Origin: Acidimicrobiales bacterium
GTDB lineage: Bacteria; Actinomycetota; Acidimicrobiia; Acidimicrobiales; Palsa-688
Direction: 5' to 3'
Assembly (NCBI GenBank): GCA_036378675.1
Contig: DASUWA010000047.1
Span: 1 to 64,000, forward strand
DNA: 64,000 nucleotides
The notes under the pieces were generated by a model that was not told the origin of the DNA, searched no databases, and saw nothing but the letters and a program-made list of their open reading frames with translations. Of the stretch, positions 1-64,000 are shown one piece after another (the first letter of the stretch is position 1; each line of letters opens with the position of its first letter). A program made the position numbers and the translations under genes.

Positions 1-1149
1 CGAAGCCAGGTAATGCGGCTTGTAACCCTGCTGCTGGGCGGCGGTCGAGAACTCCTTGAAGCTGCCGCCCCCCGTGACCTCGACGATGTTGGTGACGTGC
101 CCCAGGTTGTCCTGGGTCGCGAAGTTGCTCATGTCGCTGGGCGAGGCGAACCCGCTCGAGGGGCAGGAGAAGTCGTTCTTGGTGATCTGGTTGGCGGAGA
201 CTCCCGCCTGCAGCAGGTCGTTGTAAACCGCATGGTCGATCTCGATAGAGCAGTCGTCCTCGAGGATGGCCAGCTTTTGAAAGCCTTGTGCGGCGGTGAA
301 CCAGCCCCTGGCCTTCAGCCCGAATATGGAGTTTCTGTAGTCCTGCAACGGGTCGGGAGACACCGACATCATGTACGGGTAGTACTGCTTCGCCTCGGAC
401 GGTGTCGGCGCGATGTTCGCGATCACAGGGATCTTCGCCTGGGCGAGGCAGTCGTTGGCGCTCTCGGGATAAGCGAACCCGCCGATGACCGCGAACACCC
501 CCGCCTGCTGGATCTGCAAGCAGATGTTCTGAGTGCTGGTCGGGTCGATCGGGTTCGCCTGGTAGAACGTCACCACCAGCTTGCGGCAGGCAACCCCACC
601 GTGGGAGTTGATGTCGTCGACCACCGCTTGGGCCATCTGCTGTTGTGTCTGGGGTGAGGATTGCCCGACCGCGCTGTTTCCGATCGCACCGCCAAGGTTC
701 AGAAGGATGTCGGCAACGTTGATCTGGGTGGCGCTGACCCCGGGCTCGGAGCTCTTCACGCAGCCGGGTAACGACACGCCTCCGCCTGCGGTCGTCTGTC
801 CTCCGCTACCCCCGGATGTTCCGCTCGTGGCTGTGCCCGATCCGGAGGTGGTACCGGCCGCACCCCCCGCGGCTTGCGAACCCGAAGCGGACCCTGGGAG
901 GCCCGAACCCGGGACGGTCCCCGCCGACGACGCGCTTGCGCCTGCCTGCCCGCCCGACGTCGTGCCTTGCCCGCTTCCTGCACTCAGCCCGTTCGGGCCG
1001 ACCGCGACCGAGTTGCCCCCCACTCCTCCCGTCGGGACCAGCGCCCACCCGGTGAGTCCAAGCACGACTACCAGCGCTGCCGTCGCGAGCTTCTTCTCAG
1101 CAGAGGAACTGGTGTTCAGCCAGTTACGGAACTGAAGGTACTGGCTCAT
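1..1149 (-). CDS. Membrane-anchored periplasmic substrate-binding protein (Leu/Ile/Val-binding type), C-terminus beyond window
   Basis: I read this open frame directly from the minus strand; it runs off the left edge, so 383 codons are visible. Residues 22-40 form one hydrophobic segment with no lipobox cysteine, so a signal anchor is more likely than a lipoprotein. Residues 41-128 are an extreme Gly/Ser/Thr/Ala linker. From about residue 138 (ATQINVADILLNLGGAIG) the sequence is a type I periplasmic-binding fold like ABC importer ligand-binding proteins and AmiC-type sensors. An in-frame TAG directly precedes the ATG, so the start cannot be earlier, and no Shine-Dalgarno is present. The ligand is unknown. 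The anchored form means it could serve as a receptor rather than a free transporter subunit. Confidence 0.85.
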   Translation of the reverse strand, partial: MSQYLQFRNWLNTSSSAEKKLATAALVVVLGLTGWALVPTGGVGGNSVAVGPNGLSAGSGQGTTSGGQAGASASSAGTVPGSGLPGSASGSQAAGGAAGTTSGSGTATSGTSGGSGGQTTAGGGVSLPGCVKSSEPGVSATQINVADILLNLGGAIGNSAVGQSSPQTQQQMAQAVVDDINSHGGVACRKLVVTFYQANPIDPTSTQNICLQIQQAGVFAVIGGFAYPESANDCLAQAKIPVIANIAPTPSEAKQYYPYMMSVSPDPLQDYRNSIFGLKARGWFTAAQGFQKLAILEDDCSIEIDHAVYNDLLQAGVSANQITKNDFSCPSSGFASPSDMSNFATQDNLGHVTNIVEVTGGGSFKEFSTAAQQQGYKPHYLAS

Positions 1150-1252
1150 CTAGTACAGGTACGCCGAGTAGTGGCTCGACGAGTTCTGGATCGACGAGTG
1201 CTGGCTCGTCGAGTTCTGGATCGACGAGTGCTGGCTCGTCCGTCGGACCCAT
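1124..1252 (-). CDS. Possible 42-residue acidic/proline repeat leader peptide
   Basis: ATG at 1252 is preceded by GGAGGG (1257-1262 on the opposite strand) at 4-base spacing, a far better ribosome site than that of the downstream substrate-binding gene. The peptide contains two perfect copies of a ten-residue unit, DEPALVDPEL, then two degenerate copies, and stops with TAA 24 bases inside the downstream gene in another frame. The codons used (GTC, CTC, GAC, GAG) suit this genome better than the Arg-rich alternative frame of the same repeat, which ends in an ATGA overlap with the downstream start. It may be a translated leader. It could also be the true N-terminus of the binding protein, separated by a frameshift. 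Repeat DNA gives low-complexity peptides in all frames, so coding status is uncertain. Confidence 0.35.
   Translation of the reverse strand: MGPTDEPALVDPELDEPALVDPELVEPLLGVPVLDEPVPSVP
1172..1241. repeat. 30-bp direct tandem repeat built from 15-bp subunits
   Basis: Two adjacent 30-bp copies (1172-1201 and 1202-1231) differ at one base. Each is made of two 15-bp half-units beginning TGGCTCG or TGGATCG, and a partial fifth half-unit follows at 1232-1241. The array lies in the leader region between the predicted promoter and the substrate-binding gene. It is multiple-of-3 in length, so copy-number change would keep any reading frame. Confidence 0.9.
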
Positions 1253-1317
1253 CTAGCCCTCCGATCAAGACTCCCCCCGGAGCATTCGTGGCGCCGCGCG
1301 AAAAAGGCGGTTTGCGC

Positions 1318-1346
1318 ATTCTCGCCAATATCGGCGTCGAAGTCAA
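1318..1346 (-). promoter_or_regulatory. Candidate promoter of the substrate-binding protein gene
   Basis: On the minus strand TTGACT (1346-1341) is followed by a 17-base spacer and GAGAAT (1323-1318). This would start transcription near 1311 and give a leader of about 160 bases carrying the small ORF and the tandem repeat. The -35 matches 5 of 6 consensus bases and the -10 matches 4 of 6. Confidence 0.4.
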
Positions 1347-1440
1347 AAGTCGCGGGGCGATGCGTGTGGACGATCGGGGAGAGGGTGGCTGTGCCGGGCC
1401 CCCGCCCGAGGTGTCCCGGCCGAGATGTCCGGAGAGGTCC

Positions 1441-2217
1441 CTAGCGAGCGGTCCACCCGCCGTCGATCACGATGGTCTGCCCGGTGATAAAGCGCCCGGC
1501 GTCGCTCGCCAGCCACAGAACGGCACCCACGAAGTCTTCGGCTGTCCCGTGATATGGCAGCACGGTGTTCCGCCGAAGCCAGGCGTCACCCTTCTCCGAT
1601 GCGTAGAGCTCGTCGGTGATCTCGCTGCGGAAGAACCCCGGAGCGATGGTGTTGACCCTGATCGAGTCGGGACCCCATTGAACTGCCAGCTCCCTGGTCA
1701 TTCCCGAAAGCCCCAACTTTCCCGCCGCGTACGAAGCCTGAGGGATCGAAGGTACGCCAACGTGCCCGCTGATGGACGAGATGTTGATGATCGACCCCCG
1801 CCCGACCGAGACCATTTGGGGGTAGACCTCTTGGCACAGCCGGAACGGAGCGACCAGGTTCAGGTTGAGTGTTGCCTGGATCGCGTCCGCCGGCTCTTTC
1901 TCGGCTCGGCCTTCGCTCAGAAAGTGCCCTGCCGCGTTCACGAGGATCTCCGCGGGACCGAGGTCGCTCACAACCTTCGCCACGACGTCGCCGATGCGGT
2001 CCAAGTCGAGGAGGTCGGCGCTTACTGCAAGGCCGCCGATTTCCTTCGCGAGCGGGACCAGCCTCTCCTGCCTGCGGGCGACGACAGCCACGCGGGCCCC
2101 TGCACTCGCGAGAACCCGCGATATCTCCTCGCCCAGGCCCGATGACGCGCCCGTCACGATCGCCACCCGGTCTTGCAGATCGAACATTCGGAATTCTTCG
2201 GCGGATCCCCGGCCCAT
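1441..2217 (-). CDS. SDR-family NAD(P)-dependent oxidoreductase
   Basis: This is a classical short-chain dehydrogenase of 258 residues from the chosen start. The Rossmann motif TGASSGLG follows MFDLQDRVAIV. NAAG, the catalytic Ser in NISSISG and the YAAGK catalytic Tyr-Lys pair are all present, and the C-terminus TGQTIVIDGGW is typical of FabG/gluconate-5-dehydrogenase-like SDRs. I chose ATG 2217 because GAGAGG lies 8 bases upstream; a second ATG at 2187 lacks such a site. The gene is divergent from the thioesterase at 2325, so the two may share a regulatory region. The substrate is not predictable; a hydroxyacyl-CoA or an alicyclic alcohol is likely from the surroundings. Confidence 0.9.
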   Translation of the reverse strand: MGRGSAEEFRMFDLQDRVAIVTGASSGLGEEISRVLASAGARVAVVARRQERLVPLAKEIGGLAVSADLLDLDRIGDVVAKVVSDLGPAEILVNAAGHFLSEGRAEKEPADAIQATLNLNLVAPFRLCQEVYPQMVSVGRGSIINISSISGHVGVPSIPQASYAAGKLGLSGMTRELAVQWGPDSIRVNTIAPGFFRSEITDELYASEKGDAWLRRNTVLPYHGTAEDFVGAVLWLASDAGRFITGQTIVIDGGWTAR

Positions 2218-2324
2218 TGGCACATCCTCTCGTAGCGTGTTTATTTCGGGCAAGAATCCTGGCGAGCCATGATCCCCAAGATCGTCAGAAGCGGAAGATC
2301 TTTCACACGAAGGAGAGCTCTCCA

Positions 2325-3191
2325 ATGAGCACGACGTCGAACGGTCCCTCGAAAATCCTCGCGGCGTTCGACCTGGAGAATGTCGGCGACTCGAGGTTTC
2401 GCGGTGCGTCAGTCGGAGACGAGCGACGGCCGGCGGTGTTCGGGGGACAGATCATGGGGCAGATGATCGTGGCGGCGTCGCTGGCCCATCCGGAAAAGAC
2501 GGTGAGGTCTTTGCATCTGATCTTCGCTCGTGCCGGGACCACCGAACTGCCGGTGGATATCGAACTTCGAACTCTGCACTCGGGCAGGGCCTTTGCGAGC
2601 ACGAGCGCCATGGCATCACAAGGCGACCGGCATCTGAGTCAGGGCCTGCTCCTGTTGGACAGCACAGAGCCCGACGTCATCCGGCACCAGCAGCCGCAGG
2701 CACCGGGTGCCTCTCCCGATGACGCTCCGCCGGTCGACCAGCCGGAAGCGGGGGTCGAGATGCGCTTGGTCGACGGAGTCGATTTGATGGCCACGGACGT
2801 GACAGGTCCGGCGGAGGTAAACGTGTGGGTTCGCTTCTCCGACGTTCCCGATGTCGTTGCTCTCCACCAGGCCCTCCTGTCGTGGTACACCGACGGCTTT
2901 CTCATCGCGGCGGCTATGCGCCCTCACGAGGGGATTGGCCAGAGTCAGGCGCATCAGACGCTCTCGACGGGGGTGATAGCCCACACCCTGACCTTCCATG
3001 AACCGTTCCGCGCAGACGATTGGCTCCTCATAACGAACACCAGCCTCTACGCCGGCCGAGGGCGCACCTACGGCGAGGGACACGTATTTGCCGAAGACGG
3101 CCGGCTCGTAGCTTCCTTCGTCCAGGAGAGCATGATCCGCCGATTCCGCGACGAATCACGCACTCAGGGAAGAGCGTCCACCGCGATGTGA
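2325..3191 (+). CDS. Acyl-CoA thioesterase II (TesB-like)
   Basis: The 288-residue product has the double hot-dog organisation of TesB. The N-terminal half contains RPAVFGGQIMGQ and RSLHLIFARAG; the C-terminal half contains SQAHQTLSTGVIAHTLTFHEPF. It hydrolyses acyl-CoA to free acid and CoA in the cytosol, probably to release CoA during catabolic overload. The start ATG 2325 has AAGGAGAG at an ideal distance. The aldehyde dehydrogenase gene follows 66 bases downstream on the same strand. A second TesB-like paralogue lies at 5443-6312. Confidence 0.9.
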   Translation: MSTTSNGPSKILAAFDLENVGDSRFRGASVGDERRPAVFGGQIMGQMIVAASLAHPEKTVRSLHLIFARAGTTELPVDIELRTLHSGRAFASTSAMASQGDRHLSQGLLLLDSTEPDVIRHQQPQAPGASPDDAPPVDQPEAGVEMRLVDGVDLMATDVTGPAEVNVWVRFSDVPDVVALHQALLSWYTDGFLIAAAMRPHEGIGQSQAHQTLSTGVIAHTLTFHEPFRADDWLLITNTSLYAGRGRTYGEGHVFAEDGRLVASFVQESMIRRFRDESRTQGRASTAM

Positions 3192-3257
3192 GCAAACCCG
3201 GCAATACGATGGTCAATCGTCGTCGGGTGTCGTTCGAAGATGTCGGGAGGATCCGGG

Positions 3258-4742
3258 TTGAAGACGATTGATCACTGGGTGGGCGGCCGAACATCGCCAG
3301 GAACCTCTGGTCGCTCCGGTCCCGTGTACGACCCCGCGAGAGGTACGCAAACTGCATCGGTGAGCTTGGCCAGCGCCACTGAAGTCGCTGACGCGGTCAA
3401 GGTGGCTGCGGACGCCGCAGAAGACTGGGGTAGATCCTCGCTTGCCAGCCGAGCGAGCCTGCTGTTCCACCTGCGTGAGCTGGTATTCGCACACCAGGAC
3501 GACCTGGCGGCCATTATCACCAGCGAACACGGCAAGGTGCTCTCGGATGCCCGTGGGGAGGTTGCGCGCGGGTTGGAATGCGTCGACTTCGCCTGCGGAA
3601 TACCCAGCCTCCTCAAGGGTTCGTTCAGCTCCGAAGTCTCCACCGGCATCGATGTTCACACCGTGCCGCACCCGCTCGGGGTGGTGGCGGGCATCACACC
3701 GTTCAACTTCCCCGTCATGGTGCCGCTCTGGATGCTCGCCAACGCGATCGCCTGTGGTAACTCGTTCGTGCTCAAGCCGTCGGAGCGAGACCCCTCCGCA
3801 TCCGTCGTGCTCGCGGGGCTGGTGCAGCGCGCCGGATTTCCCGACGGCGTGGTCAACGTCGTCCACGGAGACGCAGAAGCAGTGAACGCACTTCTTGCTC
3901 ATCCCGACGTGGACGCAGTCTCGTTCGTCGGTAGCACGCCGATTGCTCGTCACGTTTACGAAACGGGGACCCGCAACGGGAAACGGGTTCAAGCCCTCGG
4001 CGGAGCAAAGAACCATATGGTCGTCCTGCCCGACGCCGACATCGGCGGCGCCGCGGACGCCGCAATATCCGCCGCGTATGGATCGGCGGGAGAGCGCTGC
4101 ATGGCGATATCGGTGGTAGTGGCCGTCGGATCGGTTGCCGACCCCCTGGTAGACGCCATAGCGGCAAGGATCCCGGACGTGGTGGTGGGTCCCGGTGACG
4201 ATCCCGCATCGATGATGGGACCGTTGATTACGGCTCAGCACCGCGACCGTGTCCGGTCTTACGTCGAAGGCGCGAGCGGAGAGGGCGCACTTGTAGTGGT
4301 CGACGGGACCGCCGAGGAGCGCGGAGACGGATTCTTCCTCGGTTGCTCACTCCTCGACAGGGTGACCCCGGGAATGAAGGCCTACGACGACGAGATATTC
4401 GGGCCCGTCCTCGGGGTCGTGCGCGTTCCGGACTTCAGGGCGGCGGTCGCTCTCGTCAACGCCAATCCCTACGGCAACGGCGTGGCGATCTTCACCAGCG
4501 ACGGCGGGGCGGCTCGCGAGTTCGAGCGGTCGGTCCACGTCGGAATGGTGGGGATCAACGTCCCGATACCTGTGCCGGTCGCATCCCACTCGTTCGGGGG
4601 TTGGAAGTCGTCGCTGTTCGGTGATGCGCCGATCTACGGGCCGGAAGGCATCCGGTTCTACACCCGCCCCAAGGTGGTCACGTCGCGCTGGCCCGAGAGC
4701 GGGTCGAGCGCGGTAGACCTCGGTTTCCCGTCACACCGCTAA
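3258..4742 (+). CDS. mmsA: Methylmalonate-semialdehyde/malonate-semialdehyde dehydrogenase (CoA-acylating) family
   Basis: The 494-residue product is an aldehyde dehydrogenase of the MmsA subfamily. It has PHPLGVVAGITPFNFPVMVP near the N-terminus, FVGSTPIARHVYETG, LGGAKNHMVVLPDAD (the MmsA signature), catalytic Cys281 in GERCMAIS, and EIFGPVL late. Family members oxidise methylmalonate or malonate semialdehyde to propionyl-CoA or acetyl-CoA with NAD+, as in valine, inositol or beta-alanine breakdown. I prefer TTG 3258 because GGGAGG (3245-3250) sits 7 bases before it; ATG 3240 would place that site inside the gene. The exact substrate is inferred from the subfamily only. Confidence 0.85.
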   Translation: MKTIDHWVGGRTSPGTSGRSGPVYDPARGTQTASVSLASATEVADAVKVAADAAEDWGRSSLASRASLLFHLRELVFAHQDDLAAIITSEHGKVLSDARGEVARGLECVDFACGIPSLLKGSFSSEVSTGIDVHTVPHPLGVVAGITPFNFPVMVPLWMLANAIACGNSFVLKPSERDPSASVVLAGLVQRAGFPDGVVNVVHGDAEAVNALLAHPDVDAVSFVGSTPIARHVYETGTRNGKRVQALGGAKNHMVVLPDADIGGAADAAISAAYGSAGERCMAISVVVAVGSVADPLVDAIAARIPDVVVGPGDDPASMMGPLITAQHRDRVRSYVEGASGEGALVVVDGTAEERGDGFFLGCSLLDRVTPGMKAYDDEIFGPVLGVVRVPDFRAAVALVNANPYGNGVAIFTSDGGAAREFERSVHVGMVGINVPIPVPVASHSFGGWKSSLFGDAPIYGPEGIRFYTRPKVVTSRWPESGSSAVDLGFPSHR

Positions 4743-4756
4743 GGGGTGCCGGAGAG

Positions 4757-5446
4757 TCAGGGCGTGGCGGGGGCGGGCAGGTCGTGTGACACCGAGACCC
4801 GGTTCTCGTCGAAGCACAACATTCCGCGTATGGCGGTCGATTCCGGCAGAGGGTCCTCGTATGACCACGCCGCATCCTCAATGACAACACCCCCGATGAC
4901 AGCGTTCCAGTAGGACGCGAAACCTTTGTAGGGGCAGTACGTCTCGGTAGTCGGGTTTGAAAAGAGGAAGTTCCCGAGAACCTGATCCTTGCGAACGTAC
5001 AGGCGCGGTTCGAGCGACGTCTCGTACACGCCCATCGTTTCGTTGGTGTCGACGAGAACCTCTCCATGTACTTCGACTCGAAGCCGTCGTGTCGTCCGCA
5101 CACAGTCCACCCGGTGGTACGGATTGCGCGGGTGCATCTCGATCCGTTCTTCTTCCTCGTACCACGCCTCAACCGCATCCCAGGGAACAGTGACGTATCC
5201 CTCGACCTCGGGCAACGGTCGCGAATTCACCACCGAGACGTCGGGAGCCGGGAACGCGAACGCCGGCGCTTGCCCGGGACGGTGCACGAGCAGCACGGAC
5301 TCGCTGTCGACCACCGGGCGTTCGCCGACCAAGCCGCGCACCCTTCGACGGAACGGCTCGACGTAGGCGGTCGGCTGGTTGACCGGCGGCACGAAACGCC
5401 CTGAGGGCTTGGGACCAAGCGGGCCCCGAGCTCCGGTGAGGGTCAC
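4757..5446 (-). CDS. DUF427 domain protein (tandem domain)
   Basis: The 229-residue protein has two DUF427 repeats. The second holds the family hallmark TETYCPYKGFASYW followed by AWSYEDPLPE. The function of the family is not established. The GTG start overlaps the stop of the upstream thioesterase by 4 bases (GTGA), which implies translational coupling. It is the last gene of the operon that begins at 10344. The next gene, mmsA, ends convergently 14 bases away. Confidence 0.85.
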   Translation of the reverse strand: MTLTGARGPLGPKPSGRFVPPVNQPTAYVEPFRRRVRGLVGERPVVDSESVLLVHRPGQAPAFAFPAPDVSVVNSRPLPEVEGYVTVPWDAVEAWYEEEERIEMHPRNPYHRVDCVRTTRRLRVEVHGEVLVDTNETMGVYETSLEPRLYVRKDQVLGNFLFSNPTTETYCPYKGFASYWNAVIGGVVIEDAAWSYEDPLPESTAIRGMLCFDENRVSVSHDLPAPATP

Positions 5447-6312
5447 AGGAGTGCCTTCTCAGGGATGCCGTTCGGGACGCTGCCGAACCGGCGCACCATG
5501 GCGTCGACGTTGAAGGAGGCGAGCAGGCGACCCTCCTCGTCATGGACCCGGCATTCCGAGTGGGTCATGCCGTCCCCGGCAAAGGTCGAGACGTGGTGGT
5601 AGAGCATCCAACGGTCAGCGCGGACATCGGCATGGAACGAGATGCCTATCGCGTTGATCCCCGTTGACAGAGTTCTGTGTGCCTGATCCTGGCCGAGCCC
5701 GGCGTGCGGCCGGAGGGCGGCGGCGATCGACATGTGGCCGGTGAACTGAGCCAGAAGGCCGGCGTGCATGCACGGGTCGTCCGGGACTTCATCGAACCTG
5801 ACCCACGCGTCGATCACTGGCGGGCCGGTTGGTGCGTCGGGGTCGCCGTCGTATGCCCCGTCTGCCACGCGCACGTACCTGCCGGTGACCGCCATGTCGA
5901 ACGGTTCACACTCGTCCGGGCGTGGGACATCCGGTGCCTCGACCTCGTGGCGCACGAGGTCAGCGGTACTCGCGTCCATCAGCACTGTTCCGCTGGCGCA
6001 CATCCTGCCGGCCTGGGCCACGTCTGCCCTCACCGCGGCAAAGGTTCTTCCGGCGCTCAAATCGGCCATGCTGAAGGAAAGCGGTTCGGTGTCGTCGGCG
6101 ACCCGAAAGAAGACCATGTGCGCCGAGACCGGGCGACGACCTTCGAAGCGGCGGCCGGCCGCGACTATGGCTTGGCCGAGCATCTGGCTCCCCTCGGCCA
6201 CCGATCGCTCCTCGCTGCCTCTGGTGACGCTGACGAAGCGACCGTCGCCGTCGGGACGGACGTTCAGCACGTCTATGAGATCGGACGCATCACCCCACAC
6301 GTGCCGTTTCAC
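5443..6312 (-). CDS. TesB-like acyl-CoA thioesterase
   Basis: The 289-residue protein resembles acyl-CoA thioesterase II. It has MLGQAIVAAGRR in the first hot-dog and QDQAHRTLSTGINAIGISFH in the second. It starts with GTG and lies 12 bases after the TetR stop in the same operon. Sequence divergence from the paralogue at 2325 suggests a different acyl preference. Placement beside ACAD and SDR genes and a TetR regulator suggests it removes CoA from pathway intermediates. Confidence 0.85.
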   Translation of the reverse strand: MKRHVWGDASDLIDVLNVRPDGDGRFVSVTRGSEERSVAEGSQMLGQAIVAAGRRFEGRRPVSAHMVFFRVADDTEPLSFSMADLSAGRTFAAVRADVAQAGRMCASGTVLMDASTADLVRHEVEAPDVPRPDECEPFDMAVTGRYVRVADGAYDGDPDAPTGPPVIDAWVRFDEVPDDPCMHAGLLAQFTGHMSIAAALRPHAGLGQDQAHRTLSTGINAIGISFHADVRADRWMLYHHVSTFAGDGMTHSECRVHDEEGRLLASFNVDAMVRRFGSVPNGIPEKALL

Positions 6313-6324
6313 GAGAAAGTGCCG

Positions 6325-7017
6325 CTACGGACCTACAGCTGCCTTCGCCCGACGCACGCGCAGCTTCGATGGTTCCTGCTTCAGCCCAAGCGCGTTTATC
6401 AGCATCCGGGTCAGCTGGTCGACGCCCTCGTCGAAATCGCTGTCGATGCGGCCTTCGACGAACCACAGCTCCGGGAAGCGGCTTGTCATGGCTCCCATGA
6501 CCGACGCGGCGATGACCGGATCGAGGTCGGGATCCGCCAGCCCTCGTCTCTGAAGCTGGGCGATTGCGCGCACGACCTGGCGGTTGTAGTGGTTGTGGCG
6601 TTCGATGCGGGCGGCCTTTATCTGATCGTCGTAGCGGTAAACCTGCTCGATGACTCCCATGATCCGGGCTTCGTCGCGGTAGCTCTCCATGTGGCGACGG
6701 ACTGCCTCTCGTATCCGCTCCTGTGGAGACGCGCCAGAGCTTGGGTCGAGGATGACGTCGCCCAAAGGAGCGCTGAGCTGATTCTCCACCGATTCGGCGA
6801 CCTCCCGGAACACCTCGTCTTTCGACTCGAAGTAGTGGTAGAAGGAGCCGTGGGACAGCCCGGCGTGTTCGGCAATGTCAGAGACGCGAGCGTTCAAGAA
6901 TCCGCTTTCCTCAAACACCTCCTTGGCAGCCGCGACCAGGCGAGCCCTCGTATTGGCGCCCTTGCGCGAGCGAGGTCCGTTCGGCTTGTCGGTGCCGATT
7001 GGCTCAGAATTCGACAA
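6325..7017 (-). CDS. TetR-family transcriptional regulator
   Basis: The 230-residue protein has a TetR N-terminal DNA-binding domain at residues 20-70. RARLVAAAKEVFEESGF is followed by VSDIAEHAGLSHGSFYHYF, the helix-turn-helix. The C-terminal half is a variable ligand domain, and the FadR/KstR-like genomic setting suggests an acyl-CoA effector. The start is TTG 7017, with AGGAG 7 bases upstream. It lies inside the catabolic operon. Its likely operator is the dyad in the divergent promoter region at 10354-10395, although this is inference. Confidence 0.9.
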   Translation of the reverse strand: MSNSEPIGTDKPNGPRSRKGANTRARLVAAAKEVFEESGFLNARVSDIAEHAGLSHGSFYHYFESKDEVFREVAESVENQLSAPLGDVILDPSSGASPQERIREAVRRHMESYRDEARIMGVIEQVYRYDDQIKAARIERHNHYNRQVVRAIAQLQRRGLADPDLDPVIAASVMGAMTSRFPELWFVEGRIDSDFDEGVDQLTRMLINALGLKQEPSKLRVRRAKAAVGP

Positions 7018-7033
7018 CCAAGGACTCCTGGGC

Positions 7034-7861
7034 TTACATCTTCCCGGTCAGGAATCGGGCGATGTCGGTCGCAGCCGGGTAGGACCCGGTGATGCCTGAG
7101 CTTATGTACCCGGCGTCGCTTATCAGGGTTATCCCGTTGAGGGCGACCGCAGCATCGCTGCACAGGAAGACCAACGGATAGGCCTGCTGCACCGGGGTCG
7201 AAGCTCCGATCCCGATATCGCCGCGGTAGTCCGCGCCAAAGCCGAGCCACAGCTCCTTGTTCGCCTGGGCCAGAGGGGTGTCCGTCGGTCCGGGGCAGAT
7301 CGCGTTGATCCGGATTCCTCGCTTCAAGAACGGGTAGGCCTGACGGGCGACGTAGGCGCAGATGGCCTGCTTGCTCCACATGTAATCGGCATGCCCGTTG
7401 GTTTCGATCCATTTCGTCGCCGACTCAAAATCGGGCGTGTCCAGGTAATCGTTCAACTCGGCGAGGCTTGCTTCCCATCCGAGGCCCGCCGCCGAGGAGA
7501 TGAACCCGATCGCCGATCCCTTCGGCATCGCGTCGGTTGCCAGGAGCCGATCGATCAGGTGACGGTGGCCTATGAAGTTGATCTTCTCGATCCCGGGGGT
7601 GCCGTCGGCAACGCCCGCGCACGAAAAGAGCGCGTCCACGGGCCCTCCGCACTCGTCGACTGCAGCGTCGATCGAGGCCGCATCGGCCAGGTTCACGCGA
7701 ATGAACTTGGCGCCGTCGAGCGAGCTGTCGGCGATGTCCATCACCACGACCTCGGCTCCGGCGTCAAGTGCGAGCTCCGCTACTGCAGCCCCCATGCCGG
7801 TGGCTCCCCCGACGACGAGCGCGCGCTTGCCGCTGTACCGGAACGCATCGAACAGTGTCAT
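7034..7861 (-). CDS. SDR-family oxidoreductase (3-alpha-hydroxysteroid-dehydrogenase-like)
   Basis: The 275-residue SDR has VGGATGMG for cofactor binding, FSCAGVADG in place of the NNAG loop, FISSAAG with the catalytic Ser, and YMWSK with the catalytic Tyr-Lys. The long segment between Ser and Tyr (SLAELNDYLDTPDFESATKW) and the short nucleotide half resemble 3-alpha-hydroxysteroid dehydrogenase/carbonyl reductase enzymes. ATG 7861 is preceded by AAGGAGG at 5-base spacing. It is the third gene of the ACAD operon. Steroid or alicyclic substrates are a guess. Confidence 0.85.
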   Translation of the reverse strand: MTLFDAFRYSGKRALVVGGATGMGAAVAELALDAGAEVVVMDIADSSLDGAKFIRVNLADAASIDAAVDECGGPVDALFSCAGVADGTPGIEKINFIGHRHLIDRLLATDAMPKGSAIGFISSAAGLGWEASLAELNDYLDTPDFESATKWIETNGHADYMWSKQAICAYVARQAYPFLKRGIRINAICPGPTDTPLAQANKELWLGFGADYRGDIGIGASTPVQQAYPLVFLCSDAAVALNGITLISDAGYISSGITGSYPAATDIARFLTGKM

Positions 7862-7918
7862 TTGGCCTCCTTGCCGACTCGGGGTCGTGTCAAGCGACGA
7901 CCCCTCGAACCTTCAGAG

Positions 7919-9196
7919 CTAGTTGTCACGCCGCGACCCCGCGGAAGCGCTGCGCGGCACATCCCGGAACGGGGTGTCCCGGTCAGGTGTCCGTTCCCTT
8001 GGCATGCCGAGCACGCGCTCGCTGATCACGTTGCGCGCCATCTCGGTCGTACCTCCCCCGATGCACGAGGCTTGGCGCATGACGAACTCGATTCCCGCGC
8101 CCGCAGCCTCGCCGTCGTCATTCGTCCACGCCGCGCCGGCGGATCCGGCCACCTCGCAGGAAATCGTGCGCGTGCGTGCGGCCGCGACTCCGTGGAAGAG
8201 CCGGCCGATCGCCGACGACTGGTCCGACATGGTGCCTGAACGAATACCCGCCGAGATCCTTTCCAGGAGCCGGCTCTCTACGATCTCCAGCATGCGCGCC
8301 TCGCCGACGAGGTCGCGGACCAGTCGGTCCTCAGATAGACCGCTGTCGCGCGCAACCTGTGCGACGGGTCTCATCACGCCGCCTCCCTGACCGGAGTCGG
8401 GAGGCCTGGTCACCAGGGGAGAGTTGTACAGCATTCGCTCGTGGAACATCCAGCGGACGCCGACCGTCCACCCCTCGTCGACCTCCCCGATCCTGTCGCT
8501 GTCAGGAACGCGAACGTCGGTGAGGAATTCCTGGCAGAACTCTTTGTCACCGTTGAGCATCTCGATCCGATGGATCTCGATCCCGGGCTGGTGGAGGGGG
8601 AGTATGAAGACGGTTAGGCCGCGGTGTTTGGGGACGTCCCAATTGGTTCGCGCGAGGCAAAGTCCCCAGTCCGACCACCACGCACCGGTCGTCCAGATCT
8701 TCGACCCGTTGAGAACCCACTCGTCACCGTCCCGGACAGCCGTCGTGAGCGCGGCCGCGACGTCGGAGCCGCCGCTAGGCTCGGAAAGGAGCTGCATCCA
8801 GAGCTCCTCGCCCCGGAGAATCGCGGGGAGGTGGGCTCGCTTCTGAGCGTCGGTACCGAACTCGAGGAGAACGGACGCGCAGGGTGAGAACGTTGGAACC
8901 TGGATGCGGGACGGGTATTCGTAGCCGCAGAGTTCTTCGTTGAGAGCTTGCTGGTGGGCTCGGGTCAAACCCTGACCCCCATACTCGGGAGACACGCAGA
9001 CACCCGCTAGGCCTGCTTCGAATAGCTGTCGCTGGATGTCACGTTCCCGAGCGATGGCGGCGAGGTCGTCGTCCTCGTTCTGGACGATGCCGAGCCGAGC
9101 CTGCGGACGGTTCGAACGCGGTTCGAGGTTCGTGCTTATCCAATTCCTCGCCCGGCGGCGGAACGATTCGACGTCTTCGATGCCGTCGACCGTCAC
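7919..9196 (-). CDS. Acyl-CoA dehydrogenase family protein, subunit-like A
   Basis: This 425-residue acyl-CoA dehydrogenase has the flavin-side motif LLSEPSGGSDVAAALTTAV and WVLNGSKIWTTGAWW, and ends with CIGGGTTEMARNVISERVLG. It lacks the R-x-F-G...Q flavin-contact motif that the neighbouring ACAD has. That is how mycobacterial alpha/beta FadE pairs divide their residues. GTG 9196 overlaps the stop of the next ACAD by 4 bases and has GGAGG upstream, so the longer upstream open frame is not used. It probably forms a heteromer with the product of 9193-10344 and desaturates an acyl-CoA. Confidence 0.9.
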   Translation of the reverse strand: MTVDGIEDVESFRRRARNWISTNLEPRSNRPQARLGIVQNEDDDLAAIARERDIQRQLFEAGLAGVCVSPEYGGQGLTRAHQQALNEELCGYEYPSRIQVPTFSPCASVLLEFGTDAQKRAHLPAILRGEELWMQLLSEPSGGSDVAAALTTAVRDGDEWVLNGSKIWTTGAWWSDWGLCLARTNWDVPKHRGLTVFILPLHQPGIEIHRIEMLNGDKEFCQEFLTDVRVPDSDRIGEVDEGWTVGVRWMFHERMLYNSPLVTRPPDSGQGGGVMRPVAQVARDSGLSEDRLVRDLVGEARMLEIVESRLLERISAGIRSGTMSDQSSAIGRLFHGVAAARTRTISCEVAGSAGAAWTNDDGEAAGAGIEFVMRQASCIGGGTTEMARNVISERVLGMPRERTPDRDTPFRDVPRSASAGSRRDN

Positions 9197-10344
9197 AGCG
9201 CTCCCTCCGGGAATGCCAAGTCGGCGAGCCGCTGCCGGTGCTCTGCCGGCGTCCCGTAGACCATGCGGTTCACCGTGAGCCTTCGCAGGAACAGGTGCAA
9301 GTCGTGCTCGAAGGTGACGCCGATACCGCCGTGGATCTGAACGCAGTCCTGCAATACCTCGCCGCCGTAGTGCCCCACGAATGCTTTGGCGGCGCTCGCC
9401 AGCTCCGCGGCGTCGTCGGAGTCGGATTCGACGGCGTCTGCTGCGGCGTCGCTGATGGCGTGCCCAGCTTCCAGCCACGATTTCATGTCGGCGAATCGGT
9501 GCTTCAGAGCCTGGTAGGAGGCGAGCGGCCGACCGAAGGAGTACCTGTCGAATCCCCACTCGACGGTCATCTCGAAGCCCCGCTCCATGGCCCCGACCGA
9601 CTCGGCGCACTGCAGGACTAGCGCGTGACGTACGAGCCGTTCGACCTGAGGGCCGGCTTCTCCCGGTCCTCCGAGGACCGACTTAAACGGGAGCCGCACA
9701 TTCGCGAACTTGACCATGTAGAAGCGTCGGGTGAGGTCCACGGAGTCCATCGGCGTGATCGTCACGCCGGGTGCGCCGGCCGGAACTATGACCTGAGTGA
9801 GGCCGGGTCCGGTCCGTCCGGTGACGAGCAGATGGCTGGCCTGCCCCGCTGCTTCGACCGGTCGCTTGGAACCGTTGATGACCACCTCTTGCCCGTCGAC
9901 GTTGACTTCCAGCTCGATGTCGGCCAGTCGCCGGCCGGGGTGCTCCTCGTAGCACCAGGTGGCGATCTCGGTTCCGTCGAGGAGTCCCGGCAAAATCTCT
10001 GTGGCGTTCGACTCTGCGGCGTTCGATTCTGTTGCGGACCAGCCGAGTGCAGCGGCCACGAGATTGGTGGGCAAGAGCGGGCCAGGCGCGGCATTTCGTC
10101 CGAACTCGTGGGCGATCAGCGTGAGGTCGATCAGTCCCCGACCGCTAACCGATCCCCCGCCGGCATTGGGCCTGACGAGAAAAGACGTCCACCCCAGCTC
10201 CGCGCCCCGACGCCAGTAGCTGCGGTCGAAGCCGTCGGGATTGTCACGAAGCTTCCGCACGTCGCTGACCGGTGCTTCATTACCGAGGAATTTCGACGTC
10301 GTGTCGCGTACGAATTCCTGCTCGTCGGTGAGGTGGAGTAACAC
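9193..10344 (-). CDS. Acyl-CoA dehydrogenase family protein, subunit-like B; first gene of operon
   Basis: The 383-residue ACAD contains the flavin-contact motif DRYSFGRPLASYQALKH and the FAD/subunit loop QIHGGIGVTFEHD. Its N-terminal half is divergent and lacks a good SEP-x-G-S-D flavin motif. It is complementary to the ACAD overlapping it by 4 bases. The start is GTG 10344, with no Shine-Dalgarno. A TACGCT -10 box ends 9 bases upstream, so the mRNA would be almost leaderless. The gene opens a six-gene minus-strand operon that ends at 4757. Confidence 0.88.
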   Translation of the reverse strand: MLLHLTDEQEFVRDTTSKFLGNEAPVSDVRKLRDNPDGFDRSYWRRGAELGWTSFLVRPNAGGGSVSGRGLIDLTLIAHEFGRNAAPGPLLPTNLVAAALGWSATESNAAESNATEILPGLLDGTEIATWCYEEHPGRRLADIELEVNVDGQEVVINGSKRPVEAAGQASHLLVTGRTGPGLTQVIVPAGAPGVTITPMDSVDLTRRFYMVKFANVRLPFKSVLGGPGEAGPQVERLVRHALVLQCAESVGAMERGFEMTVEWGFDRYSFGRPLASYQALKHRFADMKSWLEAGHAISDAAADAVESDSDDAAELASAAKAFVGHYGGEVLQDCVQIHGGIGVTFEHDLHLFLRRLTVNRMVYGTPAEHRQRLADLAFPEGAL

Positions 10345-10353
10345 CGTTGGCGG

Positions 10354-10395
10354 AGCGTAATCAATATTGACGTCGCCGTCAAAGTTGAGTACCGT
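10354..10395. promoter_or_regulatory. Back-to-back divergent promoters around a 16-bp dyad
   Basis: Minus-strand promoter: TTGACG (10382-10377), a 17-base spacer, then TACGCT (10359-10354), serving the ACAD operon. Plus-strand promoter: TTGACG (10367-10372), a 17-base spacer, then TACCGT (10390-10395), serving the SDR at 10476. The two -35 hexamers form a perfect inverted repeat, TTGACG-N4-CGTCAA (10367-10382). A perfect 10-bp palindrome, TCAATATTGA (10361-10370), lies in the minus-strand spacer. A TetR dimer bound here would block both promoters. A second inverted repeat, CACCGG-N5-CCGGTG (10421-10437), follows downstream. Confidence 0.6.
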
Positions 10396-10475
10396 CGGTC
10401 CGCCTGCACGGAGGGACGCGCACCGGGTGAACCGGTGCGAGCGAGGCGACCGGGTGCGATCGAAAGGTGGAAGCC

Positions 10476-11246
10476 GTGAACTTGGAAGGACGTTCTGCCG
10501 TCGTCACCGGAGGGGCCGGCGGGCTCGGATCGGCGGTGGTCCGCAAGCTCGCCGGCGCCGGCATGCACGTCGTCGTCTTCGACCGGGACAAGGATCGCGC
10601 GAACGAGATCGCGAACGAGTGCGGTCGAGGCGCCGTGGCGGTGTCGGGCGACACAAACGACGACGGGGCCGTCGACTCAGCGATCGAAGCCGCGTATGCG
10701 GCATCACCTCTGGCTCTGGTGGCGAACGTGGCAGGGGGCGGGGTCGGCGGCGGGCGAACCGTTGGCCGAGAAGGTACGCCTCATGACAAGGACTCGTTCA
10801 TCAAGACGATGGACATGAATGCGTTGGGGACTTTCAACGTGTGCCGTCTCGCTGCGGCCGCAATGGCATCGAACGAACCGGACGAGGACGGCCAGCGAGG
10901 CGTCCTCGTCAACACCGCGTCGATTGCAGGGATGGAGGGACAAACCGGGCAACTGGCGTATGCCTCCGCCAAAGCGGCCATATTGGGCATGACACTCCCG
11001 ATGGCAAGGGACCTCGCGCCGATCGGGGTCCGGGTGTGCGCGATTGCGCCCGGGACCATGGGAACACCCCTGATGCTCGGCGTGCCTGACAAGGTCAAGG
11101 ACAACCTCGTCAGTTCGATCGTCTTCCCGAAGCGGATGGGACGGCCAGAGGAGTTCGCCCTCCTCGTCGAATCAATCGCACGAAACCCGTACTTGAACGG
11201 AGAGAACATCCGGCTTGACGGTGCTTTGCGTTTCTCACCCAAATAG
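10476..11246 (+). CDS. SDR-family oxidoreductase (3-hydroxyacyl-CoA dehydrogenase-like)
   Basis: The product of 256 residues begins [17 protein letters not shown] and carries [19 protein letters not shown] with the catalytic Ser, and YASAK with the catalytic Tyr-Lys. The pattern resembles type II 3-hydroxyacyl-CoA dehydrogenases (HSD10-like), which would act after an ACAD and a hydratase. I chose GTG 10476 because AAGGTGG lies 5 bases upstream; GTG 10467 is three codons longer and has no such site. The fused permease gene begins 24 bases downstream on the same strand, so they may be cotranscribed. Confidence 0.85.
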
Positions 11247-11270
11247 ATTCGTCGGGCGGAGGAACAATCG

Positions 11271-13301
11271 ATGCTGCAATACGTCATAGCTGGACTGGCC
11301 CTCGGATCCATTTACGCCATCGCGTCGTCCGGACTGGTCATCACATTCGTCTCCGCCGGCGTACTCAATTTCGCCTTCGGGTCGACGGCCTACCTCGTGG
11401 CGCGTTTCTACTACTGGTTGAACTCACAGCAAGGATGGGGCACTAACACAGCGGGTTTGGTCTCGATTCTGGTCTTTGCGCCGCTCGTCGGAGTCGTCCT
11501 CTACGCAGCCCTGTTCCGGTTCCTTCGCGGCAAGTCGACCTTGATCAAGCTCGTCGCGACCATCGGCTTGTCGGTTGCTCTTCCAGCTGTCGCCGACCTC
11601 ATCTTCGGGAACCAAGCGATCGTGTCGGCTCCCGGCTTGGCGTCTCTCAAGGACAAGCCGTTCCATCTGCTTGGAACCACGGTAACCACCGACCAATTCA
11701 TCATTTTCGGGTTTGTCCTTTTCATCCTCCTGGCCGGGACTGCCTTGCTTCGATTCACCGATGTCGGCTTGAAAGTTCGTGCGATGGTCGACTCCGAAGC
11801 GATGGCGTCGCTGTCCGGAACGAACCCGGGCCGGGTGTCTTTAGGGGTCTGGGCCGCCAGCACGACTCTTGCGGGGATCGCGGGGATCCTCGTCGCCCCC
11901 GCGAACGGGCTGACGCCTACTGGGATGACGACCCTGATGGCAGCGGCCTTCGCTGCGGTCGTTGCCGCCCGCCTTCGTTCACTCGCGGGAGCTGTGGCGA
12001 TCTCCTTCGCCATGGGTGTCGTCACGGATGTAATCCAGAAGTACCTTCCTCCGAACAGCTCGTTTACCGCGGCCCTCATCCCGAGCATTCCGTTCGCGTT
12101 CATCCTGGTCTTCCTGATCATCTACCTGATCAGGTCGGGATCGCTTCGCGAGGAATCTGAACCCGGTGGGCCGCTGGATCGCGCGATTCGCCCGGCGAGC
12201 GACGGATCCGACTGTGCTGCGGCTCGCCAGCTCGCGGCGAGGGGAGCAGGAGCGCTTCTGGGTCTCGTCCCAATCGGGGTGGTCGCGTTGCTTCCCCTCA
12301 TCTTCCATGGATCCCCCTACTGGCTGGGCCTGATTGCGATCGGGATGTGTTACGCGCTCACCTTCCTTACCTTCACGGTGGTCACCGGGGAGGGCGGGAT
12401 GCTCTGGCTTTCTCAGATCATCTTCGCGGGCGCCGGGGCTCTCGCAGCCGGACAGTTCGTAACCGATTGGCACGTGCCGGTGCTTCTCGCGATCGTCATG
12501 GGTGGTGTGATCGCGGCGGCCGCAGGAGCGATCATCGGCCTGTTGACGATCCGGCTCGGCGACCTGTACGTCGCGCTGGTCACCCTCACATTCGGTTTGC
12601 TTGTCGAGACGCTCGTCTTCACGCGCAGCAACTTCCTCAAAGGCGGCGTGGGTGTTCCGATCAGCCGACCTGCGTTCGCGCAGAGCGACCTGAAGTTCGC
12701 TTACCTGGCGTTCGCAGTTTTCGCAGTAATCGCGGTTCTGACGTTGAACCTCCGTCGCTCGACGAGCGGTATGGCACTGCGAGCCGTTCGCGACAGCGAA
12801 GCCGCGTCGAAAACGCTCGGTCTCAGCGTGATTCAAGTGAAAGTCATCGTTGGAGCTCTAGGCGCGTTCGTCGCAGCTATCGGCGGTGGCTTTCTCGCGC
12901 TCGATGCCGGCGTGGCACAACCGCAGTCGTATTCGACTTTCGAGGGGTTGGTCTGGTTGGCGGTGGTCGTGACGATGGGCGTTCGCTCTATAGCTGGCGC
13001 CGCGATCGCCGGAGTGACTTTCGCCGTTCTCCCGGGAGTCTTCCAGACCTACGTTCCGGCACGCTGGGGGGAAGTGCCGGCGATCCTGTTCGGCCTCGGT
13101 GCCATTGGAGTCGCGCGCAGACCCGAAGGTGTGGTCGCACAGACCGGCAGGCAGCTCCGGGAGCTGATCGCAATTGTGGCCTCGAAGTGGGGCCAACCCG
13201 GCCGTCCGATCGGTCCGCTAGCCGGAGCGGGAGGAGCTACCTCAATCGGCTCGGTCTCGTCGATCTCGACCGATGTCACGACCGCCGAGGTGGTCAAGTG
13301 A
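11271..13301 (+). CDS. Fused LivH-LivM-type ABC transporter permease
   Basis: One 676-residue protein carries both inner-membrane permeases of the hydrophobic-amino-acid-type importer. Residues 1-290 are LivH-like: [20 protein letters not shown], then GVLNFAFGS, then [20 protein letters not shown] as the ATPase-contact loop. A polar linker at about 291-330 leads to a LivM-like half at 330-620, containing [22 protein letters not shown] and [19 protein letters not shown] (second contact loop). A soluble tail ends the protein. It overlaps the next gene region by a GTGA. In most bacteria these are separate genes. Substrates could be branched amino acids, amides, urea or organic acids. No binding-protein gene is adjacent. 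Confidence 0.9.
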
Positions 13302-13345
13302 CCGATAGCGCAGGGCCGGGAAGAGCCAGCGGGGGAGCGGATCTG

Positions 13346-14989
13346 ATGGAACGCGAGGGTGGCGCGGCAAGCCTCGAGAGCATCGGAGTGTCGGTCCGCT
13401 TCGGAGGTCTCATGGCTGTCAGAGATGTCGACCTGCGGGTCCCGCCGGCAACGATCGTGGGTCTCGTCGGACCCAACGGGGCTGGTAAGAGCACGCTCTT
13501 CGGGGTCATGTCAGGGCTGCTTCGCCCATCGTCGGGCCGGGTCAAGATGCACGGCCGGGACATCACCGACGAGTCTCCCCAGACGCGAGCGTCGCTCGGA
13601 TTGGCCCGGACCTTCCAGCATCCCGAGATCTTCGCCGGACTTACCGTCAAGGAGCACCTGGTGCTCGCACACCGCGTTCGCTACGAGAAGCGCCGGATCT
13701 GGTCGGACCTTTTCACCATGGGTAGCCTCCGCGGCTCCGATTCCGACGAGACCCAAAGCGTGGGCGATCTGATAGGGCTTTTGGGCCTGGAGTCGGTTGC
13801 CGACCGACCGGCCTTAGGCCTTCCGCTCGGACAAGCTCGCCTTGTCGAACTCGGCCGAGCCCTTGCCACCAGCCCCTCGGTCCTTCTTCTGGACGAACCC
13901 TCCTCCGGAATGGATACCGGGGAGACGGAACAGTTCGAGGCGACGCTGCACCGGGTTTCGGAGAAGCGGCAGATATCCGTATTGCTCGTCGAGCATGACG
14001 TCGAACTGGTGATGCGTCTGTGCCGCACCCTCTACGTCCTGGACTTCGGATCGCTGATCGCGTGCGGGACGCCGGGCGAAGTTCGCTCGAATCCGGCCGT
14101 GCGCGCCGCATATCTGGGAGAAGAGATCTCGGCGAGAACCGTTGAACCCACGAACATTGGGCGCGTACAGACCCCCGATTTGTCGCCGGGGCCGGCGCCG
14201 GAGCCGGCTCTGGACGCTGCTCCTGTTCTGGATCGTGTGGACTCGAGAGCGTTCGTCTCTGAATCGTCAGCGGAGATAACAGTCGAGGACCTAGAACTTC
14301 GTTATGGAGACGCGCTTGCCCTCTTAGGAGTCTCCTTCACCCTCGGAAGCGGCAAGGCGCTGGCCGTTCTGGGCGCCAACGGCGCCGGCAAGAGCAGCCT
14401 CGCCCGTGCGCTGTCCGGCCTGGTTCCGGCGTCGCGTGGCCGGGTCTTTCTCCAAGGGGAGCGAATTGACGGGTGGTCCTGTGACCGGATCCGCCGCGCC
14501 GGAATCGTCTACCTGCCCGAGGGACGAGGCGTGTTCCGGAGCCTGTCGGTTCTCGACAACCTGAAGATGGCCGCGGCGTGTCTACCTGGTCGCCAATCAC
14601 GAGTGAGTGCAGTTGAATCTGCGCTGGAATTCTTCCCCGCGCTGGCAGGGCGTCGCCGTCAGATCGCTTCCTCGCTGTCGGGTGGAGAGCAGCAGATGCT
14701 TTCGCTGGCACGCGCGCTGTCGACTTCTCCGAGGCTGATCATCGCCGATGAGATGTCCCTTGGGCTTGCGCCGATGCTCGTCGATGTCGTTTTCGAAGGT
14801 CTCGCTAAAGCAAAGGAGGCCGGTGTGACAGTGATCATGATCGAGCAGTACGTCCATCGCGCTCTTGCCTTCGCCGATGAGTGTCTCTTGCTGCAACGAG
14901 GTGCGGTCGCGTGGGCGGGGCCGGCCGAATCAGCTGGAGGAGAGCTGCTGGTCAACTATCTGGGAGCAGCCGTCACCGCGTCTTCCTGA
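13346..14989 (+). CDS. Fused LivG-LivF-type ABC transporter ATPase
   Basis: The 547-residue protein has two complete nucleotide-binding domains. Domain 1 (LivG-like) has Walker A GPNGAGKS at residues 43-50, a LivG-style signature LPLGQARLVELGRAL near 159-173, Walker B LLLDEPSSG and H217. Domain 2 (LivF-like) has Walker A GANGAGKS at 343-350, LSGGEQQM at 444-451, Walker B IIADEMSLG, and Gln in place of the H-loop His (IEQYV), as is usual in LivF. A Pro-rich linker at 262-308 joins them. I chose ATG 13346 because GGGGGAG precedes it; GTG 13298, which overlaps the permease stop, would add 16 residues. Confidence 0.9.
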   Translation: MEREGGAASLESIGVSVRFGGLMAVRDVDLRVPPATIVGLVGPNGAGKSTLFGVMSGLLRPSSGRVKMHGRDITDESPQTRASLGLARTFQHPEIFAGLTVKEHLVLAHRVRYEKRRIWSDLFTMGSLRGSDSDETQSVGDLIGLLGLESVADRPALGLPLGQARLVELGRALATSPSVLLLDEPSSGMDTGETEQFEATLHRVSEKRQISVLLVEHDVELVMRLCRTLYVLDFGSLIACGTPGEVRSNPAVRAAYLGEEISARTVEPTNIGRVQTPDLSPGPAPEPALDAAPVLDRVDSRAFVSESSAEITVEDLELRYGDALALLGVSFTLGSGKALAVLGANGAGKSSLARALSGLVPASRGRVFLQGERIDGWSCDRIRRAGIVYLPEGRGVFRSLSVLDNLKMAAACLPGRQSRVSAVESALEFFPALAGRRRQIASSLSGGEQQMLSLARALSTSPRLIIADEMSLGLAPMLVDVVFEGLAKAKEAGVTVIMIEQYVHRALAFADECLLLQRGAVAWAGPAESAGGELLVNYLGAAVTASS

Positions 14990-14993
14990 CCGG

Positions 14994-15773
14994 CTACAAG
15001 CCGGGCTGGGTCACCACGATGTACGGAATGCTGGCAGTCGGCCCCGCACGGATCACCGAGTCGACGACGCCGACCAGGTCCTCGACGTCGACGAAGTTGT
15101 CGGTTATGTATCCGCGGGAGGTCCAATGCGCGCCCAGCTCCGCGGCGAGATCCCAATCCCATTCGTCGGCGAAGCCCGTCGCCGAGTCACCCTGGCCGCC
15201 AACGCAGTTCCCGACGACGATACGGGTGAAACCTACGCCGGGATGCTCCGTGCGCCAAACGTCGATCAGCTTCTCCAGAGCCGCCTTGCTGACTATGTAC
15301 GCACCCAGACCGGGCCACGGCGCGGTGTATGTCGCGCTGATCGAGGACAGGAACACGGCTCTGCCTCGGGAGGACAACAAATAGGGCAATGCCGCCCCCG
15401 TCACCATCGAAGCTCCCGTGACGTTGGTCGCGAAAACCCGGGACCAGGTCTCCGAGTTGACGTTCTCGATCCGGCTCAACGGGCCGATAGCCGGCGTGTA
15501 GACGAGCGCGTCGATCCCCCCAAGTTTTTCTGCGGCCTCTTCGATCGCGTCACGGCACGATTTCTCCTCGGTGACGTCGCACTGGATGGCTAACGCTTCC
15601 GGCCCGGCCTCGCCTGCCGCTGCGGTCAGCCGGTCCACCCGCCTGGCGAGCAGCGCGACTCGAGCGCCGCGCCGCCCGAGCCCTGTACCAATGCAACGGC
15701 CGAGGCCGCTCGAGGCTCCGACGACGACTGCCCGTATCGGTTCCGAGTCCGTTCCCTTCGGCGCGTCAGGCAT
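14994..15773 (-). CDS. Atypical SDR-family protein
   Basis: The 259-residue protein has the SDR cofactor motif VGASSGLG, FLSSISATYT with the catalytic Ser, and YIVSK with the catalytic Tyr-Lys. The usual NNAG loop is replaced by YTPAIGP. The C-terminal third, with ADEWDWDLAAELG and TSRGYITDN, is unlike classical SDRs and probably forms a specific substrate lid. It lies 18 bases after the P450 gene in the same direction, so it may further oxidise the P450 product. It ends convergently, 4 bases from the fused ATPase gene. Confidence 0.8.
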   Translation of the reverse strand: MPDAPKGTDSEPIRAVVVGASSGLGRCIGTGLGRRGARVALLARRVDRLTAAAGEAGPEALAIQCDVTEEKSCRDAIEEAAEKLGGIDALVYTPAIGPLSRIENVNSETWSRVFATNVTGASMVTGAALPYLLSSRGRAVFLSSISATYTAPWPGLGAYIVSKAALEKLIDVWRTEHPGVGFTRIVVGNCVGGQGDSATGFADEWDWDLAAELGAHWTSRGYITDNFVDVEDLVGVVDSVIRAGPTASIPYIVVTQPGL

Positions 15774-15791
15774 TTCTGACAGCCCAGCCGG

Positions 15792-16988
15792 TCAGTCGAC
15801 GAGGACGGGGAGCCGTTCCCATCCGCGGACTGTCGAAGTGCGGGCCTGAACTGCGTTGTCCCAGTCGACGCGCCAGGTGGGGAACCGGTTGAGCACCTCG
15901 TCTAGGGCTATCCGTCCTTCCAGCCGGGCGAGTGCTGCCCCGAGGCAAAAGTGGATGCCGTACCCGAAGCTCAGGTGATGCCCGATCTTGCGATGGATGT
16001 CGAGGCGGTCGGGATCGGTGAATCTGCGCTCGTCCCGGTTGGCCGAAGCGTTCAGAAGGAGCATGATGCTCCCGGCTGGCAGGGTCTGACCGTGATGCTC
16101 GACGTCCTGGGCCACGTAGCGCGCCTGGACAGGGGACGGCGGTTCGACCCGGAGAATCTCCTCGATCGCATTGGGAATGAGAGTCCGGTCCTCGAGGATC
16201 TCGGCGCGTTGGTCGGGATTCTCGGCCAGGAGCTTTCCTGTCCATCCGATGAGCCTGGTTGTCGTCTCGTTTCCGGCGGCGGCAACGAGATTCACGTAGT
16301 TGAGCACCTCGGTGCGAGTCAGTCTTCGGGTGGTGCCGGTCTCGTCCTCGAACTCGGCCAGCAGCAACTCGGTCATGAGGTCGTCGGACGGGTGCTCTGC
16401 TCGCCAGTCGATGTAATCCTCGAACTCCCTGGACGCGTCAATCGTCTGGAATTGCGAGTCCGGCATTGACGATTCCTTGAGGCGGAGCCCTTCGTCGATG
16501 CGGTCCCTGATCGCCTCCTGATCCTGTTCGGGTATGCCGAGCAGCATCCCGATTGTTCGCATCGGCATCTGAGCCCCGAGATCCTTGATGAAGTCGAACC
16601 CGCCCGCGCCCACGAGGGGATCGAGACTCCTGGCGCAGAACTCCCGCATCTTCGGTTCGATGGCGCTGACCCGCCGGGGTGTGAAGACCCGCGAGAGGAT
16701 GCCCCGATGAAGATCGTGAGTGGGCGGGTCTTCGAAGATGATGCTCCCAGGCGGCATCTCCAGGCCGCTCTTGATGATCTCGAGCACGGTCCCGCGCCCG
16801 GATATATAGGACTTCCAATCGACGAGGGATCGTTCGACATCTTCGAACCGGCTCAGTGCGAAGAAGTCGTAACGCTCGTTGTAATAAAGGGGGCGCTCGT
16901 CCCGGAGGCGCTTCCATACCGGATACGGGTCCGTGTCGATGTCGAAGTCGTAGGGGTCGTAGTAGACCTCCGCTTCGGTGGTGCTCAT
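15792..16988 (-). CDS. Cytochrome P450
   Basis: The 398-residue protein is a bacterial class I P450. The I-helix has AAGNETT with the acid-alcohol pair E241-T242. The K-helix ExxR is E277-R280. The heme loop FGYGIHFCLG has Cys348 as thiolate ligand, followed by the AALARLE helix. It would hydroxylate a hydrophobic substrate using ferredoxin and a reductase encoded elsewhere. ATG 16988 has AAGGGGGG upstream, so the 39 residues of longer open frame are discarded. The general look is CYP125/142/CYP107-like, but the substrate cannot be set by eye. Confidence 0.92.
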   Translation of the reverse strand: MSTTEAEVYYDPYDFDIDTDPYPVWKRLRDERPLYYNERYDFFALSRFEDVERSLVDWKSYISGRGTVLEIIKSGLEMPPGSIIFEDPPTHDLHRGILSRVFTPRRVSAIEPKMREFCARSLDPLVGAGGFDFIKDLGAQMPMRTIGMLLGIPEQDQEAIRDRIDEGLRLKESSMPDSQFQTIDASREFEDYIDWRAEHPSDDLMTELLLAEFEDETGTTRRLTRTEVLNYVNLVAAAGNETTTRLIGWTGKLLAENPDQRAEILEDRTLIPNAIEEILRVEPPSPVQARYVAQDVEHHGQTLPAGSIMLLLNASANRDERRFTDPDRLDIHRKIGHHLSFGYGIHFCLGAALARLEGRIALDEVLNRFPTWRVDWDNAVQARTSTVRGWERLPVLVD

Positions 16989-17112
16989 CTCGGGTTCCCC
17001 CCTTGGGTTTCCTGATGGCGGGCGGGCGGCGCGCCTGTTCGTTCGAGGATGTGGCGCCGGGACGAGTATATGCACTCTGAAGGCCCATATTGACGGCGAC
17101 ATCAATTTTAAG

Positions 17113-17135
17113 AACGGCCTGACATGAAGGCCGTT
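17113..17135 (-). terminator. Stem-loop downstream of the DDN-family gene
   Basis: AACGGCCT (17113-17120) and AGGCCGTT (17128-17135) form a perfect 8-bp stem with a 7-base loop. On the minus strand the stem is followed by CTTAAAATTG, a weak T-containing tract. It lies 46 bases after the stop of the gene at 17181 and before the P450 gene, a fitting place for a terminator. Confidence 0.45.
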
Positions 17136-17180
17136 ACAGCGGACCTCGGATCACCTTCTACGGCGCGGAGGGGGTCCGAG

Positions 17181-17648
17181 TTAAGCGGGTTGTTCCGCTG
17201 TGAGATGCGCCAGACGGAAGGCGGGGTGCCGGCCGGCGATGGCCGCGATCTCGGAGTCTGACGAATCGGGTCCGACGCCGTCGAAGAACACGCCGGTTTC
17301 CGCCTTCCACTTGCGGAGGTACTCCCGCAGGAGTGGAACCTTCTCCGAGTCGTCAACCTCGGTCGCGATCATGTCCTGCCGGCGCCTGCCGAGGATCAAA
17401 GTGAGCCGCCCGTCCGCCGCTCGCACGTTGCGCACCCACTCGGTCTCACCCCGCGGGGCGACCAGGTAGAGCTCGCCTAGATGCTCGAGAAGATTGACCG
17501 GGGTGCGCCTTGGCTGCCCGCTCTTTCGGCCCCTCACTTCGAGCACACGGGACCCTCTCACGCTGAGGCCCGCAGCGGTCATGCCGGCGACGAGCTGGTT
17601 GAACACGTGCTTGGTAAACCAGCCGGGGCGGCGGTAGTGCCGTGCCAT
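17181..17648 (-). CDS. Deazaflavin (F420)-dependent nitroreductase (DDN) family protein
   Basis: The 155-residue protein matches the DDN/FDOR-A family. It has an N-terminal basic, amphipathic segment, the motif GRKSGQPRRTPVNLLE, then YLVAPRGETEWVRNVRAA, the conserved F420-contact block. Members use reduced F420 to reduce quinones or nitro compounds, or have unknown substrates. ATG 17648 has AGGAGGGAG 7 bases upstream. Presence of this family implies that the organism makes cofactor F420. The gene is divergent from hemB. Confidence 0.85.
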   Translation of the reverse strand: MARHYRRPGWFTKHVFNQLVAGMTAAGLSVRGSRVLEVRGRKSGQPRRTPVNLLEHLGELYLVAPRGETEWVRNVRAADGRLTLILGRRRQDMIATEVDDSEKVPLLREYLRKWKAETGVFFDGVGPDSSDSEIAAIAGRHPAFRLAHLTAEQPA

Positions 17649-17686
17649 AGCAGTCTCCCTCCTAGAGGTTCCTCAGTGCGCGACGG

Positions 17687-17692
17687 TACCTT
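17687..17692 (+). promoter_or_regulatory. -10 box for leaderless hemB mRNA
   Basis: TACCTT fits TANNNT and ends exactly 6 bases before the hemB ATG. No Shine-Dalgarno is present. The mRNA would start at or next to the A of ATG. No clear -35 is visible. Confidence 0.45.
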
Positions 17693-17698
17693 TGTCTC

Positions 17699-18682
17699 AT
17701 GGCCTACCCCGCGACCAGGTTGCGCCGTCTCCGTCGCACGACCGGGATCAGGGACCTCGTCGCCGAGACCACACTGACCCCGGCGGATCTGATCGCGCCG
17801 CTGTTCGTGCGTGAAGGCATCGACCAGCCGCAGCCGATCCCATCGCTTCCGGGGGTGGTGCAGCACACAGTCGAGTCACTCGTCAAGGAGGGCCGCCGGC
17901 TTGCCGGGCTCGGCATCCCGGCGCTCGTGCTGTTCGGCGTGCCGGCGCAAAAGGATCCGGTCGGGAGCGGAGCGTCCGACTCCGACGGAATCGTCCAGGT
18001 CGCGCTTCGACGGTTAGCCGAAGAACTCGGCGATTCGACTGTGCTCATCGCCGACCTGTGCCTCGACGAGTACACCGATCACGGGCACTGCGGGATCCTC
18101 GACGCGCGCGGTCAGGTCGACAACGACCTCACCCTGGAGCGTTACGCCCTAACCGCGATTGCTCAAGCCGGCGCCGGCGCACAGGTGGTTGCCCCGTCGG
18201 GAATGATGGACGGGCAGGTGGGGGCCATACGGCAGGCGTTGGACCGATCGGGTTTCACCGAAGTGGCGATTCTCGCGTACGCGGCCAAGTACGCGTCCGC
18301 TCTGTACGGGCCTTTCCGCGACGCGGTGGACGTGAAGATTGAGGGGGGAGGCGACCGCAAGTCGTACCAGCAGGATCACCGCAATGTCCGCGAAGCGCTG
18401 CGCGAAGTGGAGCTCGACGTGGACGAGGGTGCCGACATGGTCATGGTCAAGCCCGCTCTCGCCTACCTCGACGTGATCTCGGCGGTCCGCCGCAAGTTCG
18501 ACGTGCCTTTGGCCGCCTACCACGTGAGCGGCGAGTACGCCATGATCAAGGCGGCAGCCGAGCGCGGTTGGATCGATGGACCAGCGGTCGCGCTGGAGCA
18601 CACGATCGCCATAAAGCGCGCCGGGGCCGACATGATCCTGACTTACCTCGCCGGTGAGCTGGCTGAAATGCTCCATGGATAA
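17699..18682 (+). CDS. hemB: Delta-aminolevulinic acid dehydratase (porphobilinogen synthase)
   Basis: The 327-residue protein is HemB: it condenses two aminolevulinate molecules to porphobilinogen in the cytosol. It has the metal/active-site stretch DLCLDEYTDHGHCGILD, where the second of the three zinc-ligand Cys positions is Asp. As I recall, that is usual for actinobacterial enzymes. The Schiff-base lysines are in YAAKYASALYGPF and MVMVKPALAYLDV. The C-terminal AYHVSGEYAMIKAA is also conserved. It overlaps hemL by 8 bases. Other haem genes are not in the window. Confidence 0.95.
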   Translation: MAYPATRLRRLRRTTGIRDLVAETTLTPADLIAPLFVREGIDQPQPIPSLPGVVQHTVESLVKEGRRLAGLGIPALVLFGVPAQKDPVGSGASDSDGIVQVALRRLAEELGDSTVLIADLCLDEYTDHGHCGILDARGQVDNDLTLERYALTAIAQAGAGAQVVAPSGMMDGQVGAIRQALDRSGFTEVAILAYAAKYASALYGPFRDAVDVKIEGGGDRKSYQQDHRNVREALREVELDVDEGADMVMVKPALAYLDVISAVRRKFDVPLAAYHVSGEYAMIKAAAERGWIDGPAVALEHTIAIKRAGADMILTYLAGELAEMLHG

Positions 18683-19934
18683 AAGGACCAACGACGCGCT
18701 CTTCGAGCGCGCGCTGCGGGTCATCCCTGGCGGGGTGAACTCGCCAGTGAGGGCTTTCCGATCCGTCGGGGGTGATCCCTACTTCGTCGTCCGTGGCGAA
18801 GGCGCTTATGTATGGGACGTCGAGGGAACCCGTTATCTCGATTACGTCCAGTCGTATGGCGCGTCGATTCTGGGTCACGCCCATCCCAAGGTGATCGATG
18901 CGGTTAAGCGGGCGGCGGCCGAAGGCACGTCGTTCGGCGCGCCGACCGAGCGAGAGGTGCTCCTCGCCGAGGAGATCTGCAGGCGGGTCGAGGGGTGCGA
19001 GCAGGTCCGTCTGGTCAGCAGCGGTACAGAGGCGACCATGTCGGCCGTGCGGCTTGCGCGGGGGGTGACCGGCAGGGACCGGATCGTTCTCTTCGCCGGC
19101 TGCTATCACGGCCACAGCGACGGCCTACTGGCTGGAGGCGGGAGCGGTGTCGCAACTCTCGGGCTTCCGGCGTCGGCGGGAGTTCCGGCGGCTGCTGTCG
19201 CCGACACGGTCGTCACTCCCTACAACGCGGTTCCCGAAATCGGCGCCGACGTTGCGTGCGTGATCGTCGAGCCCGTCGCCGCCAACATGGGTCTGGTGCC
19301 GCCGGCACCCGGCTTTCTCGAAGGTCTCCGTGAGGCCTGCGACCGGGCCGGCGCGTTGCTGATCTTCGACGAGGTGATCACCGGTTTCCGCCTGGCTTAC
19401 GGAGGGGCCGCCGAGGTCTTCGGCGTCCAGCCCGACCTGTGGTGCTTCGGGAAGGTGATCGGCGGCGGCTTGCCCCTGGCGGCCTTCGGGGGGCGCCGCG
19501 ACCTGATGGAGCATCTCGCGCCGGCGGGCGACGTGTACCAGGCGGGGACGTTGTCGGGCAATCCTCTCGCCACTGCGGCCGGGCTGGCCGTGCTTTCCGA
19601 GCTCGACCACTCGAGTTACGCCCAATTGTCGGCGACGGTCGGTCGTTTTGCGGTCGGGCTCTCGGACGTTGTCGGGCCGGACGTCCAGGTCCCTGTCGCC
19701 GGGCCACTGATCGGGGTGTTTTTCGCCAGGCACCCGGTCGTCGATTACGAAGGTTCCAAGACCTCGGCATCAACCGGCCGGTACCCCGCGCTCATGCACG
19801 GCCTGCTCGAACGCGGAGTGGCGATTGCGCCAGGTGCATACGAGGTCTTTTTCCCGAGCCTCGCCCACAGCGAAGCGGATCTTGCCCGCACGGTCGAGGC
19901 CTTCGGCGAGGTTGCCGCGGCTATCCGGGAATGA
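18675..19934 (+). CDS. hemL: Glutamate-1-semialdehyde 2,1-aminomutase
   Basis: The 419-residue PLP enzyme makes 5-aminolevulinate, the HemB substrate. It begins NDALFERALRVIPGGVNSPV. It has SSGTEATMSAVRLAR for phosphate binding, YHGHSDG, LIFDEVITGFR and CFGKVIGGGLP with PLP-lysine K260. ATG 18675 overlaps the hemB stop. A GTG seven codons upstream is possible but would add residues not seen in HemL. Its last 14 bases overlap the convergent reductase gene. Confidence 0.95.
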   Translation: MDKRTNDALFERALRVIPGGVNSPVRAFRSVGGDPYFVVRGEGAYVWDVEGTRYLDYVQSYGASILGHAHPKVIDAVKRAAAEGTSFGAPTEREVLLAEEICRRVEGCEQVRLVSSGTEATMSAVRLARGVTGRDRIVLFAGCYHGHSDGLLAGGGSGVATLGLPASAGVPAAAVADTVVTPYNAVPEIGADVACVIVEPVAANMGLVPPAPGFLEGLREACDRAGALLIFDEVITGFRLAYGGAAEVFGVQPDLWCFGKVIGGGLPLAAFGGRRDLMEHLAPAGDVYQAGTLSGNPLATAAGLAVLSELDHSSYAQLSATVGRFAVGLSDVVGPDVQVPVAGPLIGVFFARHPVVDYEGSKTSASTGRYPALMHGLLERGVAIAPGAYEVFFPSLAHSEADLARTVEAFGEVAAAIRE

Positions 19935-21234
19935 CGCGAGCGAGGGTCGCAAGCGCTTTGTAAGCCGCCTCGGCCGGTCCCATCTCGTCAGGCCGGAGCA
20001 GGTTGGCCATGATCCGGAGCGCCCACTCCATCAGCGTCCGGCTGCGCATGCCCGTCGTAACCAGCGCGCGCATGAGCTCCGGCCTTCCGATCACCTTCAC
20101 GAACGCTCGAGCCACCTTGTAGTACAGCGCGAACTCGGCCTGCAGGCGCTCCTCGTAGGTGTGGAGCGCCAACCCGTCGCCCGAGGAGATAGCCATGTGG
20201 ACCGCGTCAGCCGCATAACGACCCGATTCGTACGCGTAAGCAATCCCCTCACCGTTGAACGGGTTGATGGTCCCGCCGGCGTCGCCAATCACGAGCCAGG
20301 TGGGCCCGGTGTGTGGACCGACCGACATGCCCATTGGAAGCCGGCCGCCTGTTGGCACGCCGCAAGCGGTTTCCGGCCGGATCCCCCACGACGAGGGCGC
20401 GTACTCGCAGAAGCTCTGAAGCAGGTGGGTGGTGTTGACCGCCTTCCACTGATTGAACGTGGAGAGCAGGCCGATTCCCACGTTGATCCGTCCGTCGCCA
20501 ACCGGGAATATCCACCCGTAGCCCGGTAGCACGTTGCCGTTCGCGTCGCGGATGTCGAGCCAGCTGTCGATCCACGGCTCGTCATGGCGCGGCGAGTACC
20601 AGTACCCGCGGATGGCCATGCCCAGCGGGTAGCCGCGGTCGCGGCTCGTCCCGAGCGAACGCCCGAACCTGGAGTTGGCACCGTCGGCGACCACCGTGTA
20701 CCGGGCGCGGACCTCGAGCGTCGTGCCGGTTGAACCGTTGTTCGAGTGACCGTCGGGCGCGTTCTTCTGCTTCACGTACGCCCCGCGCACCAGCCCTCCC
20801 TCGACCACCGGGTGCAGGGCCTCGGTCCCGTCCCAGACCGTAGCGCCCGCCTTCGCCGCTCGTTCGGCAACAAGCGCGTCGAGGTCCTTCCGGGTGATCA
20901 CGTACCCGTACGACGGGAGGGTCGGATGATCCGGCCACTCCAGCTCCAGCGTGCGCCCGAACCCGTGCGAGCGCAGACCCGAGAAACGATGGCCCGTGCC
21001 GGCCAACTCCTCGGACAGGCCCATGTCCTCCAGCTGTTTCACCGAGCGGGGGGTGAGACCGTCGCCGCACGTCTTCTCCCGGGGATACTGCTTCCGCTCC
21101 ACCAGCACGACCTCGTGCCCCTCGCTGGCCAGCCAGTACGCGCACGCAGATCCGGACGGCCCGCCGCCGATCACGAGGACGTCGCAATGGTGGGCCTCCG
21201 GGCGCGCGGAACGGCCAGTGCCGGTGGCTTCCAT
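19921..21234 (-). CDS. Geranylgeranyl reductase family FAD flavoprotein (probable menaquinone reductase)
   Basis: The 437-residue protein starts with a dinucleotide fold, VIGGGPSGSACAYWLA at 21-36, then ERKQYPREKTCGDGLTP, the signature of the geranylgeranyl reductase family. It also has VVADGANSRFGR and the second FAD motif LVIGDAGGTINPFNGEGI. Actinobacterial members such as MenJ saturate the first isoprenoid unit of menaquinone; others act on archaeal or chlorophyll lipids. Position directly divergent from the nuo operon supports quinone modification. The start has no Shine-Dalgarno but has TACATT 6 bases upstream. Confidence 0.8.
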   Translation of the reverse strand: MEATGTGRSARPEAHHCDVLVIGGGPSGSACAYWLASEGHEVVLVERKQYPREKTCGDGLTPRSVKQLEDMGLSEELAGTGHRFSGLRSHGFGRTLELEWPDHPTLPSYGYVITRKDLDALVAERAAKAGATVWDGTEALHPVVEGGLVRGAYVKQKNAPDGHSNNGSTGTTLEVRARYTVVADGANSRFGRSLGTSRDRGYPLGMAIRGYWYSPRHDEPWIDSWLDIRDANGNVLPGYGWIFPVGDGRINVGIGLLSTFNQWKAVNTTHLLQSFCEYAPSSWGIRPETACGVPTGGRLPMGMSVGPHTGPTWLVIGDAGGTINPFNGEGIAYAYESGRYAADAVHMAISSGDGLALHTYEERLQAEFALYYKVARAFVKVIGRPELMRALVTTGMRSRTLMEWALRIMANLLRPDEMGPAEAAYKALATLARVIPG

Positions 21235-21240
21235 ACATGC

Positions 21241-21246
21241 AATGTA
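21241..21246 (-). promoter_or_regulatory. -10 box for leaderless reductase mRNA
   Basis: On the minus strand TACATT ends 6 bases before ATG 21234, matching the TANNNT-N6-start pattern seen at hemB, vapB and others. No -35 is recognisable. Confidence 0.45.
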
Positions 21247-21271
21247 CTAGGCGCGTCTCAGACACAGGCCC

Positions 21272-21323
21272 GTCTGGGACCCAACCCAGACTCCTCCCGA
21301 GCGTGGGGACCCCAACCCCACGC
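21272..21323. repeat. Two related inverted repeats upstream of nuoA
   Basis: GTCTGGG-N6-CCCAGAC (21272-21291) and GCGTGGGG-N7-CCCCACGC (21301-21323) are perfect stems sharing the core GGGACCC(C)AACCC. They sit between the divergent reductase and nuoA, 47 bases before the nuoA ATG. They could be tandem operator sites or leader hairpins. A candidate -10 TAACAT (21356-21361) ends 8 bases before ATG 21370; if that is used, the hairpins are upstream DNA sites. Confidence 0.6.
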
Positions 21324-21369
21324 CCGGCCGTGAATGGTGCAGCCGGTGGTACTACTAACATCGCCGGCG

Positions 21370-21900
21370 ATGCAGCTGTACCTGCCGATCATCCTGCTGC
21401 TGGCGCTCATCGGGCTGTTCGCCGGCGGCTCAGTGGCAGGGTCCCGGATGCTCGGTCCTAAGCGGCCGACCGGAGCGAAGGAAGGGCCGTACGAGTCCGG
21501 CATCGCACCCCGGTTCCTGCCTGCCGCCCGGTTCCCGGTGCGCTTCTACCTGGTGGCGATGATCTTCATCATCTTCGATATCGAGGTGATCTTCCTCTAT
21601 CCGTGGGCCACCAGGTACCACCAGCTTTGGACATTCGGTCTAGGGGAGATGGCGGCGTTCGTGGTCGTCGTGTTCATCGCGTTCGGATACCTGGTCTCAA
21701 ACGGCGCTCTCGACTGGGGACCGAGGACCCGCCGAGGCGGCCGTGCCCCGGTGGAGCTGCTGCGCAGCCCGACGGCGACGGTCAGACGGGTGCCCAGGCC
21801 GTCGGAGCTCTATCAGGGCCCCTCACCCCGCCCGCTCGAAGGCGAAGGCGGGCCCGGTTCGGGCGAGCGACGTTCCGACCGGGAATCCCAGAGAGCCTGA
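21370..21900 (+). CDS. nuoA: NADH-quinone oxidoreductase subunit A
   Basis: The 176-residue membrane subunit of complex I has three helices (residues 3-22, about 55-78 and 88-108). It carries KRPTGAKEGPYESGIAP, which contains the conserved loop whose Cys in other species lies near the quinone channel, and FIIFDIEVIFLYPWA. About 45 polar residues extend the C-terminus beyond typical NuoA. ATG 21370 aligns with family starts; ATG 21334 would add 12 residues. No Shine-Dalgarno is seen, and TAACAT lies 8 bases upstream. It is the first gene of the 14-gene operon. Confidence 0.95.
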   Translation: MQLYLPIILLLALIGLFAGGSVAGSRMLGPKRPTGAKEGPYESGIAPRFLPAARFPVRFYLVAMIFIIFDIEVIFLYPWATRYHQLWTFGLGEMAAFVVVVFIAFGYLVSNGALDWGPRTRRGGRAPVELLRSPTATVRRVPRPSELYQGPSPRPLEGEGGPGSGERRSDRESQRA

Positions 21901-22020
21901 CGAGCCGGGAAGGCAAGCAAAGAAAAGTCTGGCCCCCACTCCGTCGGCGGTTGGCGTTGACCCGCTTCGTCGTCGTAGCTTGCGGGGGTAAACGACCGTC
22001 ACCGCACGGAGAGTCAGCTG

Positions 22021-22566
22021 ATGGGCCTTGAGAACCTCCAGCACAACTTCTTGACCGGCACCCTCGAGGGGTTCGTCAAGTGGGCACGAGCGTCGAGCTC
22101 GTGGGGCGCGAACTTCGGTCTCGCCTGCTGCGCGATGGAAATGATGGCCGCCGGCGCCGCCAACTTCGACCTCGCCCGCTTCGGGATGGAGGTCTTCCGA
22201 GCTTCTCCCCGCCAGGCGGATGTCATGATCGTCGCAGGTCGGCTCAGCCAGAAGATGGCACCCGTGCTCAGGCAGGTTTACGACCAGATGGTGGAGCCCA
22301 AGTGGGTCATATCCATGGGCGTTTGCGCCAGCACCGGCGGGATGTTCAACAACTACGCGCTCGTGCAAGGCGTCGACCAGATCGTCCCAGTTGACGTTTA
22401 CGCGCCGGGGTGTCCGCCTGGTCCCGAAACGCTGATTCACTCCATCCTGACCCTTCACCAGAAGATCAGGACGGGTGAGATCACGCGCAGGGTGTCGACC
22501 GGGAAGGGAGCGGGGATTCACCTCGAGCCGTCCACGGTCCGCCAGCCAGTGCGGCTGCCGGGCTGA
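22021..22566 (+). CDS. nuoB: NADH-quinone oxidoreductase subunit B
   Basis: The 181-residue subunit binds the terminal [4Fe-4S] cluster N2 through C36, C37, C102 and C131 ([30 protein letters not shown]). GGAGAG (22008-22013) stands 7 bases before the ATG. A 120-base gap separates it from nuoA, the largest gap in the operon. No convincing promoter, ORF or terminator is visible in that gap. Confidence 0.97.
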
Positions 22567-22574
22567 GCGTCGAA

Positions 22575-23135
22575 GTGAGCGACACCCCTACCCCAAACCC
22601 CGACGCCCCGATGACGGCGGGGCCGGAGCCCCACGAGACCGAGTCGAGCGCGACGATCGATCACCCCGAGAAGATCAACGGTTGTCCGGTACAGACCCAC
22701 GCCGGCGCAACCGTTGTCCACTGCAACCGCGATCAGTACGTGGACCTGTGCACCGCGCTCAAGGCTGACGGATACGAGATGCCCGTCGGGGTGACCGGCG
22801 TCGACTACCTCACCCACCCCGGCCGGAAGCTGCCCCAGTCCATCACGCCCGAGCGCTTCGAGGTGGTGGTCGAGTTGCTGTCGCTGCGCAAGCGCAGACG
22901 CATTCGCGTCCGGTGCCAGGTTCCCGCGTCCGATCCCGAGGTGCCGACCCTATTCGACCTCTGGCCGGGTGTGGAGGCGCACGAGCGAGAGACTTACGAC
23001 ATGTTCGGGATCCGTTTCGGCGGCCACCCGGATCCTTCCCGAATCCTCATGCCCGAGGATTGGGAGGGGCACCCGCTTCGAAAGGACTACGACGTAGGTC
23101 ACGTGCCCGTGCAGTTCAAAGAGAGTCCGAAATGA
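22575..23135 (+). CDS. nuoC: NADH-quinone oxidoreductase subunit C
   Basis: The 186-residue peripheral-arm subunit contains VTGVDYLTHPG, then the 30-kDa signature HERETYDMFGIRFGGHPD and MPEDWEGHPLRKDY. The first 30 residues are Pro/Glu-rich and probably disordered. It starts with GTG, 9 bases after nuoB, and its stop overlaps the nuoD ATG (ATGA). It is separate from nuoD, unlike the NuoCD fusion of enterobacteria. Confidence 0.95.
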   Translation: MSDTPTPNPDAPMTAGPEPHETESSATIDHPEKINGCPVQTHAGATVVHCNRDQYVDLCTALKADGYEMPVGVTGVDYLTHPGRKLPQSITPERFEVVVELLSLRKRRRIRVRCQVPASDPEVPTLFDLWPGVEAHERETYDMFGIRFGGHPDPSRILMPEDWEGHPLRKDYDVGHVPVQFKESPK

Positions 23136-24583
23136 GCGATACCTCAGAAGACACCGCTACTGCAGGCGATAGTGGCAACGCCACTGCGTCCACGTCCCGA
23201 AAGGTGAGCCTCCTCGACCGGATCCTGGGGCGAGTCCAGCCCGGCGACGACGAGCTGACAGAGCTTCTCGAGACGAAGACCGACGAGGGCTCCCAGGAGA
23301 TGGCGCCGCGGGAGCGGACGAGCGCGCGTGAGATGAGCATCGAGGAAGGAGGATCCGGACTCCTCACTCCCGACGGCATTCACCTCGACAGCATGGATAT
23401 CGACGTCGAGGCCCCCGAGGACGAGACCATGATCCTCAACCTGGGCCCGTCGCATCCGTCCACCCACGGCGTGCTTAGGGTGATGGTCGAGCTCGACGGC
23501 GAGACGGTTCTCAGATCGAAGGCGGTCGTCGGATACCTGCACACAGGCATGGAGAAGACGGCTGAAGAGCTCATGTACCACCAGGGCTCTACCAACGTCA
23601 CCCGGATGGACTACCTGTCGCCGTTCTTCAACGAGCTCGGTTTTTGTCTGAGCGTGGAGAAGCTGCTGGGTTTGGAGATCCCGCCCCGCGCAACGTGGAT
23701 ACGAATGCTGATGTGCGAGTTCAACAGGATCAGCTCGCACCTCTTGTGGATGGCCACCAACGGTTCCGACATCGGTGCGATCAACATGCTCGTTTACGGG
23801 TGGCGTGATCGGGAGATGGTGCTCGCCTTTTTCGAAAAGGTGACCGGGCTCCGCATGAACCACAACTACATACGTCCCGGCGGGGTTGCCGCCGACCTGC
23901 CGGACGGATGGCGCGACGACGTTCTCGCCCTGTGCGAAGCGATCCCGCGCCGCATGGACGAATACGACAACCTGTTGACCGGCCAGCCCATCCTGCAGAA
24001 GCGCCTTCAGGGCGTCGGCCCGATCGACGCGGACACCGCAATCAGCCTCGGCCTCACCGGACCGCTGTTGAGGTCGACCGGCGTCGCCTGGGACCTGAGG
24101 CGCGACCAGCCTTACCTCGCCTACGACGACGTCGACTTCGACGTGATCGTGGGGATCAACGGCGACTGCTGGGACCGCTACGCCATCCGCTTCAACGAGA
24201 TCCGGGAGTCGGTGAGGATCATCGAGCAGATCGTCGACATGATGCCCGAAGGGGACTTCCGCGCTCAGGACAAGAAGGTGACGCCGCCTCCGCGCAACCG
24301 CATCGACGAGTCGATGGAGGCGTTGATTCACCACTTCAAGCTGTACACCGAGGGCTTCAGGGTCCCCGCCGGCGAGGCGTACGTGCCGATAGAGAGTCCT
24401 CGAGGCGAGAGCGGCTGCTACATCGTCTCGGACGGGACGTCCCGGCCCTACAGGATGCACATGCGAGCGGCGAGCTTCGCCAACCTCCAGGCCCTTCCCC
24501 ACCTGGCCCGAGGGTCGCTCATCGCCGACACCATCGCGATCGTCTCCACCATCGACCCCATCTTGGGGGACGTCGACAGGTGA
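23132..24583 (+). CDS. nuoD: NADH-quinone oxidoreductase subunit D
   Basis: The 483-residue subunit lines the quinone site. Core motifs are LNLGPSHPSTHGVLRVMVEL, GYLHTGMEKTAEE, LSPFFNELGF and the C-terminal SPRGESGCYIVSDG and IDPILGDVDR. The first 90 or so residues, before the family core, are acidic and Ser/Thr-rich with no counterpart in typical NuoD of about 400-430 residues. The ATG overlaps the nuoC stop, so the extension is probably translated. A gap of 73 bases follows before nuoE. Confidence 0.96.
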   Translation: MSDTSEDTATAGDSGNATASTSRKVSLLDRILGRVQPGDDELTELLETKTDEGSQEMAPRERTSAREMSIEEGGSGLLTPDGIHLDSMDIDVEAPEDETMILNLGPSHPSTHGVLRVMVELDGETVLRSKAVVGYLHTGMEKTAEELMYHQGSTNVTRMDYLSPFFNELGFCLSVEKLLGLEIPPRATWIRMLMCEFNRISSHLLWMATNGSDIGAINMLVYGWRDREMVLAFFEKVTGLRMNHNYIRPGGVAADLPDGWRDDVLALCEAIPRRMDEYDNLLTGQPILQKRLQGVGPIDADTAISLGLTGPLLRSTGVAWDLRRDQPYLAYDDVDFDVIVGINGDCWDRYAIRFNEIRESVRIIEQIVDMMPEGDFRAQDKKVTPPPRNRIDESMEALIHHFKLYTEGFRVPAGEAYVPIESPRGESGCYIVSDGTSRPYRMHMRAASFANLQALPHLARGSLIADTIAIVSTIDPILGDVDR

Positions 24584-24656
24584 GTCTCGCCATCCCCGGA
24601 CGGGGGCAGCCTCCGGGTTTTGCGGGACGCGTTGCTATGGGCAAGGATCGTCCGAA

Positions 24657-25304
24657 GTGGCTCGGCTGACCCCCGACAATGAGCAACGCGCCCGGGAGCT
24701 GATCTCCCTCTACCCGTACGCGCGGTCTGCTCTGATCCCGATACTGCATGTCCTGCAGGAGCAGGACGGGCATCTCTCCGAAGACGGGATGGGCCACGTC
24801 GCGGAACTGCTGGATCTGTCCACCGCGGAGGTGCGCGGCACGGCCACGTTCTACGACATGTTCCATTTCGAGCCGGTCGGGAAGTACCTGGTCGCGATCT
24901 GCACGAACATCGCCTGCATGCTGCAGGGCGCCTACCGGTTGGTCGAGCACGCAGAGGGACGGCTCGGCGTCGCGCCCGGCGGAACAACCGAGGACGGGAT
25001 GTTCACGCTCGAGGACGCCGAGTGCCTGGCCCTCTGCGGAAACGCTCCGTGCGTCACCGTCAACTGGCGCTTCTTCGGCGACGTCGATCCAGAGAGCTTC
25101 GACCAGCTGATCGAGGACCTGCGAGCGGGGCGCCTCGACGACGAGATACCACTGCACGGGACGCTCAGCCGGGTCCGCCGCGTCACCGCCGGCGCCGGCA
25201 ACACGGCGGCCAGGGAGGCCCAGCCCAACGTCGAGCTCGGGACGAGCCGGACGATGCCGGCGGTTGCGTCCCTGAACGCCGGACATCTGGACGGCCAACA
25301 GTGA
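24657..25304 (+). CDS. nuoE: NADH-quinone oxidoreductase subunit E
   Basis: The 215-residue thioredoxin-fold subunit binds [2Fe-2S] cluster N1a with C82, C87, C123 and C127 (ICTNIACM and LALCGNAPC). It starts at GTG 24657, with AAGGA 9 bases upstream. About 50 residues after the core form a Gly/Ala/Thr-rich tail not found in the E. coli protein. The stop overlaps the nuoF start by GTGA. Confidence 0.95.
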   Translation: MARLTPDNEQRARELISLYPYARSALIPILHVLQEQDGHLSEDGMGHVAELLDLSTAEVRGTATFYDMFHFEPVGKYLVAICTNIACMLQGAYRLVEHAEGRLGVAPGGTTEDGMFTLEDAECLALCGNAPCVTVNWRFFGDVDPESFDQLIEDLRAGRLDDEIPLHGTLSRVRRVTAGAGNTAAREAQPNVELGTSRTMPAVASLNAGHLDGQQ

Positions 25305-26638
25305 CAGTCACCGACGTTCCGCCGATCGTCAGCCGGCGGCTCCGCAAACCTCGTTCCTGGACGCTCCAGTCGTACCTGGCCGACGGCGGATACGACGGGC
25401 TGCGCGCCGCGCTCAAGATGACACCCGAGCAGGTACACGATCACGTCAACACCGCCAACCTCCTCGGGCGCGGTGGCGCCGGCTTCGAGGCGGGGCGCAA
25501 GTGGGGCATGCTCCGCAAGGCCGAGCCGGTGTACCTCACCATCAACGGTGACGAGAGCGAACCGTCGACCTTCCACGACCACGCGCTCATCGAGGGCGAT
25601 CCGCATCAGCTGATCGAGGGAACGTTGATCTGCGCGTACGCGGTCGGGGCGACACAGGCGTTCATTTATGTCAGGGGCGAGTTTTGTCTTGGTTTCGAGC
25701 GGGTACAGGCCGCGCTTAACGAGGCGTACGGCTACGGCGCAGTCGGCAGAAACATCTTCGGCAGCGGCTTCTCGATCGACGTAGTCGCGCATCCCGGCGC
25801 CGGCGCGTACATCTGCGGGGAGGAGACGGCGCTGCTCGAGAGTCTCGAAGGCAAGCGGGGATATCCGAGGATCAAGCCTCCGTACTTCCCCGCTGCTCTC
25901 GGTCTTTACGGTGCACCGACCATCGTCAACAACGTCGAGACCGTCTCCAACCTGCCGTGGGTAGCGCTGCACGGCGGCGACGCGTTCGCCGCGCTGGGCG
26001 AGGGCCGCTCGAAAGGAACGAAGATGATCTCCCTATCCGGGCACGTGAAACGCCCGGGCAACTACGAGCTCGAGTGGGCCAAGGCAACCTTTCGCGACTT
26101 GATCTACGATCCCCGCCTCGGCGGCGGGATCCGTGACGACAACGATCTGAAAGCGATCATCCCGGGTGGCGTCTCATCGCCGTGGCTCGGCCCGGAGCAC
26201 TTGGACGTGTCGTTGTCGAATGAGGCCATAGCCGAGGTCGGCTCCATGGCCGGCTCCGCTTCAATCATCCCAATGGACCACACCACCTGCATGGTGCGAG
26301 CGGCGTGGCGGATAGTGCGGTTCTTCCACCGCGAGTCGTGTGGCCAATGCACTCCTTGCCGGGAGGGCGCGAGCTGGTTGGAGAAGATCCTGGAACGCAT
26401 CGAGGCAGGCCAGGGCCGGGAGTCCGACATCGATCTCCTGATGGACGTGTGCGACAACATCTCCCCGGGTGTGACCTGGCCCCCCGCCCAAACGACCATC
26501 TGCGTGCTCGGTCCATCCATGCCGCCGGCGGTCGCCTCCGGCATCCGGATGTTCCGTGACGAGTATCTGGCGCACATAAGAGAAGGCCGTTGCCCGTTCC
26601 CGCCGGACCGGCTGCCTCGGAGGCTCTCGCGTGTCTGA
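25301..26638 (+). CDS. nuoF: NADH-quinone oxidoreductase subunit F (NADH-binding)
   Basis: The 445-residue subunit binds NADH through GRGGAGF (57-62 region), FMN through NGDESEPSTFHD and AYICGEETALLESLEG, and [4Fe-4S] cluster N3 with C347, C350, C353 (ESCGQCTPCREG) and C401. The GTG start overlaps the nuoE stop by 4 bases, and the upstream continuation of the open frame lies inside nuoE. After cluster N3, TTICVLGPSMPPA replaces the common GDAAA-type sequence, a mild divergence. Confidence 0.96.
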   Translation: MTVTDVPPIVSRRLRKPRSWTLQSYLADGGYDGLRAALKMTPEQVHDHVNTANLLGRGGAGFEAGRKWGMLRKAEPVYLTINGDESEPSTFHDHALIEGDPHQLIEGTLICAYAVGATQAFIYVRGEFCLGFERVQAALNEAYGYGAVGRNIFGSGFSIDVVAHPGAGAYICGEETALLESLEGKRGYPRIKPPYFPAALGLYGAPTIVNNVETVSNLPWVALHGGDAFAALGEGRSKGTKMISLSGHVKRPGNYELEWAKATFRDLIYDPRLGGGIRDDNDLKAIIPGGVSSPWLGPEHLDVSLSNEAIAEVGSMAGSASIIPMDHTTCMVRAAWRIVRFFHRESCGQCTPCREGASWLEKILERIEAGQGRESDIDLLMDVCDNISPGVTWPPAQTTICVLGPSMPPAVASGIRMFRDEYLAHIREGRCPFPPDRLPRRLSRV

Positions 26639-29507
26639 GGTCCCTGTGCGTCTCGTTCCCCGCCCCTCCATTACCGAAAGTGGTGTCGGAACCGCCCCGC
26701 CGGCGGCCGCCACGACCGGGGCGACCGTGACGGTCAAATTCGACGGCCGCGAGATCGAGACGAAGTCCGGGCGCTTGATCATTCAGGCGGCGGACGAGGC
26801 GGGGATCTACATCCCGCGCTTCTGCTACCACCCGCGCATGAAACCGGTCGGCATGTGCCGCATGTGCCTGGTCGAGGTTCAAGGACCGCGCGGCTCGTCC
26901 CTGATGCCGGCTTGCTACAACACGGTCTCCGACGGGATGGATATCCGGACGGCCAGCCCTATGGCCAAAAAGGCCCAAGAGGGCGTTCTTGAATTCCTGC
27001 TCGTCAACCATCCGCTCGACTGCCCGGTGTGCGACAAGGGCGGAGAGTGCCCGCTACAGGACCAGACTCTCGCGTACGGTCCCGGCGAGACCCGCTTCGT
27101 CGAGGAGAAGCGTCACTGGGAAAAGCCGATTGCGATCTCCGAGCTGGTCTACCTCGACCGGGAGCGCTGCATCCAGTGCGGCCGCTGCGTGCGCTTCGCC
27201 GACGAGGTCGCCGGCGATCCGCTCATCGACTTCGCCGAGCGCGGCGACCTCACCGAGGTGGCGACATTCCCCGGTGAGCCGTACTCCTCCTACTTCAGCG
27301 GCAACGTGGTGCAGATCTGCCCGGTCGGTGCGCTCACAGCCAAGCCCTACCGGTTCAAGGCGCGCCCGTGGGACCTGGAGCAGGTCGAGAGCACTTGCAC
27401 CTCGTGCGCGTTCGGCTGCCGCGTGGCGGTTCAAGCGAGCTTCGGTGAGGCGACCCGGATGATCGGCGTCGACTCCGACCCGGTCAACTGGGGATGGCTG
27501 TGCGACAAGGGACGGTGGGTTTTCGAGTCGTCCCGGGCAACCAACCGGGTGTCGGTGCCGCTCGTCCGCCGAGGTGACCAGCTCGTCGAGGCGTCGTGGG
27601 CCGAGGCGCTCCAGGTCGCGGCCGATGGTCTGGCAAGCGCGAAGGCCGCCGGTGGCGGTGAGTCCTTGGCGGTGATCGGCGGCTCGCGCCTGCCCAACGA
27701 AGATGCCTACGTGTGGGCGAAGGCTGCCCGGGTCGCGCTTGAAACCGACAACGTCGACGCTCAACTCGGCGACGGGCTTCCCGCAACCACGATCCTCGGG
27801 CTGCCCAGGACGACCATCGATCAGACCGCCGGCGCCCCGCTCGTGATCACCCTGTCCCCCGACATCAAGGACGAACTGCCGGTCCTTTATCTCAGGCTGC
27901 GGGACGCCGTTCGCGACAAAGGGACCCAGATCGTCGAACTCACCCCGGCGCGCACCGGTCTTTCGCCTTACGCGGCCGCGACCCTGCAGTACCGTCCCGG
28001 CGAGGTCGCGGCACTGGCCGCGGCGCTAGTCGGAACCGGCGAGGTGACCGGTCCTGTCGCCGGGATCACACCAGAAGAGATCAATCAAGCCCGCGCCCAC
28101 ATCGCCCGAGCCCAGGAGCTGCTTCGGGCTGCTCCGGCGAGCGGCCCGGGAATCGTCGTCGTCCTGGGGCGTCCGTCGCTCGCCGAGCGAGCAGACCAGG
28201 TCGCCGCCGCCGCGCGAATACTCGCCGGCATCGAGGGTGTCGCGTTCTTGCCCGCCTTACGGAGAAGCAACGTTCACGGAGCGCTCGACATGGGTCTCGC
28301 GCCGGGCGTGCTACCCGGCCGGATGGGACTTCTCGATGCCCGAGCTTGGTACGAGCACCATTGGAGGACGGTCCTTCCGATCAGCCCCGGTCTCGACACG
28401 GCGGGGATCCTCGAAGCAGCAGAGCACGGGCGCATCGGCGGGCTCGTGCTCGTGGGTGCGGACCCGCGCGCGGACTTTCCCGATGCCGGCGCAGCACTGC
28501 GGGGGCTTTCAGGTGCGCGTTTCGTCGTCGCGATCGACACCCACGTCACCGAGTCGGTCCAACGGCACGCCGACGTGGTGCTGCCTGCCGCCGCGTGGGC
28601 GGAGCGTCGGGGAACGTTCACCAACATCGAAGGTCGGATCACCTGGCTGAGCCAGCTGGTCACTGCGGAAGGAATGGCGTGGCCCGACTGGATGATCGCG
28701 AACGAGCTCGCCGCCCGGCTCGGAACCGACCTCGGGTTCGTCCGCCAGGAGGATGTCTGGGCTGAGATCACCAAGGTTTCGCCTCTGCACGCGGGCGCGG
28801 CGTACGAGCTCATCGAGGACCTGAAGGCGCGCGACGGCGTGGTCGTTCCCGTCGGGGAAGAGCCTCCGCCGCGGCCGCCTCGAACGCTGGATCCGATGGC
28901 CGACCCGGGGATTGCGTCGGCCGAACTCCACAACATCGCGCCCACCTCGATGCTCCTTCGGGCTTCCGCCGCGGTGTCGATGGAACCGGAGCCCAACGGT
29001 GAGGTTCCGTCGCCGGTTCTTACCGGTCAACAACTAGATGAAAAAGAACAGGCGTCCATAGAGGAGGAGCCCCCGCCGCCGCAGCCGTCCCGGCTCGGTA
29101 TTCCTCCCGTCGCGGCGCCCGAGCCTTCAACAACATCATCCGCTCCGGGTGCAGATCACGAAGGTCCGTCGGCGGGACGGCCGGCGCTTCGGCTCGTCAC
29201 CCGGAGAACCCTTTGGGACGGTGGGACCGAGGTGCAGTCGGTTCCCGCGCTCGCGGGGCTTCATCCCGCCCCGTGCCTGAGAGTGCACCCGTCGGTTCTC
29301 GCCGATCTAGGCAACGCTGACGGCGAAACCGTGCTCGTCTCCTCGTCGAGGGGTTCGGTCGTGCTGGCCGCGACGGGCGACCCGTCCCTGCCCGAAGGCA
29401 CCGCGTTCCTGCCTTGGAACCTGCCGGGCGGGCGGGCCGGTGACCTCGTCGACTCGAGCGCTCCATACACCGAGGTAACCATTGCAGGTGGCGACCATGG
29501 GACATGA
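26631..29507 (+). CDS. nuoG: NADH-quinone oxidoreductase subunit G
   Basis: The 958-residue iron-sulfur subunit has an N-terminal ferredoxin domain: [2Fe-2S] N1b with C65, C76, C79, C95; N5 with H127, C131, C134, C140; and N4 with C180, C183, C186, C230. Four further cysteines, C256, C259, C263 and C291, match the extra off-path cluster N7. The rest is the degenerate molybdopterin-oxidoreductase fold. A Pro/Glu/Ser-rich linker at about 770-860 splits off the C-terminal domain. The GTG start overlaps nuoF by 8 bases. Confidence 0.96.
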   Translation: MSEVPVRLVPRPSITESGVGTAPPAAATTGATVTVKFDGREIETKSGRLIIQAADEAGIYIPRFCYHPRMKPVGMCRMCLVEVQGPRGSSLMPACYNTVSDGMDIRTASPMAKKAQEGVLEFLLVNHPLDCPVCDKGGECPLQDQTLAYGPGETRFVEEKRHWEKPIAISELVYLDRERCIQCGRCVRFADEVAGDPLIDFAERGDLTEVATFPGEPYSSYFSGNVVQICPVGALTAKPYRFKARPWDLEQVESTCTSCAFGCRVAVQASFGEATRMIGVDSDPVNWGWLCDKGRWVFESSRATNRVSVPLVRRGDQLVEASWAEALQVAADGLASAKAAGGGESLAVIGGSRLPNEDAYVWAKAARVALETDNVDAQLGDGLPATTILGLPRTTIDQTAGAPLVITLSPDIKDELPVLYLRLRDAVRDKGTQIVELTPARTGLSPYAAATLQYRPGEVAALAAALVGTGEVTGPVAGITPEEINQARAHIARAQELLRAAPASGPGIVVVLGRPSLAERADQVAAAARILAGIEGVAFLPALRRSNVHGALDMGLAPGVLPGRMGLLDARAWYEHHWRTVLPISPGLDTAGILEAAEHGRIGGLVLVGADPRADFPDAGAALRGLSGARFVVAIDTHVTESVQRHADVVLPAAAWAERRGTFTNIEGRITWLSQLVTAEGMAWPDWMIANELAARLGTDLGFVRQEDVWAEITKVSPLHAGAAYELIEDLKARDGVVVPVGEEPPPRPPRTLDPMADPGIASAELHNIAPTSMLLRASAAVSMEPEPNGEVPSPVLTGQQLDEKEQASIEEEPPPPQPSRLGIPPVAAPEPSTTSSAPGADHEGPSAGRPALRLVTRRTLWDGGTEVQSVPALAGLHPAPCLRVHPSVLADLGNADGETVLVSSSRGSVVLAATGDPSLPEGTAFLPWNLPGGRAGDLVDSSAPYTEVTIAGGDHGT

Positions 29508-30693
29508 CCCGCTGTTCGACAACGGCCTCAACCTCGCTGTCTGGCTCATACTGCTGCTGAAGGTCGTCGTCACCTTCCTAATCGTCCTGCTGTCGGTGCT
29601 CTTCATGGTCATGTACGAGCGCAAAGCGGTCGCTTACCTCGGCGTCCGGTACGGCCCCAACCGAGCGGGGCCCAAAGGGTGGCTCCAATCACTCGCCGAC
29701 GGAACCAAGCTCCTCTTCAAGGAGGCGTTCACGCCTCGAGGCGCGGACAAGCTCGTGTACCGCATCGCTCCCTACCTGATGCTCGTCCCTGCGATGGTCG
29801 CCTTTGCCATCGTGCCCATCGGGGGCACCGTCACGATTGCTCATCACCGCACCGAGCTTCAGCTCGCCGATCCTCCGTGGGGGATCCTTTTCCTGTTGAT
29901 GACATCGGGGGTCGCGGTCTACGGCGTCATGCTGGCCGGATGGTCTTCCGGTTCGAAATATCCGCTGCTTGGGTCGGTCCGGGCGAGCGCGCAGCTGGTG
30001 TCCTACGAGGCCGTACTCGGCCTAACCACCGCGACCGTAGTCGTGGTGACGGGTGCGCTGCAGACCAGCTCGATCGTCTTGGCGCAGCACGGAGGCTTTC
30101 TCTATCACTGGAACTTCCTGCACACGCTTCTGATCCCGTTCATCCTCTTCTCCATCGCGATCACCGCCGAAATGACCCGGCCGCCGTTCGATCTCGTCGA
30201 GGCCGAGGAGGAACTGTCCGGCGGTTACAACCTCGAGTACTCGTCGATCGACTTCGCGTGGTTCTACCTCGCCGAGTACGCGGCTCTGGTCACCAACTCC
30301 GCGATCGTCGTGACCCTATGGTTCGGCGGGCCGGACGGGCCTCGAATCGCCTCGCATTCGATAGGCCCGGTGTGGTTCGTGATCAAGCTGCTGATCATCC
30401 TCTACGTCTACGTGTGGGTGCGCGCGACGCTGCCAAGGATCCGGTACGACCAGCTGATGGACCTCGGGTGGAAGCGGCTCATCCCCGGTGCGTTGGCGAT
30501 GCTTCTCATCGTCGCCGGGTTCCAGATCAACGCCGGCGGTTCGTGGGCGTCCCAGCGCAAGTGGGGTTTGATCGCCATCGGGGCGAGCCTCTTGTTCATC
30601 GCTTTCCTGTGGAGAGCCATCGACGTGGGGCATGGCGCCAGCGCGGTCGAGACGGCTCGCGATGACCGCACGTCGAGGGGGTCGCTCCGATGA
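29497..30693 (+). CDS. nuoH: NADH-quinone oxidoreductase subunit H
   Basis: The 398-residue membrane subunit links the peripheral arm to the proton pumps. It has MYERKAVAYLGVRYGPNRAGP after the first helix, LLFKEAFTPRGADK, and EMTRPPFDLVEAEEELSGGYN, the quinone-channel loop. I chose ATG 29497 because AGGTGG is 5 bases upstream; TTG 29482 is an alternative. It overlaps nuoG by 11 bases and nuoI by 4 bases. A short charged tail extends the C-terminus. Confidence 0.96.
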   Translation: MGHDPLFDNGLNLAVWLILLLKVVVTFLIVLLSVLFMVMYERKAVAYLGVRYGPNRAGPKGWLQSLADGTKLLFKEAFTPRGADKLVYRIAPYLMLVPAMVAFAIVPIGGTVTIAHHRTELQLADPPWGILFLLMTSGVAVYGVMLAGWSSGSKYPLLGSVRASAQLVSYEAVLGLTTATVVVVTGALQTSSIVLAQHGGFLYHWNFLHTLLIPFILFSIAITAEMTRPPFDLVEAEEELSGGYNLEYSSIDFAWFYLAEYAALVTNSAIVVTLWFGGPDGPRIASHSIGPVWFVIKLLIILYVYVWVRATLPRIRYDQLMDLGWKRLIPGALAMLLIVAGFQINAGGSWASQRKWGLIAIGASLLFIAFLWRAIDVGHGASAVETARDDRTSRGSLR

Positions 30694-31409
30694 GCTTCAT
30701 CGATTTCTTCAAGGGCTTCGTCGTCACCGGGAAGCTGCCGTTCAAACCCCGGGTCACCACCCAGTACCCGGAGGAGAAGCGCCCCAAGCCCGAGCGCTAC
30801 CACGGCCGTCACGTACTCAACCGCTACGAGGACGGTATGGAGAAGTGCATCGGCTGCGAGCTGTGCGCCGGCGTTTGCCCGGCCCGTTGCATCTATGTGC
30901 GGGGCGCAGACAACCCTCCGGACTCGCCCGTATCCCCGGGTGAGCGGTACGGGTTCGTCTACGAGATCAACTTCTTGCGCTGCATCCACTGCGATATGTG
31001 CGTCGAGGCCTGCCCGACAGAAGCGATCACCGAATCGAAGATGTTCGAGTTCTCGTTCTCCAACCGGGAGGACGCCATCTACACGAAGGCGGAACTCCTC
31101 GTCGATGACGAGGGCAACCCACAGAGACTGCCTTGGGAACACTGGGTCGACGGCGACGAACGGAACACTTCGGCGTGGGTCCGGGCGACAGCTCCGGCAG
31201 GTGTCGCCTCCCTGGAGGGCCAGCCTCTCTGGTCGGGCGAGCTGGGTTACGGGACGCGGCCCGCTCAGCGCGGGCAGAGCGAGCCCTCTGGGGCCGACGT
31301 TGCCGCCGAGACCGACTTCTCGGTGAGGGAACTGGCGGCGAACGCGCTTCGCGGAGTTGGTGTCGCCGCGCCTCGCAAGGGATCCGGGCGAGGCAGGGAG
31401 TCACGTTGA
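30690..31409 (+). CDS. nuoI: NADH-quinone oxidoreductase subunit I
   Basis: The 239-residue subunit holds clusters N6a and N6b with two ferredoxin motifs: C53, C56, C59, C63 (CIGCELCAGVCP) and C98, C101, C104, C108 (CIHCDMCVEACP). The region after about residue 150, with LPWEHWVDGDERNTSAW and a polar tail of about 70 residues, is longer than in E. coli NuoI. The start is coupled to the nuoH stop by ATGA. Confidence 0.96.
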   Translation: MSFIDFFKGFVVTGKLPFKPRVTTQYPEEKRPKPERYHGRHVLNRYEDGMEKCIGCELCAGVCPARCIYVRGADNPPDSPVSPGERYGFVYEINFLRCIHCDMCVEACPTEAITESKMFEFSFSNREDAIYTKAELLVDDEGNPQRLPWEHWVDGDERNTSAWVRATAPAGVASLEGQPLWSGELGYGTRPAQRGQSEPSGADVAAETDFSVRELAANALRGVGVAAPRKGSGRGRESR

Positions 31410-32110
31410 CGGCGGCCACGCTGGTCGCCAACTCGTCAGGCGCCCACCTCGCCCATGCTTCCGCGTGGACCGTGTTCGCGGTCGGCGCAGTCTTGATCCT
31501 CGCTGGTGCGTTCGGCGTGGTACTGCTGCGGAATCCGGTCCATTCCGCGCTGATGCTCGTGGTCACCCTGTTCGGCGTCGCGGTCGAGTTCGTCGACGAG
31601 TCCGCAGATTTCCTAGCCGCGGTCCAGATAATCGTCTACGCCGGCGCAGTAGTCATCCTGTTCCTCTTCGTGATCATGTTCCTCGGCGTCGACCGCCGCG
31701 AGCCGGCTCGGGCGGAACGAACCCCGGCGCAACGGCCCCTGGCGCTCGTGCTCGGGATCGTCGCGCTCGTCGAGATCCTCGTGCTCTCCCGGGTCAACCA
31801 TTGGTCGAGCGGCCTGCACAGCTTCGCCGGACCGCTTTCTGGCCCGGGGAACAATGTCGACAAGCTCGGGCAGTCGCTGTACACCCGTTACCTGCTGCCC
31901 TTCGAAATGACCTCGGCACTGTTGGTGATCGCCGTGGTCGCCGCAGTGGTTCTGTCCCGGCGAGCTGCCCCTAGCGCCGGCGAGATGTCGAGGACCGAGC
32001 AGGACGAGATCTCGGGTGGCCCCGACGCCGGGGCCGGGGATGCCGAAGGTTCCGAAGTGGAAGAGGCCGACCGCGGAGAGGTTGGCGCAGAGGAGGTGCC
32101 GGCCGAATGA
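31406..32110 (+). CDS. nuoJ: NADH-quinone oxidoreductase subunit J
   Basis: The 234-residue protein has five predicted membrane helices with [16 protein letters not shown] and [21 protein letters not shown], the conserved pi-bulge region of NuoJ. TTG 31406 overlaps the nuoI stop (TTGA) and has AGGGAG 5 bases upstream, so the longer upstream frame inside nuoI is rejected. The last 50 residues are acidic and polar. The stop overlaps nuoK by ATGA. Confidence 0.93.
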
Positions 32111-32412
32111 GTGTCCCGGGCGCCTGGTACCTGATCCTCGCCGCCGTGCTGTTCGGTATCGGCGCCACCGGGCTCCTTCTGCGGCGGAGCGTGCTGATCA
32201 TGTTCATGTGCGTCGAGTTGATGCTGAACGCAGTGAACCTGACGTTTGTGACCTACGCCCGTCTCCTCGACGACATAGGCGGGCAGTCGTCGGTCTTCTT
32301 CGTGCTGGTTGTCGCCGCGGCTGAGGTCGTGGTCGGGCTGGCGATCATCGTGGCCATGTTCCGGCGCCGCGCTGCGGCGACCGCTGACGACATTCACTCG
32401 TTGAAGGGCTGA
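32107..32412 (+). CDS. nuoK: NADH-quinone oxidoreductase subunit K
   Basis: The 101-residue protein has three helices with the conserved glutamates in [15 protein letters not shown] and [19 protein letters not shown]. It belongs to the proton-translocating membrane arm. The ATG is coupled to the nuoJ stop. Length and motifs are normal for the family. Confidence 0.96.
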
Positions 32413-32419
32413 CCGCTAA

Positions 32420-34363
32420 GTGAACGCCGCTTACGCCATCGTCGCGCTTCCGCTTGCCGGATCCGTCATCTTGCTGTTCGGTGGGCGTCGCATCGGCGAT
32501 CCTCTATCGGGATGGCTGGCAACGCTGTTGGCCGCGGGATCGTTCGTGGCAACCGTCGTCGTGTGGGCGACGATGCTCGGAAGATCTGCTGCAGACCGCA
32601 CGATTTACAAGCAGATATTCACCTGGATTCCTGTCGGTGGTCTGCACGTGAACCTTGCGCTGCAGCTCGACCCGTTGGCGCTCACGTGGTGCCTCTTCGT
32701 CACCGGGGTCGGAACACTGATCACCCTCTATTCGATCGGCTACATGAAGGGTGACTCCGACTACGGCAGGTTCTTCTTCTACATGAACCTGTTCCTCTTC
32801 TCGATGATCGTCCTGGTCCTTGCCGACAACTACCTGTTCAGTTTCATCGGTTGGGAGGGAGTCGGCTTCTGCTCGTACGGCTTGGTCGGTTTCTGGTTCG
32901 AACGGAACGTCGCGGCGGTCGCAGCGAAGAAGGCGTTCGTCACCAACCGGATTGGCGACTTCGGTTTCATGATCGCCCTGTTCCTTATGTTCGGGCACTT
33001 CAAGTCGTTCAACTACTCGAGCGTGCTGGCACCTCTCGCCTCCGGTCATGCGACGCTCGCGGGAGCGACCGCCACCGGCCTCGCCTTGATGCTTTTTCTT
33101 GGCGCGGTCGGCAAATCGGCACAGATCCCCCTGTACATGTGGTTGCCCGACGCTATGGAGGGTCCCACCCCGGTGTCGGCTCTCATCCACGCGGCAACCA
33201 TGGTCACTGCGGGCGTGTACCTGGTGGCACGGAGCGCGCCGATATTTCACTTCAGCTCGTCCGCCCAGTGGGTGGTCGCGGGAATTGGCGCTGCCACAGC
33301 GCTCCTTGCGGCAACGATCGCCTGCGCGCAGGACGACATCAAACGGGTTCTCGCCTACTCGACGATCTCCCAGCTCGGCTACATGTTCCTCGCGGAGGGA
33401 TCGGGCGACTATTCCGCCGGGATCTTCCACACAGTGATGCACGCGTTCTTCAAGGCGCTGCTCTTCCTGTCGGCCGGAGCGGTGATCCACGCGTTGCACG
33501 ACGAGCAGGACATGAAGCGGATGGGCGGACTTTGGCGGTTCCTGCCGATCACCAAATGGGCGTTCCTCATCGGGTATCTGGCCCTAGCAGCCATTCCACC
33601 CCTCGACGGGTTCTGGTCCAAGGACGCCGTCTTGGCGGCGGCGTGGCACAAGAGCTCGGTGCTGTGGGCTGTCGGCGTGGTCACCGCTGCGCTGACCGCT
33701 TATTACATGAGCCGCCAGGCGGTTCTCGTCTTCGGTGGCCGCGCCCGCTGGTCGGAGCAGTCGGCAAACCACGGAGCGGCCGGGACTTCCGGGGCATACG
33801 GGTCATCCGGGCATGCCGGCTTCCAGCCCCACGAGGCGCCTCCCGTCATGACCGTGCCGCTGGTGATTCTGGCGTTCGGCTCGGTGGTCGGATGGCTCAT
33901 CGAGGCCCCCTTCGGCGGGCTCGACTTCCTCACCAAGTGGCTCGCTCCGGTCTTCCCGACCACCATCGCCCCGGCCTTCCAAGTCCCTACGAACACCAAG
34001 TGGGCCATCGGAGCGGCCGCCACCGCGGCCGCTCTGGTCGGCTTGGCCGCGGGGCTCAGCGCCTGGTGGCGCACGGCAGAACGCCCGGCACTCGAACCAG
34101 CGGTCCTGCGTCACGGCTGGTACATCGACGACAGCGTTTCCGCTGCCGTCTCGGGACCTCTGACCGAAGTAGCCAACGGGTTCAGCTTCGGTGTCGACTC
34201 CGGGTTGGTCAACGGAACCGTCAATGGCATCGCCCGCCTCACGTCGGGTACCGGACGCCAGCTGCGAAAGGTCCAGACCGGCTACGTCCGCAACTACGCG
34301 CTCGGGATCGGCATCGGCGCAGCCGCGGTGCTCGCCTATGTTGCGGCGAGGGTGGGGGGCTGA
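32420..34363 (+). CDS. nuoL: NADH-quinone oxidoreductase subunit L
   Basis: The 647-residue antiporter-like subunit includes FSFIGWEGVGFCSYGLVGFW with the key Glu, AKKAFVTNRIGDFGFM, QIPLYMWLPDAMEGPTPVSA and AATMVTAGVYL. The C-terminal end has the amphipathic lateral helix and a last membrane helix. It starts with GTG 7 bases after nuoK, with GAAGGG a little far upstream. A Gly/Ser-rich cytoplasmic loop (SANHGAAGTSGAYG) lies near residue 455. Confidence 0.95.
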   Translation: MNAAYAIVALPLAGSVILLFGGRRIGDPLSGWLATLLAAGSFVATVVVWATMLGRSAADRTIYKQIFTWIPVGGLHVNLALQLDPLALTWCLFVTGVGTLITLYSIGYMKGDSDYGRFFFYMNLFLFSMIVLVLADNYLFSFIGWEGVGFCSYGLVGFWFERNVAAVAAKKAFVTNRIGDFGFMIALFLMFGHFKSFNYSSVLAPLASGHATLAGATATGLALMLFLGAVGKSAQIPLYMWLPDAMEGPTPVSALIHAATMVTAGVYLVARSAPIFHFSSSAQWVVAGIGAATALLAATIACAQDDIKRVLAYSTISQLGYMFLAEGSGDYSAGIFHTVMHAFFKALLFLSAGAVIHALHDEQDMKRMGGLWRFLPITKWAFLIGYLALAAIPPLDGFWSKDAVLAAAWHKSSVLWAVGVVTAALTAYYMSRQAVLVFGGRARWSEQSANHGAAGTSGAYGSSGHAGFQPHEAPPVMTVPLVILAFGSVVGWLIEAPFGGLDFLTKWLAPVFPTTIAPAFQVPTNTKWAIGAAATAAALVGLAAGLSAWWRTAERPALEPAVLRHGWYIDDSVSAAVSGPLTEVANGFSFGVDSGLVNGTVNGIARLTSGTGRQLRKVQTGYVRNYALGIGIGAAAVLAYVAARVGG

Positions 34364-34367
34364 CCCG

Positions 34368-35993
34368 ATGACAAGTTCGAGCTTCCCGATCCTCACCGTG
34401 ATCGTCTTCCTGCCTTTGGCTGGAGCTCTGTTCTGTGCGCTGCTTCCTGCGGACACGCCGGAGCCCATCGCGCGGAGGGCCGGCATGGCGTTCGCCATCG
34501 CCGAGCTCGGGCTGGTCGCGTACCTGGTGGTCGATTTTCCCGTCGGCGAGGCCGGCTTCCAGTACCTGAGCACTCAATCGTGGATCGGCGCGTTCGGGAT
34601 CGAGTGGCGCGTCGGAGTAGACGGCATCTCCCTGTTCCTGCTCGCGATAACCGCCCTTCTGTTCCCGGTCGCCATGGCCGGCCCGACCGTTCGCTCCAAC
34701 AACCGCGCCTACATGGGCTGGATGCTTCTCCTTGAAGCCGTGTGTATGGGCACGTTCCTGTCAATGGACGTGTTTCTCTTCTTCCTGCTGTTCGAGCTCA
34801 GCCTGCTGCCCGCCTACTTCCTCATCGCCGGATGGGGAGGACCGCGCCGGAACTTCGCGGCGACGAAGTTCTTCATATACACCTTCGCCGGCTCTGCCTT
34901 CATGTTCGTCTCGATGATTGCATTGGTGTTCCTGGTCGCTCCTCTGAACGGCGGACACCAGACCTTCGACCTGATCACCCTCACCCGTTTGGCCCCGAAA
35001 CTGCCCGCCGCCGACCAGGTGCTCATCTTCTCCGGTTTCGCTACGGCCTTCGCGGTGAAGATCCCGCTCGTCCCGTTCTACAGCTGGCTGCCGGACGCGT
35101 ACACCGAAGCGTCCACCGGGGGATCGATGATCCTCGCCGGCATCCTCTTCAAGCTGGGTGCGTACGGGCTGCTTCGATTCGGTGTCTTCATGCTCCCGCG
35201 GGGCGCGGCGGACATGGCCCCCGTCCTGCTCACCCTTGCCGTCGTCGGGATCACCTACGGCGCGGTCGTGACGATCATGCAGAAAGACCTAAAACGGCTG
35301 GTGGCATACGCCACGATCGTCGATGTCGCGTTCATCGTCCTCGGAATCTTTGGGTTCAGCCAGCAGGGCGTGAGCGGAGGCGTGTTCGAGATGGTCAACC
35401 ACGGTCTCACCACCGGCGCCATCTTCCTTCTAGCCGGGATGATCTGGGAGCGCAGGGGCACCCTCCGGTTCACCGAGCTCGGTGGAATCCAGAGGTCCGC
35501 CCCGATACTGGCCGCCGTCTTCCTGGTGGTCGTGCTCAGCGCGGTCGGGCTGCCCGGCCTCAACGGCTTCGTCGGCGAGTTCCTCGTCCTCGTCGGGACC
35601 TTCATAACGCGCCGCTGGTGGGCCGTCGTCGGCACTACGGCGATCATCACCAGCGCGATCTACCTGTTCTGGGCCTATCAACGGGTTTTCCACGGGCCGG
35701 CGTCTGAGGACAACCGCAAGGTCCCGGACATGTCGTGGCGGGAGCTGTTCGCGGTTGCACCGTTGCTCGCGGGCATCGTGTTCCTCGGCGTCTACCCGAA
35801 ACCGTTCCTCGACCGCGTCAATCCCAGCGTCGGCCATCTGCTCGACCACGTACAGACCGCGGCACCCCAGGTTCACGTGCCCGTGCAGGGTCGTCCGCAG
35901 GTGGTCTATCTCGTCCCGCCCACCCAGAACGTGGATCCCGGGACAGGTACGACCGCCTCGGCGGGGTCGCGGGCTGGAGGTGACGGCCAATGA
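34368..35993 (+). CDS. nuoM: NADH-quinone oxidoreductase subunit M
   Basis: The 541-residue antiporter-like subunit has LFFLLFELSLLPAYFLIAGW with the pump Glu, AVKIPLVPFYSWLPDAYTEA and MQKDLKRLVAYATIVD. ATG 34368 is preceded by GGGGGG, and the open frame upstream lies inside nuoL. A soluble tail of about 50 residues, rich in Val, Gln and Gly, follows the last helix. The stop overlaps nuoN by ATGA. Confidence 0.95.
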   Translation: MTSSSFPILTVIVFLPLAGALFCALLPADTPEPIARRAGMAFAIAELGLVAYLVVDFPVGEAGFQYLSTQSWIGAFGIEWRVGVDGISLFLLAITALLFPVAMAGPTVRSNNRAYMGWMLLLEAVCMGTFLSMDVFLFFLLFELSLLPAYFLIAGWGGPRRNFAATKFFIYTFAGSAFMFVSMIALVFLVAPLNGGHQTFDLITLTRLAPKLPAADQVLIFSGFATAFAVKIPLVPFYSWLPDAYTEASTGGSMILAGILFKLGAYGLLRFGVFMLPRGAADMAPVLLTLAVVGITYGAVVTIMQKDLKRLVAYATIVDVAFIVLGIFGFSQQGVSGGVFEMVNHGLTTGAIFLLAGMIWERRGTLRFTELGGIQRSAPILAAVFLVVVLSAVGLPGLNGFVGEFLVLVGTFITRRWWAVVGTTAIITSAIYLFWAYQRVFHGPASEDNRKVPDMSWRELFAVAPLLAGIVFLGVYPKPFLDRVNPSVGHLLDHVQTAAPQVHVPVQGRPQVVYLVPPTQNVDPGTGTTASAGSRAGGDGQ

Positions 35994-37732
35994 CCGGCCA
36001 GCTGATCGGCCTCGTTTCGCATGGCTTCGGAGCGCATGGAGTGCTGGCCCAGACAGCCGGACAGTGCATCAATCCCGACGGCGCTCGATACTCGTCGCTG
36101 TGCACGGCGAACAACTCCTTGCGCATCCCGATCGCCTACCGGTCGATCCTGCCCGTCCTCATCCTTGCGATCGGGGCCCTTGTTCTTCTGATGGTGTCCG
36201 CCGTCCTTCCCAAGAGATCCTGGCCCGGCCTCTACCCAGGGCTCACCGTGATCATCGGCGGCGCCGGCGCGATCGCCTCGGCATGGCAGTGGAGTGACGT
36301 CGGGAACCACCACGGGCAGTTGGCCATCGGTCAGCAGATCCTGTACGACCGGTTCAGCGTCTTCTTCCTTCTTTTGATCTCGATCGCGGTGATCCTGGGG
36401 GCGCTGATCTCCGACAGCTACCTGCGACGGGAGGGCCTCGACGGCGTGGAGGCCTACGTGCTCATGCTCATGGCGGGTGTCGGCGCAATGCTGATGGCAG
36501 AGTCAGCCGGGCTGATCATGCTGTTCCTCGGGCTCGAGATCATGTCGATCGCGTTCTACGTGATGGCCGCCTATCACCGCCGCCGCACGCAGTCGGGGGA
36601 AGCAGGCTTCAAGTACTTCATCCTCGGGTCGTTCTCCTCGGCGATCTTCCTCTACGGGGTCGCACTCGTCTACGGCGCCACCGGTTCGACACAGTTCGCC
36701 GAGATCGCCGCCTACCTCTCGCGGGATGTGCTCACCCACACCGGCGTCCTCCTCGCCGGCATGGCACTCATAATCGTCGGCCTGGGTTTCAAAGTTGCCG
36801 CGGTTCCGTTCCATTTCTGGACGCCCGACGTGTACCAGGGAAGCCCCACCCCATTCACCGGTTACATGGCGGCGGTCGCCAAGGCCGCCGGGTTCGCCGG
36901 CCTCGTCCGGGTCCTCATGGGCGCACTCCCGACACAGGCGACCAACTGGCGGCCGATCATCTGGTTCATTGCCGTCCTGACCCTGATCATCGGTTCGGTG
37001 GTCGCGATCGCTCAACGCGACTTGAAGCGGATGCTCGCCTACTCGTCCATCAGCCAGGCCGGGTACGTCCTGGTCGGGCTTCAGTCCGCGACCGCAACCG
37101 GCACGGCCAGCGTCCTGTTCTACCTCTTCACCTACGTGTTCATCATCGCCGGGAGCTTCGCGGTCGTAGGGGTGATCCAGGGCCGCGGCGAGGCCCGGAA
37201 CGACCTCGGTGCGATCCGGGGCGTCGCCCGCCGACAGCCGATCCTCGCCGGTGCGATGCTCGTGTTCTTGCTTGCCCAGGCCGGGATTCCTTTGACGAGC
37301 GGGTTCCTCGGCAAGTTCTATGTGATCCAGGCCTCGGTGCAGGCCGGGCAATACCCGCTCGCAATCATCGCCATGCTCGCCGCCGCGATCGCGGCGTTCT
37401 TCTACCTTCGGATCGCGCTGCTCATGTACGGCAACAACGGGCAACCTGAGCCTGAGCCCGCAAGTTCGGGAGACGCGGCCGGAGCATCGATCCCCGCCGG
37501 CCAGTCAGGCAACGGCGAGGCGCCCGACGACTCGGAGCTGGCAGGGCTCGAACCGGTCCGGACCCTCGACCCGCCGACGACCACCGCAGCCCTTCTCGAT
37601 CCTCCTACCCAGCCGGCGCCGGTGCCGTTCCCGGTAGGACTCTCGATCACTGTCTGCGTCCTCTTCACGATCTTCGCCGGCGTATCGGAGCCGGTGATCG
37701 ATCTCGCCCGGCACGCAACGACGCTGTTCTAG
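35990..37732 (+). CDS. nuoN: NADH-quinone oxidoreductase subunit N
   Basis: The 580-residue subunit carries LIMLFLGLEIMSIAFYVMAA, GLGFKVAAVPFHFWTPDVYQ, and IAQRDLKRMLAYSSISQAGY. It is about 95 residues longer than E. coli NuoN. The N-terminus has an extra exported or luminal-type segment with two Cys (C61 not aligned by me). A Pro/Glu/Ser-rich loop of about 70 residues separates the last two helices (LLMYGNNG to FPVGLSITV). It is the final nuo gene and ends 11 bases from the convergent phosphoesterase fusion. Confidence 0.95.
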   Translation: MTGQLIGLVSHGFGAHGVLAQTAGQCINPDGARYSSLCTANNSLRIPIAYRSILPVLILAIGALVLLMVSAVLPKRSWPGLYPGLTVIIGGAGAIASAWQWSDVGNHHGQLAIGQQILYDRFSVFFLLLISIAVILGALISDSYLRREGLDGVEAYVLMLMAGVGAMLMAESAGLIMLFLGLEIMSIAFYVMAAYHRRRTQSGEAGFKYFILGSFSSAIFLYGVALVYGATGSTQFAEIAAYLSRDVLTHTGVLLAGMALIIVGLGFKVAAVPFHFWTPDVYQGSPTPFTGYMAAVAKAAGFAGLVRVLMGALPTQATNWRPIIWFIAVLTLIIGSVVAIAQRDLKRMLAYSSISQAGYVLVGLQSATATGTASVLFYLFTYVFIIAGSFAVVGVIQGRGEARNDLGAIRGVARRQPILAGAMLVFLLAQAGIPLTSGFLGKFYVIQASVQAGQYPLAIIAMLAAAIAAFFYLRIALLMYGNNGQPEPEPASSGDAAGASIPAGQSGNGEAPDDSELAGLEPVRTLDPPTTTAALLDPPTQPAPVPFPVGLSITVCVLFTIFAGVSEPVIDLARHATTLF

Positions 37733-37743
37733 CTCCGAAACAT

Positions 37744-40700
37744 TCAACCGACGGGCGCCGGGGGAACCAGAAATCGTCCGATCACCGGAAGCTCCCAGAA
37801 CGACTCCGCCCTCGCAACCGCGATCGCAACTGCGAGCATGTTCTCCGGCGCGTCGTAGATCGCGTAACGCGGCTGCCAGTCAGGATCGAACTTCGCGTTG
37901 AACCTCCATAGCGACTCGATCTGCATCGAGTCGCCCATCCTGCGCAGCACCCACGCCTGAACCTTCTGGCTGACCCCTTCTCCGTTCTCGCCCGCGAGGA
38001 CTGCGCGCATCGTCGCGAAGTTCAAACCGAGACCCTCGTTTCCCCGTCGCTCGAGCTCACGGATCGTCTCGACGACCGCGAAGTCGATCAAGCCGTTGGG
38101 ATGTTCGCCGTTGTCGCGGCGCATCAGGTCGAGCGAGTATCCCCCGATTCCTGGCGCGGGAACGAATTGGCAGAAAGCGACCGGGGCGCCTTGAGTGCCA
38201 GCGTTTGCGACAGCCGAAACGTTCGGCGCTGCGCAGTTCACCGCGGATCCGTTCCCAGACGGTTCGACAGCGCCGGCGGGCCCGTGCACCACCGCCAGAA
38301 GCAGCCCGTGATCCGCGGGGTCGAACACGCGGCCGAGCGTCATCGAGAACCCCCGCTCCACATCGCCGCGCCGGCTCTTGGTCATGACCGCCTCGAGCGA
38401 CTCCCTCAGGCTCGGATCGATCCGGGACGGATCGTGGAAGCTGATGGTGTAGCCGTACTTGGCGATGCGATTGACGGCTTGACGGAGGCCTTTGAACTTT
38501 CCTCCGTCCAGGGAGAATCCGCCAACGCGAACTATCCCCTCGTCGCCCACGTACAGGTCGTGCATTCCCGTCGAGCGGTAGATCGGCAGCCAATCCTCGC
38601 CGGCTCCCAGACCGCCGAGAGCCCAGCCGCGATCGTCGACGTAAGCGCGGAACGCCCGCCACGCTTCGGCGCGTTCGGCCACCGGGCCGATCGGATCTGG
38701 CGACACGAGGCAGACACCGCCATAGACCGCGTGGGCTACGACCGTCTCGCCCCAGAAGAAGAACTGCTTGTCGGGGCGCAGGGCGAAATAGTCGAGCGTC
38801 CCGCTGCCATGGCGAGCGACGACGGCGCGTGCGCGGGTCAGGTCGTCGGTCGAGACGAGCATGACCGAACTGGAAGCCTCATCGAATGACGGGGCTGGGG
38901 CGGTCGCTACGGTGGCCCGTACGGCTTGGCGGCGTTCCACGACCGGCCGGAAAAGGACGACCACGAAGGCCACCGCCAGCCCTGCCGCGGCGGTGGCCAT
39001 GGTTGGCGAAAAGAACATGTCGACGCGGTGGGGGAGACGCACATTGGACACGCCCCCCATACGCTCGACCGAAGCCTCCAGCGCGCGGGACCACGAAAGC
39101 GCGTGCGCCCCTCGCATCGACTTGTTGAACCATGTGCTGAGTTCGAGCGCCCACGAACCGGTGAGCACGGTCAACACCGCCGCTCCGAGAACTCTGAGCA
39201 GACCGGAGCCCACCCGCTCGACGTCGGTCTTCGCCTGGAAGGAGGACCGGTAGACCCAGAGAAAACTCGCGGCTGCGACGGCTATGAGCGATTCCTCCAC
39301 GTCCACGCCCTTGATCACGTGCAGAAGCGCGACAACGAGGAGGAGGACCTGGCACACGAACCACGCTCGTCTTTGTCCTCTTCGAATCCCCCGGGCCAAG
39401 ACGATCAGTCCGACCCCGCCGAGCGCGACCAGAGCCGAAGCGGTCTCGGGGATGGCGGTCGGGAACAGCTCCCGCAGGACGTCCAAGCGGCCGCGCAGCG
39501 GCTCCGACAGAGCGGAGAGGAGGGACAGGAGTCCTGCGGCGAACACTGCGAGCGCCGCCAGGCGCCGGACCCTGCGATCGCGCGACACGACGCTCGGGCG
39601 GCGAGGCCACTCGGCACCCTGCGGCCAGCTCGCCGCGACCTCTGCTCGCATGTCCCCCTGCGTCGGAGCGACCAACCGCTCGGCCATCAGACGTTCGACG
39701 ATCGTGGCGCCGGGCAGGTCCTGCCGTCCGTGCAGCAGGCGGACGTGCACGTCATTGCCGGCCTCCAACTCGACCCACGCCAGCTGCCGGTGCGCCAGGA
39801 AGACGCTCGGAAGCCCCAAGCCCGGCACCCGAGTCGGATACTCGCTGACCACCTCCGTGCCGCACCCCGCGTTGGCGTAGAAGCCGTCCCCGAGATGGGC
39901 CAGCTCCGGCCGGCAGGTGTGCCCGGTGATCAGGCCGGCGTAGCCGTCGGTCACCAGCTGCCTGGCAAGGCAGCGGGCGGGCTCGTTCGGATCGCGCCCG
40001 CCGTCATCGAGCGCCAGCGCCGACAGAGCGAGACCGGTGCGGCGGAGGGCCGCCGCGGCGAGCAGGAACAACAAGGCCAGCTCGACGACGGTCGCGAACA
40101 CGGCCAGGCCCACCCGGGATGTCGCCCCGACGTGGCGGGCGGAGCGAAGCGCGAACGCCGGCAACCGCAGCGCGAGTGCAACGATCACCGGGACCAACAA
40201 CAGCCACGCGGAGCGGCCCAGCCGCCGGTACACCAGCCGCGATCCGATGAAACGCGAAAGCGCCGCAGGCTCGTCCAGGTCCTCCATCCCCGAAAGCCAT
40301 TTCGCCTGGCGGGCCCCCGACTGCCGCCGGCGCATCGCGGGCATCACCTCCTCGCGAACGTGCTGCGCGAAGGGGGTTTCCCGGGGGTTGCGCGGATCGG
40401 CGCACCGGGTCAGCGGATCGAGGGTCTGGCCTGGTTCGACCCGCACCTTTCGCTCGCCGGCCCCGGTCGACAGGGTCAGCTCGACCGACAGAGCCACGTC
40501 GGCTCCGAGAAGCTGCCGGACGTCGTGCTGGCATTTCTCGGACCACGCGAGCCTCGAATCCCGGTCACCCGGCAGGATCACGACCCGGCGGTTCGATCCC
40601 GCCGCGTAAGTCGCAATGTCCACCGCCAGGCGGCCGTGGGCGGCGAGAGCCTGGGACGGGTCGACGTTGGAGTCGAACAGGTTGCCCGCGAAGATCAACA

Positions 40701-40866
40701 CGCCAGGCCCCGTCGCTGCTTCCACCGCGGAGGCGACCTCATTGACCGCCAGGACGTCCGCAGGGCGCGAGTCGCTGCTCAGGTGCAGGTCGGCCACAAC
40801 CATGACCCGCCCCCCGACAGGGACCTCCAGCTGGAGCTCGTCGGGGATCTCGTTGTTGTCGGCCAA
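37744..40866 (-). CDS. Metallophosphoesterase-like / multi-helix membrane / DUF2156 (MprF C-terminal-type) fusion protein
   Basis: This 1040-residue protein starts at TTG 40866. Residues 15-380 resemble a calcineurin-type phosphoesterase: D26-x-H28 (VVADLHLSSD), GNLFD at 61-65, GDRD at 100-103, GHTC at 315-318 and NAGCG at 332-336. Consensus histidines in GNHD and GHTH are replaced by Arg102 and Cys318. Two helices (220-240 and 255-275) are inserted inside this domain. Further helices lie at 434-452, 476-492, 502-518, 527-542, 556-575 and 622-640. Residues 660-1040 are a DUF2156 aminoacyl-transferase-like domain with LDYFALRPDKQFFFWG, SPDPIGP and ESLWRFNAKFDPDWQPRY, as in MprF/LysX-type lipid aminoacylation. 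The lipid substrate is unknown. Confidence 0.85.
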   Translation of the reverse strand: MADNNEIPDELQLEVPVGGRVMVVADLHLSSDSRPADVLAVNEVASAVEAATGPGVLIFAGNLFDSNVDPSQALAAHGRLAVDIATYAAGSNRRVVILPGDRDSRLAWSEKCQHDVRQLLGADVALSVELTLSTGAGERKVRVEPGQTLDPLTRCADPRNPRETPFAQHVREEVMPAMRRRQSGARQAKWLSGMEDLDEPAALSRFIGSRLVYRRLGRSAWLLLVPVIVALALRLPAFALRSARHVGATSRVGLAVFATVVELALLFLLAAAALRRTGLALSALALDDGGRDPNEPARCLARQLVTDGYAGLITGHTCRPELAHLGDGFYANAGCGTEVVSEYPTRVPGLGLPSVFLAHRQLAWVELEAGNDVHVRLLHGRQDLPGATIVERLMAERLVAPTQGDMRAEVAASWPQGAEWPRRPSVVSRDRRVRRLAALAVFAAGLLSLLSALSEPLRGRLDVLRELFPTAIPETASALVALGGVGLIVLARGIRRGQRRAWFVCQVLLLVVALLHVIKGVDVEESLIAVAAASFLWVYRSSFQAKTDVERVGSGLLRVLGAAVLTVLTGSWALELSTWFNKSMRGAHALSWSRALEASVERMGGVSNVRLPHRVDMFFSPTMATAAAGLAVAFVVVLFRPVVERRQAVRATVATAPAPSFDEASSSVMLVSTDDLTRARAVVARHGSGTLDYFALRPDKQFFFWGETVVAHAVYGGVCLVSPDPIGPVAERAEAWRAFRAYVDDRGWALGGLGAGEDWLPIYRSTGMHDLYVGDEGIVRVGGFSLDGGKFKGLRQAVNRIAKYGYTISFHDPSRIDPSLRESLEAVMTKSRRGDVERGFSMTLGRVFDPADHGLLLAVVHGPAGAVEPSGNGSAVNCAAPNVSAVANAGTQGAPVAFCQFVPAPGIGGYSLDLMRRDNGEHPNGLIDFAVVETIRELERRGNEGLGLNFATMRAVLAGENGEGVSQKVQAWVLRRMGDSMQIESLWRFNAKFDPDWQPRYAIYDAPENMLAVAIAVARAESFWELPVIGRFLVPPAPVG

Positions 40867-40923
40867 GTCGGCGCACGACGCTACTACGCGAGGACCGGTC
40901 GCACCCCGCTACCGTCCCTGACC

Positions 40924-41802
40924 GTGGCAGCACGGGTACCCGCCGCATACGAGCTGGTGGAGGGAGCAAGGCGCCTCGGCCCGCTGCCCTACTCCGCCCT
41001 CGGACCGACGGCCGAACCGCCGATGCCTCCCCCGGTGGACCTTGCCGCATGGACCGCTACTGCGCTGGATGAAATATGGGACGGTGAAGGAAGCCCTGAT
41101 CCATTCACCTACGTCGACGTCGGCGCCGGCGACGGGACCCGGGCCAGGGAACTGCTACGGCTGGGTCCGGAATGCCTGAGCGCCCTCCGCGTCGTCCTGG
41201 TCGAGGAGGATTCGTCCCTACGGGAGCGCCAAGCCGAGAACCTGTCCATCGAGGCGCCGGCCCTCACCCTCGGGCCGGTCACCCCCTCCGACGACCCCGA
41301 CGAGGGCTCCCGGCCGCTGCCAGGCGTCGGTCCACTGGTCACCTCGCTGACCGATCTGCCGGTTCTCGCGACTGCATCGGTCGCGGTCGTGATCGGATTC
41401 GGGTGGCTGAGCCGGCAGCCGGCCGACCGCTACATGTGGCAAGACGGGACCTGGTGGGAGGTCCGGCTGGGAGCTCTGGGCGACGACGGGGACGTCCTCA
41501 CAGAGATGAGCCTGCCGCTCGACGAGGCCCGGGCGGCGACGATGGACGCGGTCGTGTCGGGCCACGTGGACCAGGCTCGCTACGCATCCCCGGTCGGGGC
41601 GGTTGCATGGCTGAAGAGCGCGCTCGCCACCGCTGAAACGGGGTGGCTCCTGGCAGTCGACAGGTGGACCGCCAAGACCGAACCCATCCACGGACAGGCT
41701 CGTGCCATCGCGCTCGACCAGCTCGCAGCGGTGCGCCGGCCGGCTTCCGGGCCGGTACCGGCTGCAGAATCCCTCGAAGTCGTCCGGTGGCGGTTAGGTT
41801 GA
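40924..41802 (+). CDS. SAM-dependent methyltransferase, MidA/NDUFAF7-like (divergent)
   Basis: The 292-residue product has a SAM-binding motif I, YVDVGAGDGTRARELLRL, at 63-80. Then come ALRVVLVEEDSSLRERQAENL (motif II and the LR..Q pattern of MidA/DUF185) and a later DRYMWQDGTWWEVRLG, matching the MidA substrate-side strand. The resemblance is by eye. MidA-family proteins help assemble complex I, and this gene lies just beyond the nuo operon, which supports the call. The start is GTG 40924, with TACCGT 8 bases upstream. It is divergent from the phosphoesterase fusion and 7 bases from the HAD gene. Confidence 0.6.
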   Translation: MAARVPAAYELVEGARRLGPLPYSALGPTAEPPMPPPVDLAAWTATALDEIWDGEGSPDPFTYVDVGAGDGTRARELLRLGPECLSALRVVLVEEDSSLRERQAENLSIEAPALTLGPVTPSDDPDEGSRPLPGVGPLVTSLTDLPVLATASVAVVIGFGWLSRQPADRYMWQDGTWWEVRLGALGDDGDVLTEMSLPLDEARAATMDAVVSGHVDQARYASPVGAVAWLKSALATAETGWLLAVDRWTAKTEPIHGQARAIALDQLAAVRRPASGPVPAAESLEVVRWRLG

Positions 41803-41809
41803 CCCGTCG

Positions 41810-42298
41810 ATGGCGGGGACCTTCGACAACTGGAGGTGGCGGGAGGAGAGGATCGACGGCGGGCGTGCGGTCGTTTTCGATCTCGACGGGGTGCTTTCGG
41901 ACGCGGCGAGCCGTCAGCACTACCTCGAGCGGCCGGCACGGGACTGGGACGCGTTCTTCGAGGCCTGCGGCGACGACCCGCTCATTGAGGAGATCGCGCG
42001 CCTTCTGGAACTTCTCGACTCCTCGTTGGCGATCGTCCTGCTTACCGGCCGCCCGGTCAGAGTTCAGCGCCAGACCATGGCCTGGCTGAGCCGGTACAAG
42101 CTGCGGTGGGACCTGCTTGTCATGCGCGACTTCGGCGACTACCGGGCCGCCCGGGAGTTCAAGAGACGCTCGGTGCACGAGCTGCGTGAAGCCGGGTTCG
42201 AGCTCGTCCTGTCCTTCGAGGATGACCGACGCAACGTTGCGATGTTCCGCGACGAAGGGGTTCCCTCCGTGTACATTCACTCGGGCTACTACGACTGA
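41810..42298 (+). CDS. HAD-superfamily phosphatase
   Basis: The 162-residue protein has HAD motif I VFDLDGVLSD (nucleophile Asp and general acid Asp), motif II LLTGRP and motif IV SFEDDRRNV. It has no large cap, and it resembles the phosphatase domain of polynucleotide kinase 3'-phosphatases or other small HAD phosphatases. It follows the methyltransferase gene by 7 bases, so cotranscription is likely. The substrate is not known. Confidence 0.8.
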   Translation: MAGTFDNWRWREERIDGGRAVVFDLDGVLSDAASRQHYLERPARDWDAFFEACGDDPLIEEIARLLELLDSSLAIVLLTGRPVRVQRQTMAWLSRYKLRWDLLVMRDFGDYRAAREFKRRSVHELREAGFELVLSFEDDRRNVAMFRDEGVPSVYIHSGYYD

Positions 42299-42349
42299 AA
42301 ACCCTTTTCTTGTCGTTTATTCAGGTTCATGGTCCACCATGATGTGTAT

Positions 42350-43210
42350 ATGAGCCGCAACACCCTTAAGACAACGTTCCTTCTCACGTTCCTTGCGGCC
42401 TTGTTCGTCGGGATCGGTGCGCTTCTCGGCGGGCGGGGCGGTCTGATCATCGGGCTCGTCATCGCCCTGTTGTTCACGGGCGGTTCCTACTGGTTTTCGG
42501 ACTCCATCGCGATCCGGGCCGCACGGGCCGTCCCGGTGTCGGAGGAGCAGATGCCCGACTACTACGCGGTCGTACGCGACCTGACTACGCGGGCCGGCCT
42601 GCCGATGCCGCGCCTCTACGTCACCCCCGACGCCCAGCCCAACGCTTTCGCGACCGGTCGCAACCCGGCGCATTCGGCGGTGGCGGTAACCCAGGGCATC
42701 CTGCAGATCTGCACGTGGGACGAGCTGCGCGGCGTACTCGCGCACGAGATCTCCCACGTGGGAAACCGCGACATTCTCATCTCCTCCGTGGCCGCGACGA
42801 TTGCCATGGCTATCACTCTGCTGTCCCGCATAGCGGCCTGGGGCGGTCTGTTCTTCGGTGGTGGCCGCGACGGCGATGGCGAGAACATCCTCGAACTGCT
42901 CGCGCTGCTGATCCTCGCTCCACTCGCCGCAACGATGCTGAATCTGGCCCTCTCGCGAAGCAGAGAGTTCGAAGCAGACCGCTCGGGCGCCAGGCTCATC
43001 GGAGACGGAGATCCGCTGGCCCGCGCCCTCAGCAAGCTCGAGGCCGCGTCGAAACAGATACCGATGCCGCAGGTTCGTCGCGAAATGGCCCCGCTCTACA
43101 TCGTGAGCCCTCTTGCCGGGATGAACATCTCCTTCAAGAACCTTTTCTCCGACCATCCGCCGACCGACGAGCGAATCCGCCGCCTCCGCTCGAGGGAGTG
43201 GGCCCGCTAG
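42350..43210 (+). CDS. htpX: HtpX-like membrane zinc metalloprotease (M48)
   Basis: The 286-residue protein has two N-terminal helices (about 7-45), the zinc motif HEISH in LAHEISHVGNRD, two central helices, and the third ligand in REFEADRSGARL. HtpX cleaves misfolded membrane proteins from the cytosolic side. ATG 42350 fits homologue starts; ATG 42329 would add seven residues with no homology that I recognise. CATGAT lies 6 bases upstream of 42350, consistent with a leaderless start. The stop overlaps convergent yajQ by 4 bases. Confidence 0.92.
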   Translation: MSRNTLKTTFLLTFLAALFVGIGALLGGRGGLIIGLVIALLFTGGSYWFSDSIAIRAARAVPVSEEQMPDYYAVVRDLTTRAGLPMPRLYVTPDAQPNAFATGRNPAHSAVAVTQGILQICTWDELRGVLAHEISHVGNRDILISSVAATIAMAITLLSRIAAWGGLFFGGGRDGDGENILELLALLILAPLAATMLNLALSRSREFEADRSGARLIGDGDPLARALSKLEAASKQIPMPQVRREMAPLYIVSPLAGMNISFKNLFSDHPPTDERIRRLRSREWAR

Positions 43211-43695
43211 TCCCGGAAGTTCTCGAACTGGAGCGGGAGACCGAAGTCTTCTTCGCGAAGTCCGGCGATAACCGTTTGCAGGTCGTCTCGCTTTTTTCCG
43301 CTGACCCGAACCTGGTCTCCTTGGGTCTGGGAGGAAACGCCTTTCGGGCCCTTGTCCTTGATCCACCGGTTGATCGCCTTGGTGTTGTCAGCTGAAAGGC
43401 CGGCCTTCAAAGTGATCGTCTGGCGTGCGGTCCCTTTGGCGGCTTCCTCGACCTTGCCGTGCTCGAGCGCCTTCAACGAGACCTTCCGCTTCACCAGCTT
43501 CTCCTCCAAGACCTGGACGACCGCCTTCAGCCGGTCCTCGGTAGCCGAGTGAAGGCGAAGCTCGCTTTCATGAAGTTCGACCGACGAATCGGTGCCTTTG
43601 AAGTCGAAGCGGGTCGATAGCTCCCGCTGGGCCTGGTCGACCGCATTTCGCACTTCCTGCATGTCAACCTGGGACACGATGTCAAAGGTAGGCAT
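43207..43695 (-). CDS. yajQ: YajQ-family nucleotide-binding protein
   Basis: The 162-residue protein matches the YajQ/UPF0234 family throughout: FDIVSQVDMQEVRNAVDQA, then STRFDFKGTDSS, and the end FGLPLQFENFRD. Some members bind cyclic di-GMP or other nucleotides. The ribosome site GGAGG (43700-43704) lies just upstream of ATG 43695. It forms part of a long inverted repeat that could hide it in mRNA. The gene ends convergently with htpX. Confidence 0.95.
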   Translation of the reverse strand: MPTFDIVSQVDMQEVRNAVDQAQRELSTRFDFKGTDSSVELHESELRLHSATEDRLKAVVQVLEEKLVKRKVSLKALEHGKVEEAAKGTARQTITLKAGLSADNTKAINRWIKDKGPKGVSSQTQGDQVRVSGKKRDDLQTVIAGLREEDFGLPLQFENFRD

Positions 43696-43696
43696 T

Positions 43697-43813
43697 CATC
43701 CTCCAAAACTCGCCCGCGTTCATGATCCAGCCACGGGACGCCCGTCGACTTGGGAATCGATCGTAATGACTGGAACCTCGAGATCATGGACGCGGGCGAG
43801 TTCGTGGAGGATG
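43697..43813 (-). promoter_or_regulatory. 31-bp imperfect inverted repeat enclosing the yajQ ribosome-binding site
   Basis: The left arm 43697-43727 and right arm 43782-43813 pair almost fully. The inner 19 bp (43709-43727 with 43782-43800) has one mismatch. The outer CATCCTCC/GGAGGATG 8 bp is perfect, and a short asymmetric break separates them. A transcript of yajQ starting above 43813 would fold so that CCTCC pairs with the yajQ GGAGG. The loop of 54 bases contains a smaller hairpin, ACGGG-N3-CCCGT (43733-43745). Inverted duplication of the yajQ leader is the likely origin. Confidence 0.75.
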
Positions 43814-43850
43814 GCGTAAAGCTAGTGCGGCCGCCTAGGTTCCCGTAGGC

Positions 43851-45215
43851 GTGGACCTGCTGCCGCCGCTAACTCGCACGACGTCGTCGGGTGCTGCGCC
43901 TGCGCTCACCGTCGCCGGCCGCTCGCTGCGGATGGAGGAGCTGGCGGGCGCCGCAGGTGCCGTCGCGCGTCGGATTAGCGGCATGCCGATCGTCGCGATC
44001 GAAGCGGTACCCACGGTCGAGACGGTCGTGGCCGTCGTGGGTGCCCTTGCAGCCGGCGTCCCGGTCGTCCCTTTACCCCCTGACGCGGGGCCGCTCGAGC
44101 GCAGACACATCCTCGACGATTCGTCCGCGGACCTCCTGCCTTTGGAGGTCGACGTCACGGAACGGGCCGACCTACCCGGCACGTCGCTTCCGCCCGACCG
44201 TCTGGCGATGGTCGTGTACACCAGCGGAACCACAGGCATGCCCAAAGGGGTGATGCTCAGCGCGGGTGCGATAGGGAAGTGTCTGGATTCGCTCGCTGAA
44301 GCCTGGGAGTGGACCGAGGACGATGTGCTGGTTCACGGATTGCCGCTCTTCCACGTCCACGGCCTGATCCTCGGCGTCCTCGGACCGCTGCGGATGGGGA
44401 GTCCGCTCGTCCATACGGGTAGACCCACGCCGGACGCGTACGCGAAGGCCGGGGGATCTATGTACTTCGGGGTGCCGACTGTCTGGTCGAGGGTGGCGGC
44501 TGATCGTGCAGCGGCACGAGCGCTTCGGCGAGCGCGTTTGCTGGTGTCCGGCAGCGCCGGCCTGCCTGTACCGGTATTCGACCGACTCGCTTCGCTAACC
44601 GGTCAGGGGCCGATCGAACGGTACGGGATGACCGAAACGCTCATAACCGTGAGCGGTCGCGCTTCGGGCGAACGCCGCCCAGGCTGGGTGGGGACGCCAC
44701 TTGCTGGGGTGCGGACCCGGTTGGTGGACGAGGAAGGCTGCGAAGTTGAGTTCGACGGTGACCGCGTCGGGTTGTTAGAGGTATCAACCCCAACGGTCAT
44801 GTCGGGCTACCGGAACCTGCGCGCGGAGACCGAAATGATCACTACGCCCGACGGGTGGATCCGCACCGGCGACGCGGCGTGCGTCGATCCAGAAGGGTGG
44901 CATCGGATCGTCGGGCGGGCGTCGACCGACCTCATCAAGAGTGGGGGATATCGGATCGGGGCCGGCGAGGTCGAGGCGGCGCTTCTCGCGCACGGCAGTG
45001 TTGCGGAGGTCGCAGTTATCGGCGAGCCGGATGACGACCTCGGTCAGGTGGTGGTCGCGTACGTCGTCGCGGAAGGTGTGGGAGAGTCGGATCTGATCGC
45101 CTTTGTCGCGGAGAACCTGTCAGTTCACAAGCGGCCGCGACGGGTCGTTTTCGTGGAGTCGCTCCCGCGCAACGCTATGGGAAAGGTACAAAAGGCCAAA
45201 CTCGCCCGCGCCTAG
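43851..45215 (+). CDS. Acyl-CoA synthetase, FadD36/malonyl-CoA-synthetase-like
   Basis: The 454-residue AMP-forming ligase has VVYTSGTTGMPKGVML (P-loop), ERYGMTETLITVSGRASGE, GWIRTGDAA and the C-terminal lysine motif RNAMGKVQKAKL. The short length and the ERRPGWVGTPLAGV block match FadD36/MatB enzymes, which activate short acids such as malonate or methylmalonate or steroid-ring propionates. It starts with GTG, with no clear Shine-Dalgarno. It stands alone between yajQ and a substrate-binding protein. Confidence 0.85.
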   Translation: MDLLPPLTRTTSSGAAPALTVAGRSLRMEELAGAAGAVARRISGMPIVAIEAVPTVETVVAVVGALAAGVPVVPLPPDAGPLERRHILDDSSADLLPLEVDVTERADLPGTSLPPDRLAMVVYTSGTTGMPKGVMLSAGAIGKCLDSLAEAWEWTEDDVLVHGLPLFHVHGLILGVLGPLRMGSPLVHTGRPTPDAYAKAGGSMYFGVPTVWSRVAADRAAARALRRARLLVSGSAGLPVPVFDRLASLTGQGPIERYGMTETLITVSGRASGERRPGWVGTPLAGVRTRLVDEEGCEVEFDGDRVGLLEVSTPTVMSGYRNLRAETEMITTPDGWIRTGDAACVDPEGWHRIVGRASTDLIKSGGYRIGAGEVEAALLAHGSVAEVAVIGEPDDDLGQVVVAYVVAEGVGESDLIAFVAENLSVHKRPRRVVFVESLPRNAMGKVQKAKLARA

Positions 45216-45351
45216 GTGTTTTCGCCGCGTCGCCTCCCGTTAGCCGGGACCGAAATGCGTGCGCCCGGCGAACCGGTCGACCATCATTTGAACTCCGCGA
45301 CCGTTATCTAAATCATTCTGTTAGTTCCGTTAGTTCCGTGGGGGGTCTGAC

Positions 45352-46659
45352 ATGAGCCGCTTCCAGATTCGACGAGGCCGTTGGGCAGCGGGCGCGCTGG
45401 CGCTCGTGCTGTTGGCCGGGGCGTGCGGAAGTAGCAGTAAAAGCTCTTCGAGCACGGGGACCACTGCGCCGCCTGTGACGCCCGGGACGACGAACCCGAC
45501 CAGTTCCGGGCCAAGCCCCGGGATCACCGGTAACACGATCACGATCGGGCAGATCGCCACAGTGACCGGGCCGGTTCCCGGTTTGTTCCAGGGGGCGTTC
45601 AACGGCCTCGACGCTTGGGCCGCCTATGTGAACTCCACCGGAGGGATAGGAGGCAGGACGGTCAAGGTGGTCCAGAAGGACGACGGCCTCGACTGCAACA
45701 GCTACACCAACGACCTCAACTCGCTGAGCAACCAGGTGTTCTCCGTGGTCGGAACCTTCACGATCGAGGACACCTGCGGAAAGACGCTGCTCACCTCCAA
45801 TCCGACCTTCCCCGACATCCAGGGATATCTTCTCGACCCGCACCTCATCTCGCTTCCGAACGCCTTCACCCCCACCCCTCAGCCGCCCGGGTACTTCACC
45901 ACCGGGGCCATCTGGCTCAAGCAGAAGTTCCCCAGCGCCATTGGTCACAGCGCGGATCTTTATTCGACCCTGGCGAAACTCTCCTACGAGGAGATCTCGG
46001 ACACTTACAAGTCCGAGGGTTTCAAGTACGTGTACACGAGGGGTACCGGCCCGCTGGAGACCAACTTCACGAGCGACATCCTGCGGATGAAGTCGCTGGG
46101 TGTTCGGGTGGTGACCCTCGAGGCTCAGCAGATCGGTTCGATTGCGGCCTTCATCCAGCAGGCCGACCAGCAGGGCTTCCACCCCGACGCCATCGTTGCA
46201 GCCCAGGCATACGACGCCGCCCTGTTCAAGACGATCGGTTCCGCCGACGCCAGCAACCTGTACATGCCGCTGGGCTACCCCCTGTACCTGGGCCAGGACC
46301 GCTCCACCAACCCTGCGCTGGCGACTTTCCTGGACTGGCTCAACCGAACCCACCCCGGCGCAACGCCCGACCTCTACACGGTGGAAGCCTGGGCCGCTGG
46401 GCAGCTTTTCGCTCAGGCAATGAAGTCGCTCGGGGCGAATCCCAGCCGATCCGACCTGATCAACGCGGTTCAACAGGTCCACAATTTCACCGCTGACGGT
46501 TTGTTACCCCCGACGGACCCGGGCAGGAAACTGAGCAACGTCTGCATAGTGGTAGCGGGCGTCAAGGGCCATCAGTTCGTCCGCCTAAACCCTGCGGACA
46601 AGGGCTACGAGTGCAACGGGACCTACAACAACATTCCCCTGTCGCAGCTCGGGGGCTGA
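45352..46659 (+). CDS. Substrate-binding lipoprotein of hydrophobic-amino-acid-type ABC importer
   Basis: The 435-residue protein has a lipoprotein signal ending LLAGAC with lipid-anchored Cys25, a Ser/Thr/Pro linker to residue 58, then a type I periplasmic-binding domain (NTITIGQIATVTGPVPG). Four later cysteines may form disulfides. GTGGGGGG precedes the ATG, and the leader contains a perfect 9-bp tandem repeat, GTTAGTTCC (45320-45337). No permease is adjacent. It could serve the fused permease at 11271 or act as a sensor. The ligand is unknown. Confidence 0.9.
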   Translation: MSRFQIRRGRWAAGALALVLLAGACGSSSKSSSSTGTTAPPVTPGTTNPTSSGPSPGITGNTITIGQIATVTGPVPGLFQGAFNGLDAWAAYVNSTGGIGGRTVKVVQKDDGLDCNSYTNDLNSLSNQVFSVVGTFTIEDTCGKTLLTSNPTFPDIQGYLLDPHLISLPNAFTPTPQPPGYFTTGAIWLKQKFPSAIGHSADLYSTLAKLSYEEISDTYKSEGFKYVYTRGTGPLETNFTSDILRMKSLGVRVVTLEAQQIGSIAAFIQQADQQGFHPDAIVAAQAYDAALFKTIGSADASNLYMPLGYPLYLGQDRSTNPALATFLDWLNRTHPGATPDLYTVEAWAAGQLFAQAMKSLGANPSRSDLINAVQQVHNFTADGLLPPTDPGRKLSNVCIVVAGVKGHQFVRLNPADKGYECNGTYNNIPLSQLGG

Positions 46660-46678
46660 TCGCAGCACACCTAACTGG

Positions 46679-48544
46679 CTAATCGACCTCCGCGGCCGGA
46701 GCGACGAACTGGGAGTTGTACAGGCTTGCGTACGCGCCGCCACGCTTAAGCAGCTCGGCGTGCGACCCTTGCTCCACGATCCGGCCGTTCTCCATCACGA
46801 GGATCACATCGGCTCCGCGGATCGTTGACAGCCGGTGGGCGATGACGAAGCTGGTCCGGTGCGCCCGCAGACGGTTCATCGCTTCCTGGATCTGGACCTC
46901 GGTCCGGGTGTCGACCGAGCTGGTCGCCTCATCGAGGATCAGTATGCACGGGTCGGCGAGAAACGCTCGGGCGATGGTTATCAGCTGCTTCTGGCCGGCG
47001 CTGACGTTGTCCGCCTCCTCGTTGATGAGGGTGCTGTAACCGTCAGGCAGGTTATGTACGAAACGGTCGACGTACGTTGCCCGTGCCGCGTCGCGAATCT
47101 GGGCGTCCGTTGCTGAAGGGTCGCCGTAGGCGATGTTGTCGCGGATCGTGCCTCCGAACAGCCAGGTGTCCTGGAGGACCATTCCGATCTTGGAACGCAG
47201 TTCGGCTCGGGGCATCGAGGTTATGTCCCGCCCGTCGATCGTTATCCGCCCGGAGTCGATCTCGTAGTAGCGCATTATCAGGTTGACGAGAGTGGTCTTG
47301 CCGGCGCCGGTATGCCCGACGATGGCCACCGTCTGGCCGGGTTCGGCAACGAGCGACAAGGACTCGATCAGCGGTACGTCGGCGTGGTAGGAGAACGAAA
47401 CCCTGTCGAACTCGACTCTGCCCCGAACCGGGCCAGCCGGTGCCGGCGGTGCGTCGGCGGACTGCTCGTCGGCATCCAGGAACTCGAACACCCGCTCCAA
47501 CGAGGCCATGCCGCTCTGGAAGACGTTCATCAGCGACGCGAGCTGTGTGAGCGGCATCGAGAAGGTTCTCGAGTACTGCACGAAAGCCTGAACGTCCCCG
47601 ACGCTGATGGCCCCCGCAGCCACCCTCAGGCCTCCGACGACCGCCACGATCACGTACTGGACGTTCCCCAGAAAAAGGGTCACGGGCTGCATAACACTAG
47701 ACATGAACTGGGCGCCGAAGGACGACTCGAACAGCTCCTCGTTCTTCTCGCGAAAGCGTTCCTCGACCTCCGGCTGCCGGCCGAACGACTTCACGATCGC
47801 ATGTCCGGTGAAGGCTTCTTCGACTATCCCGTTGAGTGCACCGGTGCTTCGCCATTGGGAGATGTAACGGGGCCGAGCCCGCGCAGCGATGGCCCTCATC
47901 GTGAACACCGAAACCGGGACCGTCGTCAATGCCACCGCGGCGAGAAGCGGAGAGATCGTGAACATCGCGACCGCGACACCCAGAAGGAGCAACACCGAGT
48001 TCAACATCTGGCTGAGGGTTTGCTGAAGGCTTTGCGCAATGTTGTCGATGTCGTTGGTCACCCGGCTGAGGAGGTCGCCGCGCGATCCCCGGTCGATGTA
48101 GCTCAGTGGAAGAGCGTGAACCTTGTCTTCGACCGACCGTCGCAACCGCTGCATGAGCCTCTGGACAACACCCGCGAGCGTGTAGGCGGTCACCAGAGAG
48201 AACAGGGCCGACCCCACATACAGCAGGAGCGCTTCCCGGAGAACGCCGTCGAGAGAAGAGAAACGGATGTGGTGACGGAAGAACCCGGAGATGATCAGGT
48301 CGGTCGCATGCCCCAGCACTCGTGGGCCGAAGACGTTCATCACCACGCCGGCCACCGACGTGACGCCAACGAGAGCCAACTTAGATCGCTCTGCGGCGAG
48401 GAGTCCCACCAACCGTCCCACAACAGTCCTGAAGTCGCGCGAACGCTCGGTCGGGACACCCATCGCGTTCCACCGACCCGCGGGCCGGGTTTCCTCGGGG
48501 CTTACTCCCTGGAGGTCCCCCTCGCGGTCCTCGACGGTCGTCAT
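46679..48544 (-). CDS. ABC exporter half-transporter, catalytic subunit
   Basis: The 621-residue protein has a six-helix type IV exporter membrane domain at about 45-340, then an ATPase domain. It has Walker A VGHTGAGKTT, signature VSAGQKQLITIARAF, Walker B ILILDEATSSVD with catalytic Glu, and H-loop FVIAHRLSTIRGAD. It overlaps the preceding exporter gene by 4 bases. The pair forms a heterodimeric multidrug or lipid exporter in which this subunit carries the complete ATPase residues. The first 45 residues are polar. Confidence 0.93.
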   Translation of the reverse strand: MTTVEDREGDLQGVSPEETRPAGRWNAMGVPTERSRDFRTVVGRLVGLLAAERSKLALVGVTSVAGVVMNVFGPRVLGHATDLIISGFFRHHIRFSSLDGVLREALLLYVGSALFSLVTAYTLAGVVQRLMQRLRRSVEDKVHALPLSYIDRGSRGDLLSRVTNDIDNIAQSLQQTLSQMLNSVLLLLGVAVAMFTISPLLAAVALTTVPVSVFTMRAIAARARPRYISQWRSTGALNGIVEEAFTGHAIVKSFGRQPEVEERFREKNEELFESSFGAQFMSSVMQPVTLFLGNVQYVIVAVVGGLRVAAGAISVGDVQAFVQYSRTFSMPLTQLASLMNVFQSGMASLERVFEFLDADEQSADAPPAPAGPVRGRVEFDRVSFSYHADVPLIESLSLVAEPGQTVAIVGHTGAGKTTLVNLIMRYYEIDSGRITIDGRDITSMPRAELRSKIGMVLQDTWLFGGTIRDNIAYGDPSATDAQIRDAARATYVDRFVHNLPDGYSTLINEEADNVSAGQKQLITIARAFLADPCILILDEATSSVDTRTEVQIQEAMNRLRAHRTSFVIAHRLSTIRGADVILVMENGRIVEQGSHAELLKRGGAYASLYNSQFVAPAAEVD

Positions 48545-50331
48545 GTCCGCTCTCGCTCCCCGAGCTGGGACTGGACGATCTCGGCGTATGTCGGATTGCT
48601 TGCGCGCAACTCGGCGTCGGTCCCCATGCCGACGATCTCTCCGTCCTCGAGGACGACGATCCGGTCCGCCGAGACGATCGTGGATACCCGCTGCGCGACG
48701 ATGAGAACCACGCTGCTTTGTGTGTAGGGCTTCAGTGCGGCCCGGAGGCGGGCATCGGTTGAGAGGTCAAGAGCCGAGAAAGAGTCATCGAACAGGTAGA
48801 TGTCAGGCTTGCGCACAAGGGCGCGGGCGATCGCCAAGCGCTGCCTTTGGCCTCCCGAAACGTTCGTTCCACCCTGGTCGATCCGCGCGTGGAGACCCCC
48901 GGGCATGAGCCGAACGAAGTCCGCAGCCTGGGCGACCTCGAGCGCCTCCCACATCTCGTATTCGGAAGCGTCGGGTTTCCCGTACGCGATGTTGGTTGCA
49001 ACGGTCCCGGAAAAAAGATACGGGCGTTGCGGGACCAGCCCTATCACCGACCATAGGAACGCGGTGTCGAGATCGCGGACGTCGACGCCCCCGATCCTCA
49101 CCGAGCCTTCAGTCGCGTCGAACAGGCGCGGCACAAGTTGGAGGAGAGTCGTCTTGCCTGCGCCGGTGCTCCCGACGATCGCGGTCGTCTGGCCCGGCAA
49201 GGTAGTGAACGAGACATCCGTAAGGACTGGATGCTCGGCCCCCGGGTAGTGGAACCCGACATGACGGAACTCCACGTCGAGCTCGCCCCGACTCGGCGAG
49301 GCCGGTGCTGGAGGCGATTTGACCGTCGGCTCAGTCTGGATCACCTCCTGAATGCGCCCGGCTGAGACCGACGCGCGAGGGACCATCGAAATGACGAACG
49401 TGGCCATGACGACCGACATCAGGATCTGGATCAGGTAGGTGAGGTAGGCGACCAGGGACCCAATCTGCATGTGTCCCGCCTGGATCCGTGACGCGCCGAT
49501 CCATAGAACGGCGACGCTCGAAGCGTTGATGACCAGGTTCACTGTCGGGAACATCGCCGCCATGAGGCGTCCCGCTCGTAACGACGTATCGGTGAGCTCC
49601 TGATTGGCGTCTGCGAACCTCGTGCGCTCCAGTGGCTCGCGCACGAACGCCCTGACCACGCGGATCCCCGTGATCTGCTCCCGGAGCACTCGGTTGATCT
49701 GGTCGATGCGCTCCTGCATCAGGCGGAACGCCGGCACCATCCGCGAAACGAGTGTGCCCAGGATGGCTGCCGCTATCGGGATACTCACGCCGAGGATCGC
49801 CGATAAGCCAAGGTCTTGGCGCAGCGCCGCAATTATGCCGACGACGATCGTGATCGGAGCCGCGATCGCCATGGTGCAGGCCATTACGACGAGTATCTGC
49901 ACCTGCTGGACGTCGTTGGTGATGCGCGTGATGAGAGACGGGGCGCCGAACGTCCCGACTTCCCTGGCCGAAAAGGCCGTCACCTGGTGGAACAAGGCGC
50001 TGCGGATGTCGCGCCCGAAGCTCATCGCCACCTTTGCTCCGAGGTATACCGCCGCGACGGCGAAGACGATCTGGACCAAAGAGAATCCCAGCATCACCAC
50101 GCCGGTCGACCGGATGTAGGCCTCGTTGTGCCTGAGGATGCCCCGATCGATGATCCTCGCGTTCAAGGTTGGCAGGATCAGGCTCGCGGTCGTCTGGACC
50201 GCCTGCAGCAGGAGCATTGCGGCGAGGGTCCGTCGATAGGGGCCCAGGCGCTCGCGGAGAAGGCGGCTCAGCACTTGGGCTGACCCCCGTCCTCGCTGCA
50301 ACCCAGAAGTTGACGGCGCGTGTGCCGCCAC
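48541..50331 (-). CDS. ABC exporter half-transporter, degenerate-site subunit
   Basis: The 596-residue protein has a six-helix exporter domain at about 35-320 and an ATPase domain with Walker A VGSTGAGKTTL and signature VSGGQRQRLAIARAL. Walker B reads YLFDDSFSALD, so the catalytic Glu is Asp. The H-loop reads VAQRVSTI, so the His is Gln. These changes define the degenerate partner in heterodimeric exporters such as TM287/288 and BmrCD. The start is GTG 50331, with AAGGG upstream. It is the first gene of the two-gene operon. Confidence 0.93.
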   Translation of the reverse strand: MAAHAPSTSGLQRGRGSAQVLSRLLRERLGPYRRTLAAMLLLQAVQTTASLILPTLNARIIDRGILRHNEAYIRSTGVVMLGFSLVQIVFAVAAVYLGAKVAMSFGRDIRSALFHQVTAFSAREVGTFGAPSLITRITNDVQQVQILVVMACTMAIAAPITIVVGIIAALRQDLGLSAILGVSIPIAAAILGTLVSRMVPAFRLMQERIDQINRVLREQITGIRVVRAFVREPLERTRFADANQELTDTSLRAGRLMAAMFPTVNLVINASSVAVLWIGASRIQAGHMQIGSLVAYLTYLIQILMSVVMATFVISMVPRASVSAGRIQEVIQTEPTVKSPPAPASPSRGELDVEFRHVGFHYPGAEHPVLTDVSFTTLPGQTTAIVGSTGAGKTTLLQLVPRLFDATEGSVRIGGVDVRDLDTAFLWSVIGLVPQRPYLFSGTVATNIAYGKPDASEYEMWEALEVAQAADFVRLMPGGLHARIDQGGTNVSGGQRQRLAIARALVRKPDIYLFDDSFSALDLSTDARLRAALKPYTQSSVVLIVAQRVSTIVSADRIVVLEDGEIVGMGTDAELRASNPTYAEIVQSQLGERERT

Positions 50332-50483
50332 CTGCCCTTTTCGGTCACCCGGCAGAGCCTAACGGCGAAGCCTCACGAGACGGGTTGGTTATCGGTGACG
50401 GTAGGCGGTCTCTTTTTTTCCGGGGCTTGCATCCCCGCGGGATCGCTGGCGCGGGCGCAGACGCTGTAATCTCCTAGACCCCT

Positions 50484-50566
<83 letters not shown>

Positions 50567-50580
50567 CTCCACGAAACGGC

Positions 50581-50604
50581 GTGTGGGTGGCTACACACCC
50601 ACAC
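50581..50604 (+). terminator. Stem-loop downstream of tRNA-Tyr
   Basis: GTGTGGGTG (50581-50589) and CACCCACAC (50596-50604) make a perfect 9-bp stem with a 6-base loop, 14 bases beyond the tRNA. No T tract follows, so it may be a terminator without a U-run or a processing barrier. Confidence 0.5.
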
Positions 50605-50665
50605 AGCATTGTCGGATGACTACCGGTGAATGGCTACCCCGAGGCCCTCCGCAGGACCGGGGAGA

Positions 50666-51076
50666 TCAGGTTTTGATCGAAGCGTCGTCCAGATTGATCC
50701 CGACGATTCTGGCGACACGGCTGATGTCGGTGTCCGCCGCCAACAGTGTTGCCTGGTTGCGTCGGGCGACGGCGGCGATCATGCAGTCGATGAGTCCGCG
50801 GGGGGTCACACCGACCTGACGGCACTGTCTGTAGATCCTGGCCGCGGCATCAAAATCACCCGCTACATCAAAAGCCAGCAATTGAAACCTGAGCAAGAGG
50901 CGTCGCAGATCGGCCTCACGGTCGTCACTGCGAGCACCGGCGAGGACCTCCATGATCACGGGTTCCGTGACGGCCACGGGACCTTCGTGAGTGATTAGTT
51001 CGGTCAGACGCCGGTCGATTGGGCTGCCCGTCGCCCGGTCGTATTCCACCCAAGCCGACGTATCGGTCAGGATCAC
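50666..51076 (-). CDS. vapC: VapC-family PIN-domain toxin ribonuclease
   Basis: The 136-residue PIN protein has the four acidic residues of the Mg-dependent nuclease centre: D5 (LTDTSAWVEY), E43 (IMEVLAGAR), D97 (GLIDCMIAAVA) and D115 (AADTDISR). VapC toxins cut tRNA or rRNA to stop growth. The GTG start overlaps the antitoxin stop by 4 bases, which couples toxin translation to antitoxin. The actual RNA target is unknown. Confidence 0.92.
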   Translation of the reverse strand: MILTDTSAWVEYDRATGSPIDRRLTELITHEGPVAVTEPVIMEVLAGARSDDREADLRRLLLRFQLLAFDVAGDFDAAARIYRQCRQVGVTPRGLIDCMIAAVARRNQATLLAADTDISRVARIVGINLDDASIKT

Positions 51077-51282
51077 GGGCTGGGCGGTCGGGAGTCGGTT
51101 GGCACTTTCCCGATGGCCCTGACGCCGCGCATAGCGATGGCCTCTTCACGCGTCATCGGCTGTCCGGCGAGATGGCGCAGTGCTAGGTCGACCGCCTCGG
51201 TCTTGGTTCGCAGGTGATAGCGATCCATGATCACCTGCAAGTAGCTGTCCTCGATCTCGATGTTCGTGCGCACCTTGCTCAT
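51073..51282 (-). CDS. vapB: VapB-family ribbon-helix-helix antitoxin
   Basis: The 69-residue protein has an N-terminal ribbon-helix-helix: VRTNIEIEDSYLQVIMDRY, then TKTEAVDLALRHLA. A C-terminal toxin-binding tail contains AMRGVRAIGKV. ATG 51282 lacks a Shine-Dalgarno but has TATAGT 6 bases upstream and lies within a symmetric operator, so the upstream open frame of 172 codons is rejected. VapB neutralises VapC and represses its own operon. Confidence 0.9.
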   Translation of the reverse strand: MSKVRTNIEIEDSYLQVIMDRYHLRTKTEAVDLALRHLAGQPMTREEAIAMRGVRAIGKVPTDSRPPSP

Positions 51283-51319
51283 ACACCTACTATACACGCT
51301 ACGTGTACCAAAGGTGTAT
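51281..51319. promoter_or_regulatory. vapBC operator with nested dyads and leaderless -10 box
   Basis: Two inverted repeats share one centre at 51300: outer ATACACCT/AGGTGTAT (51281-51288, 51312-51319) and inner TACACG/CGTGTA (51293-51298, 51302-51307). On the minus strand TATAGT (51294-51289) lies 6 bases before the vapB ATG. Repressor bound here would cover the -10 and the start codon. Confidence 0.75.
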
Positions 51320-51511
51320 ACTCTGGGGCACCGGGGATCATCCGGTCCCCGATGGTGATCATGTACCAGCGCGCTCGAATCTAGACGAGGGTCGGGTCGC
51401 GCGAAGCTTCGTAGATCCGCCGATCGGGCGGAGTGGCCAGCGTGAAGGCACGCCCGTGTGCGCGCCGGATCTATTGCACGAAGGTGTTGGCAGTTACGTT
51501 CGTGGCAAGCG

Positions 51512-51883
51512 CTAGAGGTAGCGGCGCAGTTCGACCAGATTTCCGTCTGGGTCTCGCGTATATACAGACTCGCCGAGGCCCCTAGCCCCAAACACCTTGG
51601 TCGGTCCGCTCTCGACCGGGATGACGCCCGCGGCCAGCATCGCTTCCCAGTCTTCGGAAGGCACGACCAAGCAGACGTGGTTCATGTTCTCGCCGGTGCG
51701 CTCGACCTGGAAAAGATCGATTATCGTGTCTGGCCCGATGCGAACCGACGGGAATGGGGCTTCGCCCTTCCGCCATTCCTCCACCCGCTCTCCTTCGAGT
51801 CCCAGAACGTCCGTGTACCAGCGGAGTGATCGCGCGGTGTCGGCCGTGTTCAGGACGATGTGATCCAGCGCAGTGATCTTCAC
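51512..51883 (-). CDS. VOC-superfamily (glyoxalase/dioxygenase-like) protein
   Basis: The 123-residue single-domain protein begins ITALDHIVLNTADTARSLRWYTDVLGL and ends ESVYTRDPDGNLVELRRY. It holds the usual metal positions His8, His of MNHVCLV and Glu near the C-terminus. Function could be glyoxalase, dioxygenase or resistance protein. The start is GTG 51883, with TACAGT 6 bases upstream and no Shine-Dalgarno. The 228 bases between it and vapB contain the operator and a 6-bp-stem hairpin (51332-51351), and no gene that I can support. Confidence 0.85.
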   Translation of the reverse strand: MKITALDHIVLNTADTARSLRWYTDVLGLEGERVEEWRKGEAPFPSVRIGPDTIIDLFQVERTGENMNHVCLVVPSEDWEAMLAAGVIPVESGPTKVFGARGLGESVYTRDPDGNLVELRRYL

Positions 51884-51889
51884 AGTGCC

Positions 51890-51895
51890 ACTGTA
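51890..51895 (-). promoter_or_regulatory. -10 box for leaderless VOC mRNA
   Basis: On the minus strand TACAGT ends 6 bases before GTG 51883. It fits the same TANNNT-N6-start pattern seen at vapB and hemB. Confidence 0.4.
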
Positions 51896-51905
51896 AAGGG
51901 CTGTT

Positions 51906-52265
51906 CTACCCTCTTATCACCTCGGCCAGGACAGACGTCCCGCTGATGTCGACCTCCTTGGTCGCGGTCAGCAAGGTCAGAGTCCGCCGGTTGGCTAGCT
52001 GTCGCAGGTGCTCCACAGCCTCTCCCGCCTCTCCATGCCGAAGTTCGACCCGGTAGCGCCGCCGGAATTCGTTGAACTGCTTCGGATCGTGCCCGTACCA
52101 CTTGCGAAGCTCGGTCGATGGCGCCGCCTGCTTGCACCACTCGTCAAGCCCAGCTTCGTCCTTGCTGATCCCGCGAGGCCACAGTCTGTCAACGAGTACC
52201 CGAGTGCCATCACCGCGCTTCGCGGGTTCGTACACACGCCGCACCTGAACTGCGAAGCTCGGCAC
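51906..52265 (-). CDS. DUF488 family protein (YeaO-like)
   Basis: The 119-residue protein has the DUF488 motifs RVLVDRLWPRGISKDEAGLD, then APSTELRKWYGHDPKQFNEF and a C-terminal LTLLTATKEVD. The family has no firmly assigned function. The start is GTG 52265, with AGGT close upstream. It is transcribed toward the VOC gene, 22 bases away. The 119 bases upstream, to 52384, hold nothing that I recognise. Confidence 0.85.
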   Translation of the reverse strand: MPSFAVQVRRVYEPAKRGDGTRVLVDRLWPRGISKDEAGLDEWCKQAAPSTELRKWYGHDPKQFNEFRRRYRVELRHGEAGEAVEHLRQLANRRTLTLLTATKEVDISGTSVLAEVIRG

Positions 52266-52384
52266 CTTTACCTGTTAACGGTTTGCGGCGCGCAGCCCAT
52301 CGGTCCTTACTCAATTTCTACCCCATTGCAACGCGGATGGGACCCCTTTAACCGGAGGAGGGGACGATCGAATCGTCTTGACCG

Positions 52385-54010
52385 CTAATGGATGTGCGAG
52401 CTGGTGCGCACCTGCTCCCGCAGCCGGAACTTCTGGATCTTGCCTGAAGGGGTGCGCGGGAACTCCGGTACGCCGATGAGGTCCTCGGGCCACTTCTGCC
52501 TGGCTAGCCCGCTGCGCTCCAGGTGCGCCTGCACGTCGGTCATCGTGGGAAGCGGGTGGTCGGGCAACATTCGCAGGACGGCAGCCGCGTGCTCGCCCAT
52601 TCGCAGGTCGGGGGCGGCGACGACCGCGACCTCAGCCACGCCCCGGATCCTCAACAGGAGCTCTTCGACCTCAGCCGCACTTATGTTCTCGCCTCCCCGA
52701 ATGATCACGTCGGAGACGCGGTCGGTTATCGCGATATAACCGTCCGCGTCCATGACGGCTATATCCCCGGTGCGGTACCAGCCGTCGGGCTCGAACACTT
52801 TGGCGGTGAGCGCCGGATCGGTGTAACCGACGAACAGCTCTGGTCCTCGCGAGAGGATCTCGCCGGATTCGCCCACCCCGACCGGCTTACCCTCTGGATC
52901 TTCCAGCCGTATCTCGTTCCCGGGCATCGGCGCCCCATCCGTGTTGAGACGTTTCTCGAGCGGGTCGGAGTACCGGCAACCCGTGATCGACGGGTGCTCG
53001 GTGGAGCCGTAGGACCGCCACACCGTGATCCCCAAGGCAGTGGCCCGTTCGGTGACGGCTCTTGGAACCGGCGCGCCGCCCATTCCCTGATAGGCAAGGT
53101 GCCTCACGTGCTCCTCGGTGCACGAGGGATGGTCCAAAAGGCTGACCAGGAAGTAAGGAGCGCCGCCACCTGAGCTGAGATCGTCGTTGAGGAGCAGGTC
53201 GAGCACCCTGGCGGGATCCCACTGATCAAGGAGGTGAACGGGTCTACCCCTCTCGAGGGGTCCGAGAAGCCCGCCGAGCATCCCGATGGCGTGGCTGATC
53301 GGGTTGGCTAGGAGGGTCGGCCTTGGGTCTGGTGGGGCCCCTTCGCTCAGCTGCATGATCTCGGCCAGGACGGTCTCGTGTGAGTGGACCACCCCTTTTG
53401 GCCTCGAAGTGGTCCCCGAGGTCCAGCCGACGAGCGCGGGCGATGACGGGTCGCCGGCCCAGGGACCGGCAACGGGCGGGGCAGACGCGATCTCGTCGAA
53501 GGAAAGGGAACCTTGTGGTCGATCGTCGCCTACCACGAAGACGTCCATGCGCAGGTCCGGGAGCGACCCGAGGTTGGCCAGGTAGTTCTGGTGACCGAAC
53601 CCGGACGCAGTCACGTGTACCCGCGGCTCACATTGTTCAAGGATGTAGGAAAGCTCGTGAACGCCGTAGATGTGGACGATCGGAGCGACGACTGCGCCCA
53701 GCATCGTTGCTCCGTAGAAGGTTGCTGCCCCTTCGATCCAGTTGGGCGTTTGGAACGAGACAACGTCCCCCGCTTGCACCCCTCTTCGTTCGAGTCCGCC
53801 CGCTACACGACGGGAGAGGTCGAGCACATCGCCGAAGGTTCCCCGCCACGGACGGGTTGCCGAGTGCGCCACGAAGGGAAGGTTCCGGTTGGCGGCCAGG
53901 CGCCCCGCGAGGTGCGATCCGAGTGTCTCTCCGGACCACCATCGCTCTGACCGGTATCGGCGGCGCTGGTCTTCGGGGATTTCTCTAAGTCCCCAGGACG
54001 AAACCCCCAC
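52385..54010 (-). CDS. AMP-forming acyl-CoA synthetase (cyclohexanecarboxylate/medium-chain type)
   Basis: The 541-residue ligase has LVGWTSGTTSRPKGVVHSHE (P-loop), RSYGSTEHPSITG, GWYRTGDIAVMD, and the C-terminal catalytic lysine in RTPSGKIQKFRLRE. It would activate a carboxylic acid to acyl-CoA through an acyl-AMP. Substrate class is inferred from overall resemblance to cyclohexanecarboxylate-CoA ligases. The start is GTG 54010, without a Shine-Dalgarno. The thioesterase gene lies 32 bases upstream on the same strand. Confidence 0.9.
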   Translation of the reverse strand: MGVSSWGLREIPEDQRRRYRSERWWSGETLGSHLAGRLAANRNLPFVAHSATRPWRGTFGDVLDLSRRVAGGLERRGVQAGDVVSFQTPNWIEGAATFYGATMLGAVVAPIVHIYGVHELSYILEQCEPRVHVTASGFGHQNYLANLGSLPDLRMDVFVVGDDRPQGSLSFDEIASAPPVAGPWAGDPSSPALVGWTSGTTSRPKGVVHSHETVLAEIMQLSEGAPPDPRPTLLANPISHAIGMLGGLLGPLERGRPVHLLDQWDPARVLDLLLNDDLSSGGGAPYFLVSLLDHPSCTEEHVRHLAYQGMGGAPVPRAVTERATALGITVWRSYGSTEHPSITGCRYSDPLEKRLNTDGAPMPGNEIRLEDPEGKPVGVGESGEILSRGPELFVGYTDPALTAKVFEPDGWYRTGDIAVMDADGYIAITDRVSDVIIRGGENISAAEVEELLLRIRGVAEVAVVAAPDLRMGEHAAAVLRMLPDHPLPTMTDVQAHLERSGLARQKWPEDLIGVPEFPRTPSGKIQKFRLREQVRTSSHIH

Positions 54011-54016
54011 GATCGA

Positions 54017-54022
54017 AGACTA
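54017..54022 (-). promoter_or_regulatory. -10 box for leaderless acyl-CoA synthetase mRNA
   Basis: On the minus strand TAGTCT lies exactly 6 bases before GTG 54010. It is inside the 32-base gap after the thioesterase gene, so the synthetase may have its own promoter. Confidence 0.4.
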
Positions 54023-54042
54023 CGCGGCGTGACCGGTGGCGC

Positions 54043-54855
54043 CTAGCCGGGCATTTCCCGCCATGTCCGGACGATGGTGGACTGGCTCGCGGTTCCCAAG
54101 AGAACGCCCTTCTCGGACCAGAGATGGACATCTCCGTAACCGAAACCGTTAGCCACTTGGTGCACTCCGATGTCAAGGAGGACCCAGTCTGCAGGAACCA
54201 GGCTTCCCACCCGGAGGGTGTTGTCCAGGCTGTTGCCGCCGGCTCGGACGCCGAGCGCTTGGCCGATACCGAAGGGCACGTAGTCGCCGAGTATCGCGAG
54301 GGACGCCGACGACAGGTCGAGTACGTCCGGCATCTTCGCCCACAGCGCAGAGCGCCCGCCGGGCATGCCTGGGCCGGGTAGCTCTGCGAGGGTCCTGCCT
54401 ATGGCGAGGCGGATGTCCAGCCGATCGGGGAGGGTGTCCCCCTCGGTGCTGAAGCGCATCTCTCTCTGGCTGCACTGGTCCGGCGGGGCCACTTCGGGCA
54501 TGGTCGCCCAGGTCCCCTCGTACGGGATCTCGCGTCGGCCGAGGGCCGCGTTGACCGTGATTACTTCACGGTCGGCCACGTGCCCGACGGCCCTTGCCTG
54601 GGTGACCTGATGGCCTGCGACGGCGACTATCACGTCGAGGTCGAGCACCTCCGGCGGTCGGGCGTACGAGAGGTACTGCGCCGTCGCCCATATCACCGGT
54701 CGACCGGTGGTGCCTTCGAGAGCAGCGATCGCAGCTCCTAGCCCGCAGCCTCCGAACAGGAAGCCCCCCGGTGTGCAGACGCCGGGCGTGACCGGCAGCA
54801 ACCAGCGATAGGGGTTGTGAGTGCTCTCCAGTCCGAGAAAGGTCCGGGCATCCAC
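54043..54855 (-). CDS. Hot-dog fold acyl-CoA thioesterase family protein
   Basis: The 270-residue protein has GGFLFGGCGLGAAIAALE and ATAQYLSYARPPEVLDLDV in the first hot-dog, and a second half with GRSALWAKMPDVLDLSS and SLDNTLRVGSLVPADWVLLD. This is the double hot-dog layout of TesB-like/acyl-CoA thioesterase enzymes. It starts with GTG, with TAACAT 9 bases upstream. It probably works with the adjoining acyl-CoA synthetase in balancing acyl-CoA pools. It is more distant from TesB than the two paralogues at 2325 and 5443. Confidence 0.75.
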   Translation of the reverse strand: MDARTFLGLESTHNPYRWLLPVTPGVCTPGGFLFGGCGLGAAIAALEGTTGRPVIWATAQYLSYARPPEVLDLDVIVAVAGHQVTQARAVGHVADREVITVNAALGRREIPYEGTWATMPEVAPPDQCSQREMRFSTEGDTLPDRLDIRLAIGRTLAELPGPGMPGGRSALWAKMPDVLDLSSASLAILGDYVPFGIGQALGVRAGGNSLDNTLRVGSLVPADWVLLDIGVHQVANGFGYGDVHLWSEKGVLLGTASQSTIVRTWREMPG

Positions 54856-55062
54856 GGCCGGGGGATGTTAACGGCACTCTCATGGACCAACGACATTTGA
54901 CCGTCCCGAGCTAGCCGTCTCCACTCGTGGTCCGCCGATGCCCTTCGTTCGGCTGAAAAGCCTCGTACCGTCGCAACCGGCCTCGGTACCGTACAAGCAT
55001 TGACAGTCGAGGCTCCAAGGTGGGCGGGATGATTTTCGGGTCCGTGAAACGTTCTAGAAGGT

Positions 55063-56283
55063 GTGTTGACGGTTACCGAGGGCGTTGAGGCCGCGGCGGC
55101 GGTCGGAGTTGCCTCCGGAGGAGCCCGCCCCCGGTGGAAGGTGGTTCTCCGGCAGGGCGTGACCGTGGCGGCGCTCGGGGGCGCGGCTTGGGCGGCTTAC
55201 GATCATCGGTCCCAGTTGTCCAGTGCGGGCTCGATGCTCTCGCAAATACGGGTCGGCTGGCTTCTTGTAGCGATTGCTGCCGAGATCGTTTCCTTCGTGG
55301 TATTCGCCCGGCTTCAGCGCTGGCTCCTCCGGGCTGGGGGCGTGCAGGTGCCGTTGCTCTCGATGATCGAAATCGCCTTGGCGGGCAACGCGATGTCCAC
55401 CTCCCTGCCCGGCGGTCCGGCCTGGTCGGCCACTTGGGCGTTCGGTCAGTTGCGCAGAAGAGGCGCCAACCGGGTCCTGGCCGGGTGGGTAATCGTGGTT
55501 GCTGGAGCTCTATCGAGCTTCGCCGTCTTCGTGATCGTTGCTGCGGGCGCGTGGATCGCCGGCAACTCGGGTCCGTTTGCTCATCTGCGATGGCTCGCCG
55601 CGGTTCTCGCCGCAATCCCCATTCTCGTAGCGATCGCCTTTGAGGCGGCGCGTCACAGCCAAAAAGTGAACGAGTTCTTTGGTGAAACCTGGGTGGCGGT
55701 TTCATCGCATTTGAGACCGGTTCGTGCGATCGGCCGGCTCACCCGCCGGACGGTGGACAGCCTTGGCCTGGTTCGTCCGGGGTTGCCCGGTTGGGCGGAA
55801 GCCTTCGCACTGGCGCTCGCCAATTGGCTCTACGACGCTGCCGCGCTGGTCGCGGTAATCGAGGCGTTGCACATCTCGGTTCCATGGCGGGATGTACTCG
55901 TCATCTACGGCTTCACGCAGATTTCCGCGAGCCTGCCGGTGACACCTGGCGGGCTTGGAGTGGTCGAGGCGTCGATGGCAGCGCTTCTCGTCGCCTACGG
56001 AACCCCGTCGACCTCGGCGGTCGCCGTCGTGCTGCTCTACCGCATCGTGAGCTTCTGGGGACTGGTGCCGATCGGGTGGGCCGTGTGGTTCGGGCTCGAG
56101 ATCGCCCATCGCAACGGCCTACGCCGGAGTCCCCATCCGTGGGCCACGCACGCTCACGGCGACGAACCTGGTACCGAGCTCACCCCCGTCGGGCCGGAGC
56201 GGATACTCCGACCGGAGCCCTGCCGGGGGTGCCCGGAATCCGACGAGGAATCGTCGGCGAAGCCTGGCAGTCTCGTCGCCTGA
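55063..56283 (+). CDS. YbhN/UPF0104 family integral membrane protein (LPG-synthase membrane-region-like)
   Basis: The 406-residue protein has about eight helices. It has the family block GNAMSTSLPGGPAWSATWAF and a late TQISASLPVTPGGLGVVEASM. The family corresponds to the N-terminal flippase-like half of MprF but has no transferase domain here. It could be a lipid flippase or an uncharacterised transporter. A charged tail of about 50 residues is cytosolic. GTG 55063 or TTG 55066 may start it; AGAAGG (55056-55061) fits the TTG better. Confidence 0.85.
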   Translation: MLTVTEGVEAAAAVGVASGGARPRWKVVLRQGVTVAALGGAAWAAYDHRSQLSSAGSMLSQIRVGWLLVAIAAEIVSFVVFARLQRWLLRAGGVQVPLLSMIEIALAGNAMSTSLPGGPAWSATWAFGQLRRRGANRVLAGWVIVVAGALSSFAVFVIVAAGAWIAGNSGPFAHLRWLAAVLAAIPILVAIAFEAARHSQKVNEFFGETWVAVSSHLRPVRAIGRLTRRTVDSLGLVRPGLPGWAEAFALALANWLYDAAALVAVIEALHISVPWRDVLVIYGFTQISASLPVTPGGLGVVEASMAALLVAYGTPSTSAVAVVLLYRIVSFWGLVPIGWAVWFGLEIAHRNGLRRSPHPWATHAHGDEPGTELTPVGPERILRPEPCRGCPESDEESSAKPGSLVA

Positions 56284-56470
56284 TTCTGCTCTCGCGTTTT
56301 CTGAAGAAAGGCGCATAGCTGCGCGGCGAAGCTCATCGATGGGTGCTAACGTCCGCCCCTGCGGAAAACGCCATTTGCGCTGGGTCCGCACTCGGGTAGA
56401 AGTTCCTTTTTGTGTGGATAGTCCAGATGGGCGCGCCTTCATACCAATCAAAACGGGGGGAATCGCGACG

Positions 56471-57718
56471 ATGGTTCAGGCCAAGGGGAAGCTGCTGGCA
56501 GTGGTGGCTGCAGCGATGATGGTCGCAGGGGCTTGCGGCAGCACGTCCAAGTCGGGAACCGCCGGCAATGCCAGCGCCGGTGGAGGGAACACCGGGCACA
56601 CCTACACCATCGGGGTTCTCACTGACCTAACCGGGCCGGCAGCGTCAGGCAACAAAACCATCGTGCAAGGCATCGAAGCGGGCAGGGTCCTCGCGAAGCG
56701 CGAGGGTTACAACATCAACTACGTAGTTGCGGACACCGCCACTTCGCCAGGTGGCGCACTGTCGGCAGCTCAGAAGCTGGTTCAGCAGAACCACGTGTTC
56801 GCCGTCGTTCTCCACTCTGCCCTTGGCTTTGCCGCTGCCCCCTACCTGACCCAGCACAACATCCCGGTGATCGGAGCCGCCGAGGACGGGACGGAGTGGC
56901 AAACCAGCACGAACATGTTCGGCGTGTACGGCGCGGTCCACACCGAGGTCGTCTCCACGACGACCGGTCAGTTCTTCAAGAACCAGGGAGTTACCACCGT
57001 CGGCGCGCTCGGCTACAGCATCTCGCCGTCATCATCCGAGGCGGCTCAGGCCGCCGCGAAATCCGCGCAATACCTCGGCCTGAAGGTCGGCTATGTGAAC
57101 GCGGCGTTCCCGTTCGGGAGCACCAATGTTGCTCCCGAAGCTCTGCAAATGAAGAGCAAAGGCGTTGACGGATTCACCGCGACCGTGGATCCGAACACAT
57201 CCTTCGCCTTGATCACGGCCTTGCGACAGGCCGGTGCGAACCTCAAGGTCGCTCTCCTGCCTACCGGTTACGGCGGTGACTTGCTCCAAGCCGGTCCAGG
57301 CGCTCTTCAAGAGGCGCAGAACGTCTACTTCACGCTGACCTACGAGCCCGTGGAGATGCACACCGCGGCGACTCAGCAGTTCCAAAGCGACCTTCAGTCG
57401 GTTGGTGTGACGGACGAGCCGACATACGCGGAGTACAACGGCTATCTCTCGGTTGCCCTCTTCGTCAAAGGGGTCAACGCGGCCGGCTCGCATCCGACTC
57501 AGGCGTCGCTCATCGCTGCCCTCTCAAAAGTCCATGACTGGGACGCGATGGGCCTGGTAGGCACTCACCACATCGACATCAATAACCGCGCCTCCTCGGG
57601 AATGACGAACTGCCAGTGGGTGACCAAGCTCTCCGGCAACTCCTTCCAGCTGGTGCCCGGTGCGGACCCGATCTGCGGGACCCTCATCCCCGGGCTGACG
57701 GTCTCCCCGGCATCGTGA
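56471..57718 (+). CDS. Substrate-binding lipoprotein of hydrophobic-amino-acid-type ABC importer
   Basis: The 415-residue protein has a signal ending MMVAGAC with lipid-anchor Cys22, a Gly/Ser linker, then TYTIGVLTDLTGPAASGNK and the rest of a type I periplasmic-binding fold (LVQQNHVFAVV, IPVIGAAEDG). I chose ATG 56471, with GGGGGG upstream; the longer open frame from 56339 would place 44 residues before the signal. The DUF2889 gene follows 4 bases downstream. No permease is adjacent. Confidence 0.9.
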   Translation: MVQAKGKLLAVVAAAMMVAGACGSTSKSGTAGNASAGGGNTGHTYTIGVLTDLTGPAASGNKTIVQGIEAGRVLAKREGYNINYVVADTATSPGGALSAAQKLVQQNHVFAVVLHSALGFAAAPYLTQHNIPVIGAAEDGTEWQTSTNMFGVYGAVHTEVVSTTTGQFFKNQGVTTVGALGYSISPSSSEAAQAAAKSAQYLGLKVGYVNAAFPFGSTNVAPEALQMKSKGVDGFTATVDPNTSFALITALRQAGANLKVALLPTGYGGDLLQAGPGALQEAQNVYFTLTYEPVEMHTAATQQFQSDLQSVGVTDEPTYAEYNGYLSVALFVKGVNAAGSHPTQASLIAALSKVHDWDAMGLVGTHHIDINNRASSGMTNCQWVTKLSGNSFQLVPGADPICGTLIPGLTVSPAS

Positions 57719-57722
57719 GACG

Positions 57723-58742
57723 TTGAAGCACGGGCCGCACGCGCCCCACACGGGGACTCCCGCGCGGCGCCCCGGATCGGTGCGGCGCACGACCAGCCAT
57801 ACCTGCCTTCGGCCGGACGGACTGTTCGGAAACGTGCACGTCGCGGCTCACGCCCGTGACATCTGGACGGGCGCTGGACGCCATCACGAGATCGTCGGTG
57901 AAGCCGGAGTCGAAGCTGTGGTCGCGTTCATCGAGGATCGGTCCTTGCGATCGATAACCGTCGACCCCCCGGCGCCTCTCTTGGACAAGCTGGCCGGCGT
58001 CAAGGTGTCGTCCGGTTTCCGCAGGGCGATCGACGAGGCGATGCCAGCGGACGAGGAATCGGGATCGCTCCGGGTTCAGCTGCTGGACGATCTGCCAACG
58101 GCTGTGCTGGTATCCGGGGTGGCGATGGCCGGCGCCGGCGTGCACCCGCCCCGAGGATCCATAGACATTTCGAGCAAGGCTGACATCTGCGCCGGATGGG
58201 CAACCGGAGGGTCCTTCCTGGTTGAAGGGGAGCGACTCGGGCATCTGCCGAGTGTCACCGGTCCGATCGCGCCAGGCTTGCAGTCCTCGGATGGAGACTC
58301 ACTCGCCTGGCACCCGGTCGAAGAGATGACCCCTCACTCCACCCGCCGGCGGCGGCGCATCGACGTATGGCGAGACGCAGACGCCCGCGGCGGGACCGGC
58401 TCTGTGATGGTGGAGGAGTTCTTCCGGGACACACAGTTAGACGGTGAGGGTGTCGAAAGGGTCGTTCATGAGTACCTTGTCACGGCAGAGCTGGAACCGG
58501 AATCGCTTACGTTCCTGTCTTGCCGCGCCGATATCGGGGTTCTCCCCTGGGTCGAATGCCCCGCGGCAGCCGAAAGCGCCGCACGGCTGACCGGGACCAA
58601 GCCTCACGACCTTCGGGAGCGGGTGCGCCAGACCTTCGTGGGGACGAGCACCTGCACACATCTCAACGACTCGCTGCGCGCTCTGGCCGCTCTTTCCTAT
58701 CTGGTTTCGGTGGTCGATGCCGGAGGCAGGATCAGAAGGTGA
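57723..58742 (+). CDS. DUF2889 domain protein
   Basis: The 339-residue protein ends with the DUF2889 signature VGTSTCTHLNDSLRALAAL and contains RRRRIDVWRDADA before it. The family has no known function and is often found near acyl-CoA or aromatic catabolism genes. The start is uncertain: TTG 57723 immediately follows the binding-protein stop, while GTG 57780 is an alternative. The last 11 bases overlap the convergent alcohol dehydrogenase gene. The short gap suggests cotranscription with the lipoprotein. Confidence 0.75.
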   Translation: MKHGPHAPHTGTPARRPGSVRRTTSHTCLRPDGLFGNVHVAAHARDIWTGAGRHHEIVGEAGVEAVVAFIEDRSLRSITVDPPAPLLDKLAGVKVSSGFRRAIDEAMPADEESGSLRVQLLDDLPTAVLVSGVAMAGAGVHPPRGSIDISSKADICAGWATGGSFLVEGERLGHLPSVTGPIAPGLQSSDGDSLAWHPVEEMTPHSTRRRRRIDVWRDADARGGTGSVMVEEFFRDTQLDGEGVERVVHEYLVTAELEPESLTFLSCRADIGVLPWVECPAAAESAARLTGTKPHDLRERVRQTFVGTSTCTHLNDSLRALAALSYLVSVVDAGGRIRR

Positions 58743-59877
58743 CGACGCCCCGAATGTTGGTTCCGTTGCGCATGTCTTCGTAGCCCTGGTTGATGTCTTC
58801 CAGCGAGTAGGTATTGGTCACCAGCTCGTCGAGCATGAGCCTGCCCTGGCCGTACAAGTCGAGGATCCGCGGTATGTCGCGGCGCGGGTTGGCGTTCCCG
58901 AATATGCATCCGACGAGTTCCTTGCGCATCATCGCCATCATGAACAGGTCCAGTTTCACGTCGGTCTGAGCTACGGGGGCAACCGCGGTCACAACCGCCC
59001 GCCCGGCCTTCTTGACCAAGTTCATCAATGGCGCGACCAGATCTCCGTAGGCCACCCCGACCGTAAGCATCGCCTTGTCGGCCATGGCACCCCTGGTGAG
59101 CTCGCCGACAAGCGCAGTTGCCTCCTCCATCGACGAGGCGGTGTGGGTCGCCCCAAAGGCTCCCGCCCGATCCCGCTTGGACTCCAGCGGATCGACGGCC
59201 ACGATCCTGTCGGCGCCGGCTAGACGCGCGCCTTGCACCGCGTTCATTCCGATGCCGCCGAGCCCGACGACGACGACGGTCTCACCGGAACGCACGTCCG
59301 CTGCGTTGACAGCTGTCCCCCAGCCGGTCGTCACGCCGCAGCCGACCAGAGCCGCCTTTTCCAGGGGGATGTGAGGCTCGATCTTGACACAGCTCGCTTC
59401 GCTCACGACCGTGTAGGGCTCGAACGTACCGACGCAGCACATGACGCCGAGGTCGGTCCCGTCGCCGGCGTGGTGCCGAGAGGTGAAGTCGGTGACTTGA
59501 CGCCCGGCCAGCAAAAACGCACCGAGGTCGCAGAGGTGCTGCTGACCCATCGCACACGAGGGGCAACGGCCACACGCGGGAATGAAGCTCAGCACCACAT
59601 GGTCGCCAGGCGCGAGCGTGGTGACGTTGGCACCTACCTCGACTACCTCCCCGGCCCCTTCGTGACCGCCGATGATCGGGAGCTGCTTGAGGCCGAGCGC
59701 ATCAGCTGTCGCCTGGTCGAGCACCATGTCGCCGGTCACCAAGTGCTCGTCCGAGTGGCACAGGCCGGAGGCGGCGAGCTTCACCAGAACCTCGCCCGGC
59801 TTGGGAGCGTCAAGCTCGATCTCCTCGACGCTCCACTTCGAGTTGGTTTCCCAGAGGATGGCCGCCTTGCTCTTCAT
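58732..59877 (-). CDS. NDMA-dependent (mycofactocin-type) zinc alcohol dehydrogenase
   Basis: The 381-residue MDR enzyme has catalytic zinc ligands C40, H72-E73 and C180, structural zinc C102, C105, C108, C116 (ACGRCPSCAMGQQHLC), and NAD motif GLGGIG at 205-210. The whole pattern matches the NDMA-dependent Rxyl_3153 family: LWETNSKWSVEEIELD, SGLCHSDEHLVTGDM and GVTTGWGTAVNAADV. Those enzymes hold NAD tightly and pass electrons to mycofactocin. AGGGGGA precedes ATG 59877. Confidence 0.9.
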   Translation of the reverse strand: MKSKAAILWETNSKWSVEEIELDAPKPGEVLVKLAASGLCHSDEHLVTGDMVLDQATADALGLKQLPIIGGHEGAGEVVEVGANVTTLAPGDHVVLSFIPACGRCPSCAMGQQHLCDLGAFLLAGRQVTDFTSRHHAGDGTDLGVMCCVGTFEPYTVVSEASCVKIEPHIPLEKAALVGCGVTTGWGTAVNAADVRSGETVVVVGLGGIGMNAVQGARLAGADRIVAVDPLESKRDRAGAFGATHTASSMEEATALVGELTRGAMADKAMLTVGVAYGDLVAPLMNLVKKAGRAVVTAVAPVAQTDVKLDLFMMAMMRKELVGCIFGNANPRRDIPRILDLYGQGRLMLDELVTNTYSLEDINQGYEDMRNGTNIRGVVTF

Positions 59878-60048
59878 CTCAGTTTCCCCCTGATGTTTCG
59901 CCGCGCTGCGCGCCGGCCCGATAACAGATGATCGTCGGGTGCGAACTTACACCTCTCCATCGCGACGGGCGACTCGGATGGGCGGCGCGTGACCCGGCGT
60001 AGTAGAACGTTCTTCTACCTACCTCTTCTTGCCCGCACGGAGGGTCCC

Positions 60049-60900
60049 ATGCCTTACTCGGTCATCCTGGTCGACGATCCCGCCCCCGGCGTCCGCCGGA
60101 TAACCCTGAACCGTCCAGAGAAGCGGAATGCTCTCTTTCACCCGCTCAGGGGGGAGATCCTCGAAGCGCTCAGAGAAGCGGATGAGGACGACGCGGTCCG
60201 GGTGAGCATCATCCGCGGGGCAGGCAAGAGCTTTTCGGCCGGTTACGACCTGGGCGGAGGCAACGAGGGACTTGAAATGCCGTTCTTCACCCCGGGTGGC
60301 GACGGGCAGTGGCCCCGCCACGTGACCGAGGGGTGGATGAGCATCTGGGATCTGGCCAAGCCGGTCATCGCCCAGGTGCACGGTTACTGCCTCGCCGGCG
60401 GGAGCGAGCTGGCTTCGGGTTGCGACCTGATCTACGTGGCCGAGGACGCCCAGATCGGGTATCCGGCGGTGCGATTCGGCGTTCCCGACATGCACTTCCA
60501 CCCCTGGACGATCGGCATGCGCAAGGCGATGGAAGCCATGCTTACGGGCGATTCGATGAGCGGGGTGGAGGCGGTACGGCTCGGCTGGGCGAACGCAGCG
60601 TTCCCGGTCGAGGATCTGGACGAGGGCGTCATCGATGTCGCCTCGCGGATCGCCAAGCTTCCGCCGGACATAGTGCAGATCAACAAGAGGGTCGTTCACC
60701 GCCAGATGGAAGTCATGGGCATGCGCACGGGGATCAGGGTCGGGACCGAGCTCTGCGCCCTCGGCACCCACCAGAAGTCGATGAGGGCTTTCATCGGAGA
60801 CATGCAAAAAGGTCTCACCGACGCGCTGACCAAGCGCGACGCACCCTTCGGCGACTACCGCACTGCCGACAAGCAACCGTCGGCTCCGGCGGCGGATTAA
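60049..60900 (+). CDS. Enoyl-CoA hydratase/isomerase family protein
   Basis: The 283-residue crotonase-fold protein has RITLNRPEKRNAL, then IIRGAGKSFSAGYDLGGG (oxyanion hole), and VHGYCLAGGSELASGCDLIY with the second oxyanion Gly and an active-site Glu region. It would hydrate the enoyl-CoA made by an ACAD. GGAGGG (60039-60044) is 4 bases before ATG 60049, so the 20 residues of upstream frame are not used. It is convergent with the ACAD gene, 4 bases apart. Confidence 0.9.
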   Translation: MPYSVILVDDPAPGVRRITLNRPEKRNALFHPLRGEILEALREADEDDAVRVSIIRGAGKSFSAGYDLGGGNEGLEMPFFTPGGDGQWPRHVTEGWMSIWDLAKPVIAQVHGYCLAGGSELASGCDLIYVAEDAQIGYPAVRFGVPDMHFHPWTIGMRKAMEAMLTGDSMSGVEAVRLGWANAAFPVEDLDEGVIDVASRIAKLPPDIVQINKRVVHRQMEVMGMRTGIRVGTELCALGTHQKSMRAFIGDMQKGLTDALTKRDAPFGDYRTADKQPSAPAAD

Positions 60901-60904
60901 CCGG

Positions 60905-62107
60905 TCAGTTCCGGGGGACCTGCGACCAAGGGACTCCTTTGTCGACGCGTACGTCTCCCGGGAGACCGAGCACCCTCTCGCCGAGGATGTTACGCATCAC
61001 CTCTGAAGTCCCGCCCTCGATCGAATTCGCCCGGCTACGAAGGAACATCTGCTGCGTTGACCGAGCTTCCATCGCACCCTCGGGCCGGCGCATCTCGTAC
61101 GAGCCGTACAGCATTCCTTCGGCGCCGAGCAGGTTCTCGCAGAACTCGTAGACCCTCTTGTTGAACTCGGCGCCTCCGAGCTTGCCGATCGATCCTTCCG
61201 GCCCGGGCGTTCCCATGACCGATTTGGCGGCCGCGCGCATGTTGTTGAGCCGGAGCACCTCGGACTCGATCCACAGCTTCGCCAGTTTGTCCCGAAGGAC
61301 TGGAGACTGCCGGCTCGCCGGGAGCCTTTCCCAGGTTCGAAGGGCGGCAGATATGGCCCCCCCTCCCCTCGCGGGCATCCCACCGCCAATCGAGACACGC
61401 TCGTTCATCAAGGTGACGATCGCACCGCGCCACCCCTCGCCGATCGGGCCCAACCTCTCGGTGTCGGGGACCCGCACATCCGTGAAATACACCTCGTTGA
61501 ACTCGGCGTCGCCGGTCATCTGACGGAGTGGCCTCACCTCGACACCCGGAGCGCGCATGTCGACCACGAAGTAGGTCAATCCCTTGTGCTTCTCCGCTTC
61601 GGGATCGGTCCGGGCCAGGACCATTCCGTAAGCAGACGTGTGGGCGAGGGTGGTCCAGACCTTCTGGCCGTTCAGGATCCATTCATCGCCGTCGCGAATG
61701 GCGCGGGTCGAGAGGCTCGCGACGTCGGACCCTGCTCCCGGCTCGGAGAACAGCTGGCACCAGATCTCATCGCACGTGAAAAGCGGCCGCAGGTAACGCT
61801 TCTTCTGCTCGTCGGTCCCCAAGGTGACAATCGTTGGAGCGGCCATGCCGTAGCCGATCGCGTTGCGGGGCGCGAGGTTGGGCGCGCCGGCACGCCTCAG
61901 CTGATCGCCGACGCGGGGTTGAAGCTTGCGCGACATGCCCAGACCGCCGTGGCCCGCGGGGAAGTGAACCCACGCCAACCCAGCGTCGAATTGAGCGCCG
62001 AGGAAGTCGCGCTCCGGGGTCGAAGAAGGCGGATGAGAAGCGAGGAGCTCCCGAACCCTCCCGTCTACCAACAGCTCGTCGGAAGCAGCGATTTCGGTGG
62101 TGGCCAC
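60905..62107 (-). CDS. Acyl-CoA dehydrogenase family protein
   Basis: The 400-residue ACAD has LFSEPGAGSDVASLSTRAIR and WILNGQKVWTTLAHTS for flavin and substrate, and ends NSIEGGTSEVMRNILGERVLGLPGD. It lacks the R-x-F-G...Q motif, like the protein at 7919. Its partner subunit, if any, is outside the window. The start is GTG 62107, with no Shine-Dalgarno but TAGATT 6 bases upstream. It lies downstream of two SDR genes on the same strand. Confidence 0.9.
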   Translation of the reverse strand: MATTEIAASDELLVDGRVRELLASHPPSSTPERDFLGAQFDAGLAWVHFPAGHGGLGMSRKLQPRVGDQLRRAGAPNLAPRNAIGYGMAAPTIVTLGTDEQKKRYLRPLFTCDEIWCQLFSEPGAGSDVASLSTRAIRDGDEWILNGQKVWTTLAHTSAYGMVLARTDPEAEKHKGLTYFVVDMRAPGVEVRPLRQMTGDAEFNEVYFTDVRVPDTERLGPIGEGWRGAIVTLMNERVSIGGGMPARGGGAISAALRTWERLPASRQSPVLRDKLAKLWIESEVLRLNNMRAAAKSVMGTPGPEGSIGKLGGAEFNKRVYEFCENLLGAEGMLYGSYEMRRPEGAMEARSTQQMFLRSRANSIEGGTSEVMRNILGERVLGLPGDVRVDKGVPWSQVPRN

Positions 62108-62113
62108 GCTTGA

Positions 62114-62119
62114 AATCTA
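62114..62119 (-). promoter_or_regulatory. -10 box for leaderless ACAD mRNA
   Basis: On the minus strand TAGATT ends 6 bases before GTG 62107, within the 42-base gap after the SDR gene. It suggests an internal promoter in the operon. Confidence 0.4.
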
Positions 62120-62149
62120 CGACAGCTGCCGGCGGAGGTTCGATTCGTG

Positions 62150-62920
62150 TCAGTGAGGCGCCAGACCGCCGTCCGCTATCAAGACCTGTCCAGTCATATA
62201 GCTCCCGGCGTCGGATGCCAGCAGGAGCGCGGGCCCGACCATCTCGTCTGGTTCGGCGAGGCGCCTCAAGTGGCTGGCCACGGTCATCGCCTCGACCGAC
62301 TCGGGACCGGTGTTGCGCACCATGTCCGTGTCCGTGGTGCCCGGTGCGAGTGCGTTTACCCGTATCCCGTGCGGGGCATACGCAGCGGCCATGGTGCGCG
62401 TGAACGACATCAGCCCTGCCTTGCCGGCTGAGTACATCGCTTCGCTCTGCGAGAACAGAAAGGCTCCCACCGAGATCACGTTGATCACAGAGCCCTTCCC
62501 CGACGACTTGAGATAGGGGAGGGCCTCCTGAACGAGGAACACCGGTCCTCGTAGGTTGACGTCGAAGGACTTGGACCAGGCAGCAGCTGTGAACTCTCCT
62601 ACGGGCAAGGCGAGAGCGTTCGCGGCGTTGTTCACGACGATGTCGATGCGACCAAAGCGGTCAGCCGTTGCCGACACCAGCCCGGACAGCTGCTCGAGAT
62701 CTCCCATGTGGGTCGGCACACCGATCGCGTCTCCGCCGATCGACTGAAGATGCGTCTCGGTCTCTTTGCATGCCTCAGCCTTGCGGCTGGCCACAGCGAC
62801 CGACGCGCCGGCAAGCACGAGGCCCTCAGCGATGGCCCTCCCGATCCCCCTAGTCCCGCCGGTGACGATCGCAGCGCGACCGTTCAAATCGAAGAGTGAG
62901 TCGAACCGCGACTTGTCCAC
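62150..62920 (-). CDS. SDR-family oxidoreductase
   Basis: The 256-residue SDR has AAIVTGGTRGIGRAIAEG, NNAANA, VISVGAFLFSQSEAM with the catalytic Ser and YSAGK with the catalytic Tyr-Lys. It ends TGQVLIADGGLAPH. It is a FabG-like enzyme, perhaps for a 3-hydroxyacyl-CoA or a secondary alcohol. The start is GTG 62920, preceded by AAGGAGG at a short 3-base spacing. The upstream open frame overlaps the neighbouring SDR and is not real. Confidence 0.9.
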   Translation of the reverse strand: MDKSRFDSLFDLNGRAAIVTGGTRGIGRAIAEGLVLAGASVAVASRKAEACKETETHLQSIGGDAIGVPTHMGDLEQLSGLVSATADRFGRIDIVVNNAANALALPVGEFTAAAWSKSFDVNLRGPVFLVQEALPYLKSSGKGSVINVISVGAFLFSQSEAMYSAGKAGLMSFTRTMAAAYAPHGIRVNALAPGTTDTDMVRNTGPESVEAMTVASHLRRLAEPDEMVGPALLLASDAGSYMTGQVLIADGGLAPH

Positions 62921-62946
62921 GAGCCTCCTTGCAGATATCTCGGTCG

Positions 62947-63720
62947 TTAGCTGGTGAGCAGGCCGCCTTCGACCGGAAGTACCGCGCCTGTTACGTACGC
63001 GCCCGCGTCGCTGACGAGGAAGATCAAGGCGGCTGCGAGCTCCCGGGGGTCCCCCGGCCGGCCCACGAGCACCCGAGGCATCTGCGAGTCGAGGTATCCC
63101 TCCGGGTACTGGTCGGTCATCTCCGATTCGAAGAATCCCGGGGCGAGGGCATTCACCCGGATCCCCTTGCGACCCGTCCACTGCTGCGCCAGGTCGCGGG
63201 TTAGCCCGATCAATCCGGCCTTGCTCGCCGAATATGCGGCTTGGGGAAGGCCCGCGCTAGTCAGACCGAGGACGCTCGAGATGTTGACGATGGAGCTCCC
63301 CGGCTTCATCACCCTTCCGCAAGCCTGAGCCATCCAATAGCAACCGTTGAGGTTGATGTCGATCACCTCGCGGAACTGGTCCGCTGACTCGCGGGTGGCG
63401 GGGTAAGCGGTGCCGATCCCGGCGTTGTTGACCAGGATGTCCACCCGCCCGAACTCGCTCAGAGTCGCCTGAACCAGCTTCTGGCAGTCATCGGGCGAGG
63501 ACACGTCGGTGCCTACCGAGATCGCCCGCCGGCCGCGGGCCTGTACTTCGTTTGCGGTCTCCTTGAGCCGGTCGACGCGGCGTGCTCCGAGAGCGACGTC
63601 CGCGCCGGCTTCGGCCAGTGCGACTGCGAACGCGACGCCGAGGCCTGACGACGCTCCGGTCACGATCGCAACCTTGCCGTCGAGGCGGAACATGTCGAGG
63701 ATCGTCACATCATCCGACAA
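62947..63720 (-). CDS. SDR-family oxidoreductase
   Basis: The 257-residue SDR has VAIVTGASSGLGVAFAVALA, NNAGIG, NISSVLGLTSAG with the catalytic Ser and YSASK with the catalytic Tyr-Lys. It ends TGAVLPVEGGLLTS. It resembles the SDR at 1441-2217 more than its operon neighbour. The start is TTG 63720, or an internal GTG or ATG in the next ten codons; none has a strong ribosome site. It lies 38 bases after the EthD-like gene. Confidence 0.88.
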   Translation of the reverse strand: MSDDVTILDMFRLDGKVAIVTGASSGLGVAFAVALAEAGADVALGARRVDRLKETANEVQARGRRAISVGTDVSSPDDCQKLVQATLSEFGRVDILVNNAGIGTAYPATRESADQFREVIDINLNGCYWMAQACGRVMKPGSSIVNISSVLGLTSAGLPQAAYSASKAGLIGLTRDLAQQWTGRKGIRVNALAPGFFESEMTDQYPEGYLDSQMPRVLVGRPGDPRELAAALIFLVSDAGAYVTGAVLPVEGGLLTS

Positions 63721-63758
63721 TCAGTGCGAGCCAGGGGAGCGGCGCTGCGAAGCTTGGA

Positions 63759-64000
63759 CTAGCGGTCGACGATTTCGCTGGTCTGGAGGACGGGCGCGAT
63801 GTCAGTGTAGTTGGCCACGTCAGCGAGAATCGCGCCGGTGCCTTCTGAGCCCATGGCGGCCTGGAGCGCCTCGGGCGAGGCGAACCTGAAATGGACCGCC
63901 GCCACGTAGGGCCCGTCGATCCCGCGGTCGATCTCCGCGCTGTCGAGGTTCCATGTCTTCGTGCACAGCGGAACGTGCTTGTCTCTGTAGTAGTCGTGGT
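63759..64000 (-). CDS. EthD-like protein, N-terminus beyond window
   Basis: I read this frame from the minus strand: 79 visible residues with HDYYRDKHVPLCTKTW, then PYVAAVHFRFASPEALQAAM and an end DVANYTDIAPVLQTSEIVDR. That is the dimeric alpha/beta-barrel EthD family seen with ether or alkane degradation and polyketide genes. Members act as small monooxygenase partners or cyclases; the role here is unknown. It is the first gene seen of a run with two SDRs and an ACAD. Confidence 0.7.
   Translation of the reverse strand, partial: HDYYRDKHVPLCTKTWNLDSAEIDRGIDGPYVAAVHFRFASPEALQAAMGSEGTGAILADVANYTDIAPVLQTSEIVDR

Follow-up and report, generated by a model that had tools for sequence, protein, structure and literature searches.

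The window, by which we mean the whole 64,000-nucleotide stretch of Acidimicrobiales DNA analyzed here, contains a gene whose predicted product begins with a metallophosphoesterase (MPP) domain, interrupted by two membrane helices, and continues as an aminoacyl-lipid synthase of the MprF/LysX type (Table 1). A preliminary description of this DNA had proposed that one polypeptide joins a calcineurin-type domain to an MprF/LysX-like C-terminal domain, and the single 1040-residue frame bears this out. Pfam detects only the C-terminal LPG_synthase_C (DUF2156) domain in the protein. An AlphaFold2 model built with 23 family members has a mean pLDDT of 78.1, with values above 80 across most of the MPP core. 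When the model is compared with solved structures, residues 19-407 resemble LpxH (6pib, Z 17.6) and residues 424-1022 resemble MprF (7duw, Z 31.6).

Table 1. Features of the fused gene in the window, with the basis of each assignment.
Feature	Residues	Coordinates	Strand	Basis or remark
Whole gene: MPP-like domain, membrane hairpin, MprF/LysX-type synthase	1-1040	37744..40866	-	1040 aa, TTG start
MPP fold, first half (motifs I-IV)	11-150	40417..40836	-	AlphaFold2 model, LpxH match, alignment with intact relatives
Motif I, D26-L-H28, kept	26-28	40783..40791	-	Sequence, alignment
Motif II, G61-N62, Asn for the bridging Asp	61-62	40681..40686	-	Alignment with intact relatives
Motif III, G100-D101-R102-D103 for GNHD	100-103	40558..40569	-	Alignment; Arg also in LpxH (PMC5016852)
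Motif IV, E144-P145-G146 for EHG	144-146	40429..40437	-	Alignment with intact relatives
Membrane hairpin between motifs IV and V	200-241, 248-283	40018..40269	-	AlphaFold2 helices, hydropathy 2.4-2.5
MPP fold, second half	290-400	39667..39999	-	AlphaFold2 model, structure comparison
Motif V, G315-H316-T317-C318 for GHTH	315-318	39913..39924	-	Alignment
Synthase membrane helices, like the MprF synthase half	426-643	38938..39591	-	phmmer to MprF 9w50 residues 369-534; 7duw match; hydropathy
Aminoacyl-lipid synthase catalytic domain, LPG_synthase_C	681-1004	37855..38826	-	PF09924, E 2.6e-58; Z 31.1 to 5vrv; motifs aligned with A-PGS 4v34
Low-complexity insert	866-890	38197..38271	-	pLDDT 38-39; alignment break; missing or different in relatives

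The C-terminal half has the features of an MprF/LysX-type synthase, combining a PF09924 score of 197.9 bits (cut-off 27.5) with the synthase membrane helices. It shares these helices and the GNAT-type catalytic domain with MprF and A-PGS (7duw, 4v34; Z about 30), and motifs such as DPIGP, SLDLMR and RFxxKFxPDWxPRY are common to A-PGS along the catalytic domain. Over 40 columns of the synthase do not vary in the alignment of 23 family members, and the window genome holds no second LPG_synthase_C match. Aminoacyl transfer is the activity predicted for this half from its sequence. MprF carries an N-terminal flippase half, whereas the window protein has the MPP-fold domain in its place and gives no PF03706 match in Pfam. 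Six flippase-type PF03706 matches lie elsewhere in the genome, one of them within the window at 55192-56076; it belongs to a membrane protein encoded at 55063-56283 (+), about 14 kb from the fused synthase. LysX, like the window protein, has no flippase half but is fused to a lysyl-tRNA synthetase. Among NCBIfam models the synthase half fits LysX (NF002821) best, at 234.8 bits over residues 427-1029 against a cut-off of 742, and the protein is not a LysX, as it stops after the synthase and has no LysRS domain.

The N-terminal region adopts the two-sheet fold of the calcineurin-like metallophosphoesterase superfamily, many of whose structures match the model. The preliminary description would have been overturned by the absence of such a fold from residues 1-380; the fold is present over residues 20-390, with LpxH as its best solved match. 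LpxH and the window domain share about 20% identity, and both have an Arg in motif III and a membrane-meeting insertion between motifs IV and V (PMC5016852). In LpxH this helical insertion domain lies between His114 and His195 and accommodates the acyl chains; a membrane-facing orientation has been proposed for it (PMC5016852). It consists of four helices, whereas the window insertion, judged from the AlphaFold2 model and hydropathy, is a transmembrane hairpin. Two inserted membrane helices before the last motif had been noted previously as an oddity of this protein. The hydrophobic helices are indeed there, but stand-alone relatives with complete metal sites also carry helices between motifs IV and V, and the helix pair is therefore an old trait of the MPP group. 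The likeness of the hairpin to the LpxH insertion suggests that the ancestral enzyme may have worked on a lipid.

The metal site of the window domain is broken. LpxH binds its metals through Asp8, His10, Asp41, Asn79, His114, His195 and His197, and has Arg80 where motif III usually has a His (PMC5016852). Alignment with intact relatives places the corresponding ligands at window positions 26, 28, 62, 101, 145, 316 and 318, with 102 in the place of Arg80. At 26, 28, 62, 101, 102, 145, 316 and 318 the window protein reads D H N D R P H C, so that five of the eight positions differ from the canonical residues and D26, H28 and H316 alone are canonical. Because LpxH itself has an Arg at the place of R102, this residue need not by itself mean loss; the intact relatives, in contrast to LpxH, have a His in motif III. 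The set expected of a catalytic MPP domain, seven ligands (D-H / D / N / H / H-H) plus a His or Arg in motif III, is incomplete in the window protein. Pfam Metallophos does not match it at E values up to 1, whereas two intact relatives, L025 and L004, pass the cut-off. NCBIfam returns no LpxH match for the window protein, and intact L025 scores 15.7 against the LpxH equivalog (cut-off 134).

These assignments revise the site as first read. Its retained residues had been given as D26, H28, D65 and H316; three of these are kept, but D65 occupies no ligand position, as alignment with the intact members excludes it as the motif II aspartate and points to 62, an Asn in the window protein. Both substitutions already reported, GDRD for GNHD and GHTC for GHTH, are seen in the alignment. 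To these a further alteration is added in motif IV, where intact members read V-E-H-G and the window protein reads V-E-P-G, with Pro at position 145.

The same domain order occurs well beyond the window. Among 198 genomes sampled from the class, 23 have the full layout and 48 some match. A scan of named genomes gave 80 fused loci, nearly all in metagenome-assembled genomes named Acidimicrobiaceae, Acidimicrobiales, Acidimicrobiia, Actinobacteria or Actinomycetes, the nearest being an Acidimicrobiaceae genome at 67% identity. The layout is found in about 100 distinct sequences, the majority of them from Acidimicrobiia, and most relatives come from metagenome assemblies. Fused forms are also found outside the class (G231, G282, G370), other classes of the phylum have stand-alone MPP proteins of about 450-550 residues, and four genomes (G278, G298, G307, G237) have separate MPP and synthase genes. 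A search for viral relatives of the N-terminal part returned none, and a full-text search of the open-licence literature found no paper on a phosphoesterase joined to MprF or DUF2156. The preliminary description had also considered that a sequencing error might have joined two genes. We found nothing in favor of an artificial fusion by assembly or sequencing error, and the recurrence of the layout in 23 class-sample genomes and 80 named-collection loci, from independent assemblies, rules it out and leaves it a negligible probability.

Loss of the metal site is widespread among the fused proteins. All eight site residues are present in each of the 15 stand-alone relatives with an unbroken frame, and in only 5 of 100 fused proteins; two more fused proteins keep seven, 76 keep two or fewer, and 95 in total lack at least one. 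A sixteenth stand-alone entry, L098, appears to be a fused gene interrupted by a frame break, because its tblastn match runs over residues 25-1033. On an MPP tree rooted on the stand-alone relatives, with loss taken as irreversible, the site was lost five separate times. On a 47-row tree built without the site columns, the degraded state changes five times (5-6 times in bootstraps), and the starred branches alone force three changes; the intact fused forms, which number only five to seven, sit near the base. In the synthase tree the outside synthases are not monophyletic and so cannot serve as a root.

Two proteins grouping with or beside the fused forms, L025 (G110:C1:4523086-4527468) and L043 (G243), have complete metal sites and no synthase. 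L025, the one case of an MPP part without synthase among the 198 class-sample genomes, sits inside the fused clade (support 98/81 and 99/97), and its model matches LpxH with Z 17.9; L043 ends in a linker motif known from the fused proteins. Both may represent lineages from which the synthase was lost; a search behind L025 found no synthase remnant.

The degraded domain nevertheless remains under purifying selection. For the MPP part (residues 12-199), dN/dS lies at 0.08-0.38 in 16 of 17 computable pairs, against 0.03-0.16 for the synthase; all computable pairs fall far below 1, and constraint on the MPP part is weaker by a factor of about 1.6 to 5. In 22 intact proteins no columns of the domain are better conserved than those of the site, whereas in 91 degraded proteins the site columns are conserved no more than random ones. 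The degraded members show no compensating set of conserved Asp or His residues, and their 90%-conserved columns are mostly Gly, Pro and Arg, together with an SRxxYRR motif before the hairpin (S209, R210, Y213, R214 in the window protein) that is kept in at least 86 of the 91.

Taken together, we consider it probable that the window protein works as an aminoacyl-lipid synthase and that its LpxH-like domain is a pseudoenzyme, which would act as a structural or ligand-binding module on the membrane side. The ancestor would have been a stand-alone actinobacterial MPP protein with an LpxH-related fold and a complete two-metal site, which may then have joined the N-terminus of an aminoacyl-lipid synthase having neither a flippase half nor a tRNA synthetase. 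After the fusion the metal site was lost several times, one of the losses falling among the ancestors of the window protein, and because of this ancestral loss we infer that the window domain is an inactive pseudoenzyme. The domain may have been retained because its hairpin and fold serve the synthase structurally or bind a lipid head group without catalysis, a role that we conjecture from the fusion and from the selection on the fold. The preliminary description suggested that the domain may regulate or feed lipid aminoacylation, which would be a conjecture from the same two observations. The MPP fold has non-catalytic, structural roles in Vps29 and in the B-subunits of eukaryotic DNA polymerases, both of which occur among the fold matches; these are soluble subunits of other complexes and, unlike the window domain, are not fused to a lipid-modifying enzyme.

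One observation runs counter to the pseudoenzyme reading. Across the nine proteins nearest to the window protein, conservation of the eight site columns exceeds that of random column sets (0.1% of draws), with D26, N62, H316 and C318 constant, indicating that some local constraint is left. Such conservation would suit an altered or one-metal site formed from D26, H28, N62, D101, H316 and C318, with the domain still serving as a hydrolase or metal sensor, and the Arg that LpxH has at the place of 102 (PMC5016852) points the same way. However, in further family members with 47-59% identity to the window protein over the domain, H28 changes to R or L, N62 to G and H316 to T, whereas Asp26 and Cys318 stay constant within the window's own subclade. 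The window protein has also lost the bridging Asp and the His of motif IV, and in LpxH alanine substitution at the counterparts of D62 and H145 removes much of the activity (PMC5016852). An altered one-metal site in the window lineage is thus disfavored and changed metal use as a whole is unlikely. Of the two possibilities raised in the preliminary description, the incomplete sites of 95 of 100 fused proteins, their repeated loss and the unconserved site columns argue for a pseudo-enzyme, whereas changed metal use finds at best slight backing in a subclade where H28, N62 and H316 vary.

A window domain that is still an active phosphoesterase, with other residues replacing the lost ones, is very unlikely. 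Because there are intact fused relatives, the two activities may once have been combined in one protein and may still be so in some members, but the degraded members have no replacement set of conserved Asp or His residues. We likewise regard as improbable that the domain is a remnant of the fusion in slow decay, serving solely to hold the N-terminus in the membrane. The weaker constraint on the MPP part than on the synthase in nearly all pairs would suit slow decay, and L025 and L043 indicate that the halves can part; dN/dS far below 1 throughout and the persistence of SRxxYRR in degraded members argue against it. A more specific version of the pseudoenzyme reading, which we put forward tentatively and hold to be possible rather than probable, is that the membrane phosphoesterase became permanently tied to the synthase, no longer needed its catalytic site, and turned several times independently into a ligand-binding regulatory domain that gates lipid aminoacylation when it senses a phosphorylated or nucleotide-bearing lipid. 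The intact fused proteins would then be two-enzyme machines that process a lipid and afterwards aminoacylate it.

MprF adds a flippase to the aminoacyl-lipid synthase core and LysX adds a LysRS; the MPP domain represents a third such extension. The fused proteins, few of them with complete sites and most with broken ones, together with the intact stand-alone proteins, form a natural series on the function of a domain after catalysis. Should any members prove to be two-enzyme fusions, the substrate they use could indicate which lipid is modified by Acidimicrobiia.

The gene context of the fused loci gave no pointer to function. In the window, nuoN is convergent with the fused gene and downstream of it, and a cluster of nuoN-like ORFs recurs in 33 flanked loci; an Lnt-like ORF, identified by eye from sequence, lies nearby in 25. 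No steady neighbor partner was found among 17 stand-alone relatives, five of which have an ArsA-like ATPase (identified by eye) as a neighbor. In L181 and L195 a diacylglycerol glycosyltransferase-like gene, also identified by eye, adjoins the stand-alone MPP gene. Divergent from the fused gene of the window, and near the nuo cluster, lies a Methyltransf_28 gene (40906-41802, +); NDUFAF7, an assembly factor of eukaryotic complex I, belongs to the same family.
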